From: Thermosipho atlanticus DSM 15807
GTDB lineage: Bacteria > Thermotogota > Thermotogae > Thermotogales > Fervidobacteriaceae
Reading direction: 5' to 3'
NCBI RefSeq assembly: GCF_900129985.1
Contig: NZ_FQXN01000003.1
Span: forward strand, 1-64,000
DNA length: 64,000 nucleotides
The notes under the pieces are model-generated. The model searched no databases and was not told the DNA's origin. It saw nothing but the letters and a program-made list of their open reading frames with translations. Below are positions 1 to 64,000 of the stretch, piece after piece; positions within the stretch are counted from its first letter, which is position 1, and the number at the start of each line of letters is the position of its first letter. A program made the position numbers and the translations under genes.

Positions 1-280
1 GGGAATAATTCAAAGCATGTCAAGAAAGGGAATACCACAAGACAATGGACCTGTAGAAAGCTTCTTTAGTCATTTTAAAGAAGAATTGGTAAAGATACAT
101 GTGGAAAAAACAAAAGAAGAATACAAGAGGTTGATATCAGAATATATAAGATTTTACAATGAAGAGAGGTATCAAAAAAGACTAAACAACATGGCTCCGG
201 TGGAGTACCGAAGCCATGCTGTTTGAAAAATTAATAAATTGATTTTTTTTTATTTGTCCCACTTCCGGGGGTAAGTCCAT
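1..280 (+). mobile_element. 3' end of an IS3-family insertion sequence
   Basis: The window opens inside a transposase frame and about 55 bases of non-coding tail follow its stop. The right end probably lies near 250-280, where a G/C-rich stretch (ttgtcccacttccggggg) stands out from the surrounding AT-rich DNA, as a terminal inverted repeat would. The left end is outside the window, so neither the boundary nor a target duplication can be confirmed. Confidence 0.6.
2..226 (+). CDS. IS3-family transposase OrfB (integrase core), C-terminal part
   Basis: This is the C-terminal part of a DDE transposase of the IS3 family (IS150-like group), which catalyses strand transfer of the element. The frame is open to the left window edge, so the internal ATG at 17 is not the true start. 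The run QSMSRKG..QDNGPVESFF is the family signature around the last catalytic acidic residue, the Glu of VESFF. The tail YIRFYNEERYQKRLNNMAPVEYR matches the usual IS3 end (YN..R.h..L....P..yr). The catalytic Asp residues lie outside the window. Nothing visible here indicates that the copy is broken. Confidence 0.85.
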   Translation, partial: GIIQSMSRKGIPQDNGPVESFFSHFKEELVKIHVEKTKEEYKRLISEYIRFYNEERYQKRLNNMAPVEYRSHAV

Positions 281-307
281 AAATAGGGGCTTATTTCTTT
301 ATTAATG

Positions 308-1099
308 TTAGGAATTATTTTTTTTAAGGGTTAGATACATTGTAGGGATGAGATATGTCCAGTATGCGATTGTTTCAATAAGAGAAGGATTACCATTGTA
401 TCCGAATAATCCTTTCAAAATGCTTCCTAAAGGTCCATTTTCATTTATAAAAGAGTTAATATCATAGATATGTTCAATTATTATTGGTATGATATATGCT
501 TCTTGAAGTTCATGAATACCATATGCGATTAAACCCGAGGCGAATAAGATTAAAAGAATGTTTGTTATTTTGAAAAAAGTTGAAATATTAATTTTCAATA
601 TACCTTTATAAAAAGAATAGCCTATGAAAATAGCAAATAAAATTCCTGTAAAGCCAAATACTATATCCAATGAGTTATCACCTGGAATTGCCGCAAGAAA
701 AATTACTGTTTCGACTCCTTCACGTAATATATTTACTAAAGTTACGAGCATAAGAATTAAAGAAAAGTTTTTAGTATTAAAATTTTTCTTTAATTGGTTG
801 GTTATATTCAAAATGAAATTTTCCTTTGTGTTAATCCAAAGAATAAGGCTAGAAATAAGTAAAGCACCAATAAGTGCAACAAATCCTTCAAATATTTCAG
901 AAGCACGATCACCGAGGTTTTCATTAAGAAGTTTGAAAAAGAAGCCGAAAATTAAACTCAGGATAATACCAGAAAATACACCAAACCATACGTTCTTTTT
1001 GAATTTATTTGCCTTATTTTTATTGAGAAATGCAAAAAGTATACCAACTATGAGTGCTGCTTCAAGCGTTTCTCTAAAAGTGATCAAAAATACTGCCAT
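308..1099 (-). CDS. FTR1-family iron permease
   Basis: This is an integral membrane permease of the FTR1/EfeU family (263 aa), which moves iron across the cytoplasmic membrane. It has about seven hydrophobic segments. Both family iron-binding motifs are present: RETLE near residues 9-13 in the first segment and REGVE around residue 126 in the fourth. The start is ATG at 1099 behind GGGGAGGTG. No EfeO or EfeB partner and no ferroxidase is adjacent, so it acts alone here or with partners elsewhere. It diverges from rpsO. Its promoter overlaps a dyad that could be an operator, described separately. The antisense frame at 624-1196 is a shadow. Confidence 0.9.
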   Translation of the reverse strand: MAVFLITFRETLEAALIVGILFAFLNKNKANKFKKNVWFGVFSGIILSLIFGFFFKLLNENLGDRASEIFEGFVALIGALLISSLILWINTKENFILNITNQLKKNFNTKNFSLILMLVTLVNILREGVETVIFLAAIPGDNSLDIVFGFTGILFAIFIGYSFYKGILKINISTFFKITNILLILFASGLIAYGIHELQEAYIIPIIIEHIYDINSFINENGPLGSILKGLFGYNGNPSLIETIAYWTYLIPTMYLTLKKNNS

Positions 1100-1122
1100 A
1101 GATTCACCTCCCCAAAATGTTA

Positions 1123-1171
1123 TTGAGACTCAGTTGCAATATTATTATCTCATAGATGAAATTTTAGTCAA
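1123..1171 (-). promoter_or_regulatory. FTR1 promoter with candidate operator
   Basis: On the minus strand TTGACT (1166-1171) and GATAAT (1144-1149) are separated by 16 bases. The predicted start site, near 1137, falls inside an imperfect dyad at 1123-1139 of the form TTGnnACTnAGTnnCAA. A repressor bound there would block transcription, as expected for an iron-responsive regulator. The dyad is not a textbook Fur or DtxR box, so the regulator is unknown. Confidence 0.45.
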
Positions 1172-1175
1172 GCTA

Positions 1176-1204
1176 TTGACTAAAAAAAGTTTTTAGGTTA
1201 ATAT
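1176..1204 (+). promoter_or_regulatory. rpsO promoter
   Basis: TTGACT (1176-1181) and TAATAT (1199-1204) are separated by 17 bases, which puts the transcript start at about 1211. The -35 box lies four bases from the divergent FTR1 -35 box, and the two form an inverted repeat, AGTCAA-GCTA-TTGACT (1166-1181). Confidence 0.65.
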
Positions 1205-1210
1205 ATTATT

Positions 1211-1270
1211 GACCCCTACTCGGTTGTGGGCGAAGCCCCTACTTGGTAGAGGGAATAAATTGTGGAGGTG
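1211..1270 (+). promoter_or_regulatory. structured 5' leader of rpsO, candidate S15 autoregulatory element
   Basis: The leader begins at the predicted transcript start and runs to the Shine-Dalgarno site. CCCCTAC (1213-1219) pairs with GTAGAGGG (1246-1253), leaving one bulged A, and encloses a GGGC-GAA-GCCC hairpin (1228-1238). Ribosomal protein S15 represses its own mRNA through leader structures in several bacterial phyla. That this leader does so is an inference from position and fold; no match to a known S15 leader class was tested. Confidence 0.5.
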
Positions 1271-1278
1271 TAGAAAAG

Positions 1279-1533
1279 ATGGACAAAAAAGAAATCATTA
1301 AAGAATTTCAAATTCATGAAGGTGACACGGGAAGCACAGAAGTTCAAATTGCCCTTTTAACTGCTAGAATTAGGCACTTGACAGAACATCTAAAAAAGCA
1401 TCCAAAGGATTTTCATTCTAGAAGAGGACTTATGAAATTAGTTGGTAGAAGAAGAAAGATTTTGAAATATTTAAGAAACAAGAATCCAGAAGCTTACAAA
1501 ACAGTAATTCAGAAACTAGGATTAAGAAAATAA
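1279..1533 (+). CDS. rpsO: 30S ribosomal protein S15
   Basis: S15 (84 aa) binds 16S rRNA helices 20-22 and helps nucleate assembly of the 30S platform. The family signature [14 protein letters not shown]...I..LT.HLK.H.KD.HSRRGL..LVG.RR..L.YL is complete. The start is ATG at 1279, behind GGAGGTG at 1264-1270. An upstream in-frame TTG at 1243 would add 12 residues encoded by the structured leader, so I reject it. The gene is followed directly by a strong terminator and forms a single-gene unit with its own promoter and leader. Confidence 0.97.
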
Positions 1534-1539
1534 TTAACG

Positions 1540-1569
1540 GGGGAGGTTTTAAAACCTCCCCAAATTTTT
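1540..1569 (+). terminator. rpsO terminator
   Basis: A perfect 22-base palindrome (GGGGAGGTTTT and its complement) occupies 1540-1561 and is followed by a short T-run at 1565-1569. Confidence 0.8.
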
Positions 1570-1587
1570 AAGGAGGGACATAAAAGA

Positions 1588-2598
1588 TTGAATATAAAAG
1601 ATTTTGATTATTTGTTACCTGAAGAATTAATTGCTCAAAAACCAATTGAACCAAGGGATTCTTCCAGATTAATGGTTTTGAATAGAGAAAAAAGAGTTAT
1701 AGAGCACAAAATATTTAGGGATATCATAAATTATTTGGGTGAAGGTGACCTTTTGATTAGAAATGTAACTAAGGTAATTCCGGCACGGTTATACGGTAGA
1801 AAAATAACGGGTGCAAAAATAGAGCTCCTCCTTTTAGAAAAGATTGATAAGGGAATTTGGGAAGCGTTGGTGAAACCTGGTAGTAAAGTTAAAAAGGGTA
1901 CTAAAATAATTTTTGGTGAAGATTTAGAAGCAATTTGTAGAGGTTGGGGTGAAGAAGGTTCAAGAATTATAGAATTTAATACTGATAATGAAGAAGATAT
2001 TTTTAAATATGGTAAGGCACCTTTTCCTCATTATATAAAAAATGAGAATATTTCTTTTGAGAGATACCAAACAGTATATTCAAAAGAAATTGGTTCAGTA
2101 GCTGCTCCCACGGCAGGATTGCACTTTACTAAGGGATTATTGCAAAAATTAAAAAGTAAAGGAGTTGTGTTTGCTGATGTAGTGTTGCATGTTGGACTTG
2201 GAACTTTTAGACCTGTTAAAGTGGAAAATATTGAAAATCATAAAATGCATTCAGAAACTTATTATGTGCCAAAAGAAACGGTAAAAAAGATAAAAGAATT
2301 TAAAAAAAATAAAGGAAGAATTATTGCGGTTGGTACTACTAGTGTGAGAACTCTCGAAACAATAGCTAGGCTTCCTGAGCAAGAACATTATCATGGAAAA
2401 ACAGATATTTTTATTTATCCACCGTTTGAATTTAGATTAACCGACGCAATTATAACAAATTTTCATCTTCCAAAATCGACATTATTAATGTTGGTTTCAG
2501 CATTTGCGGGTAGAGAATTTATATTAGAAGCATATAAAATTGCTGTGCAAGAAAAATACAGATTTTTTTCATTTGGTGATGCTTGTTTTATTTATTAA
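1588..2598 (+). CDS. queA: S-adenosylmethionine:tRNA ribosyltransferase-isomerase
   Basis: QueA (336 aa) transfers and isomerises the ribose of SAM onto preQ1-modified tRNA to give epoxyqueuosine at the wobble base of GUN anticodons. Diagnostic stretches are FDY.LP..LIAQ.P...RD.SRL at the N-terminus, the middle run GSVAAPTAGLHFT, HVGLGTF.PV, the run VGTTSVRTLE, and TNFHLP.STLLMLVSAF near the C-terminus. Length is normal. The start is TTG at 1588 behind AGGAGGG at 1571-1577. The gene sits just past the rpsO terminator, so it relies on readthrough or a weak promoter. A probable queuosine-precursor transporter lies at 40529-41236. Confidence 0.97.
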   Translation: MNIKDFDYLLPEELIAQKPIEPRDSSRLMVLNREKRVIEHKIFRDIINYLGEGDLLIRNVTKVIPARLYGRKITGAKIELLLLEKIDKGIWEALVKPGSKVKKGTKIIFGEDLEAICRGWGEEGSRIIEFNTDNEEDIFKYGKAPFPHYIKNENISFERYQTVYSKEIGSVAAPTAGLHFTKGLLQKLKSKGVVFADVVLHVGLGTFRPVKVENIENHKMHSETYYVPKETVKKIKEFKKNKGRIIAVGTTSVRTLETIARLPEQEHYHGKTDIFIYPPFEFRLTDAIITNFHLPKSTLLMLVSAFAGREFILEAYKIAVQEKYRFFSFGDACFIY

Positions 2599-2601
2599 AT
2601 T

Positions 2602-2704
2602 TTACAATTTAGAATATTTAGTAAAACAAATTATATCTTTAAAAGTTAATTAATCTATATTTTAAAATGAATAAAGAAACTTATTTAAATGTTACAATTT
2701 AGAA
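2602..2704. repeat. 13-base direct repeat upstream of the recombinase-like gene
   Basis: TTACAATTTAGAA occurs at 2602-2614 and again at 2692-2704. Both copies lie in the very AT-rich gap between queA and the recombinase-like gene. They could be protein-binding sites, but chance in AT-rich DNA is possible. Confidence 0.35.
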
Positions 2705-2769
2705 AAAAAACAATATTAACTGTAACTTTTGAAACGAGTAAGTCACATGTTAAATATAAGTAAATATGT

Positions 2770-2775
2770 TATAAT
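2770..2775 (+). promoter_or_regulatory. -10 box for the recombinase-like gene
   Basis: TATAAT lies 34 bases before the ATG at 2810. There is no convincing -35 box at the usual distance. Confidence 0.4.
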
Positions 2776-2809
2776 GATAACAGTGATAAATAAAAATGGA
2801 GGTGTTGTA

Positions 2810-3910
2810 ATGAAAAAGGTTAATAATGATGACCTAAAAAAGTTTATAGAATATTTAAACGTTCAAAACATCTCTGAGAATACTAAAAAAAATTATATAT
2901 CAATGGTTGAATCCTTTTTAGATTTTGTAGATGGTGAAGTTACAGTTAATAACGTGAAAAGATGGCTTGATAAGATAAGAAGTAGTTATAAACATACTGC
3001 ATGGAGACAATATTTTGTTCCATTGCGTTCATTTCTGCAAAGATTTTATCCTTTGATTTTTTCTGAAGTTGTAGAAGATTTAAAAGTGCCTTACAAAAAA
3101 GCAGATTACGAAATGATTTCTATTTTGGATTTCTGGAAATTGTATGAGGAAGCAGAAAAAATGGCTAAAAGAGGTAACGAAAAGTATGTTTTACTTGTGG
3201 GACTTGCAGGTATTATTGGCTTGAAATCTGGAGAAATTGTTAATTTAAAGGGTACAGATATTCAGGGTGACAAGTTATTTGTTAAAGGAACTAATATTAT
3301 AACTTATCAAATTGTTCCTCCTATAAATGAATGGTTGAAGAAGTATGAAGGAAAAGATGTTTATTTGATTTCAACTTCTGAGGGTAAACCTGTAAAACCC
3401 TCCTATTTAGCTTTAATGTTAAGAGGTTTGCAAAAAAAAGTCGAGATAAGTTTCTCAAAGCCCTTGTCAGTTGAAATTTTGAGAAATGTCGCTGTTGGTA
3501 GGCAGGTAATTTCGCAACCTTCGCTTCCATATGTCATGGATCTTTTTAAATATAATTCTACAAAAACAATAGAAGATATAGCAAGATATATTGCCGAAAG
3601 AGGAGATTTGAGAACTATTTTATCGGTAGAAGTGGTTGAAGATTTAAATCCAATTTTAGAATTTTTCAGTAAATTAGCTATACCAGTTAGAAAAGTTGAA
3701 AACGCTTATATCGTTTCCAGAACAGCTTATATCAAAAGAGGGGAAAAATTTTCTAGGCTTAATACAATTTTTGTTGTTAGGAAACTTGATGAATGGCAAA
3801 GTTTTATTGAAAAACTTGGTTATGAAGTTAAAAGGAGAAAAGGTGAAAACTACTTTATCTTTTTGGTTGGAAGATTGAGAGTAGCATTTTACGAATATCC
3901 AGAAATTTGA
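2810..3910 (+). CDS. degenerate tyrosine-recombinase-like protein
   Basis: The product (366 aa) is built like a Xer/phage-type tyrosine recombinase but appears to have lost catalysis. Residues about 8-85 resemble the SAM-like core-binding domain (a helical region with ENTKKNY.SM...FLDF). Residues about 120-265 follow the catalytic-domain pattern: GLKSGEIVNLKGTDI stands where active enzymes have G-L-R-x-S-E-L, and VEILRN stands where they have H-x-L-R-H. The first Arg, both His and the nucleophilic Tyr do not align; only the second Arg is kept. About 95 C-terminal residues form an extra region I do not recognise. The start is ATG at 2810 behind GGAGGTG; the upstream ATG at 2729 has no such site. 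It may be a domesticated DNA-binding protein. Function unknown. Confidence 0.7.
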   Translation: MKKVNNDDLKKFIEYLNVQNISENTKKNYISMVESFLDFVDGEVTVNNVKRWLDKIRSSYKHTAWRQYFVPLRSFLQRFYPLIFSEVVEDLKVPYKKADYEMISILDFWKLYEEAEKMAKRGNEKYVLLVGLAGIIGLKSGEIVNLKGTDIQGDKLFVKGTNIITYQIVPPINEWLKKYEGKDVYLISTSEGKPVKPSYLALMLRGLQKKVEISFSKPLSVEILRNVAVGRQVISQPSLPYVMDLFKYNSTKTIEDIARYIAERGDLRTILSVEVVEDLNPILEFFSKLAIPVRKVENAYIVSRTAYIKRGEKFSRLNTIFVVRKLDEWQSFIEKLGYEVKRRKGENYFIFLVGRLRVAFYEYPEI

Positions 3911-3916
3911 TGTATG

Positions 3917-3944
3917 AAAACCTCCCACGTCTATGGGAGGTTTT
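3917..3944. terminator. bidirectional terminator
   Basis: AAAACCTCCCA (3917-3927) and TGGGAGGTTTT (3934-3944) form a stem with a six-base loop between two converging genes. T-rich DNA follows on both strands. Confidence 0.85.
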
Positions 3945-5010
3945 ATTTATAGATTTTTTCAATATAAGGGCTTGTAAAAGCTCGGAGTGCGCATCCATAT
4001 GACATGCGGAATTTTACAATGTCTCCAAGCTTATATTGTTGTGAAGAATTTGTAATATCTACAATTGTATGATCACTAGAAGCGTGAAGTATTTCAAGCT
4101 CTTTATCAAAAGGTTTTAATCCAGTAGGATCGATATCTTGTTCACCCATAGCAAGGATCAATCGTTTTCTCCAGCCTTTGTCTTCAAAGTGTGGAATTCT
4201 TCCCATCGAATCTCTCCCAATTTTTCCTACAGGAATCGATGGTTTATAATCAATTTCGATAATTTCAGCTTCTAAGATAACAGTATCTTGTGAAAGGTAG
4301 GAAATTTCCCGATGTCCAGTTGCATCAGTTCCTAGTAAAAGTGCTTCCCCAATTCTGAACTGATTGATTTCACTCGGTAGTTCACCAGATTCAACTAATT
4401 TTAAGGCAACTGTATTACCACCAGAAACTATCAACTTTTTACCTAATTTTTTTTCAAGATATTTTTTAATCTTTACCAGTATATTCATATTTTCTTTTGT
4501 AGGAAGAACTCCTCCGAAACATCCAAGATTTGTTCCAATTCCTCTAATGGTAACAGTCGACAATCTTTTAGATAAATTTAAAATCTTTTCCGGGGCTTCT
4601 TCATACCAAATTCCTTCTCTTAAATCTCCAACATCTATCATATATATAATTTGAATATTTTTATCATATTTTTTTGCAACCTCTTCAACTTTAAGCACGG
4701 TTTCTTCTTCTGACACCAATATTTCATCAACATAGTTAACTACTTCTTCAATTTCTGAAAGCATAGGGATTCTGAGTAATTGAAAAGGGCCGGGGATATT
4801 ATTTTGAACCATTCTTTTGATATTTGAAAGTCTTGAATCTCCCAAAATTTTTATACCTGCTTTTTTTAATACCCAAGCAATTTTTGGATCTCCAAGAACG
4901 AGTTTTGTGACTCCTACAAGTTCAATATTATTTTTTCCACATAAATTTTGTAATGTTAAAGCATTTTGGTAAATTTTTTCTAAATCTATTATTAATCGGG
5001 GGTAGGACAC
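3943..5010 (-). CDS. alanine/ornithine-racemase-family PLP enzyme
   Basis: This is a fold-III PLP amino-acid racemase (355 aa) of the alanine/ornithine racemase-like group. The pyridoxal lysine is probably Lys36 in ELVGVTKLVLG. The run VSGGNTVAL near residues 197-205 and RIGEALLLG near 220-228 are typical of this group and bind the cofactor phosphate. The substrate cannot be read from sequence; alanine, ornithine or lysine are all possible. Thermotogales peptidoglycan is known to contain D-lysine, which makes a lysine racemase attractive here. The start is GTG at 5010, seven bases from GGAGG. It lies downstream of a dipeptidase on the same strand, 73 bases away. Confidence 0.82.
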   Translation of the reverse strand: MSYPRLIIDLEKIYQNALTLQNLCGKNNIELVGVTKLVLGDPKIAWVLKKAGIKILGDSRLSNIKRMVQNNIPGPFQLLRIPMLSEIEEVVNYVDEILVSEEETVLKVEEVAKKYDKNIQIIYMIDVGDLREGIWYEEAPEKILNLSKRLSTVTIRGIGTNLGCFGGVLPTKENMNILVKIKKYLEKKLGKKLIVSGGNTVALKLVESGELPSEINQFRIGEALLLGTDATGHREISYLSQDTVILEAEIIEIDYKPSIPVGKIGRDSMGRIPHFEDKGWRKRLILAMGEQDIDPTGLKPFDKELEILHASSDHTIVDITNSSQQYKLGDIVKFRMSYGCALRAFTSPYIEKIYK

Positions 5011-5083
5011 ATAATCGCCTCCTTGAGTATGTTCTATAAGTATTTTAATTGAAAAATAATTTTTTGTAAATATATCAAAAAAA

Positions 5084-6031
5084 TTAATTTAAAAAGTTTT
5101 TATAAAGGTTTATGTAATTTCCTCCGAAAATCATTTCAATTTCTTTTGGTGAGAAACCTTTCTTAATAAGGATTTCGCGAAGCTTGAAGAGAGATCTATA
5201 ACCTGATAAAGAATCCTTAGGAGAATTTCTAAATGCATCACAAAAATCAAGACCCAATGCTATGTATTCAACACCAACTAGTTTAGAAATATGCTCTATA
5301 TGTTTTGAAAGACCAATTTCATTATTTTCTTCTTCTTTCTCAGTCACGAACATTCCGTTAGCATTTATACCTATTATTCCCCCAGTTTGAGCAATAGCTT
5401 TGATTTGTTCATCAGTTAAGTTACGTGGAGAATCATAAATTTTTCTTGCATTTGAATGTGAAGCAATTACTGGCCTGTTTGAAAGTTTCAAAACATCCCA
5501 GAATCCGGTTTCATTTAAATGACTTACATCAATTAACATTCCAAGTTTTTGGGCTTCTTTGACGACTTTCTTGCCGAAATTTGTAAGTCCTCCATTTGAG
5601 TTTGTTTCTATACCATCGGCAACATAAGTTCTTCTATTCCATGTTAAGCCTAAAAAACGTACTCCCAAATTAAAAAAAATTCTTAATAGATAAATATCTT
5701 CATAAATTGGTTCTGAACCTTCGAATGAAAGCATAATTCCCAATAAGTTATTATCAATTGCGTATTTTACATCTTCATAATTTTTGCATAAAATATATTT
5801 ATTTTCATTTTCTTCAATTTCATAGTAAAGTGAACTAATTTGATCAAGTGCAATTCTAAGTGACATTTCGGGAATATATTCATTCATGATGTAAAGGGAG
5901 GAAACAATTATATTTACACCACCCTCTTTTATATCATTTAGAAAATACTTTTTGATGATATTACTTTCACCTTTTCTTCTGCGCTCGAAAACAAGAGGAA
6001 GGAGGTCAAAATGACCATCAATTATTACCAT
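5084..6031 (-). CDS. M19-family (renal-type) dipeptidase
   Basis: This is a zinc-dependent membrane-dipeptidase-like enzyme (315 aa) of peptidase family M19, whose members cleave dipeptides and often tolerate a C-terminal D-residue. Metal ligands are visible in order: the HxD of DGHFD (residues 6-8), Glu in SFEGSEP (about 105), His in DVSHL (about 170), His in ASHSN (about 191), and GLDFCD near 258 in place of the usual G-x-D-F-D-G. There is no signal peptide, so it is cytosolic. The start is ATG at 6031 behind AAGGAGTGATG. A terminator hairpin separates it from pmbA upstream. Pairing with a racemase suggests handling of D-amino-acid peptides (inference). Confidence 0.85.
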   Translation of the reverse strand: MVIIDGHFDLLPLVFERRRKGESNIIKKYFLNDIKEGGVNIIVSSLYIMNEYIPEMSLRIALDQISSLYYEIEENENKYILCKNYEDVKYAIDNNLLGIMLSFEGSEPIYEDIYLLRIFFNLGVRFLGLTWNRRTYVADGIETNSNGGLTNFGKKVVKEAQKLGMLIDVSHLNETGFWDVLKLSNRPVIASHSNARKIYDSPRNLTDEQIKAIAQTGGIIGINANGMFVTEKEEENNEIGLSKHIEHISKLVGVEYIALGLDFCDAFRNSPKDSLSGYRSLFKLREILIKKGFSPKEIEMIFGGNYINLYKNFLN

Positions 6032-6049
6032 GTCATCACTCCTTTTAGT

Positions 6050-6080
6050 AAAAATAAAAAAGGTGGGACATTCCCACCTT
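6050..6080 (-). terminator. terminator between pmbA and the dipeptidase gene
   Basis: AAGGTGGGA and TCCCACCTT (6060-6068, 6072-6080) form a hairpin. On the minus strand it is followed by a T-rich tract (6050-6060). It ends less than 20 bases before the dipeptidase start codon. Confidence 0.75.
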
Positions 6081-6081
6081 C

Positions 6082-7392
6082 TTATTTTCCGGCAATATCT
6101 ATTTCTTCTATTAAAACACTCGGCGTTATAGTCCCTAGAGTTACGAGAATATCATTACCAACATCTTCGATTTTTTTAATAAGTTCAAGGAAATTCCCTG
6201 AGATGGTTATTTGTTCTACCGCTCCAATGATTTTACCGTTATCAACTTTGTATCCCCTAGCTCCAAGAGAAAAATCACCTGATATAGGGTTTGCTCCCGA
6301 ATGCATACCATCTACACTTGTTATAATTAGTCCGTTATCAAGTTTTTTAACAAGGTCGTCGAACGAGCTATTTCCAGGTTGTACCATAAGGTTAATTGGT
6401 CCGATTCCTGTCCGTCCAATTGCGTTTCCTGTGGGTTCAACTTTATCCTTTTTAGCAGTTTTTAAATTGTGAAGAAAAGTTTTCAAAACACCATTCTCAA
6501 TTATAGCTTTTTCTTTTGTAGGAACTCCCTCATCATCAAAAGATCTATTTGTAATGCTTAGGGGATGATACGGAGTATCTATAATGGTTAGCACATCGTT
6601 TGAAATCTTTTTATTTAATTTTCCTTTCAAAGGTGACATATTTTTTTGAACATTCTCAGCAGAAATCATTGATTTAAAAAGCCCTAGCATACTGTCAAAG
6701 GCAGTGTTTCTGATAATGACTCTGTATTTTCCGCTTTTAACAGTTTTAGCTCCCAAAAGTGATAGAGCTTCATTACAAGCTTTTTTCCCTATTTCTTCTG
6801 GATCTAAATCTTCAGGATTTTTTCCAACTTTCATCCAAAAACCAGAATGATTACTACTATCTTGAGATATTGCCATTGCGAAACTATATGCTCCATCGGA
6901 TTTAGTTTCTAAGTCAAGTCCTAATGTGTTAGAGAGTTTTTTGGTGAATGTAAAATGTTGAAAAAGGGCGTAAGGAACCATAACTATCTTTTTGTCACAT
7001 TTTGCTGATGCATAAAGTTTTTTTACGAACTCAATTTTTTCTTTAACAGTAAGTTTTTCAAATTTTCCTGAGTAGGTTTGTATTTTTAAATAATTTCCTT
7101 TACCATCATAAAAGAAATTTTCGTCTTCACTATCAATTATTTTCCAATTGCTTACTGCTTCGTAAAATGTTTCTTCAGGATTTTCTAAAGTTTCAGTTGT
7201 AGATTTTCCAATTTTTCCATTTTTTAGGACTTTTAAAACAACAAAAAATTTAGATGCGTCAGTGTATTGATCAATGTCATCATTTGCATATCTTATTGAA
7301 AATTCACGTTCGTCGTTAAATTCTATTTGAGCTTCGAACCCTTCTTTTTTTGAAAGAGTGAAAATTTTTTCTTTGAATTCATTGTATGTCAT
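6082..7392 (-). CDS. pmbA: TldE/PmbA-family metalloprotease subunit
   Basis: PmbA (TldE), 436 aa, is the non-catalytic partner of TldD. The TldD/TldE heterodimer degrades unfolded peptides and, in some bacteria, removes leader sequences from modified peptides. The N-terminal region has the family's mixed alpha/beta repeat. The C-terminal half carries GVPT.........G.L..FLHNL and later SGDFSLGARGYKVDNGKI, typical of the family. There is no HExxxH zinc motif, as expected for this subunit. The start overlaps the tldD stop by four bases (ATGA), implying coupled translation of the pair. Confidence 0.93.
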   Translation of the reverse strand: MTYNEFKEKIFTLSKKEGFEAQIEFNDEREFSIRYANDDIDQYTDASKFFVVLKVLKNGKIGKSTTETLENPEETFYEAVSNWKIIDSEDENFFYDGKGNYLKIQTYSGKFEKLTVKEKIEFVKKLYASAKCDKKIVMVPYALFQHFTFTKKLSNTLGLDLETKSDGAYSFAMAISQDSSNHSGFWMKVGKNPEDLDPEEIGKKACNEALSLLGAKTVKSGKYRVIIRNTAFDSMLGLFKSMISAENVQKNMSPLKGKLNKKISNDVLTIIDTPYHPLSITNRSFDDEGVPTKEKAIIENGVLKTFLHNLKTAKKDKVEPTGNAIGRTGIGPINLMVQPGNSSFDDLVKKLDNGLIITSVDGMHSGANPISGDFSLGARGYKVDNGKIIGAVEQITISGNFLELIKKIEDVGNDILVTLGTITPSVLIEEIDIAGK

Positions 7393-8777
7393 TTATTTCG
7401 CCCCCCAACAGTTATTTCAGAAACTCTTATGGTAGGTTGTCCTACGTCTGCAGGAATGGAACCAGAAACTGAACCACACATTCCTTGACCTCTATCTATA
7501 TCGTTTCCCACCATGTCGATTTTTTGTATTATTTCATATCCTTTTCCTATTAAAGTTGCTCCTTTTACTGGTTTAGTTATTCTTCCATTTTCTATTAGAT
7601 AGGCTTCCATTACTGCAAAATTAAATTCACCAGTACCGGGAATTACCGAACCACCTCCCATAGTTTTTGCATAAAGGCCATATTCTGTTGCAGCGATTAT
7701 TTCTTCAGGATAGTAATCTCCAGGAAGGATAAATGTGTTACTCATTCTTGATGTAGGTGCAAATGTGTAATCTTGTCTTCTCCCACTTCCTGTACTTTTC
7801 ATTCCCATTCTTCTTCCACCGAGTTTATCGATCAAATATCCAACTAATATACCTTTATCAATTAGCAGATTTCTTTGTGTAGGAGTTCCTTCATCATCAA
7901 TATTTGCTGAACCCCAAGCATTTGGAATTGTTGCATCGTCAACTGCCGAAACACATTCAGCAGCAACTTTTTGACCTAATTTTCCTGCAAAAACAGATGC
8001 GCCTTTTGCAACTGCTGTCGCTTCTAAAGCGTGTCCTACAGCTTCATGAAAGATGACACCACCAAATTCATTGGAAATTACAACAGGCATTTTCCCTGCA
8101 GGTGCTGGTTCAGCATCTACCATTCTAACTGCGATTCTTGCAGCCCTTTTTGCTGCATCTTCAACGTTTAATCTATCAAAGAATTCAAAACCCATTCCTG
8201 CACCTGGACCGTAAAATCCTCTTTCCATATTTCCATTGTGCTCTGCTATAGCACTTATCATTAGCCTTGTTCTAATTCTTCTATCTTCGGCCCATACACC
8301 TTCAGAATTGGTAACTAATATTTCTTGATCATAGTCCCAGTACATAATTGCAACTTGCTTGATTAGTTTTGAAAAGTTCTTAGCTGAATAATATGCTCTT
8401 TTCATTACTTCTACTTTTTTATTTTTTTCAACATCTTTTGGATAAAAATAAACAATATGCTTGTTTTTTAATTTTTTATCATCGAAATCAAGTACAATAT
8501 CATTTAATTTGCTTTCACCGAGGGCTTCACCCACTCTTTTTGCAACTGAAAGCAAATTTTCCCTTTCAAGAACGTTAGTATATGCATATATAGCTTTGTT
8601 GTTCAAAAATCCTCTTATGCCTACGCCGACAATTGTGCCAGTGCTTGCATTTTCCAATTTTCCGTCTTTTAATTCGAATTTGCTTTCATATTTTTTTTCA
8701 ACAAAAACTTCTGCAAAATCTCCTCCAAATTTAAGTACAGTTCCAATAACATCGTGAATAATACTCCTATCAAGCAC
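7389..8777 (-). CDS. tldD: TldD metalloprotease catalytic subunit
   Basis: TldD (462 aa) is the zinc-bearing subunit of the TldD/TldE peptidase. The zinc site HEAVGHALEA (HExxxH) lies near residues 245-254, and the downstream GTP.QRNLLIDKGILVGYL and GCGSVSG-type C-terminus (MCGSVSGSIP) fit the family. Length is normal. The start is GTG at 8777 behind AAGGAGTG. It lies 13 bases after the end of a PEPCK/HprK-like gene and overlaps pmbA downstream. I see no small modified-peptide precursor gene near it, so general peptide turnover is the simplest role. Confidence 0.95.
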   Translation of the reverse strand: MLDRSIIHDVIGTVLKFGGDFAEVFVEKKYESKFELKDGKLENASTGTIVGVGIRGFLNNKAIYAYTNVLERENLLSVAKRVGEALGESKLNDIVLDFDDKKLKNKHIVYFYPKDVEKNKKVEVMKRAYYSAKNFSKLIKQVAIMYWDYDQEILVTNSEGVWAEDRRIRTRLMISAIAEHNGNMERGFYGPGAGMGFEFFDRLNVEDAAKRAARIAVRMVDAEPAPAGKMPVVISNEFGGVIFHEAVGHALEATAVAKGASVFAGKLGQKVAAECVSAVDDATIPNAWGSANIDDEGTPTQRNLLIDKGILVGYLIDKLGGRRMGMKSTGSGRRQDYTFAPTSRMSNTFILPGDYYPEEIIAATEYGLYAKTMGGGSVIPGTGEFNFAVMEAYLIENGRITKPVKGATLIGKGYEIIQKIDMVGNDIDRGQGMCGSVSGSIPADVGQPTIRVSEITVGGRNK

Positions 8778-8790
8778 TCTATCACTCCTT

Positions 8791-10518
8791 TCAGTTTTTT
8801 TCGATTAATCTTAATAGAGCTTTTGCAGCTAATAAAGTTCCGTCTTTTTCATAACCTTCAATTCCAAGCATAGTCCTTATTTCACCGACTTTTACACCAG
8901 TTTCAAACATTTTTTCAATAAATATTTTTGCAATCTTATGATGTTTTTCTTTCATTTGTACTGCTCCAAATGGATTAGCAAAATAGGAGGTGGTAATGCC
9001 TACTTCAGAAGTTGTACCTTTAGCCATCCGTTTTCCTTCGGAAAAAACCTCTAAAGCTTCTTGTGGAGTTTTGAAAAATACAATTCTTTCACTGTCATTT
9101 TTTACTTCTGTATAATTGTTTGCATACAAAAAGTAGTCAATGGGTGTAGGCTGGATAATGTCTTTATAATTATTAAATGGAACAATAACTCTTGCATTTA
9201 TTCTATCCGGATTCATAAATATACTTCTGTCCATCGTATGATACGCATATCCTGGTGGAAGATCATCAAGCCTTACAAAAGCGCCAGTTTCTGTTCCATA
9301 TGCTACAACTTTTCCGTCCAAAATATCTAGACTACCCATGTCATCAATTATTATGTTAACTTCTGCGACTTCATCAAGTCTATTTAAAGCATCTAATGTT
9401 TCACTTTTTCCTGCTCCACTATCACCTACAAACATTGCGACAGCACTTTTTCCCGATTTTAGAGTAATTTTTGCCATTGAACCATGAATAGGGAGTTTGT
9501 TTCTGTCAATTTTAATTAGATTATGAACGGTTAATGTGGTTTTCTTCATATAGCCGAAATAATCGTTTTCATCAAAATCCGGAATTATTCCAACATATAT
9601 ATCATTTATTGAATCTTTAAAAACTACAGCATTTTTCCATTTTGTGTTGAACTTGAACCCAGGTATTAATTTAGGATTTACTCCGAATATAACAATACCA
9701 TCGGGTTTTTTCATTCTAATAATTTTTGGTGAAGCAATTTCAAACAAATTAGCAAGGCCAGCGCCGTGAGCCAAATATTCTTTATGTACGATATTAAAAA
9801 ACAACAAATCTCCAACCAAAATAGGAATTCTAAACCATTCATTTTTGGACAACTTTATTTTTTCTATAATTGAATCAGATTCTACTGGGATTATCCCCTT
9901 TCTTTTGTTAGATTTGGTATAAAAAATAGCTGGTGGATCAAAAATTGCTCCCCAGATAGTTGGAATTTTACCTAAGAATTGGTTATCAAAGCATTCGCAT
10001 TTTATATAATCATATAAAAACATTACTTGGGCTCCACTTGGAAGTTGCCTCATCACTTTTGGAAATTCATTTGTGGTATTTGTAATTAATTGTCTATACA
10101 TGTTTTTAATTACTGCTTTGAATTGATCTGCAACCATTGTCATTGTATATTCTAAACTAGCTCTTCTATTGTAATCATCTACATATTTTTCATACCTGAT
10201 CATAAATCTATGTTTATTTCTCCAGAATGAGTAGAAACTTTCTATAAATTTTTCGAGTTCTACTGGATTTACGTAGTCGAGTAAGTTTGTTATGTCTTTT
10301 ATATTCCTCATTGATAAAAGATGAAGGTACTCAATTAATCTTTTTATATCGATTTCATTACCTATACGAAAAGGTTTTAAAGTTTTTAAAAGAGGGCTAT
10401 TTTTTTCTACAATCAGATTCACAAACTCTTTCATCAATTCTTCAAATTTTCTATGTCCCATGATTTGACTAAAATTCGTATAAATAATTGAGCCATCAAT
10501 AATAACAGTTCGATTCAT
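8791..10518 (-). CDS. PEPCK/HprK-type P-loop protein of unknown function
   Basis: This 575-aa protein carries a kinase P-loop of the PEP carboxykinase/HPr kinase superfamily: GDSGAGKSE at about residues 365-373, followed by a second acidic motif IIDDMGSLDI near 395-404. The GxSGxGKSE form is closer to HPr kinase than to classical ATP-PEPCK. About 350 residues precede the P-loop, and I do not recognise a domain there. It may phosphorylate a protein or small molecule, or be a PEPCK relative. The substrate cannot be inferred. It overlaps mrnC by four bases upstream and precedes tldD by 13 bases, so the three are probably co-transcribed. ATG start at 10518. Confidence 0.65.
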   Translation of the reverse strand: MNRTVIIDGSIIYTNFSQIMGHRKFEELMKEFVNLIVEKNSPLLKTLKPFRIGNEIDIKRLIEYLHLLSMRNIKDITNLLDYVNPVELEKFIESFYSFWRNKHRFMIRYEKYVDDYNRRASLEYTMTMVADQFKAVIKNMYRQLITNTTNEFPKVMRQLPSGAQVMFLYDYIKCECFDNQFLGKIPTIWGAIFDPPAIFYTKSNKRKGIIPVESDSIIEKIKLSKNEWFRIPILVGDLLFFNIVHKEYLAHGAGLANLFEIASPKIIRMKKPDGIVIFGVNPKLIPGFKFNTKWKNAVVFKDSINDIYVGIIPDFDENDYFGYMKKTTLTVHNLIKIDRNKLPIHGSMAKITLKSGKSAVAMFVGDSGAGKSETLDALNRLDEVAEVNIIIDDMGSLDILDGKVVAYGTETGAFVRLDDLPPGYAYHTMDRSIFMNPDRINARVIVPFNNYKDIIQPTPIDYFLYANNYTEVKNDSERIVFFKTPQEALEVFSEGKRMAKGTTSEVGITTSYFANPFGAVQMKEKHHKIAKIFIEKMFETGVKVGEIRTMLGIEGYEKDGTLLAAKALLRLIEKN

Positions 10519-10895
10519 TTTAAAACCTCCTTTAACAAACTATATAATCTGTCTTGGTTAATTAAGTATAAATAACCAACTAATACTTCAAACCCAGTAC
10601 TTTTCCTATAAGCGGGATCGTTTCCATATTTACTTGCTCCTTTGCTGTTTATTCCTCTTTTAACAAATGATAACTCCTCTTCGTTTAAAAGTGGAAGGAG
10701 AGCATCTAATATCTCTGCTTGGTTTTTTCTATTAACAATACTGTGGGTGTTTTTATGAAGGTTATAAGCAGAGGTTTTCTTAAAATAGCTTAACTTTATG
10801 AACAAGTTAAAAACAGCATCTCCAATATATGCTAACGAATCAGTTGGAATTTCTCTAATATCAACATTTGGATGAACTTTCTCAAAAATATTCAA
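10515..10895 (-). CDS. mrnC: Mini-ribonuclease 3
   Basis: Mini-III (126 aa) is an RNase III catalytic domain without a dsRNA-binding domain. In Bacillus it matures 23S rRNA. The signature is complete: LAYIGDAVFNLFIKL at residues 21-35, the QAEILDALLPLL region, a basic KRGINSKGASK segment, and TGFEVLVGYLYL near the C-terminus, which carries the second metal-binding Glu. The start is TTG at 10895 behind AGGAGGCG. A TATAAT-like box (ATTATA at 10921-10926 on the plus strand) lies upstream. It heads a run of genes with the PEPCK/HprK-like protein and TldD/PmbA. Confidence 0.93.
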   Translation of the reverse strand: MNIFEKVHPNVDIREIPTDSLAYIGDAVFNLFIKLSYFKKTSAYNLHKNTHSIVNRKNQAEILDALLPLLNEEELSFVKRGINSKGASKYGNDPAYRKSTGFEVLVGYLYLINQDRLYSLLKEVLK

Positions 10896-10953
10896 CTTTC
10901 TCGCCTCCTAGTTTACTATAATTATACCTTAAAAATTTTTTTTGGTGTTAATA

Positions 10954-10982
10954 TTGACTATTTTTTCAAAATATGATAAATT
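10954..10982 (+). promoter_or_regulatory. tRNA-Ala promoter
   Basis: TTGACT (10954-10959) and TAAATT (10977-10982) are spaced by 17 bases, 12 bases before the tRNA 5' end. Confidence 0.6.
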
Positions 10983-10994
10983 TAACTGTGTAGA

Positions 10995-11070
10995 GGGGCC
11001 GTAGCTCAATTGGGAGAGCGCTACCATGGCACGGTAGAGGCAGTGGGTTCGAATCCCATCGGCTCCACCA
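10995..11070 (+). tRNA. tRNA-Ala (GGC)
   Basis: The 76-base sequence folds as a cloverleaf. The acceptor stem GGGGCCG/CGGCTCC includes a G3:U70 pair, the alanine identity element. The anticodon arm is CTACC-ATGGCAC-GGTAG with anticodon GGC. The T-arm contains GTTCGAATC, and CCA is encoded at 11068-11070. Confidence 0.97.
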
Positions 11071-11072
11071 TT

Positions 11073-11105
11073 AGGAAGGGAGGTTACACCTCCCTTCCTT
11101 TTTTT
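11073..11105 (+). terminator. tRNA-Ala terminator
   Basis: AGGAAGGGAGGT (11073-11084) pairs with ACCTCCCTTCCT (11088-11099), followed by a T-run to about 11105. Confidence 0.9.
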
Positions 11106-11198
11106 ATATCTCATGTTAAACGATTGAGAAAACGAAAGAAATACGGTATTATTTAGGTATAATATCTGTTAATTACTAATAATCAAAGATATTCGGGC

Positions 11199-11226
11199 TT
11201 CACATTTTTGATATTTTTGGTAAACT
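11199..11226 (+). promoter_or_regulatory. groESL promoter
   Basis: TTCACA (11199-11204) and TAAACT (11221-11226) are 16 bases apart. The predicted start site falls within the CIRCE operator that follows. The -10 box is weak. Confidence 0.45.
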
Positions 11227-11230
11227 TAAA

Positions 11231-11257
11231 TTAGCAGTCGATTAATAAGAGTGATAA
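11231..11257 (+). promoter_or_regulatory. CIRCE operator (HrcA site)
   Basis: TTAGCAGTC (11231-11239), nine bases, then GAGTGATAA (11249-11257) match the CIRCE consensus TTAGCACTC-N9-GAGTGCTAA with one change in each arm. This predicts heat-shock repression of groESL by HrcA, whose gene is not in the window. Confidence 0.88.
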
Positions 11258-11285
11258 CACAAAAATTTTGAAAGGGGGTACGACT

Positions 11286-11558
11286 ATGAAAGTCAGACCA
11301 TTGGGTTCAAGACTCTTAATTAAACCTATAACGGAAGAAAAAAGAACAGAAGGTGGAATTGTTCTTCCAGATACCGCAAAGGAAAAACCTATGAAGGCTG
11401 AAGTTATTGCTGTAGGTAACATAGAAGATTCAGATATTGAGATTAACGTTGGGGATAAAGTTATATTCTCGAAATATTCGGGTACGGAAATAAAGATTGA
11501 AGATGAAGATTACATTATTATTGATTTAGATGACATATTAGCAAAAATTGAAGACTAA
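11286..11558 (+). CDS. groS: co-chaperonin GroES
   Basis: GroES (90 aa) is the heptameric lid of the GroEL folding chamber. It carries the usual [14 protein letters not shown] start, the mobile-loop region [13 protein letters not shown] (about residues 16-28), and the closing [12 protein letters not shown]. The start is ATG at 11286 behind AAAGGGGG. The in-frame TTG at 11268 is rejected because it lies before the ribosome-binding site. It is the first gene of the groES-groEL operon, 22 bases from groEL, under CIRCE control. Confidence 0.97.
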
Positions 11559-11574
11559 TAAACCGAGGAGGTGA

Positions 11575-13200
<1,626 letters not shown>

Positions 13201-13218
13201 TTAAAGTAAAAAACTAAT

Positions 13219-13252
13219 AAAGAGGGCTGGTACTCGTGCCAGCCCTCTTTTT
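13219..13252 (+). terminator. groESL terminator
   Basis: AAAGAGGGCTGG (13219-13230) pairs with CCAGCCCTCTTT (13239-13250) and a T-run follows. Confidence 0.9.
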
Positions 13253-13279
13253 ATTTACACTGGATTAACAAAATAAATA

Positions 13280-13307
13280 TTTACAATTTAAATAATTATG
13301 ATATACT
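13280..13307 (+). promoter_or_regulatory. suf operon promoter
   Basis: TTTACA (13280-13285) and TATACT (13302-13307) are separated by 16 bases, 34 bases before the sufC ATG. No operator is evident. Confidence 0.5.
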
Positions 13308-13341
13308 ATAATTAGGATAAACTAATTAAGGAGGCGGAATT

Positions 13342-14085
13342 ATGTCCAAATTACTTCAAGTAAATAATCTGCACGCAGTATTGAATGAAAATGACACGGA
13401 AATATTAAAAGGCGTTAATCTTGAAATGGATAAAGATGAACTCCATGTTATTATGGGCCCGAATGGTTCAGGAAAATCTACGTTAGCTAATGTAATTATG
13501 GGGAATTCAAAATATAGGGTTACTAGTGGTGATATTATATTCGAAGGTGAAAGTATAAAAGAACTTTCTACTGATGAAAGGGCTAAAAAAGGTATTTTTA
13601 TGACTTTTCAAAATCCTTTTGAAATAGAAGGTATAAAATTTAGTACATTCTTAATTACTGCTTATAGAAAGCTTCATGGAGATCAAGAGTCATTTGCAGA
13701 ATTAAATAATATTTTGAAAGATAGAGTGGAAAAATTGGCAGTTTCGGAAGATTTTCTTGATCGTTTCTTAAATTTTGGTTTTTCAGGTGGTGAAAAAAAG
13801 AAATCAGAAATTTTGCAAGCTTATTTTTTAAAACCGAAACTTTTGATACTAGATGAAATTGATTCAGGACTTGACGTTGATGCATTAAGAATTGTGGCGG
13901 AACAAATAAAAGAGATAAGAAAAAATGGAACGTCTGTTCTTATAATTACACATTACAAAAGAATATTAAATTATCTTGATGTTGATAAAGTTCATATATA
14001 TATTGATGGTAAAATTGTGATGACTGGTGGTTTAGAACTTGCAAATGAAGTTGAAGAAAAAGGTTATACAATTGTTAAGGGGTGA
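13342..14085 (+). CDS. sufC: Fe-S assembly ATPase SufC
   Basis: SufC (247 aa) is the ABC-type ATPase of the SufBCD scaffold, which assembles Fe-S clusters in the cytosol. The Walker A motif is GPNGSGKST (about residues 40-48), the Q-loop lies in MTFQNPFE, the signature is FSGGEKKKSEI (about 148-158) and Walker B is LLILDEIDSGLD. The signature has SGGEKKK where SufC often has SGGEKKR. The start is ATG at 13342 behind AAGGAGG. It is first in a five-gene operon, sufCBDSU, and its stop lies four bases before sufB. Confidence 0.97.
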   Translation: MSKLLQVNNLHAVLNENDTEILKGVNLEMDKDELHVIMGPNGSGKSTLANVIMGNSKYRVTSGDIIFEGESIKELSTDERAKKGIFMTFQNPFEIEGIKFSTFLITAYRKLHGDQESFAELNNILKDRVEKLAVSEDFLDRFLNFGFSGGEKKKSEILQAYFLKPKLLILDEIDSGLDVDALRIVAEQIKEIRKNGTSVLIITHYKRILNYLDVDKVHIYIDGKIVMTGGLELANEVEEKGYTIVKG

Positions 14086-14089
14086 TGAA

Positions 14090-15481
14090 ATGAATAATTT
14101 AGAGTTTAATGATGATAAATTTAATTATATTGCTGATATTGAAATTGAATATAAAACTTTACCGGGGTTAACAAAAGAAGTTATAGAAGAAATTTCTGAT
14201 GTAAAAAATGAACCAGAATGGATGAAAGAATTAAGAATAAAATCATTGAAAATTTTTCAAACTTGGCATGATCCAAGGTTTGGGGTAGATATTTCAGAAC
14301 TTGACTTAAATAAGATAATTCCTTACATTAAACCTAAGGCCAAGAAAACAGCTACTTGGGAGGAAGTTCCTGAGGAAATAAAAAATGCGTTTGATAAGCT
14401 GGGGATTCCTGAGGCTGAAAGAAAGTATTTTGCAGGAGTAGGAGCTCAATTCGATTCGGAAATCGTATATCAAAATATAAAAACAGAACTTCAAAAACTT
14501 GGAATTATTTTTTTGGATATGGAAACGGCAGTAAAAGAGTATCCAGATCTAGTAAAAGAATATTTTATGAAGCTGGTTCCACCACATGATCATAAATTTG
14601 CAGCTTTGCATGGGGCAATATGGAGTGGTGGAACATTTTTGTATGTTCCAAAGGGTGTGAAAGTTCCTTTGCCACTTCAAGCGTATTTTTTGATGAGTAA
14701 TCCTGGAATGAGTCAACTCGAACATACAATTATTGTTGCAGACGAAGGTTCAGAGGTGACGTTTATAGAAGGTTGTTCAGCACCAAGGTATAATGTAATC
14801 AACCTTCACACTGGAATGGTTGAAATTTATGTAAAAAAAGATGCAAAAGTTAAATATATGACCATTCAAAATTGGAGTAAGAATACTTACAATTTGAATA
14901 CTAAAAGAGCAATAATTGAAGAAAATGGAGTTATGTCTTGGGTTTCAGGTTCACTTGGCAGTATGAAAACAATGTTATATCCCATGACTATATTAAAAGG
15001 TAAAGGAGCAAAATCAGAGAGTTTAGGAATAACATATGCTGGACCTGGCCAACATATGGACACGGGTTCAAAAGTCGTGCATTTGGCTCCATATACAAGT
15101 TCCACAATTGATGCAAGAAGTATAAGTGTTGGTGGTGGTTGGGCATTTTATAGAGGATTACTTAGAATAGGAAAGGATGCCGAAAAAAGTAAATCTCATG
15201 TTCAATGTTCTGCTTTGATGTTAGATAATAAGTCGAAAAGTGATACAGTACCAATTATAGAGGTATATAACAGTAATTCTGATATTGGGCACGAAGCGAG
15301 AATTGGAAGAATAAAAGATGATCAGATTTTTTACTTGATGTCTCGAGGGCTAACTGAAGCTGAAGCAAAAAGTCTTATAGTAAAAGGATTTATTGAACCG
15401 ATAGTGAAGAGCCTACCATTTGAATACGCTGTAGAGTTAAATAGGCTTATTGAAATGGAAATAGAATCATCAATAGGGTGA
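14090..15481 (+). CDS. sufB: Fe-S cluster scaffold protein SufB
   Basis: SufB (463 aa) is the main scaffold subunit, forming a right-handed beta-helix on which clusters are built. Typical segments are EPEWM.E.R.KSL..F (near residues 40-55), HGAIWSGGTFLYVPKGVKV.LPLQAYF, the core run with EGCSAP.Y (about 225-232), and SRGL.E.EA..LIV.GF near the C-terminus. The start is ATG at 14090 behind AAGGGGTG. A longer reading from 14039 runs inside sufC and is rejected. It forms the SufBCD complex with its neighbours. Confidence 0.97.
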   Translation: MNNLEFNDDKFNYIADIEIEYKTLPGLTKEVIEEISDVKNEPEWMKELRIKSLKIFQTWHDPRFGVDISELDLNKIIPYIKPKAKKTATWEEVPEEIKNAFDKLGIPEAERKYFAGVGAQFDSEIVYQNIKTELQKLGIIFLDMETAVKEYPDLVKEYFMKLVPPHDHKFAALHGAIWSGGTFLYVPKGVKVPLPLQAYFLMSNPGMSQLEHTIIVADEGSEVTFIEGCSAPRYNVINLHTGMVEIYVKKDAKVKYMTIQNWSKNTYNLNTKRAIIEENGVMSWVSGSLGSMKTMLYPMTILKGKGAKSESLGITYAGPGQHMDTGSKVVHLAPYTSSTIDARSISVGGGWAFYRGLLRIGKDAEKSKSHVQCSALMLDNKSKSDTVPIIEVYNSNSDIGHEARIGRIKDDQIFYLMSRGLTEAEAKSLIVKGFIEPIVKSLPFEYAVELNRLIEMEIESSIG

Positions 15482-15492
15482 GGTGGAATATA

Positions 15493-16629
15493 ATGGAAAA
15501 AAATCTTGAACTTATTTTAGAACATGAGAAAGCAATATTGACACCACCTAAAGAAGTTTTCGATGGTGATTATGATGAAAAAACCTTTATTAATGCACTT
15601 GAATCGTTAAAAAATAGTTATGCTAAAAAATATTTGGTGGAAAAATATGGAGAATATATAAAGTATGGTTTTCCTATATGGAAAAGAATGAAAATTGATA
15701 ATATACAATTGCCAAATTATAAATATGAAAATTACTTTGAATCGTTAACTGAGAAACAACTTCGAACTATTTTGGAATATGATTTTGAAGGAAGTCATAG
15801 AAAGTATGTACTTCTTTCTGATGTGTTTTCTTCTAAGGGAAAATTTTACGAAATAAATAGTTCTGAAGTGCATATTAGTGAGTATTCAGATGAAATAACG
15901 AATGATTTCTACGAGATTTCAGATTCTTTAACACTTGTAAGAATTATAAGAAATAGAAGTTTTAGTAATAATACTGTAAGAATTCTTGTGAAAGATGGTG
16001 CAGATTTGAATCTTTATAATTTATACTTAACTGAGGAAAATTCGTTTGGAAACAGTAATTTGTTTATTTGGACTGAAAATAATGCAAAAGTAAAGGTAAG
16101 AGATTTTTTTGCAGGTAAAGGAAAATTGGCAAATTATTTAGGAATGAAAATGAATGGTAGGGGAGCTAATATAGATATAAAGCCTTACTTTCTTGGAGAT
16201 GGAAACGCAATTTTTGATTTGTTGTATCTTTTAAGATTTGTAGGTCAAGAAAATATAGGTAAAGTAAAAGCAGAAGGAGCATTATCTGGAAAAGCAAAAA
16301 TAATATTTCGTGGTATACTAGATATTAAAAGAGGAGCAAAAAATGTTGAAGCACAAGAGGAAGAAAAGTGTGTTTTATTGTCTAAAGATTCAACAATGGA
16401 AGCAATTCCTAGTTTACTTGTTGACGAGAATGAAATTGTTGCATCTCATGCTGCAAGTTCAGCACCGATTGATAGTGAATCGATCTTTTATTTGATGTCG
16501 AGAGGTTTTTCTGAAGAGGAAGCTAAAAAGTACATAATTAACGGTATTTTTGAATCATTAATAATTGAATTATCTAATTTTAACATTGAGGGGTTGATCA
16601 AGGGTGTTCTTGACAAATATACAAAATGA
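15493..16629 (+). CDS. sufD: Fe-S assembly protein SufD
   Basis: SufD (378 aa) pairs with SufB and SufC. It shares the SufB C-terminal pattern: a run of beta-helix repeats, then [33 protein letters not shown] near residues 320-350, which contains the conserved His. It is more diverged than SufB, as is usual. The start is ATG at 15493 behind GAGGTGG; the frame from 15478 is rejected. It overlaps sufS by 26 bases. Confidence 0.93.
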
Positions 16630-17851
16630 TTTTCCCGTGCTTTCTAGAAAAGTTAATGGACATAGAATAGTTTATTTGGATAGTGCAGCAAGTAGCTTAA
16701 AACCAAGACAGGTAATTGATGAAATACATGATTTTTATTTAAATCATTATTCTAATGTTTATAGGGCTGTGCATACTTTGTCTTCTGAATCAACAGAAAG
16801 AGTTGAGAAAGCTAGAAATATTATTGCGTCTTTTTTGAATGTAAATCCTGAAGAAATAATTTTTACCAGTGGTACTACAATGTCTTTGAATACGATTGTT
16901 GAAAGTATGTTACGGTGTGGCTATTTAAGAAAAGATGATACTGTATTGGTTACCGCAGTGGAACATCATGCAAATTTTGTGCCTTGGGTAAGATTGTCAA
17001 AGTTACATGGTTTTAAAGTAGAGTTTATTATGCCTAGTGGAAGATTTGGTACGTTGGAAGAAAAAGATTTCTTGAAATATAAAAATTCTAGTCCAAAAAT
17101 AGTTAGCGTCACTGGTCATTCCAATGTAACTGGTCAAGTAGTTAATTTAAAAATGGTTAGAAATTTATTTCCAAAATCCATTTTTATAGTTGATGGAGCG
17201 CAGTTGATTCCACATGATAAGATTGATGTTAAAGATTTAGATATAGATTTTTTGGCTTTTTCAGCCCATAAAATGTTGGGGCCTTCTGGAGTAGGAGTAT
17301 TATTTGGTAAAAGAAAATTTTTAGAAGAAATGGAACCGTTTATGTACGGTGGTGAGATGATAGATAAAGTAGGTTTTGAAGATGTAAGTTTTAATGAATT
17401 GCCATACAAGTTTGAAGCTGGAACTCCAAATATTGCTGGAATAGTAGGTTTTGGTGAAGCTATAAAATATTTAGAAAATTTAGATTTTGGAAAAATAAAA
17501 AAACATATTTATGACTTAACAAATTATGCTTTGGAGAGATTGAAACAACTAAATGGTATCGAAATTTATGGTCCAACAGATCAAAGACATTTAGGAATAA
17601 TTAGTTTTAATCTTGAAGGTATTCATCCACATGATGTAGCACATTTGCTGGATGAACACTTTGGAGTAGCTGTGAGAAGTGGTCATCATTGTGCGCAACC
17701 TCTTATGACAGTGTTAAAAAATGAAAGCAAACTTTCATTATTCCCTAATGGAACCTGTAGAGCAAGTTTTTATATCTACAATACAAAAGAAGATATTGAA
17801 ATATTCGTTGAAGGTTTAAAAAAGATTAAGGAGTGGTTTGATGTACAATGA
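16604..17851 (+). CDS. sufS: cysteine desulfurase SufS
   Basis: SufS (415 aa) is a PLP-dependent group II cysteine desulfurase that removes sulfur from cysteine for cluster assembly. The PLP lysine lies in [17 protein letters not shown] (about residues 219-235), and the persulfide-forming cysteine in [11 protein letters not shown] (about 360-370). HVNFVPW-type substrate contacts appear as HHANFVPW. The start is GTG at 16604 with GAGGGG nine bases upstream, inside the 3' end of sufD. A TTG at 16610 is an alternative. Sulfur is probably passed to SufU encoded next. Confidence 0.96.
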
Positions 17852-18245
17852 ACTTATAATGGATTATTCAAAGCTTCAAAAATATAAAGGAAAACTTGAT
17901 GATGCAATAGTTCAAGAAGGTAAGAATTTGTCCTGTGGCGATGAAATAATTTTATATTTAAAAATTGAGGGAAACAAAGTTGTAGATGCAAAATTTGAAG
18001 GAATAGGATGTGCAATTAGTCAAGCTTCAGCAAACTTGATGATTGAGAATATTGTGGGTAAAACTTTAGAAGAAATTGAGGTCATAAAAAAACATGTTTT
18101 AGCTATGGCAAAAGGCGAAAAATATGATAAGGAAAAACTTGGTCTGATTTCAGAATTTTCAGATATAAAAAATTATCCAATGAGAATAAAATGTTTCCTC
18201 CTTTCTTGGAAAACATTAGAGCTTTTGTTAAATAAATCCAAATAG
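17841..18245 (+). CDS. sufU: SufU/IscU-type Fe-S protein
   Basis: SufU (134 aa) accepts sulfur from SufS. The three conserved cysteines are visible: NLSCGDEI (residue about 31), GIGCAIS (about 57) and RIKCFLLSW near the C-terminus. Asp in CGD is also kept. In Firmicutes such proteins bind zinc and act as sulfur-transfer partners. The start is ATG at 17841 behind AGGAGTGG and overlaps the end of sufS by 11 bases; a TTG three bases earlier is less likely. It is last in the operon. Confidence 0.95.
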
Positions 18246-18282
18246 GTAAATAAAGTTTTTTTATTGAGTATTGAAAAAGATA

Positions 18283-18372
18283 TTGAAATATTTTGTATGG
18301 ATGGTATAATTAAATTGCTGCGTAAAATGTGTAAAATAGACCGTTGACGGAACTTCCGAAATATGGTATAAT
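18283..18372 (+). promoter_or_regulatory. tandem promoters upstream of tRNA-Leu
   Basis: The distal promoter is TTGAAA (18283-18288), 16 bases, TATAAT (18305-18310). The proximal one is TTGACG (18344-18349), 17 bases, TATAAT (18367-18372), ending 10 bases before the tRNA. The proximal promoter is the better match. Confidence 0.7.
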
Positions 18373-18382
18373 TATAATTGAT

Positions 18383-18470
18383 GCCGAGGTGGTGGAATTG
18401 GCAGACACGCATGGTTGAGGGCCATGTGGGCATATAGCCCGTGCGGGTTCAAGTCCCGCCCTCGGCACCA
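18383..18470 (+). tRNA. tRNA-Leu (GAG)
   Basis: This is an 88-base class II tRNA. The acceptor stem is GCCGAGG/CCTCGGC, the anticodon arm CATGG-TTGAGGG-CCATG gives anticodon GAG, a long variable arm follows, the T-arm contains GTTCAAGTC, and CCA is encoded at 18468-18470. Confidence 0.97.
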
Positions 18471-18472
18471 AA

Positions 18473-18498
18473 GGTCCCAGGTAGGGACCATTTTTTTT
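18473..18498 (+). terminator. tRNA-Leu terminator
   Basis: GGTCCC (18473-18478) pairs with GGGACC (18484-18489), followed by eight T. Confidence 0.85.
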
Positions 18499-18535
18499 GA
18501 GAACGTTGAAACAAGATTTTTAGTCTAATATATAC

Positions 18536-18897
18536 GGGGGCGAACTGGTTTCGACGGGGGTAGGTGTCTCCGAGAAGCGAGCCGGGGTTGCCTGGACTCC
18601 CTGTTATCAAAAGTCCAGGGAAAAGATAAGTGCCAACGAAGAACTTGCTCTTGCAGCTTAATTAAAAAGCTGCCGTCCTACTAGAACTTGGCTGGGGTTC
18701 TAGATAGGGCGTGACATAACCAGCCTAGCAACTTTGGGTTTTCCTTCCGCCCAAAGTTGTGAAATCTGAGGAAGGATAGGATTTGAAGAGCCTGTCTGTG
18801 GGCGCTTCAAATCCGAAAGTTAAAACACAGACTGCGCTCGGAGAAGCTCGGAGGTACCTACTTTCGGACGCGGGTTCGATTCCCGCCGCCTCCACCA
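18536..18897 (+). ncRNA. ssrA: transfer-messenger RNA
   Basis: tmRNA rescues stalled ribosomes. The tRNA-like ends pair as GGGGGCG (18536-18542) with CGCCTCC (18887-18893), including a G3:U pair for alanine charging, followed by A-CCA (18894-18897). The T-arm GGTTCGATTCC is present. The tag reading frame is at 18632-18661 and encodes ANEELALAA then TAA; the hydrophobic LALAA end is the usual protease recognition signal. It is a one-piece tmRNA. I could not place a convincing promoter: TTGAAA at 18506 has no -10 box at a suitable distance from the 5' end. Confidence 0.97.
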
Positions 18898-18900
18898 GAG

Positions 18901-18930
18901 AAAAAATGGGAGCATTTGCTCCCATTTTTT
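18901..18930. terminator. bidirectional terminator after tmRNA
   Basis: AAAAAATGGGAGCA (18901-18914) pairs with TGCTCCCATTTTTT (18917-18930). It serves both tmRNA and the converging HAD gene. Confidence 0.88.
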
Positions 18931-19738
18931 AAATATATTTTGATATTTCTCCTAAATCATTTGCTATAATGTCAGGTTTTATGTTTGATTTTTCAACATC
19001 TTTTCTTTTTGCTTCACCTGTTAGTACTAGAATTGTCATTACTTCAGCTCTTATACCTAATAATATGTCTGTATATAACCTATCTCCAATAACACACGTT
19101 TCTTCTTTTTTTACTTTGAATTTTTCAATTATCATTTCTAAAATTAATGGATCGGGTTTTCCAAATATGATATCAGGTTTTCTATGAGTAGTTTTTGTAA
19201 TAACTGAAGCAATTGCTCCTGTATCTGGAATTGGTCCTTCTTTTGTAGGACAATTTAGATCTGGGTTAGTTAAAACAAACAATTTTCCTTTTGATACAAA
19301 GATAGATGCTTTTGCAAGTTTTTCGTATGTTAGTTCTTTATCAAAAGTTACAACGACAATGTCTGGTTCCTCATCTTCGACAATTTTATGTCCAAATTTT
19401 GTAAAAATATCTTTGATGGCTTTTGTTCCTATTACATATATCTTCTTTTTTCCAAATTTTTTAAGAATATACTCTGCCGTCTCAATTCCGGCAGTAAAAA
19501 TTTGATTCTGGGAGATTTGAATATTATGTTTTTCAAATTCTTTAATATATTCTTCGATAGACTTATTGGAGTTGTTGGTCAAAAAAACATAGTGTTTATT
19601 TGCATTTTTAACGGCTGTTGCAAATTTTTCAGAACCAAGCAAAGGCTTTCCACTTAACGAGAATGTTCCATCGATATCTACAATGAATAATTTTACGTTT
19701 TTTATCTTTTTTCTTGAATTATCTGTTAGAAATATCAT
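18929..19738 (-). CDS. HAD-superfamily phosphatase (NagD-like, subclass IIA)
   Basis: This 269-aa protein is a haloacid-dehalogenase-type phosphatase resembling NagD and 4-nitrophenylphosphatases. Motif I is FIVDIDGTF (the DxD nucleophile, about residues 19-21), motif II is VFLTNNSNKS (about 50-59), and motif IV lies in CVIGDRLYTDILLG (about 214-227) with the HAD IIA cap between II and III. The substrate is unknown. It overlaps btuC by four bases and is last in the riboswitch-controlled transport operon, so it may act on a cobalamin-related phosphate ester (inference). Confidence 0.88.
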   Translation of the reverse strand: MIFLTDNSRKKIKNVKLFIVDIDGTFSLSGKPLLGSEKFATAVKNANKHYVFLTNNSNKSIEEYIKEFEKHNIQISQNQIFTAGIETAEYILKKFGKKKIYVIGTKAIKDIFTKFGHKIVEDEEPDIVVVTFDKELTYEKLAKASIFVSKGKLFVLTNPDLNCPTKEGPIPDTGAIASVITKTTHRKPDIIFGKPDPLILEMIIEKFKVKKEETCVIGDRLYTDILLGIRAEVMTILVLTGEAKRKDVEKSNIKPDIIANDLGEISKYI

Positions 19739-20724
19739 TTTGTGACACCTCTTTTTAATAATATAAACATTAAAGGTGCACCTACAAAAGAGGTGATTAC
19801 TCCAATAGGTATTTCGATAGGTGATACTACTGTTCTAGCAATAGTATCTGAAAAAGACAAAAAAATGCCTCCAAGTAGAAAACTACCCAAGATGCTGTAT
19901 CTATGATTACTGCCTGTTAATATTCTCGCGGCATGAGGTATTATAAGACCTACAAAACCAATTATACCAGTTTTTGAAACTATTGTTGAAATAACAAATG
20001 CACCAAATAGGTAAAAAATCCATTTTTCTCTTTCTACTTCTACACCCAATAATTTTGCTTCATCTTCACCCAATGCTATTGTATCAAGTTCTCGAGATTT
20101 TAATAGTGAAAAAAGAAGAAAAGAAAGGACAGAAATAGAAGGAATTAATAGATCATTAAACGTAATGCCAGATAAACTTCCAAATAGCCAGACATATGCA
20201 TTTGTAATATTTCTTCTAGAAAAATTTATTAAAAGTATGGTTGCAGAGGAAAAAATGGTACTAATAAGTACACCAGATAAAATTAAATGTGTTATTGGTA
20301 TAATTCCTTTTCTTTTTGCCAAAAGAACTGTAAGAAAAGAAGCAAGAAATGAAAATAGGAAAGCAAATAAAGTTATACTAAAAAGTTTATTAAATGAAGT
20401 TGCGATATATATTGCTAAGACTGCACCAAATCCAGCTCCAGCAGAAGTTCCGATTAAGTAAGGATCAACTAGCGGATTTTTCATGATTGTCTGAAAAATT
20501 GCTCCAACTGTTGCTAAACCAGCTCCTGTAATTATTCCCATTAAAATTCTAGGAAAACGGAGTTTCCAAATTAAAAAATGGATTTGGTTGTTAACTGTTA
20601 TAGATTTGAATATTTCACTAATCGATATTTTTACACTACCAAATGACAGATTAAGTATTATTGAAAAAACAAAAAGAATAGGAATGATTATTCTTCCGTA
20701 TTTAAAAATCCATTTTTGGAACAT
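19735..20724 (-). CDS. btuC: BtuC/FecCD-family ABC transporter permease
   Basis: This 329-aa inner-membrane permease has about ten hydrophobic segments and belongs to the FecCD/BtuC group, which imports cobalamin, heme and siderophores. Family marks are RLPRILMGIITGAGLA-like RFPRILMGIITGAGLA (about residues 57-72), the LGTSAGAGFGA-like segment GTSAGAGFGA, and GFVGLIIPHAARILTGSNHR (about 270-289), the ATPase-contact loop. It starts at the stop of btuF (one-base overlap). A cobalamin riboswitch upstream supports B12 as substrate. No ATPase gene is adjacent. Confidence 0.92.
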   Translation of the reverse strand: MFQKWIFKYGRIIIPILFVFSIILNLSFGSVKISISEIFKSITVNNQIHFLIWKLRFPRILMGIITGAGLATVGAIFQTIMKNPLVDPYLIGTSAGAGFGAVLAIYIATSFNKLFSITLFAFLFSFLASFLTVLLAKRKGIIPITHLILSGVLISTIFSSATILLINFSRRNITNAYVWLFGSLSGITFNDLLIPSISVLSFLLFSLLKSRELDTIALGEDEAKLLGVEVEREKWIFYLFGAFVISTIVSKTGIIGFVGLIIPHAARILTGSNHRYSILGSFLLGGIFLSFSDTIARTVVSPIEIPIGVITSFVGAPLMFILLKRGVTK

Positions 20725-21605
20725 TAGTTACCTCCATAAAAGAAGTCGTAGAAAATCTCGAGATATTTTATAATATCTGGTGAGATTTGGCTAATCTCAT
20801 TTCCATCAACAATTAAGATTTTACCATTTTTTACAGCTTTTAATGTTCCGAAAATTTTACTACTTTTAATTATTTTTAATGTTTGTTCAGGATCTCCATA
20901 TGTAGCAATTATTATTACATCTGGATCGTTAAAGATTAAAAATTCCCAATTTATTGGTAACCATCCATTATTGCCAGTGTATGGGGCAGTGATGTTTACA
21001 CCACCAGCTATTGTAATCAATTCATTTATATACGATCCAGTTCCAGCTGTCCATAATTCTTTTGCTTCATCATTTGGAGTGGTTATAGTGAAAAATACAG
21101 TTGGTCTGTCTTCAAGTGGGATTTTTGAACTTTTTACACCAAATTCTACAATTTTTTCTTGTATTTTTTTTGATAATTCTTTTGCTTCAGGCATTTTATC
21201 AAATATTGCCCCCAATAAAGAGATGTCTTTAGCAATATCATTTAAAGTAAGAGGATTTAATACTAAAACTTTTAAACCAAACTTTTCTAATTTTTCAACT
21301 TCGGGTAACTGGAAACCACCAAAAGTAATTACCAAATCAGGATTGAGTGATAAGATTTTTTCGATATTGAGTGGTACTAAATTTCCGATTTTTTCAGATT
21401 CAAAACTATCCCAATCAGTTACACCGACAATTGTGTTTTCAACACCAAGAGAGATTAAAAATTTTGTGGCATTTGGGGCAGCTGAAACAACCCTCTGTGG
21501 TACTTTATTGATTGTGACTAATCTCCCTGCATCATCTACAATCGTTAAGGCAAAAATGTTTAAAATTAACATAAGTAACCCAAATAAAACAAATAACTTT
21601 TTCAT
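20724..21605 (-). CDS. btuF: cobalamin-binding periplasmic protein BtuF
   Basis: This 293-aa protein has an N-terminal signal peptide (MKKLFVLFGLLMLILNIFA) and the type III binding-protein fold. It delivers cobalamin to BtuC. Visible marks include the start of the mature part (TIVDDAGR.V.I...P.RVVS..PN.T..L..LG), NPDLVITFGG, and the second lobe WTAGTGSYINELITIAGGVN. The start is ATG at 21605 behind GGAGGTG. An extended frame to 21683 reads into the riboswitch terminator and is rejected. There is no lipobox cysteine, so it is probably soluble or held by an uncleaved signal. Confidence 0.9.
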   Translation of the reverse strand: MKKLFVLFGLLMLILNIFALTIVDDAGRLVTINKVPQRVVSAAPNATKFLISLGVENTIVGVTDWDSFESEKIGNLVPLNIEKILSLNPDLVITFGGFQLPEVEKLEKFGLKVLVLNPLTLNDIAKDISLLGAIFDKMPEAKELSKKIQEKIVEFGVKSSKIPLEDRPTVFFTITTPNDEAKELWTAGTGSYINELITIAGGVNITAPYTGNNGWLPINWEFLIFNDPDVIIIATYGDPEQTLKIIKSSKIFGTLKAVKNGKILIVDGNEISQISPDIIKYLEIFYDFFYGGN

Positions 21606-21630
21606 AGTTTCACCTCCAAAAGTTTTTTTT

Positions 21631-21822
21631 AAAGAAAAACGCCCACCTTTAGGGACCGTAAAGGTGGTTTCCGTCCTTTTCACAAAAGGTATCCCGACTT
21701 CCGGATCATCCTACTCCCTGCGCCTTCCCAGGCAAAGCCCAGTGGCAACAATGCAGGTTTCGTCCCCGGTTACGGTGGCGTCCCCGTGCCGGATTTTCAC
21801 CGGCTTCCCTCTTGTGAAAAGG
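21631..21822 (-). promoter_or_regulatory. cobalamin riboswitch with intrinsic terminator
   Basis: Read on the minus strand, the aptamer runs from 21822 to about 21675. P1 pairs CTTTTCACAA with TTGTGAAAAG (arms near 21812-21822 and 21675-21685). The core shows the conserved GGGAAGCCGGTGAAAATCCG followed by the ACGGGG...CGCCACCGT block and GCCACTGGGC...GGGAAGGC. Downstream, CCACCTTTA and TAAAGGTGG (21659-21667, 21643-21651) form a terminator stem with a T-rich tail at 21631-21639. B12 binding should cause premature termination and switch off btuF-btuC-HAD. Confidence 0.93.
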
Positions 21823-21846
21823 TGGAGTATATTTACTTTTTAAAAG

Positions 21847-21875
21847 ATTATATCATACCTTATAATTACTTGCAA
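21847..21875 (-). promoter_or_regulatory. btuF operon promoter
   Basis: On the minus strand TTGCAA (21870-21875) and TATAAT (21847-21852) are 17 bases apart. The promoter overlaps the last codons of dxr and places the transcript start about 20 bases before the riboswitch P1 stem. Confidence 0.7.
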
Positions 21876-22929
21876 AGTCCCTTGCTAATTTATCAATTTC
21901 AATTATATCTTCAATTGAATTAACTTTTCCATCTATTTTTTCGCATGTTTCGATGATAATTTCAGAAATTTTTGTGAATTTTATTTCATCTTTTAAAAAT
22001 CTTTCGACTGCAATTTCGTCAGCAGCGTTAAATGCTATTCTTTTTGCTAAGTTTTCCATTATTGATTTTCCATAGAAAAAAGCGGGATATTTTTCTTTAT
22101 CAACTTCCTGAAAGATAAAATTTTTGTTGTCAAATTTTGGCCAATTTGGATTTGAATATTTTCTTTCAGGATGTGTTAAAGAATAGGCAATTGGTATTTT
22201 CATGTCAGGATAACCAAAATGTATTTTGATTGTGCCATCTTTTAATAAAACAGCTCCATGAACTGTTCCTGTTGGATGAATATATACGTCAATATTTTTA
22301 GTTCCAAATAATTCGTATGCTTCAATAACTTCGAAGGCTTTATTTACCATTGTTGAAGAATCTACTGTAATTCTCTTTCCCATGTTCCAAACAGGATGTT
22401 TTAATATATCTTTTGGTGATAACTTTTCTAGTTTACTAATTTTTTTATCTCTTACAGCTCCTCCAGAAGCGGTTATTATGATTTTCTCAACAAAATTATC
22501 ATATAATTGGAATATTGCCGAGTGCTCACTGTCAATAGGAATCAATTCTGTATTGTAATTTTTGCATTCCTTTTTCACAAAAGGACCGGCACATACAAGG
22601 GATTCTTTGGTTGCAAGTGCTAATCTTTTCGTATATTTAATAGATTTCAGTGTTGCAATCATTCCATCGAATCCTGGTATTGCTGAAACAACTATATCTG
22701 GTTTGGTTTTTTCTAAAAATTCATCTAATGAGGAAAACTTATAATTTGGAAAGAACGGAGAAAAATAGTTTTCTATTTTATATTCCTTTATTAAAGCTCT
22801 TGCGAGATTAATATTTTTTCCAAATACAATGCCACCAATGTAAAAATCATCCAAGTTACGTATTACTTCTAAAGTTTGTGTTCCAATTGAACCGGTTGCT
22901 CCTAAAATTACTATGGATTTTTTTTCCAT
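21853..22929 (-). CDS. dxr: 1-deoxy-D-xylulose 5-phosphate reductoisomerase
   Basis: Dxr (358 aa) converts DXP to 2-C-methyl-D-erythritol 4-phosphate with NADPH, the committed step of the non-mevalonate isoprenoid pathway. The N-terminal NADPH motif GATGSIGTQTLEVI (residues 10-23), the metal-binding PIDSEHSAIFQ (about 151-161), and VDSSTMVNKAFEVIEA (about 198-213) with its phosphate contacts are all present. Length is slightly short of typical 380-400 aa. The start is ATG at 22929, inside the end of thiN (19-base overlap), so the two are translationally linked. Confidence 0.97.
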   Translation of the reverse strand: MEKKSIVILGATGSIGTQTLEVIRNLDDFYIGGIVFGKNINLARALIKEYKIENYFSPFFPNYKFSSLDEFLEKTKPDIVVSAIPGFDGMIATLKSIKYTKRLALATKESLVCAGPFVKKECKNYNTELIPIDSEHSAIFQLYDNFVEKIIITASGGAVRDKKISKLEKLSPKDILKHPVWNMGKRITVDSSTMVNKAFEVIEAYELFGTKNIDVYIHPTGTVHGAVLLKDGTIKIHFGYPDMKIPIAYSLTHPERKYSNPNWPKFDNKNFIFQEVDKEKYPAFFYGKSIMENLAKRIAFNAADEIAVERFLKDEIKFTKISEIIIETCEKIDGKVNSIEDIIEIDKLARDFASNYKV

Positions 22930-23534
22930 CTAAAATAAATCACCTCACCATCCGAAACATTTATTTTTATTTTTTTTGATATAGTTACGTTACTTACTCC
23001 TATGGGGTTAGTTATATCCATATATCCATTAAATTTGTATTTAAATCCGTCTAAAGAAATTTTTGCTTTACAAAGAGCTATAAATGACCATACTTCATTT
23101 TTTTCGACTATTATTTCAGAACAATTTCTTAGAACTCCAATATCAACTTTTTTAGAACGGGCAACAATTTTGTGTTTATATTTTTTCATTAATCCAAATA
23201 GTGCAAGAATCATATCTAATCTTTCACCATCGAAATTTAGGATTTCAATTTCATCTGCTCCAATGTCAATAGCATACTTAATTGCTAATTCGCAGTCAAT
23301 TTCATCTTTTTCAACTGGAAACTTTAAAATTTTAATATTTTTAGTTTTAAAATAGTCTAAAGTTTTCTTATCTATCGAATCTAAATCACCAATAATCACA
23401 TGAGGTAATATACCTTTATCTTTCAGAAGATTTGCTCCACCATCAACTGCGATTATAAGATCAGAATTTAAAATATTTAATTCTTTAGAAGCACCATTTA
23501 ATACAATAGAAGCTTTCAACTTTTTTACCCCCAT
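22911..23534 (-). CDS. thiN: thiamine pyrophosphokinase
   Basis: ThiN (207 aa) transfers pyrophosphate from ATP to thiamine, giving thiamine diphosphate, the cofactor of DXP synthase among others. Family motifs are IIAVDGGAN (about residues 27-35), HVIIGDLDSI (about 45-54) and KDEIDCELAI (about 76-85). The usual GGR-x-DH site appears as DGERLDM, a variant. The start is ATG at 23534. It precedes and overlaps dxr. The promoter probably lies in the shared palindrome with the divergent ABC gene. Confidence 0.9.
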   Translation of the reverse strand: MGVKKLKASIVLNGASKELNILNSDLIIAVDGGANLLKDKGILPHVIIGDLDSIDKKTLDYFKTKNIKILKFPVEKDEIDCELAIKYAIDIGADEIEILNFDGERLDMILALFGLMKKYKHKIVARSKKVDIGVLRNCSEIIVEKNEVWSFIALCKAKISLDGFKYKFNGYMDITNPIGVSNVTISKKIKINVSDGEVIYFRWKKNP

Positions 23535-23539
23535 ATAAC

Positions 23540-23567
23540 ATGATATAATACAATTAGATTATATCAT
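23540..23567. promoter_or_regulatory. palindromic divergent -10 region
   Basis: ATGATATAAT (23540-23549) and ATTATATCAT (23558-23567) form a perfect 10-base inverted repeat with an eight-base spacer. Each arm contains a TATAAT box facing outward genes: 23544-23549 for the plus-strand ABC gene and 23558-23563 for minus-strand thiN. Neither has a clear -35 box. Confidence 0.5.
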
Positions 23568-23579
23568 GGAGTTGGTAAA

Positions 23580-24263
23580 ATGATAGTTAGAGCTGTGAAA
23601 ATAAGGAAAATATATGGAAAAAAGGATCCATTTGAAGCACTAAAAGGAGTTTCATTGGAAGTAGATGAAGGTGAAATATTAGCAATTTTAGGGCCATCAG
23701 GTTGTGGAAAGACCACCCTTTTAAATTGTCTTTCAGGACTTGATACTCCCACAGATGGAGAAATTTTTGTTTTGGGTAAAAATTTGAATAATATGAGTGA
23801 AGAAGAAAAAACGAAATTCAGGGCCGAAAATATGGGATTTATCTTTCAATTTTTTAACCTTATTCCCGTTTTAACTGCTGTTGAAAATGTCGAAATTCCA
23901 CTTTTGATATCTAAAAAATTTCCTGTAAATAAAATAAGAAAAAAGGCATACGAGTGGCTTGAAAGACTTCATATAGGTCATAGAGCAAAAGCTTATCCAA
24001 ACGAAATGTCAGGTGGTGAGCAACAAAGAGTAGCTATTGCAAGGGCGTTAATAAATAATCCAAAAATTGTATGGGCGGATGAACCAACTGGAGCTCTGGA
24101 TACGAAAAATAGTGAAGAGATAATGAATATAATTTTGGAAATGAATAGAGAGCTTGGAACTACATTTGTAATTGTGACTCATGATCCAAACGTGGCTCAA
24201 AAAGCACATAGAATAATAAAAATGGACAGTGGATTAATTATAAGTGGCCAAAAATCGGGGTGA
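23580..24263 (+). CDS. ABC transporter ATP-binding protein, LolD/MacB type
   Basis: This 227-aa ATPase belongs to the LolD/MacB/FtsE-like group, which powers efflux or lipoprotein-release type permeases. Walker A is GPSGCGKTT (about residues 38-46), the Q-loop is FIFQFFNLIP, the signature is MSGGEQQRVAIARAL (about 142-156) and Walker B is IVWADEPTGALD. The start is ATG at 23580 behind GGAG. No permease gene is next to it; recG follows after four bases. The transporter partner and substrate are unknown. Confidence 0.92.
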   Translation: MIVRAVKIRKIYGKKDPFEALKGVSLEVDEGEILAILGPSGCGKTTLLNCLSGLDTPTDGEIFVLGKNLNNMSEEEKTKFRAENMGFIFQFFNLIPVLTAVENVEIPLLISKKFPVNKIRKKAYEWLERLHIGHRAKAYPNEMSGGEQQRVAIARALINNPKIVWADEPTGALDTKNSEEIMNIILEMNRELGTTFVIVTHDPNVAQKAHRIIKMDSGLIISGQKSG

Positions 24264-24267
24264 ATTA

Positions 24268-26592
24268 ATGTACATACCTTTACTTATCGAAGATTTTATC
24301 GATGAAGTTTCTCATTTTTTAAATGACTACAATGCTCTTATCGAGTTTGTTGAAGACAATTTTAAAAGATTAGATGATCCTTTGTTGAATGATCCTGAAG
24401 TTAGAAGTAAACTTCAGGATTTTTACAATTATATTATTGATATGAGGAAATTACCAGAAAAGAGAATTATGAAGAGGATGAAATATATTCCAGGAATGAT
24501 AAAAAGATTTAAATTAGCACATTTAGTATATAAAGTAGAAAAAATTGGAAATTTAAAGCCGCTAGATACTCCAATAAAATATATTAAAGGTGTTGGGCCG
24601 AAAAGATCACAAAAATTAAAAAAACTAGGTATAGAAACATTAGAGGATTTACTTCAATTTTTTCCAAGAGATTATGAAGATAGAAGGAAATTAATACCTC
24701 TCTCTCTTTTAAAAGAAGAAGATAAAGTAGTAACAAAAGGAAAGTTAACAAGTATTGAAAAAACAAAACGTGGAAATTTAACAATTATAAGCGCTGTACT
24801 TTCAGATGGCATTTATCAACTTCTTTTAAAGTGGTTTAATCAAGATTATATGGAAAATATTTTGAAGACTTTTTTGAGAAAAGAAGTTTATGTTTTTGGA
24901 ACAGTGAAAAGAGGCTTTTACGGAGCACTTGAGATCCAAAATCCTGAAATAGAAATCTTAAAAGATAATGTAAGAGAAATATTTCCTATATATTCGTTAA
25001 CGGAAGGACTTAATCAGAATGTGTTAAGGGGACTGATAAAGGATAATTTGCACCATGTGTACAATTACGAAGATGTTTTACCTGACGATTTGAAATCCAA
25101 AAGGGAATTATTGGATATATATGAAGCATATACGGGTATGCATTTTCCAAAAAGTTTGTTTCATCGAAAAAAATCGAGGTTTAGGTTGGCGTACGAAGAA
25201 ATTTTGTATTTGCAGCTTGCATTTTTATATTCAAGAAAGAAGACAGAACAAATAGGTGGTATATCGAAAAGATTTACCGGAAGATTTTCTCAGCAACTTA
25301 TTTCCGAACTTCCTTTTACATTGACAAATGCACAAAAAAGAGTGTATGAGGAAATTAAAGATGATTTAAAATCAGAAAAACCAATGAACAGATTGCTTCA
25401 AGGTGACGTAGGCTCGGGTAAGACAATTGTTTCTGAATTAACTTTATTAGATAATTATGAAGCTGGTTTTCAGGCTGCGGTTATGGCTCCGACTTCAATT
25501 TTAGCTATTCAACATTATAAAAAAATGTATAACGATTTAGCTAAATTTGGGATTAAAATAGCACTTTTAATAGGTGCAACTTCTACTTCTGAGAAAAGTA
25601 GAATAAAAAATGCTTTAAAAAGTGGTGACCTTGATATTGTAATAGGTACTCATGCTTTAATTCAAGAAGATGTTTACTTTAGAAATTTGGGATTGGTAAT
25701 AATAGATGAACAACATAGATTTGGAGTTGAACAGAGAAAAGAATTAATAAGTAAAGGAAAGGTTGTTGATACTTTAGTAATGACAGCAACTCCAATTCCA
25801 AGGACTCTTTCTCTAGCTATATATGGTGATTTGGATGTTTCGATTATTGATGAAATGCCACAAGGTAGAAAGCCTGTTAAAACGTTTTTGGTTCATCAAT
25901 CAAGAATTGAAGAAGTTTATAAATTTGTAAGGAGCGAAATTGAAAATGGTGGCCAGGCATACATTGTTTATCCTTTGGTTGATGATTCAGATAAGTTAAC
26001 AGTTAAAGCTGCTACTACAATGTATGAATCCTTGTCAAACAATTATTTCAAAGATATACCAATAGGGTTAATTCATGGCAAGTTGAGTGATTCTGAGAAA
26101 GATGATATAATGTACAAATTTTCAAAAGGTGAGTTAAAGATTCTTGTTTCAACGACAGTAATTGAAGTTGGTATAGATGTTCCAAACGCAACAGTCATAG
26201 TAATTGAAAATGCAGAGAGATTTGGGCTTGCCCAATTACATCAGCTTAGAGGAAGAGTTGGAAGGGGTTCAAAACAATCGTATTGTTATCTAACAGTAGG
26301 TGATGTTTCAAGAGAAACTTGGGAAAGATTGGAATTCTTTGCTTCAACGAATGATGGTTTTAAAATATCAGAGTATGATCTTAAGTTGAGGGGGCCGGGA
26401 GAATTTCTTGGCGTAAAACAACACGGACTTCCAGAATTTAAAATTGCAGACATAGTAAATGATGCTGAAATTATGGCGATTGCACGTGAAGATGCTAAGC
26501 ATATAATAGAAAATGCCCAAGATTATGAATATTTATTAAATAAAGTAAAAGAAATATATAAAGAGAAATTAAAGTTATTAGAAATCGGATGA
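24268..26592 (+). CDS. recG: ATP-dependent DNA helicase RecG
   Basis: RecG (774 aa) remodels stalled forks and Holliday junctions. Helicase motifs are LLQGDVGSGKT (I, about residues 376-386), IIDEQHRFGVEQR (II), MTATPIPRTLSLAIYGDLD (III), and ending motifs VSTTVIEVGIDVPNATVIVIENAERFGLAQLHQLRGRVGRG (V/VI). The wedge domain is preceded by the roughly 140-residue N-terminal extension also present in T. maritima RecG, on which the family structure was solved. The start is ATG at 24268; the frame from 24244 overlaps the ABC gene without a binding site. Confidence 0.97.
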   Translation: MYIPLLIEDFIDEVSHFLNDYNALIEFVEDNFKRLDDPLLNDPEVRSKLQDFYNYIIDMRKLPEKRIMKRMKYIPGMIKRFKLAHLVYKVEKIGNLKPLDTPIKYIKGVGPKRSQKLKKLGIETLEDLLQFFPRDYEDRRKLIPLSLLKEEDKVVTKGKLTSIEKTKRGNLTIISAVLSDGIYQLLLKWFNQDYMENILKTFLRKEVYVFGTVKRGFYGALEIQNPEIEILKDNVREIFPIYSLTEGLNQNVLRGLIKDNLHHVYNYEDVLPDDLKSKRELLDIYEAYTGMHFPKSLFHRKKSRFRLAYEEILYLQLAFLYSRKKTEQIGGISKRFTGRFSQQLISELPFTLTNAQKRVYEEIKDDLKSEKPMNRLLQGDVGSGKTIVSELTLLDNYEAGFQAAVMAPTSILAIQHYKKMYNDLAKFGIKIALLIGATSTSEKSRIKNALKSGDLDIVIGTHALIQEDVYFRNLGLVIIDEQHRFGVEQRKELISKGKVVDTLVMTATPIPRTLSLAIYGDLDVSIIDEMPQGRKPVKTFLVHQSRIEEVYKFVRSEIENGGQAYIVYPLVDDSDKLTVKAATTMYESLSNNYFKDIPIGLIHGKLSDSEKDDIMYKFSKGELKILVSTTVIEVGIDVPNATVIVIENAERFGLAQLHQLRGRVGRGSKQSYCYLTVGDVSRETWERLEFFASTNDGFKISEYDLKLRGPGEFLGVKQHGLPEFKIADIVNDAEIMAIAREDAKHIIENAQDYEYLLNKVKEIYKEKLKLLEIG

Positions 26593-26601
26593 GGTGGTAA
26601 A

Positions 26602-27501
26602 TTGATTTTAAGAGCTTCATATGGAACATTAGGATTACTTGGTTTGACTAAAAGTAAGATAAGAATGGATACAGCATATTTTATGTTGGATGGAAAATGT
26701 GTGTTTGATTGCCATTTTTGTAGTCATGCGAGATCTTCAGTAGCTCACAATAAGTTTCTTTCGAGAATTATTTGGAAAGAAATTAGAATGGAAGATTTAA
26801 AGAAGCTTTCAAATGCAAAGAGAGTGTGTATTCAAGTAGTAAGTTACCCAGGTTATAAGGAAGATTTAATTGAAGTTTTAAGACATTTAAAAAATCACAA
26901 AGTTTCTGTTTCAGTTAGGGCTTTAACTTTTGATGAAGTAAAGATGTACTTTGATATAGGTGTTGATAGCGTAGGATTAGCTGTAGATATTGTGAATCGA
27001 AAACTTTTTAAAATGATTAGAGGAGGGAATTATGATAAAGTTTTGGAATTAATTGAAAAAAGCTCCTCAAAATTTCCAGGAAAGATTACAACTCATGTGA
27101 TTGTAGGTTTGGGAGAAACGGATAAGGAACTAATTAATTTTTTTTATTACACAAAAAAGCTTAATGTAAATGTAGCACTTTTTGCTTTTACACCGATTAA
27201 AGGAACTAAACTTGAAAAATTTCCTCCTCCATCAAGAGGAAGATATAGAAGAATACAACTTGCAAGATTTTTGATTTTTGAAAAAAACATAGAACCAGAA
27301 AAATTTATTTTTGATAATCAAGGGATGTTAAAGGAAATTGAAGTAGGATATTTTGAAGGTGTTGGGAAAGCATTTTTGACATCTGGGTGTAGTTTTTGTA
27401 CTAGACCATATTACAATGAAAAACCTGGTGAAGAACCTTTTAATCAATTTGTTTATTCAAAAAAGCTTGAAGTTGAGGCTAAAAAAATTTTGGAGGGTTA
27501 A
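26602..27501 (+). CDS. radical SAM protein, biotin/lipoyl-synthase-like
   Basis: This 299-aa protein has the radical SAM cluster motif CVFDCHFC (CxxxCxxC, about residues 33-40), the SAM-binding strands including HVIVGLGETD, and a cysteine pair near the C-terminus in SGCSFCTRPYYNEKPGEEP (about 264-282). The last motif resembles the auxiliary-cluster tail of the two-component lipoyl synthases (LipS type), which are often annotated as biotin synthases. I call the reaction unknown. The start is TTG at 26602 behind GAGGTGG. It is first in a close five-gene run ending with threonine aldolase. Confidence 0.72.
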   Translation: MILRASYGTLGLLGLTKSKIRMDTAYFMLDGKCVFDCHFCSHARSSVAHNKFLSRIIWKEIRMEDLKKLSNAKRVCIQVVSYPGYKEDLIEVLRHLKNHKVSVSVRALTFDEVKMYFDIGVDSVGLAVDIVNRKLFKMIRGGNYDKVLELIEKSSSKFPGKITTHVIVGLGETDKELINFFYYTKKLNVNVALFAFTPIKGTKLEKFPPPSRGRYRRIQLARFLIFEKNIEPEKFIFDNQGMLKEIEVGYFEGVGKAFLTSGCSFCTRPYYNEKPGEEPFNQFVYSKKLEVEAKKILEG

Positions 27502-27502
27502 T

Positions 27503-28069
27503 ATGTTTTTCTACAAGGAAAGGGTAAAGCATAATTTAAGTTTAGATACTCCTGCACTATTGATTGTTGATGTACAGAACTATTTTTTTTCTCCTGATAG
27601 TAAAGCATATTTAAATGGTATTGAGAATATATTTCCGAATTTAATTAAATTAAAAGATGAATTTTTAAAAAGGAATTTTCCAGTAATTTGTACTATTCAT
27701 TTTGGTGGTTCGAATACGATGAAAAATTGGTGGAATAATGTTATTTCTGAAAGATGGACTAAACCTTATTTTAATGATAGAAGATGCCTATTTATAACAA
27801 AAGACACCTACGACGCTTTTTTTAAAACAAAATTAGAGGAATACTTAAAAAATAACAAAGTAACTGATCTTTTAATCACCGGAGTAATGACACATCTTTG
27901 TTGTGAGACAACTGCAAGAAGTGCATTTGTGAGGGGATTTAATGTGATTATGATAGAAGATGCTTTGTGGGATAAAGATGAATTTTATCATTTTAACTCT
28001 TTAAAGTCTCTTGCGCATGGATTTGCTATAATTTCAAAAACGGAGGAAGTACTATGCGCGTTGGAGTAG
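27503..28069 (+). CDS. isochorismatase-family hydrolase
   Basis: This 188-aa cysteine hydrolase has the isochorismatase/nicotinamidase fold. The catalytic triad is visible: Asp in LIVDVQNYF (about residue 25), Lys in FITKDTYDAF (about 99) and Cys in GVMTHLCCETTARSAF (about 130). Substrates of the family include isochorismate, nicotinamide and N-carbamoyl compounds; the sequence does not decide. The start is ATG at 27503 behind GGAGGG; the longer frame from 27416 overlaps the previous gene. It overlaps the following flavoprotein gene by 16 bases. Confidence 0.85.
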   Translation: MFFYKERVKHNLSLDTPALLIVDVQNYFFSPDSKAYLNGIENIFPNLIKLKDEFLKRNFPVICTIHFGGSNTMKNWWNNVISERWTKPYFNDRRCLFITKDTYDAFFKTKLEEYLKNNKVTDLLITGVMTHLCCETTARSAFVRGFNVIMIEDALWDKDEFYHFNSLKSLAHGFAIISKTEEVLCALE

Positions 28070-28839
28070 TTGGAGGTGGACCTGGGGGGATAGCTACAGC
28101 AGTTTTTTTAAAAAGATATGGAATTGATGTAATAATTTTTGAAAAAAAGGAACTTGGCGGTTTATTGAATAATGCTTGGAGGGTGGAAAACATTCCTCTA
28201 ATTAAACCATCTTCTGGAAGTGAGATTGTAAGTTTAATGAAAAGATATGTAAAATTATATGAAATTGATGTGATTTACGATGAAGTTATTGAAATTAGAA
28301 GTAATTTTGTAAAAACAAAAGATAAAATTTACCATTTTGAATATATTGTAGTTGCTATAGGAACTGAACCAAAAAGAATAGAAGCATTTGAGACAGAAAG
28401 GACTTATTATGAACTTCGTGATTTACCACAAAATGTAAAAAAATTAGCAATTTATGGCGCAGGTGATGTGGCATTTGATGAAGCAATAAGTTCAAAATTA
28501 AAAGGAATAGATGTTCATATATTTAATAGAAGTAATAAGATAAGGGCTTTGAAGAGGTTGATTAATATTGCGAATGCTCTGAAAATACCATATCATCCAA
28601 GTGAGCCAATTTTAAGTGTTGATTATACAAATGCCAATATTGTTATTAAAACTTCAAAAGGGGAATATAAATTCGATGCTTTGTTAATTGCAATAGGGAG
28701 AAAAATAAATTTGGAAATATTGAAAACGGAAAAAGTATTTTTAGTTGGAGATGTTGCGCATCCGCATTACAGACAAGCTTCGATTGCAGTAGGTGATGGC
28801 ATAAGGGCAGCTATGGAGATAATTCAGGGGAGGTATTAA
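28054..28839 (+). CDS. small thioredoxin-reductase-like flavoprotein without CxxC
   Basis: This 261-aa FAD/NAD(P)-dependent oxidoreductase starts with the dinucleotide fold VGVVGGGPGGIATAVFL (about residues 3-19), has FEKKELGGLL, the ATG-like strand VVAIGTEP (about 101-108), a second Rossmann motif AIYGAGDVAFDEA (about 131-143), and ends with FLVGDVAH...QASIAVGDGIRAA (about 228-252). The redox-active CxxC of thioredoxin reductases is absent, so it probably passes electrons to a protein or small substrate directly. It could be the reductant for the neighbouring radical SAM enzymes (inference). ATG start behind GGAGG. Confidence 0.82.
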   Translation: MRVGVVGGGPGGIATAVFLKRYGIDVIIFEKKELGGLLNNAWRVENIPLIKPSSGSEIVSLMKRYVKLYEIDVIYDEVIEIRSNFVKTKDKIYHFEYIVVAIGTEPKRIEAFETERTYYELRDLPQNVKKLAIYGAGDVAFDEAISSKLKGIDVHIFNRSNKIRALKRLINIANALKIPYHPSEPILSVDYTNANIVIKTSKGEYKFDALLIAIGRKINLEILKTEKVFLVGDVAHPHYRQASIAVGDGIRAAMEIIQGRY

Positions 28840-28840
28840 A

Positions 28841-29779
28841 GTGGAAATTTTAAAAAAATATGGGAAAGATGAGATAGCGTATGTATATTTGGGTAAAACT
28901 TCGAAAGGAAATATAGTAGAATTTGTTGAATCTGTGCAACCGCCAATTCCAAGGGAAAAAAAGTGGGTTTTAATAGTTTCAACTTTAAATGGCTGTCCAA
29001 TTGGTTGTTTGATGTGTGATGCTGGAGGTTATTATAAAGGAAAATTATCTAAAGATGAAATTATCGAGCAAATTTTATTTTTAGTTGAAAATAGATTTTC
29101 AAGAAGAGTTCCAGTGAAAAAGTTTAAAATTCAATTTGCTAGAATGGGAGAGCCAGCTTTAAATGAAAATGTTTTGGATGTATTAAATGATCTCCCAAAA
29201 ATACTAGATGCTCCTGGTTTGATGCCTTCAATATCGACAGTTGCTCCAAAAGGTGCTGATAGCTTTTTTGAAAAATTGTTAGGAATAAAGGAAAAATATT
29301 ACAGAGGAAGATTTCAACTGCAGTTTTCAATTCATTCAACTGATGAAAATCAAAGAGATAAAATTATTCCAATAAAAAAGTGGAATTTCGAAAAAATATC
29401 TGAATATGGAGAAAAATTTGTGAAAAATGGTGATAGGAAAATTACCTTAAATTTCGCATTAGCCACGGAAAATGTTGTTGATGCAAGTGTTATAAAAGAT
29501 AAATTTTCACCAGATAAATTTTTAATAAAAATAACTCCTGTTAATCCAACCTACTCGGCGATTAGGAATGGATTAACTTCGGATATTGATATTAGGCAAA
29601 ATATGCCTAAGAAACACAAACGATTTGTTGAAAAACTTAAAAACTATGGTTTTACAGTCATCATTAGCATAGGAGAACTCCAAGAAAATCAAATTGGGAG
29701 CAATTGTGGACAGTATATAAAGAAACATTTGATGGAAACTCAAAAAATAGATTTTGCATATACTTATGTCGATGATTAG
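28841..29779 (+). CDS. RlmN/Cfr-like radical SAM protein
   Basis: This 312-aa protein carries CPIGCLMC (CxxxCxxC, about residues 52-59) and follows the RlmN/Cfr plan: FARMGEPALNENV (about 101-113), QLQFSIHSTDENQRDKIIPI, ITPVNPT near 229, and a C-terminal Cys in IGSNCGQYI (about 292), matching the methyl-carrying cysteine of RlmN. The N-terminal helical domain of RlmN is missing and the protein is 30-40 residues shorter, so the target may not be 23S rRNA A2503. GTG start at 28841 behind GGGGAGG. It belongs to the same cluster. Confidence 0.8.
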   Translation: MEILKKYGKDEIAYVYLGKTSKGNIVEFVESVQPPIPREKKWVLIVSTLNGCPIGCLMCDAGGYYKGKLSKDEIIEQILFLVENRFSRRVPVKKFKIQFARMGEPALNENVLDVLNDLPKILDAPGLMPSISTVAPKGADSFFEKLLGIKEKYYRGRFQLQFSIHSTDENQRDKIIPIKKWNFEKISEYGEKFVKNGDRKITLNFALATENVVDASVIKDKFSPDKFLIKITPVNPTYSAIRNGLTSDIDIRQNMPKKHKRFVEKLKNYGFTVIISIGELQENQIGSNCGQYIKKHLMETQKIDFAYTYVDD

Positions 29780-29790
29780 GAGGTGAAAAA

Positions 29791-30822
29791 GTGGATTATA
29801 TTGATTTGAGAAGTGATACAGTGACAAAGCCTACAGAGGAAATGAGAAAAGCAATGTATAATGCCGACGTTGGCGATGATGTATATGGAGATGATCCAAC
29901 CGTAAATAGATTAGAGAGAATGATTGCAGATATATTGGAAAAAGAAGATGCTATATTTGTTCCGAGTGGAACTTTTGCAAATCAATTGGCGTTATTTACT
30001 CATTGTGAGAGGGGAAATGAAGTGATTTTAGGAGATGATACTCATATTGTTCAACATGAAGCAGGTGCAGCGTCCGTAATTGCAGGGGTTCAACTGAGAA
30101 CTATTGAGACTGATAAAGGAGTTTTACCTCCTGAAAAAGTATTGGAAAGGATTAGAAAAGTAGAGGATATACATTTTCCAAAAACAGGATTAATTTGTCT
30201 TGAAAATGCACATTCAAATGGCAGAGCAATTCCTTTGGAAAACTTTGAAAAAATTAGAAAAATTGCTGATGATTATAACATACCTATACATCTTGACGGA
30301 GCAAGAATTTTTAATGCATCAATTGCTTTGGGTGTTGAACCAAAAGAGATAGCAAAATATGCTGATTCAGTAAGTGTATGTTTGTCCAAAGGTCTTTGTG
30401 CTCCAATTGGTTCGTTGTTAGTAGGTTCCAAAGAATTTATTCAAGATGCCAGGAAAAAAAGAAAGATTATGGGAGGAGGATTGAGACAAGCTGGAATTAT
30501 TGCGGCGGCTGGAATCGTAGCTCTGGAGAAAATGAGATCTAGATTAGTTGAGGATCATGAAAATGCAAAATATTTGGCAAAAAGGCTTGAGGAGTTTGGA
30601 TATATTAACATTGTCGAACAAGTAGATATAAATATGGTATTTTTTAGAATAAATAAGAAATTTGATGAAAATAAGTTTTTGGATTATTTATATAAGAATG
30701 GAATAAAAATAAACCCTTCTGAGGATGGAATTTTTAGATTTGTGACTCACTATTGGATAAAAAGGAAAGATATAGATAGAGTGATTGAACTTATGAAAGA
30801 ATTTTTTGAGGCTTTGGAATAA
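29791..30822 (+). CDS. ltaA: low-specificity L-threonine aldolase
   Basis: This PLP fold-I enzyme (343 aa) cleaves L-threonine or L-allo-threonine to glycine and acetaldehyde. It matches the T. maritima enzyme of known structure: IDLRSDTVTKPTEEMR.AM at residues 4-21, VGDDVYGDDPTVN, the PLP aspartate in PIHLDGARIFNA (about 168-179), and the PLP lysine in SVCLSKGLCAPIGS (about 199). The start is GTG at 29791 behind TAGGAGGTG. It ends the cluster at a strong bidirectional terminator. Confidence 0.95.
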   Translation: MDYIDLRSDTVTKPTEEMRKAMYNADVGDDVYGDDPTVNRLERMIADILEKEDAIFVPSGTFANQLALFTHCERGNEVILGDDTHIVQHEAGAASVIAGVQLRTIETDKGVLPPEKVLERIRKVEDIHFPKTGLICLENAHSNGRAIPLENFEKIRKIADDYNIPIHLDGARIFNASIALGVEPKEIAKYADSVSVCLSKGLCAPIGSLLVGSKEFIQDARKKRKIMGGGLRQAGIIAAAGIVALEKMRSRLVEDHENAKYLAKRLEEFGYINIVEQVDINMVFFRINKKFDENKFLDYLYKNGIKINPSEDGIFRFVTHYWIKRKDIDRVIELMKEFFEALE

Positions 30823-30831
30823 CATTGATAT

Positions 30832-30867
30832 AAAAAAGCTCCAGCATGTGTGGACTGGAGCTTTTTT
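30832..30867. terminator. bidirectional terminator
   Basis: AAAAAAGCTCCAG (30832-30844) and CTGGAGCTTTTTT (30855-30867) form a 13-bp stem between ltaA and corA, which converge. Confidence 0.9.
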
Positions 30868-30868
30868 A

Positions 30869-31795
30869 TTACATCCAATTTTTTCTTTTAAACCATGCAA
30901 GGGTAAGCATTATAGTACTTATAGACCAAATTATAACATATAAATAAGTGAAAGGATTATTTTGTAAGGGGAGGGCAACATTCATGCCATAAAAACTTGT
31001 AATAATAGTTGGAATTTGCATCAAAATAGTAACCACAGTTAGTATTTTCATAACTATATTTAAATTGTTTGAAATTACTGATGCATACGAATCCATCATA
31101 CCAGCTAAAATGTCGCTATATATATTTGAAACTTCTATTGCTTGCCTATTTTCAATGATAGCATCTTCAAGAACGTCTTGATCTTCTTCATATATTTTTA
31201 AAATATTACCTCTAAGAAGTTTTTCCATCATTATTTCGTTTGATCTTAATGAAGTAGTGAAATAAACAAGACTTTTTTCAAGATACATCATTTCTTCAAG
31301 TTCTTTGTTTTTCATTGATCTATGCAGTTCTTCCTCGATTATACTGATAGTTTTATTAACTTCTTTTAAATAACCCAAAAAAACCTTTGCATTTAATAAG
31401 AAAAGTTGGAAGATCATCCTGCTTCTTTTATTTATTTCAAATTTACTTTTTTCTATCATATGTTCAATAAAGTCAATAGGTTCCCGGGTCGAAAGAATTG
31501 TATAATTTTTTCCAATGATGATACCCATTGAGACAGTTCTATATGGAATTTTTGAATCACCATTGAATTTTTTGGGGATTTTAAGGATTACTAAAATTGT
31601 ATCTTCATCGATTTCGATACGTGCGCGTTCATCATCATCTAGGGAGTCATATATAAAATCTGGATCAAACTGCAAAAGGCTAGAAAGCATGTGAATCTCA
31701 TCTGCGGAAGGATCAATAACTCTAATTAGTGAATTTGGAACAAATTTTTCAACTTCCACTATCTTGTTATCTTGTGTGGTGTAAAATTTTACCAT
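30869..31795 (-). CDS. corA: CorA-family magnesium transporter
   Basis: CorA (308 aa) is a homopentameric Mg2+ (or Co2+/Ni2+) channel of the inner membrane. It has the long acidic cytosolic domain, with a coiled helix around residues 150-240, and two C-terminal transmembrane helices. The first helix ends in the selectivity motif YGMNV (about residues 270-274). A basic tail KRKNW closes the protein. The start is ATG at 31795 behind AGGAGGTA. A short proline-ended ORF with its own strong ribosome-binding site sits 23 bases upstream and may control expression. Confidence 0.93.
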   Translation of the reverse strand: MVKFYTTQDNKIVEVEKFVPNSLIRVIDPSADEIHMLSSLLQFDPDFIYDSLDDDERARIEIDEDTILVILKIPKKFNGDSKIPYRTVSMGIIIGKNYTILSTREPIDFIEHMIEKSKFEINKRSRMIFQLFLLNAKVFLGYLKEVNKTISIIEEELHRSMKNKELEEMMYLEKSLVYFTTSLRSNEIMMEKLLRGNILKIYEEDQDVLEDAIIENRQAIEVSNIYSDILAGMMDSYASVISNNLNIVMKILTVVTILMQIPTIITSFYGMNVALPLQNNPFTYLYVIIWSISTIMLTLAWFKRKNWM

Positions 31796-31818
31796 AATTT
31801 TACCTCCTTTTTTTAAAT

Positions 31819-31878
31819 TTACGGTGGTCGTGGTAAAGGTTCATCTGAATAACTACTAGTATAACTTTCACTACTCAT
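31819..31878 (-). CDS. 19-codon leader peptide upstream of corA
   Basis: ATG at 31878 is preceded by AGGAGGTG (31887-31894) with an ideal eight-base spacing, so this ORF is very likely translated. The 19-residue product begins MSSESYTSSY and ends SDEPLPRPP, directly followed by TAA. Two acidic residues then four prolines in the last six positions, with Pro-Pro before the stop, resemble the enterobacterial Mg2+-responsive leader peptide MgtL (EPDPTPLP). Slow translation here would place a ribosome just before corA. A six-base pairing between TTTACC within the ORF and GGTAAA at the corA ribosome site is possible. That it senses Mg2+ is inference. Confidence 0.6.
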   Translation of the reverse strand: MSSESYTSSYSDEPLPRPP

Positions 31879-31909
31879 CCTTTTTTCACCTCCTAGATTA
31901 GTTTTTTTA

Positions 31910-31918
31910 ATTATACCA
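31910..31918 (-). promoter_or_regulatory. corA promoter (extended -10)
   Basis: On the minus strand the sequence is TGGTATAAT, an extended -10 element. The predicted transcript start near 31903 leaves about 9 bases before the leader-peptide ribosome site. The -35 region (TTATAT) is poor. Confidence 0.5.
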
Positions 31919-31930
31919 TTTATAACTTTT

Positions 31931-32578
31931 TTATATAATACATTCTTTAAAACTTAATTTACCGTTTTCAAAAATTAAAAGTTCACCTTTTTTGACTTTT
32001 TTGAAATGAGTTCCTAAAGCCTCTGACGAAACTATGTTGTCAGAGTACCACATAGTGTAATATTCAGGTTCACTTTTAAAATAACAAAAAGCATACAGTT
32101 TATGTTTTTTTATTAACAAAAAATTAATGCCACTAAAATCATTGGTGTTAATAAAATCTTTCAGTTTTTTAGCTAGTTTTTCGATGCTATTAAAATCTCT
32201 AATTTTTAAAAAGTAATCATAACTATCACTTTTAAATATGTTATTTCTGGGAGTAGTATATATTGTTCCATTGTGACAAAACGCGTTTCCATATTCATCA
32301 AAAAATGGATGAATTTGCAAATACCCAATTGGAAAATTCGGTGAAGCCTTTCTTGCATGCATAATTCCGAGTTTAAATTTTGGGAAGTCTACATTTAATT
32401 CGTAGATTGGTTCTTCGAATTTGTGATATAAGATTTCTTTATTTTTGTTTTCTGCATATATCCCAAAACCATGTTTATGTGGACTTTTAATTCCATTTTT
32501 GGCCATGTCTTGAAGCATTTTAAATAACTCATTTATCGACGTATCGTCCTCAAAAGAAAAACCAATCATTCTACACAT
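31931..32578 (-). CDS. class II glutamine amidotransferase-like protein
   Basis: This 215-aa protein resembles YafJ-type class II glutamine amidotransferases. The N-terminus MCRMIGFSFED would expose Cys2 as nucleophile after Met removal. The family sequence HGFGIYAEN, the MHARKASP run (about residues 84-91) and HPFFDEYGNAFCHNGTI (about 99-115) form the glutaminase site. No acceptor domain is fused, so the ammonia acceptor is unknown. ATG start at 32578. The next gene upstream ends nine bases away. Confidence 0.85.
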   Translation of the reverse strand: MCRMIGFSFEDDTSINELFKMLQDMAKNGIKSPHKHGFGIYAENKNKEILYHKFEEPIYELNVDFPKFKLGIMHARKASPNFPIGYLQIHPFFDEYGNAFCHNGTIYTTPRNNIFKSDSYDYFLKIRDFNSIEKLAKKLKDFINTNDFSGINFLLIKKHKLYAFCYFKSEPEYYTMWYSDNIVSSEALGTHFKKVKKGELLIFENGKLSFKECII

Positions 32579-32587
32579 TTTATTCCC

Positions 32588-33064
32588 TCATAAGTTTAAA
32601 ATTTGATATTTTTTACTAACAGGTTCTAAAATTACTACTGTTGCTTTTCCCGTAAGCCAGCCAGAAGCTTCACCTGGATTTATTATTAAAGTATTCTTAT
32701 ATTTTTCAATAACGAGTTCATGAGTATGACCAAAAAATATAAAATCATACATTTCACTATTTTTTGCTGATTCTAATGTAAAAGGTTCATGCATTATTAG
32801 AATTTTGAATTTTCCTAATTTTATTTCATATGGACCAGGTTTAATATTTTCGTTGGATTTTTTAGATAATAAAATTTTTTCACCATCATTATTTCCAAAT
32901 ACTCCATAAAAGTCTATATTATCCTTTAAAAAGTAGGGTAAAATAAATGGTGCTACAAAGTCACCACAGTGAAAAATTTTTTCAATTTTAAATTGTTTGA
33001 TTATTTTTTCGATTTCTTTTGCTTTGATTAAATTATCATGGGAATCACTTAAAATTAGCCACAT
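32588..33064 (-). CDS. YfcE/MJ0936-type metallophosphoesterase
   Basis: This 158-aa enzyme is a small calcineurin-like phosphodiesterase. Metal ligands are visible in order: SDSHDN (residues 6-11), HCGDF (about 33-37), GNND (about 57-60), MHEP (about 91-94) and GHTHE (about 112-116). Such proteins hydrolyse model phosphodiesters; the natural substrate is unclear. The start is ATG at 33064 behind AGGGGGG; a longer frame to 33139 overlaps the acylphosphatase gene and is rejected. Confidence 0.9.
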   Translation of the reverse strand: MWLILSDSHDNLIKAKEIEKIIKQFKIEKIFHCGDFVAPFILPYFLKDNIDFYGVFGNNDGEKILLSKKSNENIKPGPYEIKLGKFKILIMHEPFTLESAKNSEMYDFIFFGHTHELVIEKYKNTLIINPGEASGWLTGKATVVILEPVSKKYQILNL

Positions 33065-33083
33065 TGTTGTCCCCCCTGATATT

Positions 33084-33353
33084 TTAAAATTGGATATAAA
33101 AGCTTTCAAAATCTTGTTTTGGGATATTTTCTTCGACAATTTTTTCTACATTACTATAACCATTGCCTGAGACTATATATTCGCGAAACATTTCTAATTG
33201 ATTTGAGCTTCCACCGGCAATTATTGTAACAGAACCATCAAGTTCATTTTTCACATATCCGACAATTCCCAGTTTTTTTGCAATATTTTTTATGAAATAT
33301 CTAAATCCTACTCCTTGTACTAATCCAAATATTTTAAATTGTTTCCAAATCAT
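33084..33353 (-). CDS. acyP: acylphosphatase
   Basis: This 89-aa enzyme hydrolyses acyl phosphates. The active-site loop GLVQGVGFRYFI (residues 9-20) contains the phosphate-binding Arg, and GYVKNELDGSVTI (about 34-46) contains the catalytic Asn. The start is ATG at 33353 with GGTG upstream; the longer frame to 33428 begins with a hydrophobic run lacking a binding site. It is first in the acyP-phosphodiesterase-amidotransferase series. Confidence 0.93.
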   Translation of the reverse strand: MIWKQFKIFGLVQGVGFRYFIKNIAKKLGIVGYVKNELDGSVTIIAGGSSNQLEMFREYIVSGNGYSNVEKIVEENIPKQDFESFYIQF

Positions 33354-33442
33354 AAATATCACCAAAATATATTTTATCATAAAGTATTTGTGTAGTATAA
33401 TTATATAACACGAAAACAAAAATTGCATTAGGAGGGAGTTTC

Positions 33443-35722
33443 ATGAAAAAATTTTTATTTATATTTGTTTTATTCTTTGTTTTTATTTCAGCATTTTCAA
33501 ACATTTTTTATGGAAATTTGCATGCTCATACTTCCTATTCTGATGGAAGTTTATATCCAGAAGATGCATATGCATACGCTAAAAATTATGTAGATGTTCA
33601 GGCAATTACTGATCATGCATATTACTTTACTCAACTTGTTAATGGTAAAGAAAAACCTTACCTGACTAAATTGGCTGCTAAAAATGCAACAGTTCCAGGG
33701 AAATTTGTTGCGCTTCAAGGTTTTGAATGGACATCTGGAATGGGGCATATAAACGTATATGAAACGTTAGATTGGCTTTCAAGGAATATGGATGGTTCAG
33801 TAAAAGGTTTATATAATTGGCTAATTGAACACAAAAAACTGGGCCAGTTTAATCATCCTATTAATACATTTGGCACTTTTAATGATTTTGAATTTTTTCC
33901 AGAAGCAGATTTGTATATGAATTTGATAGAAGTTGGTAATGGGAATTGGGCATTAGGTGATGTTATAAGTCCTGAAATGTTTGGTAATTATTTTGTTGCC
34001 CTAAATAAAGGTTGGCATTTAGGGGCTACTGTAAATCAAGATAATCATAAGCCAAATTGGGGGGGAGCAAATGAAGGTAGAACAGGAATCATAGCAAATG
34101 AATTAACATACGAAGATATTATGGATGCACTGTGGAAAAGACATACTTTTGGTTCAGAAGATAATAATGTGAAGATCGAGTTTTCATATAAAAATTATAT
34201 TATGGGAGATATAGTTAATGAAGTGCCAAAAAAAGCCATGCTTCATTTTGAATATGAGGATACTGATATCCTTTCATATTTTGCATTAATTTCTCAAAGT
34301 GGAACAATTGTTGAATTTTCACCAAATGTCAGTAAATATTCAACAGATATATCTGTTGAAATTCCCGATGGTTTTGAGTGGTATTTTATTTATGCTAAAC
34401 AACAAGATGAAGATGAGATTATTACTTCACCGATATGGTTCCAAGCTGATTCTAAGGTTTTTGTTAACAATTTAAGACAAAATCCTTTAAATTTGTTCAG
34501 TGGCGATAATGTTAAAGTGTTTTTTGATGTTTATAATGTAAGTGCTGATAATATTAACGTACTTCTAAAAGTTTTAGATAATAATTCTTTGATAGAGGAA
34601 AGAAGAATTTCTTTTTCACCATATGAAAAAAAGGCATACAATGTGAAAATAAACGATTTGTCAGAAGGGCTACATGTAATAAAATTTTTAATTAACGATG
34701 TTGTTGTTCAATCTTATAAATTTAACGTTAGTAAAAAAACAAACAAGGTAGTTTTAATTGATATTCTTCATGAAAATGACTATTTAGATAGACTAAAAGC
34801 TATGGTTCCTGTGTTTGAGGAAAATGGATATACAGTTTTGTTTTCAAAAAGGATGTTAAATAAATTTGATAATGTAGATATAGTAATAATTCCCACCCCA
34901 AAAGAAGGTGGATTTAGCTTTTCAAAAGATTTACTACCTCAAGAGGTTAAAGCACTGGCAGAATTTGATGGAGAAATAGTATTAATACCTGGTAGTGATG
35001 AGGAATACTTCAAAATTTTTACACAAAAGATTAAAGGAAAGATTGTAAATATTGAAGAGATAGCAAAATATTTTAATTTGACTGTGAGTGAAAAAAAGAA
35101 AATAGAAACTGTGTTTATAGATATAGGACATTTGAATGATTATAGCAGAGATAAATTAACTAAATTGGAACGATTTTTAGTTTCAAAAGGTCTAACTGTT
35201 AGGTATATAAATAAGATAGAAGATTTGGATTGCGAGGTTTTAATTATTCAGAATGGTAAAAATTATTCTAAAGAGGAACTGGAAAATATTGTAAATTTTG
35301 TAAATAAGGGTGGGAAGTTGATACTTACAAGTAAGAGTGATTATTCTGATGGTGGTAATACCGAAGATATGAATAAAATTTTAAAACTTTTAGGTTTAAA
35401 TGTTAGGTTTAATGATGATCAAGTTGTTGATAAAGTTAACAATTATGGCGCATACTATAAAGTGTTGGTAAATGGTTTAAGATTTTATAGTCCATGTTCC
35501 ATTCTTGTTAATGATGAAAAGGTCGAAATTTTATTAAAGTCTGATACAGCGACAAATGAGGACAGAGATGGAAACAATGATGCGATTCCTGTAAAAACGG
35601 TTGTCTTAGCAGCCAAAGCAAGAGTTGGTAAAGGTGAAGTTATAGTACTTGGAAAGTCAATATTCTCAGATTATGATTTTGATTTTAACAAAAAATTTAT
35701 TGAAACAATTATTTTAAATTAA
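33443..35722 (+). CDS. exported PHP-domain protein with tandem C-terminal modules
   Basis: This 759-aa protein has a signal peptide (MKKFLFIFVLFFVFISAFS) and then a PHP-type metal-dependent phosphoesterase domain: GNLHAHTSYSDG (about residues 24-35), AITDHA (about 54-59), QGFEW (about 92), FNHP (about 137) and NQDNH (about 195-199) supply the metal ligands. A beta-rich linker follows. Two similar modules begin near 435 and 555, each opening with a strand, an N-D-Y motif and a helix (LIDILHENDYL..., FIDIGHLNDYS...), like glutamine-amidotransferase-fold modules. The substrate is unknown; hydrolysis of an extracellular phosphoester is plausible. ATG start behind AGGAGGG; TATAAT lies at 33396-33401. 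Confidence 0.72.
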   Translation: MKKFLFIFVLFFVFISAFSNIFYGNLHAHTSYSDGSLYPEDAYAYAKNYVDVQAITDHAYYFTQLVNGKEKPYLTKLAAKNATVPGKFVALQGFEWTSGMGHINVYETLDWLSRNMDGSVKGLYNWLIEHKKLGQFNHPINTFGTFNDFEFFPEADLYMNLIEVGNGNWALGDVISPEMFGNYFVALNKGWHLGATVNQDNHKPNWGGANEGRTGIIANELTYEDIMDALWKRHTFGSEDNNVKIEFSYKNYIMGDIVNEVPKKAMLHFEYEDTDILSYFALISQSGTIVEFSPNVSKYSTDISVEIPDGFEWYFIYAKQQDEDEIITSPIWFQADSKVFVNNLRQNPLNLFSGDNVKVFFDVYNVSADNINVLLKVLDNNSLIEERRISFSPYEKKAYNVKINDLSEGLHVIKFLINDVVVQSYKFNVSKKTNKVVLIDILHENDYLDRLKAMVPVFEENGYTVLFSKRMLNKFDNVDIVIIPTPKEGGFSFSKDLLPQEVKALAEFDGEIVLIPGSDEEYFKIFTQKIKGKIVNIEEIAKYFNLTVSEKKKIETVFIDIGHLNDYSRDKLTKLERFLVSKGLTVRYINKIEDLDCEVLIIQNGKNYSKEELENIVNFVNKGGKLILTSKSDYSDGGNTEDMNKILKLLGLNVRFNDDQVVDKVNNYGAYYKVLVNGLRFYSPCSILVNDEKVEILLKSDTATNEDRDGNNDAIPVKTVVLAAKARVGKGEVIVLGKSIFSDYDFDFNKKFIETIILN

Positions 35723-35728
35723 TTAAAA

Positions 35729-35757
35729 TTGATTATTTAGCTCTTATAAGGTATAAT
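35729..35757 (+). promoter_or_regulatory. clpC operon promoter
   Basis: TTGATT (35729-35734) and TATAAT (35752-35757) are 17 bases apart, 40 bases before the clpC ATG. I see neither CIRCE nor a CtsR-type heptad repeat. Confidence 0.7.
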
Positions 35758-35797
35758 ATTTATAGACTGAGTAGCGGACGAGAAAGGTGGTGTAATT

Positions 35798-38251
35798 ATG
35801 TTTGACAAGTTTTCTGAAAGGTCCGCAGAGGTTTTTGTTAATGCTCAGGAAGAAGCAAAAGAATTAGGCCATTCCTATGTTGGTACTGAGCATATACTTT
35901 TAGCGATTTTAAAATTGAATGATAAAAAATTAAAATCTATATTGGAAAATTATGGAATAAATTATTCGCGTATAAGAAACGAGATAATTTCTATTGTTGG
36001 TATGGGAATGCGGGGCTTTATAATGTCTCCGCAAATGACTCCTCGTGCAAAAAGGGTAATTGAGTTGGCATATGAAGAAGCAAAAAAATTAGGCGAGGAG
36101 AAAATTGAACCAGAACATCTTTTGCTGGGTATTTTAAGAGAAGGAGAAGGAATTGCTGTACATATTTTGAAAAAAATAGGTGTTGATTTGCAACATTTAA
36201 GAAGGGAGTTGTCAGGTTCGATGTCTACTGAGGAGATATATGAGGAACCTAAAAGTGAATTTGCTGTTCGAACGAGACAAATAGAAGGTTTTGGAGTTAA
36301 TTTAACAGAATTAGCTTTAAAAGGTGAACTTGATCCAGTTATTGGTAGGGAAGCGGAAATTGAAAGATTAATGCAAGTGTTAGTTAGAAGAAAAAAGAAT
36401 AATCCAGTGTTAATTGGTGATCCAGGAGTTGGAAAATCTGCCATAGTCGAAGGCCTTGCTCAAAAAATAGTTGCGGGAGAAGTTCCAGAACCTTTAAAGG
36501 GAAAAACGATTTTTTCATTAGATGTTGCAGCATTAGTTGCAGGGACAAAATATCGTGGTGAATTTGAAAAACGGATGAAAAAATTATTGCAAATCCTAAG
36601 AAAAGAAAAAGACATTATTCTTTTTATTGACGAAATACATATGATAGTGGGTGCAGGTTCAGCAGAAGGTGCTGTTGATGCTGCTAATATATTAAAACCA
36701 TCGCTTGCACGTGGTGAAATAAAATGTATTGGTTCAACAACACCTGATGAATATAGACAGTATATTGAAAAAGATGCAGCACTTGAAAGAAGATTTCAAA
36801 AAATTTATATTCAAGAACCTTCTACTGAAATGACTTTAAATATATTAAAAGGTTTAAAACATAAGTATGAAGCACATCACAAAGTGAAATATTCAGACAA
36901 AGCTTTAGAAGCTGCAGTTTATTTATCACAAAGATACATTACAGACCATTTCTTGCCGGATAAGGCTATTGATGTTATTGATGAAGCTGGAGCTCGTTCA
37001 AGACTTAAGGCGTTTGTTATGCCATCGGAATTACAGTTATTCAAAATGGAAATTGAGAATACTAGAATTGAAAAAGAACTAGCCGTAGCAAGTCAAAATT
37101 ATGAAAAAGCTGCTCAATTGAAAGAAAGAGAAGAGAAAATGAAACAAGAATTTAATAAAAGGTATAATGAGTGGCGTAATGAAGTAGAATCGAATGTAAT
37201 AATAGTTGACGTTCCAGAAATAGAAGAAGTTGTTTCTAATTGGACAGGAATACCTTTAAAGAAATTGGAAGAGGAAGAAAGTGAAAAACTACTTAATCTT
37301 GAAAAGGCATTACACAATAGAATTGTTGGGCAAGAAGAAGCTGTGAGAGCAATAGCAAGATCGATTAGACGGGCAAGAAGTGGATTAAAAGATCCAAAAA
37401 GACCAGTTGGTGTCTTTTTGTTTCTCGGACCTACTGGTGTAGGAAAGACTGAACTGGCAAAGACACTTGCTGAATACTTGTTTGGTGATGAAAAAGCCTT
37501 GATTAGATTTGATATGAGTGAATATATGGAAAAATTTTCTGTTTCCAGACTTATTGGTGCTCCACCGGGATATGTTGGATATGAAGAAGGTGGAACATTG
37601 ACTGAGAAGGTAAGAAGGAGACCATTTTCAGTAATATTGTTTGATGAAATAGAAAAAGCCCATCCTGATGTCTTTAATTTGTTATTACAAATAATGGATG
37701 ATGGTAGACTTACTGATTCACAGGGACATGTTGTTGACTTTAGAAACACTATCATAATTATGACGAGTAATATAGGTGGTGCTCAAATTGTTTCTGGGAA
37801 AAAAACGTTAGGTTTTGTTGAAAATTCAACTGAAGAGGTAGATTTTAAAGAAATGAAAGAAAAAGTACTTGAAGAAGTGAAAAAGACGTTTAGACCTGAA
37901 TTTTTGAATAGAATAGACGAAGTGGTTGTATTTCATAAATTGAACGAAAATCATATTAAACAAATTATTGATATTTTGTTGAAGGATATAAGGACTAGAC
38001 TTGCTGAAAAAGGCATCAAATTAGATTTAACAAAATCAGCAAAAAGTTTCTTAGTACAGGAAGGGTTTGATCCATCGTTTGGTGCAAGACCTTTAAAAAG
38101 AACTATTCAAAGATTTATTGAAGATCCTTTGTCCGAAGAATTATTAAAGGGAAAGTTTAACGAAGGTGACACAATAGTGTGTACATATTCCAATGGTAAG
38201 ATTGTATTTAAACGAAAAAAGGGAAATAAAGTTAGGGTGGAAAATGACTAG
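35798..38251 (+). CDS. clpC: Clp protease ATP-binding subunit ClpC
   Basis: ClpC (817 aa) is a Hsp100 unfoldase that feeds proteins to ClpP. It has two N-terminal Clp repeats (residues 5-145), AAA-1 with GDPGVGKSA (about 208-216), the UVR-type middle coil (about 415-455), and AAA-2 with GPTGVGKTE (about 545-553), followed by the C-terminal D2 domain. The loop in D2 expected to contact ClpP was not resolved by eye. No McsA/McsB or CtsR gene is adjacent, unlike in Bacillus. Its stop overlaps the radA start by eight bases. Confidence 0.95.
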   Translation: MFDKFSERSAEVFVNAQEEAKELGHSYVGTEHILLAILKLNDKKLKSILENYGINYSRIRNEIISIVGMGMRGFIMSPQMTPRAKRVIELAYEEAKKLGEEKIEPEHLLLGILREGEGIAVHILKKIGVDLQHLRRELSGSMSTEEIYEEPKSEFAVRTRQIEGFGVNLTELALKGELDPVIGREAEIERLMQVLVRRKKNNPVLIGDPGVGKSAIVEGLAQKIVAGEVPEPLKGKTIFSLDVAALVAGTKYRGEFEKRMKKLLQILRKEKDIILFIDEIHMIVGAGSAEGAVDAANILKPSLARGEIKCIGSTTPDEYRQYIEKDAALERRFQKIYIQEPSTEMTLNILKGLKHKYEAHHKVKYSDKALEAAVYLSQRYITDHFLPDKAIDVIDEAGARSRLKAFVMPSELQLFKMEIENTRIEKELAVASQNYEKAAQLKEREEKMKQEFNKRYNEWRNEVESNVIIVDVPEIEEVVSNWTGIPLKKLEEEESEKLLNLEKALHNRIVGQEEAVRAIARSIRRARSGLKDPKRPVGVFLFLGPTGVGKTELAKTLAEYLFGDEKALIRFDMSEYMEKFSVSRLIGAPPGYVGYEEGGTLTEKVRRRPFSVILFDEIEKAHPDVFNLLLQIMDDGRLTDSQGHVVDFRNTIIIMTSNIGGAQIVSGKKTLGFVENSTEEVDFKEMKEKVLEEVKKTFRPEFLNRIDEVVVFHKLNENHIKQIIDILLKDIRTRLAEKGIKLDLTKSAKSFLVQEGFDPSFGARPLKRTIQRFIEDPLSEELLKGKFNEGDTIVCTYSNGKIVFKRKKGNKVRVEND

Positions 38252-39566
38252 AAAAAAAGTAGTATATGTATGTGAAAATTGTGGGTATGAATCTCCTAGA
38301 TGGTTTGGAAAATGTCCTGCCTGCAATGAGTGGGATTCTGCAAAGGAGATTAGTGTTGAAACAAAAGAAAAATTAAATGTAAAAAAGCCTTCATTTTTTT
38401 TGTTAGAGGAAGCATCAAAAATTAAAAATGTCGAACGTTTATCGACGAATTATGAAGAGTTAGATACATTACTTGGTGGAGGTATAGTTTCCGGGCAAGT
38501 AATTCTTTTGGGTGGAGAGCCTGGAGTAGGGAAAAGTACTTTGGCACTTCAGTTAAGTGATAGATTATCTTCATATGGCGACATTTTGTACATAAGTGGC
38601 GAAGAAAGCATTGCTCAGATAGGTTTGAGATCCAAAAGGTTGAATATTAGTAGTAGAAACATATATGTTACTAGTGATAACGAAGTTGAGACTTTAATTT
38701 CAACAATTAGAAAACAAAATCCAATTTTTATTGTTTTTGATTCTATTCAAACAATTTATTCAAATTCTGTTGAAGGAGTTCCAGGTGGTGTTCTTCAAGT
38801 AAGAACAGTAGTAGAAAAAATTCGTAAATTTGCTAAAGAGAGTGGTATACCTGCATTATTAATAGCACATGTTAATAAAGAAGGAAATATAGCTGGCCCG
38901 AAACTTGTAGAGCATATAGTAGACACTGTTGTGTATTTTGAGGGTGAGAAGACAACTGACTTAAGGATTTTAAGAGTAATGAAAAATAGGTTTGGGCCTA
39001 GTGGGGAAATAGCCGTTTTCCAAATGTTAAGTACGGGTTTAAAAGAATTAAAAGAAATGATTTTTGTTGAAGAAAGTAATATGCCCGGTAATGTTATTGC
39101 TTCACTGTTTGAGGGGACAAAACCAATTTTAGTACAGGTTCAAAGTTTGGTTTCAAGGGATAAAATAGCTACAGCAAGACGGATAAGTCATGGAATAGAT
39201 GTAAGAAAGGTTATTATACTTGCTGCTGTTATTTCTAAACATTTAAATCTACCAATAGATTTGCATGATATTTATGTAAATGTTTCAGGAGGTTTGAAAA
39301 TAACAGATCCGGCATGTGATTTAGCAATAGCTTCTTCTATTTTATCTTCGTTGTTTAATAGATATTTAGGAAAAACGGTATTGATAGGAGAAGTAGGTTT
39401 AGATGGAAGTATTAGAAAAGTGCAAAATTTGAAAAAAAGAATTGAGAATGCCAAGAAGGCAGGATACAAAAGGATTATAATTCCATATGACAAAGTGAGT
39501 GGTGATGGAATAATTAAAATAAAAACTTTAAAAGAATTATATAGATTTGTAATTGAAGACGAGTAG
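38244..39566 (+). CDS. radA: DNA repair protein RadA
   Basis: RadA/Sms (440 aa) is a hexameric helicase that extends recombination intermediates. It has an N-terminal zinc finger CENCGYESPRWFGKCPAC (about residues 9-26), the RecA-like ATPase with GGEPGVGKST (about 90-99), the RadA-specific KNRFGPSGE (about 247-255) and a Lon-like C-terminal domain. The start is ATG at 38244 within the end of clpC. The clpC-radA pairing is common in Firmicutes. Confidence 0.96.
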   Translation: MTRKKVVYVCENCGYESPRWFGKCPACNEWDSAKEISVETKEKLNVKKPSFFLLEEASKIKNVERLSTNYEELDTLLGGGIVSGQVILLGGEPGVGKSTLALQLSDRLSSYGDILYISGEESIAQIGLRSKRLNISSRNIYVTSDNEVETLISTIRKQNPIFIVFDSIQTIYSNSVEGVPGGVLQVRTVVEKIRKFAKESGIPALLIAHVNKEGNIAGPKLVEHIVDTVVYFEGEKTTDLRILRVMKNRFGPSGEIAVFQMLSTGLKELKEMIFVEESNMPGNVIASLFEGTKPILVQVQSLVSRDKIATARRISHGIDVRKVIILAAVISKHLNLPIDLHDIYVNVSGGLKITDPACDLAIASSILSSLFNRYLGKTVLIGEVGLDGSIRKVQNLKKRIENAKKAGYKRIIIPYDKVSGDGIIKIKTLKELYRFVIEDE

Positions 39567-39576
39567 GAGGGATATA

Positions 39577-40446
39577 ATGGGAAAGACAAAAATCATTGTA
39601 GATAGTACTTCCGATATACCAGTTGATTGGTTGAAAAAATATGATATTGATGTTGTACCGCTTCATATTGTTTGGCCAGATGGAGAATCTGAACCGGATA
39701 ATGTAAGAAGCGAAAGTGAGTTGAATGAATTTTATAAAAAACTTGAAAATATTGAAGCGATTCCAACAACTTCTCAGCCTTCTGTTTTACAATTTAAAGA
39801 GGCATATGAAAGAGTGATTAATGAAGGATATGACAGTATTTTAGTTTTGACTATTTCTACTAAAATGTCAGGTACTTTCAACTCTGCTAGTCTTGCTGCA
39901 TCCGAATTTGATATTCCAATTGAAGTTGTTGATACAAAAATGGCGTCGGCAATAATCTCCAATATGGCAAGGTATGCAAGAGAATTATTAGAACGAGGAA
40001 TGGATGTGAAGGAAGTTGCCAGAAAAGTGAGAGAAGAACGTGAAAATGATAGATTTCATGCTATCTTTTATGTTTCAGATTTTAATTTTCTTGTAAAAGG
40101 TGGGAGAGTGAACAGAGTAACTGGTTTTGTTGGTAATCTTCTTAAAATAAAAGTGGGTATTTTTATTAATGATGAAGGTGAAATGATACCTTTTGATAAA
40201 GCTAGGGGCTTTAGAAAAGCGTATGATATGATATTAAGTAAAATGGAAGAGGAAGGTATAAAAATAGGTCAAAAAATAGGAATAATAGGAGTTCATTGCA
40301 ATGCGAAAAGTAATATCGATGAAATGTTAAAACTAATTAAAGAAAGATATGATGTTGAATACTTTGAGTATACAAATACGGGAAAAGTGATATCTACTCA
40401 CGTTGGACTCGGAATGGCTGGGTTTGGTGTAGAAGTTTTAAAATAA
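39577..40446 (+). CDS. DegV-family fatty-acid-binding protein
   Basis: This 289-aa DegV-fold protein probably presents a bound fatty acid to a fatty acid kinase (FakB-like role). Marks are IIVDSTSDIP (residues 5-14), the TSQPS region (about 64-68), LTISTKMSGTFNSA (about 91-104) with the lipid-head contacts, and FLVKGGRVNR (about 170-179). The kinase FakA is not in the window. The start is ATG at 39577 behind AGGAGGG, ten bases after radA. Confidence 0.9.
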   Translation: MGKTKIIVDSTSDIPVDWLKKYDIDVVPLHIVWPDGESEPDNVRSESELNEFYKKLENIEAIPTTSQPSVLQFKEAYERVINEGYDSILVLTISTKMSGTFNSASLAASEFDIPIEVVDTKMASAIISNMARYARELLERGMDVKEVARKVREERENDRFHAIFYVSDFNFLVKGGRVNRVTGFVGNLLKIKVGIFINDEGEMIPFDKARGFRKAYDMILSKMEEEGIKIGQKIGIIGVHCNAKSNIDEMLKLIKERYDVEYFEYTNTGKVISTHVGLGMAGFGVEVLK

Positions 40447-40470
40447 GAATAAGAAAAAATTGTTTTCTTT

Positions 40471-40499
40471 AAGATACTGCGTAATGCAGTATCTTTTTT
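40471..40499 (+). terminator. clpC-radA-degV terminator
   Basis: AAGATACTGC (40471-40480) pairs with GCAGTATCTT (40486-40495), followed by T residues. Confidence 0.85.
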
Positions 40500-40528
40500 G
40501 TATCTTAAAATAGATGGAGGTGAGTGCT

Positions 40529-41236
40529 TTGCCTAACGAATTTCTGTGGTTTGTTTTGATGATTGTGAATTTTATTGGCATTTTGGTGTTTTACCGATAT
40601 ATGGGAAAAACAGGATTGTATATTTGGACAGCTATTGCAGCTATAATTGCTAATATTCAAGTTGTTAAAACTGTTGAACTTTTTGGTTTTGTTGCAACTT
40701 TAGGTAATATTGTATATGGTACAACTTTTTTGGTCACAGATATTCTTTCGGAAAATTATGGAAAAAAAGATGCTCGAAAAGCAGTAGTAGTTGGATTTAT
40801 GAGTTTAATTACGATGACAATAATGATGCAAATAGCAATTGTTTTTAAACCCGATGTTTCTGATTTTTCACAAGAAGCTTTGACAACAATTTTTTCGTTT
40901 ATGCCACGAATAGTAATAGCCTCATTAACTGCATATTGGTTTTCACAACTTCATGACATTTGGGCGTATCATTTATGGAAAAATAGATTTCCACAAAAAA
41001 AGTTTTTATGGATGAGAAATAATTTTTCCACTATGGTTTCACAATTTATTGATAGTGTAGTTTTTTGTTTTATTGCATTTTGGGGTGTATTTGAATTAAG
41101 TGTATTTTGGAGTATTCTTTGGACAACTTATATTTTTAAATGGATTGTTGCAGCAGCAGATACACCATTTTTGTATTTGGCAAAAAATATGCATGATAAA
41201 GGAAAAATTAACGAATTAGTAAGTACAGATAAATAA
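40529..41236 (+). CDS. queuosine precursor transporter, YhhQ/QPTR family
   Basis: This 235-aa membrane protein has about six hydrophobic segments and the family marks KTVELFGFVATLGNIVYGTTFLVTDILSENYGKKDARKAV (about residues 48-90) and a helix with QFIDSVVFCFIAFWG (about 173). The family takes up 7-deazaguanine precursors (preQ0/preQ1) of queuosine, which fits queA at 1588. The start is TTG at 40529, six bases from GGAGGTG; the ATG at 40514 lies within that binding site and is rejected. The terminator before it separates it from degV. Confidence 0.9.
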   Translation: MPNEFLWFVLMIVNFIGILVFYRYMGKTGLYIWTAIAAIIANIQVVKTVELFGFVATLGNIVYGTTFLVTDILSENYGKKDARKAVVVGFMSLITMTIMMQIAIVFKPDVSDFSQEALTTIFSFMPRIVIASLTAYWFSQLHDIWAYHLWKNRFPQKKFLWMRNNFSTMVSQFIDSVVFCFIAFWGVFELSVFWSILWTTYIFKWIVAAADTPFLYLAKNMHDKGKINELVSTDK

Positions 41237-41321
41237 ATTAACACAATTTTTAAACTTTAAAACTATTGACAATTCAACGAGTTTATGGCACAATATATAT
41301 TGGTCGATGAATGAGAGAGTC

Positions 41322-41399
41322 GGGGACGTGGTGAAGCCTGGTTATCACGCCGGTCTGTCACACCGGTGGCCGCGGGTTCAAATCCCGTCGTCCCCGCCA
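41322..41399 (+). tRNA. tRNA-Asp (GTC)
   Basis: The cloverleaf has acceptor stem GGGGACG/CGTCCCC, discriminator G, anticodon arm CCGGT-CTGTCAC-ACCGG with anticodon GTC, T-arm GGTTCAAATCC and encoded CCA (41397-41399). TTGACA at 41266-41271 is a good -35 box; the -10 box is ambiguous (CACAAT at 41289 or CAATAT at 41291). Confidence 0.97.
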
Positions 41400-41403
41400 A
41401 GAT

Positions 41404-41438
41404 AAAAAAGAGGAGCTTCAAGCTCCTCTTTTGTTTTT
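41404..41438. terminator. bidirectional terminator
   Basis: AAAAGAGGAGCT (41406-41417) pairs with AGCTCCTCTTTT (41421-41432), with T-rich sequence beyond. It overlaps the last codons of the converging Cys-rich gene. Confidence 0.85.
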
Positions 41439-41717
41439 TTCATTTTGTTTTTCTCTTATTATTTTTAATCTATCAGGGTTCATATAATTCAAACAGCAAC
41501 CTGAACCAAACATTCTTTCCATAGAAGGCTTATTTTTTTCTAATTCAATAATTTGATCGTAAATTCCACATAAATTATCTTCGGTAAGATAGATGCATTT
41601 ATTTTGTTCTTCATCCCACTTACCATAATAACACGGTGTATGTTTACAACAAAAACCACATTTTACACATTCAGGACATTTTTCTTTTATTTCATTAAAA
41701 AGTTGTTCCCAATTCAT
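41418..41717 (-). CDS. Cys-rich CxxCxxCC protein (YkgJ-like)
   Basis: This 99-aa protein has ten cysteines, including the cluster CPECVKCGFCCKHTPC (residues 14-29) and GSGCCLNY near 72-79. It belongs with YkgJ-type proteins thought to bind Zn or an Fe-S cluster. Its ATG directly adjoins the korA stop (41717 shared), so it is probably co-translated with korA. A role in maturation or electron transfer for the ferredoxin-linked enzyme is possible but not shown. Confidence 0.75.
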   Translation of the reverse strand: MNWEQLFNEIKEKCPECVKCGFCCKHTPCYYGKWDEEQNKCIYLTEDNLCGIYDQIIELEKNKPSMERMFGSGCCLNYMNPDRLKIIREKQNEKNKRGA

Positions 41718-42883
41718 TAGAAATCAAATCCTTCAGTTAATATTTCATTGATTCCGTCAAGAATTTCTTCGGGAGTAATCAATTCTCCACCAACTTTATT
41801 TATAAACTTTACTTTTGTTCCTGGTTTTATTAATCTTAATATTTCACGACCATATTGACCTAAATTCATTTCAGGAATAACTACTGCCTCAACTTTTGAC
41901 AATCTCTTCTTTAATTCGTGAACTGGAATAGGCCAAAGAGTAATAGGTTTAAATAATCCAACTTTCATTCTATCTTCTCTGGCAATTCTGACAGCCTCTT
42001 TTGCACTTCTTGCAACAATTCCATATGCAATGACTAAAACTTCAGCATCTTCCGTTAGATACTCATCGTAAAGTGAAATTTCATCAATGTGAAGTTTTAT
42101 TTTGTTTGTTAATCTTTTAATTAATTTTTCTGCAGTTTCATATGATGCATTTGGAAAGCCAGATTCATCATGAACAAGTCCAGAAACATGAAATCTTGTC
42201 TTTCCCATTTCTATTAAAGCTGTTGGAGTGGGTTCAGCATACTCACTTTCAGCATATGGTACGAAAATTTCTTCTTCCTCCAAGTCTTTTTCAGAAATTC
42301 TTTTTATGACTTCTATTTCGCTGTACGATGGAAGTTCAAATGTTTCCCTCATATGACCAAGTGTTTCGTCCATTAAGAAAATAACCGGAGTACGATATAT
42401 TTCCGCTAAATTAAATGCATGGATTATGTATTTATAAACTTCTTCTACGGTGGAAGGATATAATGCGATTATAGCGTGATCTCCATGAGTTCCCCATCTT
42501 GCTTGCATAATATCTCCTTGAGCTGGTTTTGTTGGAAGTCCTGTGGAAGGTCCTCCCCTCATGACGTTAACAAAAACACATGGAGTTTCTGTCATAATTG
42601 CATAGCCTAAAGCTTCTTGCATTAAACTAAAACCTGGACCACTAGTAGCCGTCATTGACTTGATTCCTGCTAAGGATGCTCCTATTATTGCGGCTGCACT
42701 GGCTATTTCATCCTCCATTTGAATAAAGACTCCTCCTACTTTAGGAAGTTCGCGGGCCATAGTTTCAGCAATTTCCGATGAGGGAGTGATAGGATAACCT
42801 GCGTAGAACCTACATCCAGCTCTAATTGCACCATATGCGGCGGCTTCGTTTCCCTGCCAAAAAACTATATTTTTATTGCTCAT
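41717..42883 (-). CDS. korA: 2-oxoacid:ferredoxin oxidoreductase alpha subunit
   Basis: KorA (388 aa) is the alpha subunit of a KGOR/IOR-type 2-oxoacid:ferredoxin oxidoreductase. Family marks are GNEAAAYGAIRAGCRFYAGYPITPSSEI (about residues 9-36), MEDEIASAAAIIGAS (about 56-70), TSGPGFSLMQE (about 80-90) and MNLGQY near 345. The start is ATG at 42883 behind AAGGTG; the GTG at 42892 is less likely. It follows the ferredoxin gene (11-base overlap). The TPP-binding beta subunit, needed for activity, is not next to it. Confidence 0.9.
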   Translation of the reverse strand: MSNKNIVFWQGNEAAAYGAIRAGCRFYAGYPITPSSEIAETMARELPKVGGVFIQMEDEIASAAAIIGASLAGIKSMTATSGPGFSLMQEALGYAIMTETPCVFVNVMRGGPSTGLPTKPAQGDIMQARWGTHGDHAIIALYPSTVEEVYKYIIHAFNLAEIYRTPVIFLMDETLGHMRETFELPSYSEIEVIKRISEKDLEEEEIFVPYAESEYAEPTPTALIEMGKTRFHVSGLVHDESGFPNASYETAEKLIKRLTNKIKLHIDEISLYDEYLTEDAEVLVIAYGIVARSAKEAVRIAREDRMKVGLFKPITLWPIPVHELKKRLSKVEAVVIPEMNLGQYGREILRLIKPGTKVKFINKVGGELITPEEILDGINEILTEGFDF

Positions 42884-43106
42884 TTTTTTCACCTTCTTTT
42901 AAATGTACATTTTCAACAATGTCAATAGCAAAGTCAGGACACAAGTTTTCACACAACAAACATCCAATACAAGTAGAATGATCTTCAACAATAGGTCTAT
43001 TTAATTCTCCTTGTTTTATTGTATGCGTTGGACAAACATGATAACAATTGCCACAATTTTTACACCAACTGTAGTTAATTTTAACTATATAGGATTTTTT
43101 CGGCAT
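42873..43106 (-). CDS. 2[4Fe-4S] ferredoxin (KorD-like subunit)
   Basis: This 77-aa ferredoxin has two cluster motifs: CKNCGNCYHVCP (about residues 15-26) and CIGCLLCENLCP (about 46-57), each followed by the Pro typical of bacterial ferredoxins. It resembles the delta subunit of 2-oxoacid oxidoreductases. The start is ATG at 43106 behind GAGGTG; a GTG nine bases earlier overlaps the ribosome site. It sits between the decarboxylase beta subunit and korA. Confidence 0.92.
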   Translation of the reverse strand: MPKKSYIVKINYSWCKNCGNCYHVCPTHTIKQGELNRPIVEDHSTCIGCLLCENLCPDFAIDIVENVHLKEGEKNEQ

Positions 43107-43116
43107 TGTTTTCACC

Positions 43117-44253
43117 TCACTTAATTAAGGATAGAAATATCCCTGCTGCTACTGCAGAACCAATAACACCAGCTACGTTTGGACTCATAGCATGCATTAG
43201 GATGAAATTGCCAGGATCTTCCTCTTGAGCTATTCGTTGTGCAACTCTTGCAGAATCAGGAACAGCCGAAACACCTGCTGCACCAATAAGTGGATTTATT
43301 TTGTCTTTTAAAAATAAATTCATAAATTTTGCAAAAAGAATTCCCGAGGTAATTGCTGACACGAAGGCCAAAGCCCCCATGCCAAAAACAAGAAGTGATT
43401 GAGAAGTTAAAAAGACGTCAGCTCTTGCAGAAGAACCTACTGATATACATAAAAGAATCGTGACAGTGTCAAGTATATATCTACTTGCAGCTTCAACTAA
43501 CCTTTTAACAACTCCAGATTCTTTTAAAAGATTTCCAAACATAAGCATTCCAATTAATGGAAGTGCTTTTGGAACTATAAATGCAACTACAATCGTAGTA
43601 ATTATTGGAAAGAGGATTTTTTCCTTTTTCGTAACTTTTCTGGGAGGTTTCATCCTTATTTTTCTTTCTTCTTTAGTTGTTAAGAGTTTGGAAACAAAAG
43701 GTTGTAAAACAGGGATAAGAGCAATGTATGAATAAGCTGAAATAGCAATTATTGACAACAATTCTGGTGAAAATTTTGAAGCTATAAAAATTGAGGTAGG
43801 ACCATCAGCACCACCAATTATACCAATTGATGCTGCTTGTTTTAGTGAAAAACCAAATATTCTTGCAAGAATGAATGTTAGGAAAATACCAAGTTGAGCA
43901 GCTCCACCTAAGAAAATTGTAAGAGGAAATGACAGCATGAATGAGAAATCAGTTAATGCACCAATGCCAAGAAAGATGAGAGGTGGATAAATTCCGAGAT
44001 TTAGTCCTTGTTGTAAATACCATAAAAGACCACCTGGAGTTCTTTCAGAAGGAGGATTAAGTATTCCTGTGACATTTGGGGGAATGTTGGCAAGTATAAT
44101 ACCAAAAGCAATTGGAATTAAAAGTAGAGGTTCAGCATCCTTTTCAATAGCTATATAAATCAATAATCCTGCTATAACAAACATCAAAATGTTTCCAAAA
44201 CTCAGATTGAAGAAAGCAGTATTTTCAAAAAAAGATGTTAGTGCTTCTAACAA
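43117..44253 (-). CDS. Na+-translocating decarboxylase beta subunit
   Basis: This 378-aa polytopic protein is the sodium-channel subunit (OadB/GcdB/MmdB family) of biotin-dependent decarboxylase pumps. The conserved segment GIIGGADGPTSIFIASKF (about residues 145-162) contains the Na+-site Asp, and SVGSSARADVFLT and DSARVAQ... are family stretches. No alpha, gamma or biotin-carrier subunit is adjacent. The start is TTG at 44253 behind AAAGGAGG; the frame to 44280 reads through that site. It is first in an operon with ferredoxin, korA and the Cys-rich gene. A TATAAT box lies at 44285-44290 on the minus strand. Confidence 0.92.
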   Translation of the reverse strand: MLEALTSFFENTAFFNLSFGNILMFVIAGLLIYIAIEKDAEPLLLIPIAFGIILANIPPNVTGILNPPSERTPGGLLWYLQQGLNLGIYPPLIFLGIGALTDFSFMLSFPLTIFLGGAAQLGIFLTFILARIFGFSLKQAASIGIIGGADGPTSIFIASKFSPELLSIIAISAYSYIALIPVLQPFVSKLLTTKEERKIRMKPPRKVTKKEKILFPIITTIVVAFIVPKALPLIGMLMFGNLLKESGVVKRLVEAASRYILDTVTILLCISVGSSARADVFLTSQSLLVFGMGALAFVSAITSGILFAKFMNLFLKDKINPLIGAAGVSAVPDSARVAQRIAQEEDPGNFILMHAMSPNVAGVIGSAVAAGIFLSLIK

Positions 44254-44284
44254 GTTATTTCCTCCTTTTATATAGATCATCCTT

Positions 44285-44290
44285 ATTATA
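44285..44290 (-). promoter_or_regulatory. -10 box of the decarboxylase-korA operon
   Basis: TATAAT on the minus strand, 31 bases before the TTG start. The -35 region at a 17-base spacing (TTTATT) is poor. Confidence 0.45.
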
Positions 44291-44345
44291 CATTAGTTTT
44301 TGAAATTAATAAAGAAAGGAAAAATGTGTTTAATAAAAATTAGAG

Positions 44346-45188
44346 TTAATTTTTATTAATTGCATCGTTTAAACTCAATAATATAAAGTAATACGTAAGT
44401 TCATAGTTATAATTAGCAACTTTTGAAGAAAGAATTTTATCAATGGTTTTTATTTGAGAGTAATCTATGTCCTTTTTCATTGAAAACTCTTCGGCTATCC
44501 AAAGAGATACTTTTGCAACTATTTTCAAAATATCAAAATCTTCGTTTTTACAAATTTTTCTTGCAAGATTATTCAATTGTTTATAATCACCTAAACTTTT
44601 TTTAATTTCAGTATAGAGTGTATAATAAATATTTAATTTGTTTTTTTCTTTACTCAATGTATTCAAATTTACTATTTCAAATTTTTTATTTTTTATTTCA
44701 TCGATTCTCTCAGGAAAAGTCCAAATTAACTTTTTTGCGAAAAAATCCTCTATTTCATTGAACATTTCTTTTGGAATGTTTATGTTATATCTAAAGACCC
44801 TACTTTTAATTGTGGGGTAGAGAGAATTCCAGCTCGTGGTTACAAGAATGATTACAGCATATTCAGGGGGTTCTTCTAGAATTTTTAACAAAGCATTTTC
44901 CGCTTCTGGTAAGAGTTTTTCAGCATTAAGTAATAATACAAATTTTTTTCCACTATCAGCTCTAAATGAAAGAAATTCTTGTAAATTTCTTATGTCATCA
45001 ATTTTGATGTTTGGAGAGTCTTTTGTGCTAATTATCATATATTTATCAATTTGATCATTTGTAATCTCTTTTATCATAGAAACTACAAGCCTTTCAAGAT
45101 AACTTTCGTTATCCCCAGTAATTGCGATTGATAAACCTCTAGAATTTTTAATAATTTTTTTAATGTGAGAGATTAAATCCAAATACAT
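44346..45188 (-). CDS. holB: DNA polymerase III delta'-like subunit
   Basis: This 280-aa protein resembles the delta' subunit of the clamp loader. The motif PEAENALLKILEEPPEYAVIILVTT (about residues 96-120) and SRVFRY (about 129-134, the SRC-like arginine-finger region) identify it. As in E. coli delta', the Walker A loop is not functional (ITGDNESYL). The C-terminal collar domain is poorly conserved. The start is ATG at 45188 behind GAAGGTG; a GTG/TTG-led extension to 45215 overlaps the ATPase gene. It ends the long minus-strand series. Confidence 0.85.
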   Translation of the reverse strand: MYLDLISHIKKIIKNSRGLSIAITGDNESYLERLVVSMIKEITNDQIDKYMIISTKDSPNIKIDDIRNLQEFLSFRADSGKKFVLLLNAEKLLPEAENALLKILEEPPEYAVIILVTTSWNSLYPTIKSRVFRYNINIPKEMFNEIEDFFAKKLIWTFPERIDEIKNKKFEIVNLNTLSKEKNKLNIYYTLYTEIKKSLGDYKQLNNLARKICKNEDFDILKIVAKVSLWIAEEFSMKKDIDYSQIKTIDKILSSKVANYNYELTYYFILLSLNDAINKN

Positions 45189-45870
45189 CACCTTCTTTGG
45201 AAAACAATTTCCCAATTAATTCCGTATAGTTGTTTGTTTTTCCATCAAATACTATCTTTCCGTTACTTAAAAAAATTATTCGATCGGCAATATCGAAGAA
45301 AAAATTTGAATGATGAGTTGCAAGAATGACTCCAATATTAAGTTTTTTAAGTTCTTTTATGAGAATTTTGATAATTTTTCTATCATGTTTATCAAGCATT
45401 GCTGTTGGTTCATCAAGTAAAAGAAAATATGGTTCCATGGATAAAATAGAAGCAATAGCAAGTTTTTGTTTTTGACCACCTGATAAAACATAAGGATCAA
45501 GATCTTTGAATTTATATAAGCCAACAATTTTTAAAGCTTTTTCCGCTCTTTTTTTGATTTCATCTCTAGCAAGCCCGATGTTTTCAAGCCCAAATATTAC
45601 ATCTTCCCAAACTGTAGAGCCTATAATTTGGGTTTCTGGATTTTGAAAAATATACCCCGTAACTAAGTAGTGTTTTTCGTTAGTAGAGGTAAAGATTTTA
45701 CCACTGTATTTTGTTAAACCAGCTAAGGCTTTTAAAAAAGTAGATTTGCCGCTTCCATTACGGCCAAGTAATAATACTAACTCTTTTGTTTTAAAAGTGG
45801 TTGAGATAGAATCAATTATTTTTTTATTACCAATATTTACTGAAAGATTTTCAATAATTAGTTCTATAAT
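45160..45870 (-). CDS. ECF/CbiO-type ABC ATPase with apparent ATT start
   Basis: Reading the minus strand gives a 236-aa ABC ATPase with all motifs: IELIIENLSVNIGNKKIID, Walker A GRNGSGKST (about residues 34-42), Q-loop IFQNPETQIIG, signature LSGGQKQKLAIA (about 134-145), Walker B FLLLDEPTAMLD and switch ATHHS. The frame stays open upstream to a stop at 45928-45930 but has no ATG, GTG or TTG before an internal Met at 45438, which lies past the signature. ATT at 45868-45870, five bases from GGAG, aligns with the usual M-I-E-L start. It overlaps the preceding gene by seven bases and holB by 29. No transmembrane T or S component is nearby. Confidence 0.8.
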   Translation of the reverse strand: MIELIIENLSVNIGNKKIIDSISTTFKTKELVLLLGRNGSGKSTFLKALAGLTKYSGKIFTSTNEKHYLVTGYIFQNPETQIIGSTVWEDVIFGLENIGLARDEIKKRAEKALKIVGLYKFKDLDPYVLSGGQKQKLAIASILSMEPYFLLLDEPTAMLDKHDRKIIKILIKELKKLNIGVILATHHSNFFFDIADRIIFLSNGKIVFDGKTNNYTELIGKLFSKEGDVFGFNLSH

Positions 45871-46622
45871 ATCAACTCCAAAAAGTCGCCAGATTTTAAT
45901 TTCAAAAGATTTGCGGCATTTCCTTGGTTAATAGCTATTTCCAGATAATCAGTACTATCATTGTGTGCAATTAATTGTCCGGGTAAGACTTCAGAATAGT
46001 AGTTAACTACAGGAATTTCGATATATTTCCTCTTTTTCCTAATTTTTAAGGTTTCAAATTCTTTAATCCATTCAAAAGGGATGTTGGTTTCTATATTTCC
46101 AAATTTGTCAATATATGCAACTTCTCCTGTGATTTTTTTGTTAGATTTTTTAGGTTTAATATAAGGCAATGTTGCATAATTTGGGAGAAGATCCCCTAGC
46201 TCCTTGAATTTTCCATTTGTTATATATGCAGCTGCTGGAGCAAAAATATCACGGCCATGGAATGTTTGAGAATTTAAATAATGATATTTTTTATTATTTA
46301 ATTCCCTGATTTCTATGGGAGGTTCTTCTTCAAATACAAGGGTGAAAATACCATTATCTGGTCCAACAAAATAGTAATTTCGTGTCTTAGCTGCAATAGC
46401 TTTTCGGCTACTTCCAACACCGTAATCAACAACTACTAAAAAAATGGTATTTTTTGGGAAATGATAAAAAGATCTATAGAGAATATACATCGCTTCTCTA
46501 GCATTGAATGAACTTATTTCGTGAGTTAAATCAATAATTTCTGAATCGCTTATTTGTCTGATAACACCTTTGCATATGCCAACATAGTGTGAGTTTCCCC
46601 AGTCGGTTAAAAAGACAATCAT
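45864..46622 (-). CDS. SAM hydroxide adenosyltransferase (DUF62)
   Basis: This 252-aa enzyme is related to chlorinase/fluorinase and hydrolyses SAM to adenosine and methionine using water-derived hydroxide. Marks are FLTDWG..HYVG (residues 4-15), DLTHEI (about 32-37), VVVDYGVGSSRKAIA (about 63-77, usually VVDPGVG), FVGPDNG (about 86-92) and TFHGRDIFAPAAA (about 122-134). The Asp/Arg/His set of hydroxide transferases is represented by D, R and H in these runs. The start is ATG at 46622 behind AAGGTG; a GTG nine bases earlier is part of the ribosome site. It lies between the PFK-like gene and the ABC ATPase. Confidence 0.88.
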   Translation of the reverse strand: MIVFLTDWGNSHYVGICKGVIRQISDSEIIDLTHEISSFNAREAMYILYRSFYHFPKNTIFLVVVDYGVGSSRKAIAAKTRNYYFVGPDNGIFTLVFEEEPPIEIRELNNKKYHYLNSQTFHGRDIFAPAAAYITNGKFKELGDLLPNYATLPYIKPKKSNKKITGEVAYIDKFGNIETNIPFEWIKEFETLKIRKKRKYIEIPVVNYYSEVLPGQLIAHNDSTDYLEIAINQGNAANLLKLKSGDFLELIL

Positions 46623-46632
46623 AGGAATCACC

Positions 46633-47643
46633 TTAATAGAAAAGTTTTGTAAGTTCTTTCAAATAATAATCTACTGGTCTGTAATTAATTATTGTTTCAG
46701 AATATGGAATCTCTGTAATTGAAAATCCTTTTACGCCCACGGCATGGTAATTTTTACCTGATTTTACCATTTCGATTGAATGAGCTGCCATTTGTGTAGC
46801 AATAATTCTGTCCATTGCAGTTGGAGAACCTCCTCTTTGTAAGTAACCAAGATTTGTATATCTCCATTCTATTCCTAATTCATCTTTTAAGTTTTTTTCA
46901 ATATATTTACCAATTATTTCAGCGGAATTGTTGGTAGTTGTACAACCACATTCTTCCTTAATATTTTCAGGTATAGGAACTCCACTTTCAACTACGATAA
47001 GTGAGAATCTTTTTTTACCCTCATATCTTTTTTTGATTATTTCAATAACTTTTTTAAGATCAAAATTTTCTACAGAAGTGATTATATAGTCAGCGCCGCC
47101 AGCTAAACCTCCAATAGTAGCTATCCAACCACTAGGCTTTCCCATTGTTTCTACTATCATAACTCTATGATGAGCTTCGGCTGTCGAATGTAATATATCG
47201 AGAGCTTTCTTAACTTGCTCTACAGCTGTAAAAAAACCAATTGAAAAATCAGTAAATGATAAATCGTTATCAATAGTTGCTGGAATAATAATTGATGGTA
47301 TGTTTTCTTTCATTAAGTTTAATGCAGCTTTAGCTGCGAGCCTTCCACCAAGTAGTATCAAGGAAGTTAAACCGTATTGTTCAAATTTTTCCTTTACTTT
47401 TTTAAGTTTTTCACCTTCAGGGATAAATAAGGATGTTCCTAAAATAGTACCACCTTGGTGAAGTATGTTTGATACATTTGGCCTTAATAGTACATCTAGT
47501 TCATCGTTTAGTAGCCCATTAAAACCGTCTTTTATCCCTATTATTTCGATGTTTAAATCGAGACTTTTCACAACTGCTGAACGAATAGCAGCATTTATCC
47601 CTGGGGAATCATTTCCGACACATAAAATTCCGATTCTTTTCAC
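46633..47643 (-). CDS. divergent phosphofructokinase-family protein
   Basis: This 336-aa protein belongs to the PfkA family but departs from it at key sites. Retained: PGINAAIRSAV (residues 14-24), GGTILGTS (about 64-71), TIDNDL with the catalytic base Asp (about 122-127), IVETMGKPSGW, and LGYLQRGGSP.A.DRI (about 273-288). Changed: the phosphoryl-donor motif GGDGS/GGDDS is GGRLA (about 98-102), and S-G-G-D is V-G-N-D at the N-terminus. Neither ATP nor PPi binding is therefore assured. The start is GTG at 47643 behind AAGGGGG. It follows the pyrophosphatase gene with one base between. Another substrate or a regulatory role is possible. Confidence 0.75.
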   Translation of the reverse strand: MKRIGILCVGNDSPGINAAIRSAVVKSLDLNIEIIGIKDGFNGLLNDELDVLLRPNVSNILHQGGTILGTSLFIPEGEKLKKVKEKFEQYGLTSLILLGGRLAAKAALNLMKENIPSIIIPATIDNDLSFTDFSIGFFTAVEQVKKALDILHSTAEAHHRVMIVETMGKPSGWIATIGGLAGGADYIITSVENFDLKKVIEIIKKRYEGKKRFSLIVVESGVPIPENIKEECGCTTTNNSAEIIGKYIEKNLKDELGIEWRYTNLGYLQRGGSPTAMDRIIATQMAAHSIEMVKSGKNYHAVGVKGFSITEIPYSETIINYRPVDYYLKELTKLFY

Positions 47644-47644
47644 T

Positions 47645-49594
47645 TTATAACCCCCTTATTACTGTTATTAAGACAATTGATGTTATTGCCATAAGCTTTA
47701 TCAAAATATTTATTGAAGGTCCTGAAGTATCTTTGTAAGGATCACCAACTGTGTCACCAACAACTGTAGCTTTGTGCGCTAATGATCCTTTTCCGCCAAA
47801 ATGGCCTTCTTCAATATATTTTTTTGCATTATCCCACGCACCACCAGAATTTGCCATAAAAATTGCAAGCATTACTCCTGAGACGGTTGCGCCAATCAGC
47901 AATCCTGCTATACCAGTTGTTCCAAATAAAAAATATATAATTACTGGAGAAAAAACTGCAAGCAATGAAGGTACAACCATTCTTTTTAAAGCTCCCTTAG
48001 TTGCAATCTGGATACATTTTTGATAGTCAGGCTTATTTTGTCCGGTTAGTATACCTGGTATTTCCTTAAGTTGTCGCCTGATCTCGTTTACCATTTCATC
48101 AGCTGCATTTCCAACGGCATGCATTGTTAATGCTGAAAAGAAGAATGGTAACATTGCTCCTATTAATCCTCCTAAAAATAGATACGGATTAGTTATTAAA
48201 ACAGAATCAGAGTCTGCTATGTTACTAAAATTTGAGAATAGAGCAAGAGCAGTTAGTGCAGCAGAACCAATAGCGAACCCTTTACCCATTGCTGCAGTAG
48301 TGTTTCCAACAGCATCAAGAGCATCAGTTATATTCCTAACTTGTGGGTCTAGACCAGCCATTTGAGCAATTCCACCAGCGTTATCAGCAATCGGACCATA
48401 TGCATCCACAGATAAGCTTATTCCAATAGTTGATAACATTCCAACACCAGAAAGTGCAACACCGAAGAGGCCTAATAGTTTGTATGATAAAATTACTGCC
48501 AGTGATATGAAGGTTGTAATAATAAACGTTGATTCCATACCAAGTGCTGTACCACTTATGATTACATTTGCTGGCCCCATTGTAGCAGTTTTTGCTAGTT
48601 TTATTATTTTTTTTCCAGAAGTATACCATTCGGTAACTAATCCTATTAAAACACCAACGGTAATTCCTGAAAAGACGACAAAGAAAATACTTATCCAAGA
48701 AATGTATATACTATATACCAATGTAAGAAGAAGAGTTAAAATACTTGCAAAAATAGTTCCTGCTCTTAATGTTTTAGCAGGATTAGTAGAATCTTTAGAT
48801 TTTAGTAAGGTAAAAGTAATTCCTAAAATAGACGAAATAAGTCCGAAGATCGTGATAAATATCACCGATGTAAAACCTGCTTCTTTATAGTAAAAAGTTC
48901 CTAGGGCCAAAGCTGAAAAAATTGAACCAACGTATGATTCATATAAGTCAGCTCCCATACCTGCTACGTCTCCGACATTGTCTCCGACATTGTCTGCTAT
49001 AACTGCTGGATTGCGGGGATCATCTTCAGGAAGATTGGCTTCGGTTTTTCCAACTATATCTGCTCCTACGTCGGCAGCTTTAGTATATATTCCACCTCCA
49101 ACTCTTGCAAACAAAGCAACAAGTGAAGCTCCTAACGAATAGAAGCTAATTAAAGTGATATTGTTTGTTAAATAATATGTAATACTCAAACCAATTATTC
49201 CAAGTGTTGAAACTGTTAATCCCATAATTGCTCCACCGGAGAACGAAACTTTTAATGCCTCTCCCATATTTTTTGTTGCTGCCCATGCTGTTCGTGCGTT
49301 TGCTTTTGTTGCAATACTCATACCGATGTATCCAGAGAGAACTGAAAAAAGAGAACCGATTATCAAAGCAACTCCTGCCTCAAAGTTAAAAGTAGTACTT
49401 ATTAATAAAGAAATTACAATGACTACTGGAAAGAATATTTTGTATTCCTGAAACAGAAAAGATTTAGCACCAGTTTGAATTATAGAAGATAATTCGGTAG
49501 TTTTTTCATTTCCTGATGGGTAATCAAGAATTTTAAAAGTCAAGAGTAATATATAGAAAATTGAAATTCCCCCAAAGACAAGAAAATATATCAA
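47645..49594 (-). CDS. hppA: membrane-bound ion-pumping pyrophosphatase
   Basis: This 649-aa protein hydrolyses PPi to pump Na+ or H+ across the membrane, with about 16 membrane segments. The substrate loop DVGADIVGKTEANLPEDDPRNPAVIADNVGDNVGDVAGMGADLYESY (about residues 175-220) is complete, and the second acidic loop near the C-terminus (GDTVGDPYKDTSGPSIN) too. GNTTAAMGKGFAIGSA has Ala where K+-independent pumps have Lys, pointing to a K+-stimulated enzyme, as in T. maritima. The start is TTG at 49594 behind GGAGGG. It neighbours the PFK-like gene. Confidence 0.95.
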   Translation of the reverse strand: MIYFLVFGGISIFYILLLTFKILDYPSGNEKTTELSSIIQTGAKSFLFQEYKIFFPVVIVISLLISTTFNFEAGVALIIGSLFSVLSGYIGMSIATKANARTAWAATKNMGEALKVSFSGGAIMGLTVSTLGIIGLSITYYLTNNITLISFYSLGASLVALFARVGGGIYTKAADVGADIVGKTEANLPEDDPRNPAVIADNVGDNVGDVAGMGADLYESYVGSIFSALALGTFYYKEAGFTSVIFITIFGLISSILGITFTLLKSKDSTNPAKTLRAGTIFASILTLLLTLVYSIYISWISIFFVVFSGITVGVLIGLVTEWYTSGKKIIKLAKTATMGPANVIISGTALGMESTFIITTFISLAVILSYKLLGLFGVALSGVGMLSTIGISLSVDAYGPIADNAGGIAQMAGLDPQVRNITDALDAVGNTTAAMGKGFAIGSAALTALALFSNFSNIADSDSVLITNPYLFLGGLIGAMLPFFFSALTMHAVGNAADEMVNEIRRQLKEIPGILTGQNKPDYQKCIQIATKGALKRMVVPSLLAVFSPVIIYFLFGTTGIAGLLIGATVSGVMLAIFMANSGGAWDNAKKYIEEGHFGGKGSLAHKATVVGDTVGDPYKDTSGPSINILIKLMAITSIVLITVIRGL

Positions 49595-49617
49595 AATTTT
49601 CCCTCCTATTCATAACT

Positions 49618-49643
49618 GTTGAGGGCTTTAAAAAGCCCTCAAC
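49618..49643. other. G/C-rich hairpin between secF and hppA
   Basis: GTTGAGGGCTTT (49618-49629) pairs with AAAGCCCTCAAC (49632-49643). On neither strand is it followed by a T-run, so it is either a poor terminator for secF or an mRNA-stabilising/processing stem just before the hppA ribosome site. Confidence 0.55.
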
Positions 49644-49681
49644 ATAATTCCTCTTATTGTTGTTTGATTAATTAATTTAAA

Positions 49682-50590
49682 TTATCTCTTAATCCATTTA
49701 ATTACAACAGGACTAGCTATATAAAGTGATGAATAGGTACCTACAATAACACCAATTGACATACCATAGGCAAATGGTTTTATACTATTTCCGGAAAATA
49801 AGAGGAGAACAAACACTACAATAAACGTAGTAAGTGAAGTATTTATTGTTCTTTTTATAACCTGGTTTATACTTTCATTTACTATATTAGATATATTTTT
49901 ACCGCGAAGTCTTTTTAAATTTTCTCTAATTCTATCATATACTACAATGGTATCATTTAGTGAATAACCTATAAGAGTTAAGATTGCAGCAATAGCAGCT
50001 ACATTTAATTCGTAATTAAAGAAAGAGAAAAATCCGAGTGTTATTATTACATCGTGAATGAGTGCTAATACTGCACCAACTCCAAATACAAATTGGAATC
50101 TTATAGTAATATATAAAAGGATTGCAATAAGAGTAAAAACAATAGCTTTCCAAGTTAAGTTTTTAATTTCTTGTGCAGCGTAACCACTTGTTTCGTTAAA
50201 ACCAGCTATTATAGCTTTTAAACCGTTTTCATTAAATTTTTGAATTATTTTGTTTGAAATTTGCTCTTTTTCCTTACCAGTGTAAATTTTTAAATTGCCA
50301 TTTTCATCTTTAGGCGATACAACAATAGAAAATTTTGAAATATTGTCCGGATCATCAACACTTTTTATTTTTGCAATGCGAGCGTTTTCGAATTCAGGTG
50401 CCAGGTCTTTTATTATATTTCTCACTTCAGCTTCGTTAATATTGGCTTCAACTCTGAGTATTATTTCAGAACCGCCTAAAAATTCTACACCCAAATTAAA
50501 TCCCTTGCTAAATATACTTATAAGAGATGCCACAATTAAAATGATTGAAATTATAAGAAATAAATTCTTTTTTCCAACAAAATCTATCAT
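49682..50590 (-). CDS. secF: protein translocase subunit SecF
   Basis: SecF (302 aa) with SecD uses the ion gradient to drive late steps of Sec export. It has six membrane segments, the start DFVGKKNLFLIISIILI, FNLGVEFLGGSEI for the P1 domain entry (about residues 30-43, normally GxDFxGG), and the conserved core ALIHDVIITLGFF...L.LIGYSLNDTIVVYDRIREN (about 176-230). ATG start overlaps the secD stop by four bases. Confidence 0.96.
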   Translation of the reverse strand: MIDFVGKKNLFLIISIILIVASLISIFSKGFNLGVEFLGGSEIILRVEANINEAEVRNIIKDLAPEFENARIAKIKSVDDPDNISKFSIVVSPKDENGNLKIYTGKEKEQISNKIIQKFNENGLKAIIAGFNETSGYAAQEIKNLTWKAIVFTLIAILLYITIRFQFVFGVGAVLALIHDVIITLGFFSFFNYELNVAAIAAILTLIGYSLNDTIVVYDRIRENLKRLRGKNISNIVNESINQVIKRTINTSLTTFIVVFVLLLFSGNSIKPFAYGMSIGVIVGTYSSLYIASPVVIKWIKR

Positions 50591-52023
50591 GCCCTGGCAC
50601 CTCCTTCTTTTGTTGCTTTGACTTTTATTCCACCAGCAAATAGATCGATTAGAGTTCTAGTAACTACCAAGTTTACAAACAAACTACCTAAAACACCAAT
50701 TATTAATGTAACAGCAAATCCTTTAACTGTACCTGTACCAAAGTAATAAAGAAATAACCCTGCTATAATGGTTGTTAAATTTGCATCAAATAGAGTGAGG
50801 AAAGATTTGGAAAATGCTGTTGAAATTGCTGCTTTGATTGAACTTCCTCTCCTTAACTCTTCTTTGATTCTTTCGTATATGATTATATTTCCATCTACGG
50901 TTGTTCCGATTGTTAAAATTATACCTGCAATACCTGGTAAAGTTAATATTGTACCTGTGGCCGCAAGTATACCAAGGAGTAAAAAGGTATTGTACAAAAG
51001 TGCTATGTCAGCAACAATTCCCATGACTCGGTAAACAATAATCATGTAAATTAACACAATAATAACTCCATAAATTCCTGCTTTTAAAGAGGCTGAAACT
51101 ATATCAGCACCTAAAAGAGGAGCAACCCATCCTGATGAAACTTTTTCAAGTCTAGCAGGTAATGCACCACTTTTGAGAATTGCTGCAAGTTGTTTAGCTT
51201 CTTCAAGATTGAAATTACCTCTAATTTGAGCTCTACCATCAGTAATTTTTGAAACAACAAAGCCTGCAAATTGAACTCTATTATCGAGTACAATTGCTAG
51301 TCTTTTCTTAAGTGCTTGAGTATATGCTATACCTCCCTGATTTAAAATTTCTTCTGGTACATATAACTTTTCAGTTATTTTTTCAAAGATATCAGCGTAT
51401 TTTTTATCCATAGTAAATGAAACCACATATCCAGCAACGTTATTTCGATCAACTTCTGGTAAAGCTTCAACAATTTTTGGAGAAATCAGTTTGAGATTGG
51501 AAATTTTATCAATTTCTTGCCTTACAAGGTACCATTTAGTTCCTTCTCTATCCAAAAGCCATTGGGCTTTTTCTCTTTTTGCTTCGTTAATTAAATCTGG
51601 GTTAATGTTAGGATTAGTTGTAGTTTCATCTATTACCTGACCAAACCAAAGCACACCGGTAGAACCAATTAATTGTTCTGCTTTAGCAGTGTCAGTTGCT
51701 CCAGGAATTTCAACTATAATGAAAGTATTGTCTTCTCTAAAACTTTGTTTAACTACTGCTTCAGTATAATTTGCCATATCAAGCCTATTTCTAAGAACTG
51801 TCCAGACATCTTCAACAACAGCTGAGGGATTTTCAACAGACTTGTCAATATCAACCCGATATTCTATTCTGGCGCCACCACTTATATCAAGACCAAGTTT
51901 TATTCTGTTAAAAATACTTGCTATACCAGAATATTTACCTCCTGGAGTTGGCCACAGGAGGGCAATAAATGCAAGAACAATTACTATTAGTGAAATTATT
52001 CCTCTTGTTTTATCTCCACGCAT
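50587..52023 (-). CDS. secD: protein translocase subunit SecD
   Basis: SecD (478 aa) partners SecF. It has a single N-terminal helix, the LGLDISGGARIEY run (about residues 42-54), the periplasmic P1 domain (about 60-300), and five C-terminal helices with IAGIILTIGTTVDGNIIIYERIKEEL (about 365-390). Ion-pathway residues Asp (VDGN) and Arg (YERI) are kept. It is the shorter SecD form without the extra domain of proteobacteria. Spacing to yajC is 12 bases. Confidence 0.96.
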   Translation of the reverse strand: MRGDKTRGIISLIVIVLAFIALLWPTPGGKYSGIASIFNRIKLGLDISGGARIEYRVDIDKSVENPSAVVEDVWTVLRNRLDMANYTEAVVKQSFREDNTFIIVEIPGATDTAKAEQLIGSTGVLWFGQVIDETTTNPNINPDLINEAKREKAQWLLDREGTKWYLVRQEIDKISNLKLISPKIVEALPEVDRNNVAGYVVSFTMDKKYADIFEKITEKLYVPEEILNQGGIAYTQALKKRLAIVLDNRVQFAGFVVSKITDGRAQIRGNFNLEEAKQLAAILKSGALPARLEKVSSGWVAPLLGADIVSASLKAGIYGVIIVLIYMIIVYRVMGIVADIALLYNTFLLLGILAATGTILTLPGIAGIILTIGTTVDGNIIIYERIKEELRRGSSIKAAISTAFSKSFLTLFDANLTTIIAGLFLYYFGTGTVKGFAVTLIIGVLGSLFVNLVVTRTLIDLFAGGIKVKATKEGGARA

Positions 52024-52035
52024 TTATATTCCTCC

Positions 52036-52416
52036 TTATTTTTTCTCATTTTTCTCACTTTTTTCGGTTTTCTCATTTTTATTTTTCAATACTCTTGCAA
52101 CAAAAGCCTTGGAAATTTCAAGTTCGGTAGTATTAGCTGTTTTAATTTTTAAGGTCTCGTTTTTAACGTCGATTACTTTTCCAACTACTCCACCAGAAGT
52201 AACAACAGTATCTCCCCTTCTAATTGAAGCTATCATTTGTTTAAACTGTTTCTCTCTCCTTTTTTGCGGTAGAATAACTAAGAAGTACATCATTACAAAG
52301 AAAATGAGAAGTAAAAAAAGCATTTGAAAAAGTCCACTTGATGCGCTTGGTGCAGCAGTTGCTACTGGTTCGCTTGTTGTCCCTTCAGGAACACCAGCGT
52401 AAATTAAATTGTTCAT
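52036..52416 (-). CDS. yajC: preprotein translocase subunit YajC
   Basis: YajC (126 aa) is the small SecDF-associated membrane protein. It has one transmembrane helix (about residues 28-50), PQKRREKQFKQMIASIRRGDTVVTSGGVVGKV (about 50-82), the family core, and a charged tail rich in Glu/Lys. The start is ATG at 52416 behind AGGAGGTG. The order yajC-secD-secF is standard. Confidence 0.95.
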   Translation of the reverse strand: MNNLIYAGVPEGTTSEPVATAAPSASSGLFQMLFLLLIFFVMMYFLVILPQKRREKQFKQMIASIRRGDTVVTSGGVVGKVIDVKNETLKIKTANTTELEISKAFVARVLKNKNEKTEKSEKNEKK

Positions 52417-52427
52417 ATGAACACCTC

Positions 52428-53255
52428 CTATTTATTTGAGTTTTTTAACATTAATTCTACTGATTTTACTACATGTTCCATTAATAAAAGTGTGGTAATT
52501 TTTCCCACACCACCTGGTACAGGTGTTACATCGGCTATTTCAGAAGTGTCTTTTGATACGTCTCCTACAATTTTATTGTTTACGACATTGATTCCTACGT
52601 CAATTACTATGCTATTTTTCTTCACCATATTTTTAGTAATCAGGTTTGCCTTTCCTGCGGCTGCAATAACAATATCAGAATTTTTTGTTATGTTTTCGAG
52701 ATTTTGTGTCTTTGTATGACAAATTGTTACCGTTGCACTCCTGTCCTTACGAAGTAACATTAATGCCAATGGTTTCCCAACTGCAGTACTTCTTCCAATT
52801 ATTACAGCATTTTTTCCAGTTATGTTAGTAATATCCTCAAGAATTTTGATAATAGCTTCAGCTGTGCATGGTGGAAATTTTTCATTACCATAAGCCAACA
52901 TTCCAAGATTATAAGGATGCCTTCCCTCAACGTCTTTGTCAGGATTGATTTGAATTAACGCTTCAATTTCATTGACATCAGGAAGCGGATGCGTTAAAAA
53001 AATTCCATGAACAGTATTATCTTTAGACAATTCATTCAATAATTTGAAAATATTTTGAGGTGATATAGCTTCAAAAATTTCGTATTTGATATTAAATTTT
53101 CTGGATGTTTTTTGTTGGCTCTTCAAATAACTAATTGTTGAATCGTCTGGTTTATATGTTACAGCTACTAATTTTGGTTGTATGTCCAAGTTACTTATTC
53201 TTGAAGTAATGTTGTTTGTAATTTTCTCAGCTGTTGGTTTAATATCAATATACAT
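52428..53255 (-). CDS. folD: FolD methylene-THF dehydrogenase, cyclohydrolase site altered
   Basis: FolD (275 aa) normally converts methylene-THF to methenyl-THF with NADP and then to formyl-THF. The fold is clear: PDKDVEG.HPYNLGML (about residues 105-120), PCTAEAI, the Rossmann motif VIIGRSTAVGKPLALML (about 150-166) and the closing DVTPVPGGVGK.TT.LL. However, where E. coli has catalytic Lys54, Gln98 and Asp121, this protein has Gln47, Thr88 and Glu110 by alignment on the conserved Tyr43 and the PDKDV run. Mutants of the Lys in other FolDs lose cyclohydrolase but keep dehydrogenase. ATG start at 53255. Confidence 0.9.
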   Translation of the reverse strand: MYIDIKPTAEKITNNITSRISNLDIQPKLVAVTYKPDDSTISYLKSQQKTSRKFNIKYEIFEAISPQNIFKLLNELSKDNTVHGIFLTHPLPDVNEIEALIQINPDKDVEGRHPYNLGMLAYGNEKFPPCTAEAIIKILEDITNITGKNAVIIGRSTAVGKPLALMLLRKDRSATVTICHTKTQNLENITKNSDIVIAAAGKANLITKNMVKKNSIVIDVGINVVNNKIVGDVSKDTSEIADVTPVPGGVGKITTLLLMEHVVKSVELMLKNSNK

Positions 53256-53259
53256 AAAA

Positions 53260-53613
53260 TCACCTCAAAATTTTTATTGGTTTTAGACCATTAGAGTATA
53301 AAATACCACAAGTTTCAAACATTCCATATTTTGTAGATAACAGTGTAATTCCTGTATTTTTTGCGGCATTTATAGTTTCAGGCATGATATCTCTATTTCT
53401 GACTATAACAACAGCAGGAATCCCGACTACTGCAGCAGTCCTAATACATTGAGGACTTGCTAAGCCTGTAACTAGTAATGATCCCTCTTCTCCCAATGCT
53501 AAAACGTCGCTCATTAGATCAGAAGCGGTAACTTTTTCAATATCTATTTTATCGATGTTGTTATCGACAACAACCTTGGCATTTAAAAGTTCTATGATTT
53601 CTTTAAGTTTCAT
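53260..53613 (-). CDS. DRTGG-domain-like protein
   Basis: This 117-aa protein resembles the DRTGG domain, found alone or fused in kinases and pyrophosphatases and near Fe-only hydrogenase genes in Thermotogales and clostridia. It starts MKLKEIIELLNAKVVVD and contains an ASDLMSDVLALG segment (about residues 31-42) and VTGLASPQCIRTAAVVGIPAVVIVRNR (about 48-74). No catalytic motif is visible. The start is ATG at 53613 behind AAGGAGTG; GTG nine bases upstream is part of the site. It lies between thyX and folD, with gaps of about five bases. Confidence 0.72.
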   Translation of the reverse strand: MKLKEIIELLNAKVVVDNNIDKIDIEKVTASDLMSDVLALGEEGSLLVTGLASPQCIRTAAVVGIPAVVIVRNRDIMPETINAAKNTGITLLSTKYGMFETCGILYSNGLKPIKILR

Positions 53614-53618
53614 GTTTT

Positions 53619-54305
53619 TCACTCCTTGTTTTTTAATAAATCACCTGTATATCTAAATTTAATAAAGGCTTCATAAGTCCAAGGACATTTTTCTTGGAAT
53701 ATTTTTGCAATAGCAAGTGCATATTGTTGAATCTCCCATTGTGCATGTGAATCAGCTCGTAAATTTAAAAAGTTCATTAAACTTCTAGCATTTACTGTCC
53801 AATAAAATTGTGTATAAGATGACATTGGAAGTACAATTCTTGCCATTTCTCTTGCGATTCCCATGCTAAGAAGTTGTTGATAAACATTATAAGAATTTTC
53901 CAAAGAATCTTGTATAAGTTCTAAAGCTTTGTTTTTTAATTCATCATTCTGGATTATAACGCCCTTTTGTTTGTCTTTCGTGTCATTTATACGTATGTGA
54001 TTTGGTAAATAAAATTCGTCTTTTAATTCTGTATATCTTAAGCTAGCTTCGTTAAAAGAACCAATTCTATGTCTAAACCATTGTCTAGCAACAAAAATAG
54101 GTGATTTTACATGAAAGGTAAAAACAATGTGTTCAAATGGTGTTTCGTGCCTGTGTTCCATCAAATAGAAAATCAAATTTTTATCTTTTTCGGGAGTTTT
54201 TAATCCCTTGCCGTATGACACTCTTGCAGCTTTAACTGCTGAAAAATCATTCCCCATGAGATCAACTAAACGTACGAAACCTTTATCCAAGATTTTGAAT
54301 TCCAA
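53619..54305 (-). CDS. thyX: flavin-dependent thymidylate synthase ThyX
   Basis: ThyX (228 aa) makes dTMP from dUMP using methylene-THF and FAD/NADPH. It is close to the T. maritima enzyme: [31 protein letters not shown] at the start, [15 protein letters not shown], the signature [14 protein letters not shown] (about residues 79-92; RHRxxSxNExSxRY), and [19 protein letters not shown] (about 170-188). The start is TTG at 54305 behind GGGGGTG, overlapping the end of rnhB by 23 bases; an ATG-led extension to 54353 is rejected. FolD nearby supplies or uses the folate. Confidence 0.95.
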
Positions 54306-54945
54306 AAAGAGGCACCCCCATTTTTTTAATAATTTTGAGATATCTTTCTTCATCTATGATACCATTTTTATACCATTCTTCAAGTATTTGAATTGATACA
54401 GTTTTAATAACAGGTTTAAAAGTTAGTCTGTGAAGAGGAGTAATACCAAACTTTTTAATTAACTCAATATGCATTTTTGTAGGGTAACCTTTATGAATAT
54501 CTAATTTATAAATTTTATAAACTTTTGAATATCCTTCAATTATTTTATCTCTAACAACTTTAGCTATTATTGAAGCGGCTGAAATTTCCTTTATATAAGA
54601 ATCCCCTCTAACAAAACATTTACTAGGAAATTTCAATTTTAAATTTTTACCATCGACATATGCAATATCGAATTTTACTTTCAATTTCAAACTTTCTAAT
54701 GCTCTATTCATTGCAAGTTCAGTTGCATGCAAGATGTTTAATTTGTCAATTTCTTCTGGACTCGCAATTCCTATTGCGTAATAACTTTTTTGTTTTAAAA
54801 TTTCAAATAATTCTTCTCTTAGCTTAGATGAAAGCTTTTTTGAGTCGTCAAGATTTTCTATATCTTCTTTTAACACAACTGCAGCTGCTACAACTGGTCC
54901 GAAAAGAGGACCACGCCCTGCTTCATCAACACCCACAATTATCAT
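54283..54945 (-). CDS. rnhB: ribonuclease HII
   Basis: RNase HII (220 aa) cleaves RNA in RNA/DNA hybrids and single ribonucleotides in DNA. The active site is complete: [20 protein letters not shown] (residues 4-23) with [10 protein letters not shown] (about 92-99) and the last Asp in [10 protein letters not shown] (about 148-157). ATG start at 54945 overlaps the end of the lipoprotein gene by four bases. Confidence 0.95.
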
Positions 54946-55418
54946 ATGTTCACCATTTCATAAACTGTATTAATATATTCAAGAAAGTCTTCAGGCTTTT
55001 TTCCTGAAAGGATAAAAATCCATTTATCTTTCCACCAAGATATGATTTTAATACCTTCAAAATTGGTTTTTAAATATCCGCGATCAAAGAAGTTCAGATT
55101 AACATAATTTATTTTTAAAGGATTGCCAAATGTCTTTATGAAAGTTTTCCATTTAACCTTTGTTATTTCAGGTGAATCATATTTGAATATATATAACATT
55201 CCTTCATAATTATTAAAAATGCCATAAATTCCTTCACCTAAATCTACATTAAAGACGGAATTTATATACCCATATTCTTTGAGCTCATATTTACCGTCTA
55301 AAACAAAAAGTGCGTTTTTTAGGGAGGCACTTCCGTTTGGAACCGGAGTTTTGAAAATCATAGTGCAAGAAGTTAATAGTACAATGACAACAAGGACTAT
55401 GAATAACTTATTGAGCAT
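54942..55418 (-). CDS. putative lipoprotein of unknown function
   Basis: This 158-aa protein starts with a signal peptide ending in a lipobox, VLLTSC (about residues 13-18), so it is probably a lipid-anchored outer-face protein. The rest is a beta-rich domain I do not recognise, with Trp-rich [12 protein letters not shown] near residue 128. The start is ATG at 55418 behind AGGAGG; a GTG-led extension to 55442 overlaps the lipase gene. It sits between a secreted hydrolase and rnhB. Confidence 0.7.
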
Positions 55419-56418
55419 CTTTGTTCCTCCTCTCAAGACCAAAAACTTCCATTGCCTTTTCTATTATATCACGTCTCATAGCTAAATCAGCGTGGTTTGT
55501 CGCGTGGAAAATATAAGTATACTTTGCATCTTGGGTTGCACTGTATAAAGGGACCATACCGTCGTTGAGTAAAAAGATTGATTCTTCTGGATAAATATTT
55601 TCGATTACATATTTTAATAGCATTAATCCTAATAATGTTGGAGTGTATGAAGTCAGTATTTTTTTTAGATCTTCTTTTTTAAAATCGAAATCCAATATTC
55701 CAACAAAGTTATAGCTTTCAAGATCACTTGGAATTTTTGGGAATTTATGTCCGAAAATTAAGTATTTATAATTTGGTGCTTCAATAGAAGCATTTAAAAT
55801 ATTTGAAATTAATAGTGCGTATTTTATAAGCTCAATTTTGTCACCAAAAGATACTTTAAAAATACTTTTCTTAATCATCATAAAATTCGCAAGTGGGGAA
55901 CCATAATGAGGAGTACCTGCAAAAATTATTTTTTTAATTTTTTTTCTAAAATCTTCATTTTGAATTGCATATTGAACAACAAGTCCTCCCATACTATGAG
56001 CATAGATGTAAAAAGAATCGAATTGTTGAGTATATTCAATAAGTTTTTGTGCAGATTTTTCAAGTTTTTCTGAAAGAGTTGGATATAAAAAGAAATATAA
56101 ACCAACAGTATCTGGAAAAATTTCTTTAAAAGTGTTAATCATTGATTGCTTGTAATAATCGATTTTAGTATCAATTTCAGACGGAGACATACCGTGAATG
56201 ATTATAACAGTTGGCGTGCCTTCGCGAAGAGTAATTAATTCTGCGGGAAAAGGTGGCCAATTAACAATTGATACTTCGTCATAATCAAAAAAAGGATCTA
56301 CAGGAGATCCTAGGCTTCTATAGATTGTTATTCCGTTTAGTTTATATTCGTATAGTTTTATGCTGAAGCCGTAAGTAAATAAAATAATAATAAAAACATA
56401 TGTAAATATTTTCTTCAA
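55408..56418 (-). CDS. exported alpha/beta-hydrolase (lipase-like)
   Basis: This 336-aa protein has an N-terminal signal sequence or anchor (KKIFTYVFIIILFTYGFS) and an alpha/beta-hydrolase fold. The nucleophile elbow is YAHSMGGLVVQYA (Ser near residue 142), the strand before it carries TVIIIHGMSP with the oxyanion HG motif (about 69-78), and the likely acid and base are in LLNDGMVPLYS (about 285) and HATNHADL (about 308). The substrate, lipid or ester, is unknown. The start is TTG at 56418 behind AAAGGAG. Confidence 0.82.
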   Translation of the reverse strand: MKKIFTYVFIIILFTYGFSIKLYEYKLNGITIYRSLGSPVDPFFDYDEVSIVNWPPFPAELITLREGTPTVIIIHGMSPSEIDTKIDYYKQSMINTFKEIFPDTVGLYFFLYPTLSEKLEKSAQKLIEYTQQFDSFYIYAHSMGGLVVQYAIQNEDFRKKIKKIIFAGTPHYGSPLANFMMIKKSIFKVSFGDKIELIKYALLISNILNASIEAPNYKYLIFGHKFPKIPSDLESYNFVGILDFDFKKEDLKKILTSYTPTLLGLMLLKYVIENIYPEESIFLLNDGMVPLYSATQDAKYTYIFHATNHADLAMRRDIIEKAMEVFGLERRNKDAQ

Positions 56419-56454
56419 TTTGGGTAACTCCTTTAAAAAATGATTTAGAGTACT

Positions 56455-56991
56455 TTAACAGTTTCTTTTAGTATTGTAACACCATATGACAAGTATTAAA
56501 AAAATAAACACAATAAAATTTTTAAAAAATATCGCTACAATTACCGAGATAATTAAAATGATACTTTTTAATAATTTCCATTTTTGCCTTTTTACTATAG
56601 CGTAGAATACGCCAAATATCAAACCAATAATTGCTCCATAAACCCCTTTAAAAAAACCTGAGAGATAAACATTATCAGAATATTTGTTTACAAAACTTCC
56701 AAATAAGACAATAGCTCCAATTGGGGGAATTATTACCCCTAGAACAGCTAATAGTGCCCCCCAAAATCCATAAATGAATTCTCCTAACATTATTGCAATA
56801 TTTACTGCAATTGGACCAGGCATAGATTGTGCTACAGACAAGATTTTAATAAATTCTTCTTCTTCAATATATTTTGAAAATCTTTTTTGAAAGACAGGGA
56901 CCATAGCATAACCACCACCTAAAGTAAATAACGAGGTGGTGAAGAAAATAAAGAAAAATTCAAAGAGTTTAAAAGAGGTTTTCGGTTTCAT
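56455..56991 (-). CDS. single-domain chromate-transporter-family protein
   Basis: This 178-aa membrane protein is one ChrA half-domain. It shows FFFIFFTTSLFTLGGGYAMVPVF near the start (about residues 9-31), EEFIKILSVAQSMPGPIAVNIA (about 43-64, the SxPGP motif) and about five hydrophobic segments. ChrA half-proteins usually occur as adjacent pairs; here only one copy is seen. The start is uncertain: ATG at 56991 overlaps xseB by 23 bases and has a weak ribosome site, but it matches the family start. Substrate in this organism unknown. Confidence 0.78.
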   Translation of the reverse strand: MKPKTSFKLFEFFFIFFTTSLFTLGGGYAMVPVFQKRFSKYIEEEEFIKILSVAQSMPGPIAVNIAIMLGEFIYGFWGALLAVLGVIIPPIGAIVLFGSFVNKYSDNVYLSGFFKGVYGAIIGLIFGVFYAIVKRQKWKLLKSIILIISVIVAIFFKNFIVFIFLILVIWCYNTKRNC

Positions 56992-57211
56992 TTTCAGTTT
57001 TTTCGAGTTTTTCCAAAAATTCTTTGTATTTTTCATCAATTTCTTCTTTTTCTTTTTTGAAATTAATTAATTTTGCTCTTGCAATTGCCAAAAGATCAAC
57101 TGCTTTACCATATAGTTTTAATGCTAACTCAATATCGACATCATTTTGATGAAAATAGTTTTTAATCTCTTCAATTTTTCCAACTAACTCATTAAAACTT
57201 AATTTTTCCAT
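56969..57211 (-). CDS. xseB: exodeoxyribonuclease VII small subunit
   Basis: XseB (80 aa) is the small helical subunit of exonuclease VII. The sequence SFNELVGKIEEIKNYF....DIELALKLY.KAVDLLA fits the family (F...L..LE.IV..LE......LE..L..YE.G..L). The start ATG at 57211, four bases after the xseA stop, gives the expected length; an in-frame ATG at 57244 would add 11 residues from inside xseA. Confidence 0.9.
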   Translation of the reverse strand: MEKLSFNELVGKIEEIKNYFHQNDVDIELALKLYGKAVDLLAIARAKLINFKKEKEEIDEKYKEFLEKLEKTENETENLF

Positions 57212-57215
57212 ATCC

Positions 57216-58676
57216 TCATAACTTAAATAAAGTATTTCCTCCATATATATCTATTTCCTCCTTTTTCTTGGTATGAGATTTTTCATTGATAACTTTTAAA
57301 TTTAGAGAACCATCTTTTAGGTAAGCTTTTATTTTTTCGCCAATTCTAACTTCTTTCACACTCCTTATAAATTTGTCATCATTTCTTAGAATTGCACCCC
57401 CGAAAAGAATAGCCGCATATTCTTTCTTTTTTAACAAAGAATCAAAAATCTCGTTTAATTTTTCTTCTTTTTTTGACATTTCAGAAGTCAAGATTTGCAA
57501 GAAAATCGTTCTAAAATTGTCTAAGGAACGTATATTATTAGTAATTTCATTATTTATGTTGTTAGAAAGATAGGTAATAAAATCATCAGATATGTTTTTT
57601 TCAAATGAAGTGAAAGCTAAATTTATCATTTGATATATGTTTTTCACATTTTCAAATGAAGTTTTGTCTAGTATTTTTAAGTTTGAATTGATTGAGTTAC
57701 TAATTATTTGCAAAATAGATTCATCGGTTTTTCTTTCGAATTTATCAAAAAAGTTCATCATCAAAATTTCGAACTCTCGCCAGTTGTTATCTAATTTTTT
57801 AATATTATCTTCAATTTGTTTTGAGATTGCTCTAGCTACTTCTGTAGGTGTAGCAAATCTTTTCCATGCTACATAGTCTGGGATAGTAAAATCTCTTTCG
57901 TGACCTATTCCAGATAAAACAGGGCAATATTCATTGAATTTTGCTATTTCAATTCCAAGGTTTAAATCATCAAAATACATTAAATCGCTACTGGCACCGC
58001 CGCCACGAACAATAACAACAACATCGTAATTAATTTTTGATTCTTTTATTCTATTTAAAGCTAAAATGATTCCAGAAGCGGTTTCGGCACCCTGCATTGG
58101 TGATTCATATAAGTGAACTATAGGTTTGTATATTACTGGTACAGTCAGGTTTTTCAAAAAGTCTTCATATCCAGCTGCAGTTTTTGAAGAAATAATTGCA
58201 ATTTTTTTGATTGGTTCTAGTTCTGAGAGTTCGTGTGTTTTTGTCATTAAAAGATTTTTAATTTTTAATTCTTCTAAAATTTCTTTTCTTCTTTTTTCGA
58301 TTTCGGAGTCTCCAACAGGAGCAATCGTGTCAGCATAGAAAGTAAAACTCATTCTGTCTTTATAAAATGATAATCGGCCTTGAAAAATCCATTTTTTTCC
58401 AACTAATTCATTTGCACTCTTGAGATTTAAGCGTGAAAGGATTATACTACCAAGTCTAGCAGGAACATATACAGTAATTTCGATATTCCTAGAACCGTAT
58501 TTTGTTGAGTAAGGTTGAGAAACATTTATATATATTCCTGTTTTGTGATTTTTGGCTCTTACGACATCAGCGAAGAACCTAAAATGTTCATTTGTAAGTC
58601 CAGAAAGTTCAATTTTTTTGCTTACATATTCATGTAATTCAATTAAGTCTTTAAATTCGATTATTTTATCCATCAT
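57216..58676 (-). CDS. xseA: exodeoxyribonuclease VII large subunit
   Basis: XseA (486 aa) degrades single-stranded DNA to oligonucleotides with XseB. It has an N-terminal OB fold (YINVSQPYSTKYGSRNIEITVYVP to KWIFQGRLSFYKDRMSFTFYADTI), then the catalytic region with IAIISSKTAAGYEDFL (about residues 163-178), VVVIVRGGGASSDLMYFDD (about 220-238) and SGIGHERDFTIPDYVAWKRFATPTEVA (about 255-281), and a helical C-terminal part. ATG at 58676 overlaps the polA stop (ATGA); GTG at 58682 and ATG at 58673 are alternatives. Confidence 0.95.
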   Translation of the reverse strand: MMDKIIEFKDLIELHEYVSKKIELSGLTNEHFRFFADVVRAKNHKTGIYINVSQPYSTKYGSRNIEITVYVPARLGSIILSRLNLKSANELVGKKWIFQGRLSFYKDRMSFTFYADTIAPVGDSEIEKRRKEILEELKIKNLLMTKTHELSELEPIKKIAIISSKTAAGYEDFLKNLTVPVIYKPIVHLYESPMQGAETASGIILALNRIKESKINYDVVVIVRGGGASSDLMYFDDLNLGIEIAKFNEYCPVLSGIGHERDFTIPDYVAWKRFATPTEVARAISKQIEDNIKKLDNNWREFEILMMNFFDKFERKTDESILQIISNSINSNLKILDKTSFENVKNIYQMINLAFTSFEKNISDDFITYLSNNINNEITNNIRSLDNFRTIFLQILTSEMSKKEEKLNEIFDSLLKKKEYAAILFGGAILRNDDKFIRSVKEVRIGEKIKAYLKDGSLNLKVINEKSHTKKKEEIDIYGGNTLFKL

Positions 58677-61354
58677 TCCCACTCTTTTCCTTGGTATAAT
58701 TCTATTGAAAGTGGAACTTTTAATTTTACAGCATTTTCCATTTCATTTTTTATAATTTTTTTCATAATTTCTAATTCGTTATCTGGTACTTCAAATACTA
58801 ATTCATCGTGAACTTGCAAAATCATTTTGCTTTTTAATTTATTTCTTTTAATTTGTTCGTAAATTCTTATCATAGCTATTTTTATAATATCTGCAGCAGT
58901 GCCTTGAATTGGTGTGTTAATTGCTATTCTTTCCCCTTCATTTCTTATGTTTCCGTTAGATGATCTTAATTGTGGAACTTCCCTTTTTCTGCCAAACAAA
59001 GTTTCAACATATCCGTGTTGTTTAGCAAATTCTTTTATATTTTTAATATATTTGAAAACCCCAGAATAAAATTTAAAATAATTATCAATTATTTTTTTAG
59101 TCTCGGAAACACTTAAACCGATTCTTTTAGAAAGACCATATGGTGAAATGCCATAAACGATAGCAAAATTGACCATTTTCCCTATTCTTCTCATTTGTTC
59201 AGTGACAAAGCTTTCCGAGATACCGAAAATTTTTGCTGCAGTTATACTATGAATATCTAAATTTTGATTAAATGCTTCAATTAAATTTTTATCCTCACTT
59301 ACATGTGCGAGAATCCTCAACTCAATTTGTGAATAATCAGCGCCAACTATCCACCAATCGTCAAATTGAGGTCTAATTGCTTTTCTGATTTCTTTTCCTT
59401 CTTCACTTCTAGTTGGAAGATTTTGTAAGTTTGGTTCTGAGCTACTTAATCTTCCTGTTGCTGTTCCTGTTTGGTGGAAACTTGAATGTATTCGTCCTGT
59501 TTTAGGATTAATTTCCTTTGGCAAAGTATCCAGGTAAGTACTTTTAAGCTTTTGAAGTTTCCTATATTCTAAAATTAATTTTGCAATTTCGTATTCACCA
59601 GAGAGAATCTCAAGTACTTCGGCATCAGTTGAGAAACTTCCTTTGTTAGTCTTCTTAACTGTTGGTATATTTAATTTTTCAAAAAGAATGTGTGCAACCT
59701 GCTTGGAAGAGTTTAAGTTAAATTGTTCACCTGCAATTTCATAGATTTGTTCTTGAAGGTTTCTAATCTTTTCACCATATTCATTTGAGAGGTTTTCTAG
59801 ATAATTTTTATCAAAATAAACACCATTAATCTCCATTTCTGCCAATACGTTTATTAAAGGCAACTCAATTTCATGGAAAAGTTTGTCAAGTTTTTTTTCA
59901 AAAATTGTTCTGCTTAATTTTCTAAATAATCTATAAGTAATATCCGCGTCTTCACATGAGTATTTTGCCGCTTTCTCAATAGGAACATAAGAAAAATCGT
60001 TGGAAAACAAAGGTGTTGTAGCATTAACAACTTCATCGAAAGAAGTCATTTTATATCCTAAGAATTTTAAAGCAAGTTCCTCAAGATTGAATTTTTTTTC
60101 ATTTGGGTTTAACAAGTATGCCGCTATCATTGTATCAAAATGTGGAACTTTTGGTTCAATACCATGAACTTTAAAAATTTTGTAATCATATTTGAGATTT
60201 TGACCTACAATATTGTAATTTTCCGATTCAAGTAGAGTTTTTAAAAATTCAATAACTTTGTTATACTCTACGTTTTGGCCTGATTTGTGACTGACAGGTA
60301 TGTAATAGGCTTTTCCTTCAGAAGTTGCAATAGAGATACCGACCATTTTTGAGTCAAATGGATCCAGAGAAGTAGTTTCACTGTCAATCGAAAAAGTACG
60401 TATCGTATCTAATTCTTTTTTTAATTTACGAAGTTTCGTTTCGTCGTTTACGACTGAATAATTTAAAACACTTTCATTACTGTAAAGATTTAATTCCCTA
60501 ATAACACTTGAAAATTCAAATTTTTTAAGTGTTTCAAGTAATTTGCTGGGGTTATAGCCATTATAGATGAATTCCTCTTTTTTTAAATTTATAGGAGCGT
60601 CAACCAAAAGTTTAGCAACTTCCAGACTTTTTTCGAGATCATTTCGATTTTTTTCAAGAGTATCTTTTAATTTTGGTGTTAGTTTGTTGATATTTTTAAC
60701 AATATTTTCAATATTTCCAAATTTTTTTAATAGGGAAACAGCTGTTTTTTTGCCAATTCCTTTTACACCAGGAATATTGTCTATAGGATCACCAACGAGT
60801 GCAAGATAATCTACAAATTGGTTGGGGTAAATGCCATATTTTTCATAAACTTTTTCTTTGGTGTAGAGAACGATATCAGTAATTCCTTTTTCTACTCTCC
60901 AAACAAAAACGTTGTCTTTAACAAGTTGTAGTAAATCTTTATCTCCAGTAACTATATTGATTTCTTCAAATTCTTTAGAAAATTTCATGGTCATTGTAGC
61001 AATTATATCATCGGCTTCATATCCAGGAATTTTTAACACTTTTATTCCAAGCGCCTCGATCATCTCCACTATGTATGGGATTTGTTCCAAAAGTAAATCA
61101 GGGGTTTCAGGTCTATTTGCTTTGTAAGTTTCCATTATTTGTTTTCTAAAGGTACTTCCACCTTTAGAATCAAGAACAAACGCACAAGCATCCTTTCCAG
61201 TATTAATGTGTTTTTTTAAAAACTTTATTATCATTTTTGTCAAACCGTATACTGCATTTGTGTGTAATCCTGTAGATGTTTTTAAAGAACGGTCTAATGC
61301 ATAAAAAGCTCTGTAGACTAACCCAGTTCCATCAAATAGAAACATCTTTGCCAT
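58673..61354 (-). CDS. polA: DNA polymerase I
   Basis: Pol I (893 aa) fills gaps and removes RNA primers. Three domains are present: 5'-nuclease (residues 1-290; FLFDGTGLVYRAFYA, GYEADDIIAT, VTGDKDLLQL), 3'-5' exonuclease (about 310-480; Asp and Glu of SIDSETTSLDPFD are intact, so proofreading is expected, unlike in Taq), and polymerase (DYSQIELRILAHVSEDKNLIEAF motif A, RRIGKMVNFAIVYGISPYGL motif B, QVHDELVFEV motif C). It closely follows T. maritima Pol I. ATG at 61354 is chosen by homology, with GGGAGA upstream; the frame continues to 61429 inside the preceding gene. Confidence 0.97.
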   Translation of the reverse strand: MAKMFLFDGTGLVYRAFYALDRSLKTSTGLHTNAVYGLTKMIIKFLKKHINTGKDACAFVLDSKGGSTFRKQIMETYKANRPETPDLLLEQIPYIVEMIEALGIKVLKIPGYEADDIIATMTMKFSKEFEEINIVTGDKDLLQLVKDNVFVWRVEKGITDIVLYTKEKVYEKYGIYPNQFVDYLALVGDPIDNIPGVKGIGKKTAVSLLKKFGNIENIVKNINKLTPKLKDTLEKNRNDLEKSLEVAKLLVDAPINLKKEEFIYNGYNPSKLLETLKKFEFSSVIRELNLYSNESVLNYSVVNDETKLRKLKKELDTIRTFSIDSETTSLDPFDSKMVGISIATSEGKAYYIPVSHKSGQNVEYNKVIEFLKTLLESENYNIVGQNLKYDYKIFKVHGIEPKVPHFDTMIAAYLLNPNEKKFNLEELALKFLGYKMTSFDEVVNATTPLFSNDFSYVPIEKAAKYSCEDADITYRLFRKLSRTIFEKKLDKLFHEIELPLINVLAEMEINGVYFDKNYLENLSNEYGEKIRNLQEQIYEIAGEQFNLNSSKQVAHILFEKLNIPTVKKTNKGSFSTDAEVLEILSGEYEIAKLILEYRKLQKLKSTYLDTLPKEINPKTGRIHSSFHQTGTATGRLSSSEPNLQNLPTRSEEGKEIRKAIRPQFDDWWIVGADYSQIELRILAHVSEDKNLIEAFNQNLDIHSITAAKIFGISESFVTEQMRRIGKMVNFAIVYGISPYGLSKRIGLSVSETKKIIDNYFKFYSGVFKYIKNIKEFAKQHGYVETLFGRKREVPQLRSSNGNIRNEGERIAINTPIQGTAADIIKIAMIRIYEQIKRNKLKSKMILQVHDELVFEVPDNELEIMKKIIKNEMENAVKLKVPLSIELYQGKEWE

Positions 61355-61697
61355 TGGTTTGCATCTCCCTGATTTCCTCAAGTAAATTAACTGCTCTTCG
61401 TAAATGTGGAATAACAATCGAACCGCCAACTATTAATGCTATGTCAAATGCTTCAAAAAACTCCTCGTCTGTTACTCCTAATTGGATGCATCTAATAATG
61501 TGGTAAGTAATACAATCATCGCATCTTAAAACCATTGAAGCAACTAGTCCCATTAGTTCTTTTGTTTTTTCATCTAAAACTCCTTTTTTATATACATTTC
61601 CATCTAGATTAAAAAAGCGTTTTGTATTTAAAGTTCCTTTTTGCAAAATAACATTATTCATTCTTTCTCTGAATTTTTTAAATTCATTTAATTTCAT
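61332..61697 (-). CDS. carboxymuconolactone decarboxylase/AhpD-like protein
   Basis: This 121-aa helical protein has the AhpD-type redox motif CDDCITYHI (CxxCxxxH, about residues 59-66) following MGLVASMVLR. Such proteins act as peroxidase reductants or have thiol-dependent roles; the true substrate is unclear. The start is ATG at 61697 behind AAGGAGG. It overlaps polA by 23 bases, which suggests co-transcription. Confidence 0.88.
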   Translation of the reverse strand: MKLNEFKKFRERMNNVILQKGTLNTKRFFNLDGNVYKKGVLDEKTKELMGLVASMVLRCDDCITYHIIRCIQLGVTDEEFFEAFDIALIVGGSIVIPHLRRAVNLLEEIREMQTNGKDVSI

Positions 61698-61717
61698 TTT
61701 CAGTACCTCCTTGTAAT

Positions 61718-61726
61718 ATTATAACA
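61718..61726 (-). promoter_or_regulatory. extended -10 promoter of the AhpD-like/polA series
   Basis: The minus strand reads TGTTATAAT, an extended -10 element 20 bases before the ATG at 61697. No good -35 box is visible. Confidence 0.45.
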
Positions 61727-61777
61727 TTTAACCAAATTGATGGATATATAATGGAAGGAGAATCAACAAAAGAAAAA

Positions 61778-64000
61778 TTATACTTCAATATAAGTTACTC
61801 CAATACCACCTTCGCTTGGTCTTCCAAATCTATAATTTTTTACTCTATCATCTTTACGGAGATAGTTCCAAACATTTGAGGCTAAGCTACCAGTTCCTTT
61901 TCCATGAATGATATATCCGTATTTGAAATCAGAAAGAATCAAATCATCAATAAATTTGTCCAGTAGTTCTAAAGCTTCTTCGACAGTTTTTCCACGCAAA
62001 TCTATTTCGTTTTTATCTAATATTTTTGAAGGTATAATCGTAGGTTGGAATATATCTTCAGTTGGTGGGGTGGTTGGTACAAGTTTATTTTTTTTGATTT
62101 CAACTTTTAAACCGTTAAAATCAACTAAAAATTTATTTTCGGAACGTTGCTCTATTATTTTACCTATAGCAGTACCGTCTTTTAATTTTACATACATACC
62201 TACGTGAAGTTCTTCAGGTGGAGACGGATTTTTTAATTCATCGATCACATCTTCAAGCTTTTTGAAATTATTTTGAGTTTTTTCTAAAATTTTAAGACGT
62301 TTTTTTAATAAATTTTCACTTTTTGTTTTAATACTATGCATTGCTAATTGAAGATGTTTCTTTGCACTTCTAATTTCTTTGTAAAGACTTTTGATTTCAT
62401 CATCTAGTTCTTCGATTTTTTTAACTTTCAAAATATTATACTTTTTTTCATAATTTTCTTTTAGTATTTCGTATTCTTTTAATAATTTTTCTAGAGCTTC
62501 TTTTTTCTTTTCAAGTTCACTGACTTTGGAATTTAAACTTTTAATTAAATTTTCAATTTTCAGGTGATCTTGAGAAAGAAATCTTTCAGCGCGATTTATA
62601 ATTTTATCAGATAATCCTAATTTTTTTGAAATTTCAAATGCGTGTGAAGCTCCTGGAGTGTTTAGAAGCACTTTATATGTTGGTTTAAGGGTATCAATAT
62701 CAAATTCCATTGAAGCTGTTAAAATTTCATTGTGTTCCATCGCATAGAGTTTGACGCTGGTTAAGTGAGTTGTAATTATAAATTTAGTGTTTTTTTCAAG
62801 TAATTCTTCAATAATACTTAGAGCTAATGCGCTTCCTTCAAAAGGATCCGTACCTGAACCGAGTTCATCAATGATAACTAATGAGTTTTCATCAGCATTT
62901 TTTAAAGCATGGACAATTCTTAAAATGTGGGAGGAGAAAGTGCTGAGATTTTCGACTACATTCTGAGCATCACCGATGTCTAAAAATAATTTGAGATTTG
63001 GGATTCTAGTGCCAGTTTCCGCCAAAATTGGAAAAGCTTTTTGTGCCATAAATACAAACAAGGAAATAGTTTTTAATGTCACAGTTTTTCCACCAGTATT
63101 AGGCCCTGTAATTATTAATCCTTTTTTATCTTGTGGTAAGTCTATTGTTATTGGAACAACTTTTTCTTTCTCAATTAGTGGATGTCTTGCATTAACTAAT
63201 TTTAAATAATTCCCGTCAGGTTTTACAACAATTCCTTTGTTGTTTTTCGCATATTTTGCTCTAGCAAGCAACGAGTCAAAGTGACCAACTATTTTTATAT
63301 CTTTCATTATGTTATTGTATTTTTCATATATTTTTGTTGTTAATCCTCTTAGAATTTTGTCAATTTCGATTTTTTCCTCGCTTTTCAATATTTGAATTCT
63401 ATCATTTAAGTAAATAAATTCTTGTGGTTCAAAAAATAAAGTTGCTCCAGAAGAAGATGAACCATGAACTACTCCTTGAAATTTAGATCTTGCGTTTGAT
63501 TTCAGAAGAAAAACATATCTGTCATTTCTTATTGTGTAGATTTGATCCTGCAGGTAATTGCTATTTTTTGTCGCAAACGAGTCAATTTTTTTTCTAATTT
63601 CTAAGTGTAAATTTTTTATGTTTTTTCTTATATTTAAAAGAGTAGTTGATGCACTATCTTTTATTTTACCGTTTTCATCAAATATTCTGTCAATTTCGTT
63701 TAATAATAGCGAATAATTAGATAAGTTGGATATATAAAAAGAGAACTTGTACCTTGTACTTTTGAAGTTCTTTTTAATATCTTCAACAGTTAGGAAGAAG
63801 TTTCTTAACTGGTAAATTTCGTCGACATTGAGAATAGAATTGTTTTTTATTTTTTCCAAAATAGGTCTTATATCGAAAATTTTTGGAAAAGACGGCAAAC
63901 CAAAAGATACAAGAATTTCTAGAATTTCTTGTAAGTAATCGTATTCTAAATCATTTGGCTTGACATTTACTAATGTTTCTAAATGTTCTTTACCGTAATT
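61778..64000 (-). CDS. mutS2: MutS2 endonuclease/ATPase (N-terminus beyond window)
   Basis: MutS2 acts in suppression of recombination and, in some bacteria, ribosome rescue. The frame is open to the window edge; the TTG at 63898 is internal, since upstream codons (YGKEHLETL..) match the family N-terminus. Visible parts: clamp/lever region with VHGSSSSGATLFFEP, Walker A GPNTGGKT (family usually GPNMGGKT), Walker B VIIDELGSGTDP, HAFEISKKLGL, a coiled coil, a KOW-like region, and a C-terminal Smr nuclease domain with DLRG and IIHGKGTGSLA. Probably about 20 residues are missing. Confidence 0.96.
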   Translation of the reverse strand, partial: NYGKEHLETLVNVKPNDLEYDYLQEILEILVSFGLPSFPKIFDIRPILEKIKNNSILNVDEIYQLRNFFLTVEDIKKNFKSTRYKFSFYISNLSNYSLLLNEIDRIFDENGKIKDSASTTLLNIRKNIKNLHLEIRKKIDSFATKNSNYLQDQIYTIRNDRYVFLLKSNARSKFQGVVHGSSSSGATLFFEPQEFIYLNDRIQILKSEEKIEIDKILRGLTTKIYEKYNNIMKDIKIVGHFDSLLARAKYAKNNKGIVVKPDGNYLKLVNARHPLIEKEKVVPITIDLPQDKKGLIITGPNTGGKTVTLKTISLFVFMAQKAFPILAETGTRIPNLKLFLDIGDAQNVVENLSTFSSHILRIVHALKNADENSLVIIDELGSGTDPFEGSALALSIIEELLEKNTKFIITTHLTSVKLYAMEHNEILTASMEFDIDTLKPTYKVLLNTPGASHAFEISKKLGLSDKIINRAERFLSQDHLKIENLIKSLNSKVSELEKKKEALEKLLKEYEILKENYEKKYNILKVKKIEELDDEIKSLYKEIRSAKKHLQLAMHSIKTKSENLLKKRLKILEKTQNNFKKLEDVIDELKNPSPPEELHVGMYVKLKDGTAIGKIIEQRSENKFLVDFNGLKVEIKKNKLVPTTPPTEDIFQPTIIPSKILDKNEIDLRGKTVEEALELLDKFIDDLILSDFKYGYIIHGKGTGSLASNVWNYLRKDDRVKNYRFGRPSEGGIGVTYIEV

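Follow-up and report, generated by a model that had tools for sequence, protein, structure and literature searches.

A compact, proline-ended leader peptide conserved upstream of corA in Thermosipho atlanticus and other Thermotogota

Ribosome-based sensing of Mg2+ by acidic and proline-containing leader peptides is known from Enterobacterales. Acidic and proline residues that occur early in a chain pause or destabilize the ribosome in MgtL, AceB and other proteins, an effect that is counteracted by EttA (PMC11282234), and the acidic residues of the 8-residue MgtQ control translation of mgtB (PMC8092293). Translation of corL and mgtL is inversely related to expression of corA and mgtA; bL31 is required for Mg2+ control of mgtL translation, and high Mg2+ is thought to aid translation of the leader (PMC11552253). 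Proline codons of the m1G37-sensitive type CC[C/U] are a listed feature of MgtL (PMC6335274), and the corA motif RNA is confined to Gammaproteobacteria (PMC6429828). If a chain has proline at its C-terminus, peptide release is slow and EF-P does not speed it up; depletion of proteins with this ending is stronger where a clade lacks RF3 (PMC7246954). Searches of open-licence papers found no previous description of a corA leader peptide in either Thermotogota or Bacillales.

The window, a stretch of 64,000 nucleotides from Thermosipho atlanticus DSM 15807, contains a short ORF directly before its corA gene. The features of this locus are as follows.

30869-31795, minus strand: corA, encoding 308 aa, the presumed target of control (Pfam PF01544, 1.9e-51)
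31796-31818, minus strand: spacer of 23 nt from leader stop to corA start (20-27 nt in relatives)
31802-31808, minus strand: corA Shine-Dalgarno (SD) site AGGAGGT, not sequestered by predicted RNA structure (sequence and folding)
31819-31845, minus strand: conserved core DEPLPRPP-stop, in which an acidic pair is followed by prolines, the last two adjoining the stop codon (found once per genome and nowhere but before corA)
31819-31878, minus strand: leader ORF MSSESYTSSYSDEPLPRPP, stop included (translation, and conservation in 16 genomes)
31887-31894, minus strand: leader SD site AGGAGGTG, 8 nt 5' of the leader ATG (sequence)
31910-31918, minus strand: promoter-like extended -10 TGGTATAAT (sequence, by eye, and conservation)

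A preliminary description of this DNA had drawn attention to a 19-codon ORF with a strong SD site, and its coordinates proved exact to the base: on the minus strand, MSSESYTSSYSDEPLPRPP starts with ATG at 31878 and stops with TAA at 31821-31819. Translation confirmed the described ending, SDEPLPRPP-stop, in which acidic residues are followed by prolines; it occupies residues 11-19 of 19, and the acidic pair is D12 and E13. The gap of 23 bases between the leader stop and the corA ATG (31795) and the extended -10 upstream of the leader (31918-31910) were likewise found as described, and a terminator scan agreed with the description in finding no terminator in the leader. A sigma-70 promoter scan scored no site at the leader. 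Among nine relatives, GGAGGTG of the leader SD is invariant or nearly so. TGGTATAAT or TGATATAAT is found 5' of the leader in most relatives and is missing in one (G026), where the leader directly follows the upstream gene and is retained. Because G026 keeps the leader without the promoter-like element, it is the ORF and not the promoter spacing that is conserved. The gene 5' of the leader (31931-32578 of the window, minus strand) resembles class II glutamine amidotransferases (Pfam GATase_4, 4e-06), and most of the nine relatives have a sequence resembling this gene at the corresponding place.

The CorA of the window matches TIGR00383 at 5.3e-37, which is below the curated cut-off of that model; its GMN motif is intact, and the solved chains that it matches are CorA proteins. 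Since the genome encodes no other full CorA and MgtE was not found there, it is probably the main route of Mg2+ entry as far as these two transporter classes are compared. EF-P and bL31 are both encoded in the same genome. RF3 gave no match above the family cut-off in this genome; the weaker matches probably represent translational GTPases of other kinds.

When the order was searched, this corA (84-91% identity) turned up in eight more genomes from the window's family. All nine same-family genomes with this corA carry a leader ORF with an SD site, ending [DE][DE]PL[PS]RPP-stop. A degenerate pattern for [DE][DE]PLxRPP-stop was run over 103 Thermotogota genomes with the reversed pattern as control. 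It matched exactly once in each of 16 genomes, always 20-27 nt before corA, and the reversed pattern had zero matches in the 103 genomes. These 16 genomes, referred to here as the compact group, are the nine of the window's family and seven of one genus in another order, which we take to be Marinitoga-like and in which the leader reads MDYFSCSEDPLSRPP-stop or nearly so, again before corA. The acidic pair is present in 16/16 compact leaders. Pro-Pro-stop is present in all 16 as well, and also in G051, G098 and L076. The distance from leader stop to corA ATG, 20-27 nt in the 16 genomes, is at most 30 nt in the other compact cases, and GGAGG of the corA SD begins 8-15 nt past the leader stop in the 16. 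Loss of the ORF or of its proline end in relatives with the same corA, the outcome named in advance as speaking against a leader peptide, was looked for and not found. Fervidobacterium- and Thermotoga-like genomes were unusable for the comparison of corA upstream regions suggested along with it, because in most same-order genomes outside the group this corA is missing or is represented by a distant homologue at best.

Selection can be followed at the level of codons. The pN/pS of the last 10 codons is 0.17 among nine close relatives (including this genome), 0.04 among the seven Marinitoga-like genomes and 0.27 for all 16. Variable columns at codon positions 1, 2 and 3 of the leader end number 3, 2 and 10 of 11, respectively. 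In the 20 nt just 5' of the corA ATG, 18/20 columns vary among the nine and 15/20 among the seven. Leaders are 15-19 codons long and differ by whole codons, with mostly synonymous changes and variable flanks; the N-terminal half and the length are variable, and conservation is concentrated at the C-terminal end by the stop. Taken together, the alignments show a short ORF that is under amino-acid-level selection and whose fixed place at the corA ribosome site is not due to chance. The claim of an acidic, proline-ended leader peptide before corA is upheld at the protein level by pN/pS and the pattern search, and this codon-level selection suggests that the leader is translated.

To extend the comparison, corA was searched in the rest of the phylum and the upstream regions were read for leader frames. 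G051 has MESASNTEIPLRPP-stop and G098 has MDSSSSSKDVVSLPP-stop. In G050 (L048) the frame is intact to RPP-stop, with the ending EMPTRPP, but its ATG is replaced by ACG, which may represent a decaying leader, a sequencing error or a non-canonical start. Family f9 (Kosmotoga/Mesotoga-like) carries MELYSSEGDLPP, MELYSSESDLPP, MEIYSSEGNLPP, MELYSSESEPPP, MELYSSESEPPL and, in one case, MDIYSSESAMPN. Several Mesotoga-like leaders end in PPL or MPN, so the Pro-Pro end is not universal. No leader was seen in the upstream regions of corA in six f3 genomes, G049 and G062, and among relatives whose CorA is 53-58% identical, some lack one.

A scan of a genome collection by CorA alignment extended the set of loci beyond the phylum. 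A MAG labelled Fusobacteriales (L076) has MDCFNCDDDSKYKPP-stop 29 nt before corA; its CorA is 66% identical to that of the window, and transfer or misbinning may account for this Pro-Pro-stop leader. Two Clostridia (L088, L093) have a leader ORF starting MDEGP(S/G)LY ~130 nt upstream of corA, which may represent a third design. Three Methanoregulaceae/Methanolinea MAGs (L114, L120, L151) have in common a short frame, MPEPDPERNLSDDLEFVE(M/T/L)GR, 246 to 180 nt upstream of corA.

Folding separates two architectures within Thermotogota. The corA SD of the compact group is predicted to be largely open, with P(unpaired) of 0.37-0.93 at 37 C and 0.63-0.91 at 65 C across the 16 genomes. The minimum free energy (MFE) of the leader region is not below that of shuffles in four of five Thermosipho-/Marinitoga-type genomes (the exception is G027, z = -2.5), and no excess structure over shuffles was found in the leader region of this genome. 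An Rfam search of the leader region found no known RNA family up to E = 1 and no riboswitch match (M-box, mgtA RNA). The corA SD of family f9 is predicted to be buried, with P(unpaired) of 0.00-0.42. In the f9 consensus fold, the anti-SD able to sequester the corA SD pairs with the leader's own SD, and the leader and corA start sites could be mutually exclusive through this common anti-SD. The arrangement, one anti-SD pairing either the leader SD or the corA SD, is seen 70-130 nt upstream of corA in L050-L063 (Kosmotoga/Mesotoga-like). A ribosome masking the leader stop is predicted to open the corA SD in only 2 of the 14 f9 sequences modelled.

In Bacillales, the genome-collection scan revealed a distinct though related type of corA leader, an ORF of ~32-48 codons with EP(D/E)P near its start and a stop 15-56 nt before corA. 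Under one filter, an early acidic-Pro uORF was found at 17/26 Bacillales loci, compared with 0/46 other corA loci (collection-scan loci from L084 onward minus Bacillales, the Clostridia MDEGP leaders falling outside the filter) and 1.4% of shuffled regions. Directly after EPEP stands GAGGAAGYC, complementary to GRCTTCCTC, which also pairs with the corA SD GAGGAGG. Two regions of this leader are given below.

Region 2 of the Bacillales corA leader: GAGGAAGTC
Region 3 of the Bacillales corA leader: GACTTCCTC

Of 12 aligned Bacillales sequences, two rows of which are misaligned, most can form all or almost all base pairs of both the 2:3 and the 3:4 pairing. The folding model closes the corA SD of the free mRNA in most of the sequences modelled. 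This leader is built like a translational attenuator; its inferred function is that early departure of the ribosome, at EPEP, would make the corA SD accessible. Bacillales loci with an EP(D/E)P leader include L143, L137, L126, L129, L099, L152, L096 and L098, and also L140, L145, L092, L134, L122, L144, L149 and others; with their mutually exclusive pairings, ~130-180 nt upstream of corA, they are candidate Mg2+ translational attenuators. L096 (JAGGRA010000025.1) is titled Pseudomonas sp. ISL-84, but its corA and leader group with Bacillales in the tree and the label is probably wrong.

In the CorA tree, all compact leaders fall into one well-supported clade (20/28 rows), within which the leader appears to have been lost in f3, in G049 and in one archaeal MAG. 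The hairpin and Bacillales leaders belong to the other half of the tree. Leaders in both halves are similar in style, with a Ser/Tyr-rich start, then acidic residues, then proline, a likeness that may reflect common origin or convergence, the two being inseparable on these data. The ~70% identity between Thermosipho and Marinitoga CorA proteins raised the idea that corA and its leader had passed together from one lineage to the other. Such a transfer is not needed, because the tree places the Thermosipho-type CorA with its own order (f3) and vertical descent with losses suffices.

A likeness to MgtL had been proposed for the leader, and it holds in kind, each being a short acidic and proline-containing ORF before an Mg2+ transporter gene; three features of MgtL that were tested are not found here. 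The MgtL of E. coli and Salmonella precedes mgtA and has its acidic/proline stretch at residues 2-9, with the motif EPDP at the start of the peptide, whereas the acidic/proline stretch of the compact leader lies at the end, though within the first 30 residues. MgtL lies in a long leader that can adopt alternative RNA structures or carries a Rho site; in the window the ORFs are 23 nt apart, and neither a terminator nor excess structure was found. The proline codon after the acidic pair is CCT in 11/16 and CCG in 5/16 compact leaders, and the terminal two are CCA/CCG in 15/16; a codon sensor of the mgtL type (CC[C/U]) is not conserved in the 16. Moreover, mgtA encodes a P-type ATPase, while the compact leader precedes CorA and belongs to a different phylum. 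What may be common to both is the sensor proposed for each, pausing or destabilization of the ribosome. Salmonella MgtQ, before mgtB, is similar as a very short ORF with acidic residues and translational control of an Mg2+ transporter (PMC8092293), the control being an analogy on the side of corA. MgtQ acts by releasing an RBS hairpin, which is lacking in the window and predicted in f9 and most Bacillales corA leaders. CorL, with the corA motif RNA, is also a leader ORF before corA, but has a structured 5' region with Rho-dependent termination (PMC11552253); the window has 23 nt between the ORFs and no known RNA family. Terminal-proline arrest peptides (TnaC and others) and the SsrA tagging at C-terminal proline offer a further parallel, a conserved proline as last residue before the stop and, by analogy, slow peptide release. 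Unlike TnaC, the compact leader has no apparent tryptophan requirement and has two prolines preceded by acidic residues, and its arrest is only predicted. Judged by sequence, the compact corA leader belongs to neither the MgtL nor the CorL family, and would be analogous in working at most.

The compact corA leader is real and conserved and, as far as the open literature goes, unreported; its mechanism and the Mg2+ signal are inferred. It very probably acts in cis, and probably does so through effects of the nascent chain on the ribosome. That Mg2+ is the signal read is somewhat favored. Repression by occlusion, rather than activation, is a tentative choice, as the sequence does not fix the polarity. 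The best explanation, to which we give even chances, is that a cis-acting leader peptide sets corA translation by the effect of its own nascent chain on the ribosome. The most confident step is that the ribosome would slow at the acidic/proline end and at Pro-Pro-stop. An initiation complex reaches about 20 nt upstream of its ATG. The ribosome footprint extends about 12 nt downstream (PMC4833913), and a ribosome with the leader stop in its A site would cover about 9-12 nt downstream and exclude the corA initiation complex. Because the stop is 20-27 nt from the corA ATG, the paused ribosome and the initiation complex are predicted to be mutually exclusive, and repression by a slowly terminating ribosome is favored because the two footprints would exclude each other. 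Efficient leader translation would thus keep corA low, the step second in confidence. As the least confident step, a drop in Mg2+ would destabilize ribosomes on the acidic/proline stretch, which would leave early and free the corA site for more CorA. Such on/off logic would resemble that of MgtL and CorL, without RNA switching or Rho. The apparent link of acidic/proline leaders to corA translation recurs in the anti-SD leaders of f9 and the EP(D/E)P leaders of Bacillales, which counts for this explanation. Also in its favor are the conservation of the peptide and its unique genomic place, its retention in G026, the narrow range of distances from stop to ATG, the open corA SD and the gene content of the genome (one full CorA, EF-P and bL31, with no MgtE found and no RF3 above the cut-off). 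Against it stand the non-universal Pro-Pro end, the leaderless relatives with 53-58% identical CorA, the ACG of G050 and the acidic pair at residues 12-13, compared with 2-5 in MgtL and MgtQ.

The main alternative, which we consider unlikely, is translational coupling, in which ribosomes finishing the leader would reinitiate at corA and raise CorA output without any sensing. The strong leader SD, the short distance and the open corA SD would suit this, and a role of this sort has been suggested for leader genes close to structural genes (PMC4833913). However, 20-27 nt between stop and ATG exceeds the ~12 nt that is taken as the limit for reinitiation (PMC4833913), the SD of corA itself is perfect, and coupling leaves the amino-acid conservation of DEPL(P/S)RPP unexplained. 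Similarly low in probability is an arrest at Pro-Pro-stop that senses something else, such as EF-P activity, prolyl-tRNA charging, the state of release factors or a divalent metal other than Mg2+ that CorA transports. No element of the compact group is more strictly conserved than the Pro-Pro at the stop, and CorA proteins can also transport Co2+ and other metals. To make RPP, the ribosome must form a Pro-Pro bond and then release the chain at proline (PMC7246954, PMC8129111). Yet conservation of the acidic pair is just as strict in the 16 genomes, and the pair recurs in lineages whose leaders have no Pro-Pro end, which points to the acidic/proline combination of Mg2+ leaders.

Conserved amino acids that always adjoin corA would also be expected of a functional micropeptide acting in trans, for example on the CorA protein, but the freedom of length and N-terminal half, the conservation at the C-terminal end, the fixed distance to corA and the RNA elements that related lineages add to control the corA SD make this very improbable. 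Least credible of all is a switch at the RNA level, in which the leader ORF would pair with the corA start through TTTACC and GGTAAA, as the preliminary description had suggested. This pairing is possible and has a predicted probability of 0.46-0.58 in this genome; across close relatives the value runs from 0 to 0.77 and is near zero in several, the start-side copy is at or near zero in all Marinitoga-like genomes, and the MFE is not below shuffles in 4/5 of the genomes noted above. The pairing was rejected as a switch, not being conserved among relatives.

A broader proposal can be made, though we think it less likely than not: the corA genes of at least two phyla (Thermotogota, Bacillota/Bacillales and perhaps some Clostridia) may have a common class of leader, in which the ribosome itself would sense Mg2+ by way of an acidic/proline nascent chain. 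The compact form would be the simplest and would need no RNA switch, with a ribosome at Pro-Pro-stop blocking the corA site or, in low Mg2+, dropping off and freeing it. If this is true, enterobacterial mgtL and mgtQ would be one instance of a much wider principle, and the similar, peptide-conserved leaders of Thermotogota and Bacillales suggest that this principle is widespread, is ancient or was invented more than once. Natural variants could then be compared, namely the compact form without RNA structure, the hairpin form with a common anti-SD and the 2:3/3:4 attenuator. The compact form would provide a minimal model in which slow termination at Pro-Pro-stop exerts control, and an approach to the way in which thermophiles monitor the Mg2+ that their ribosomes require.
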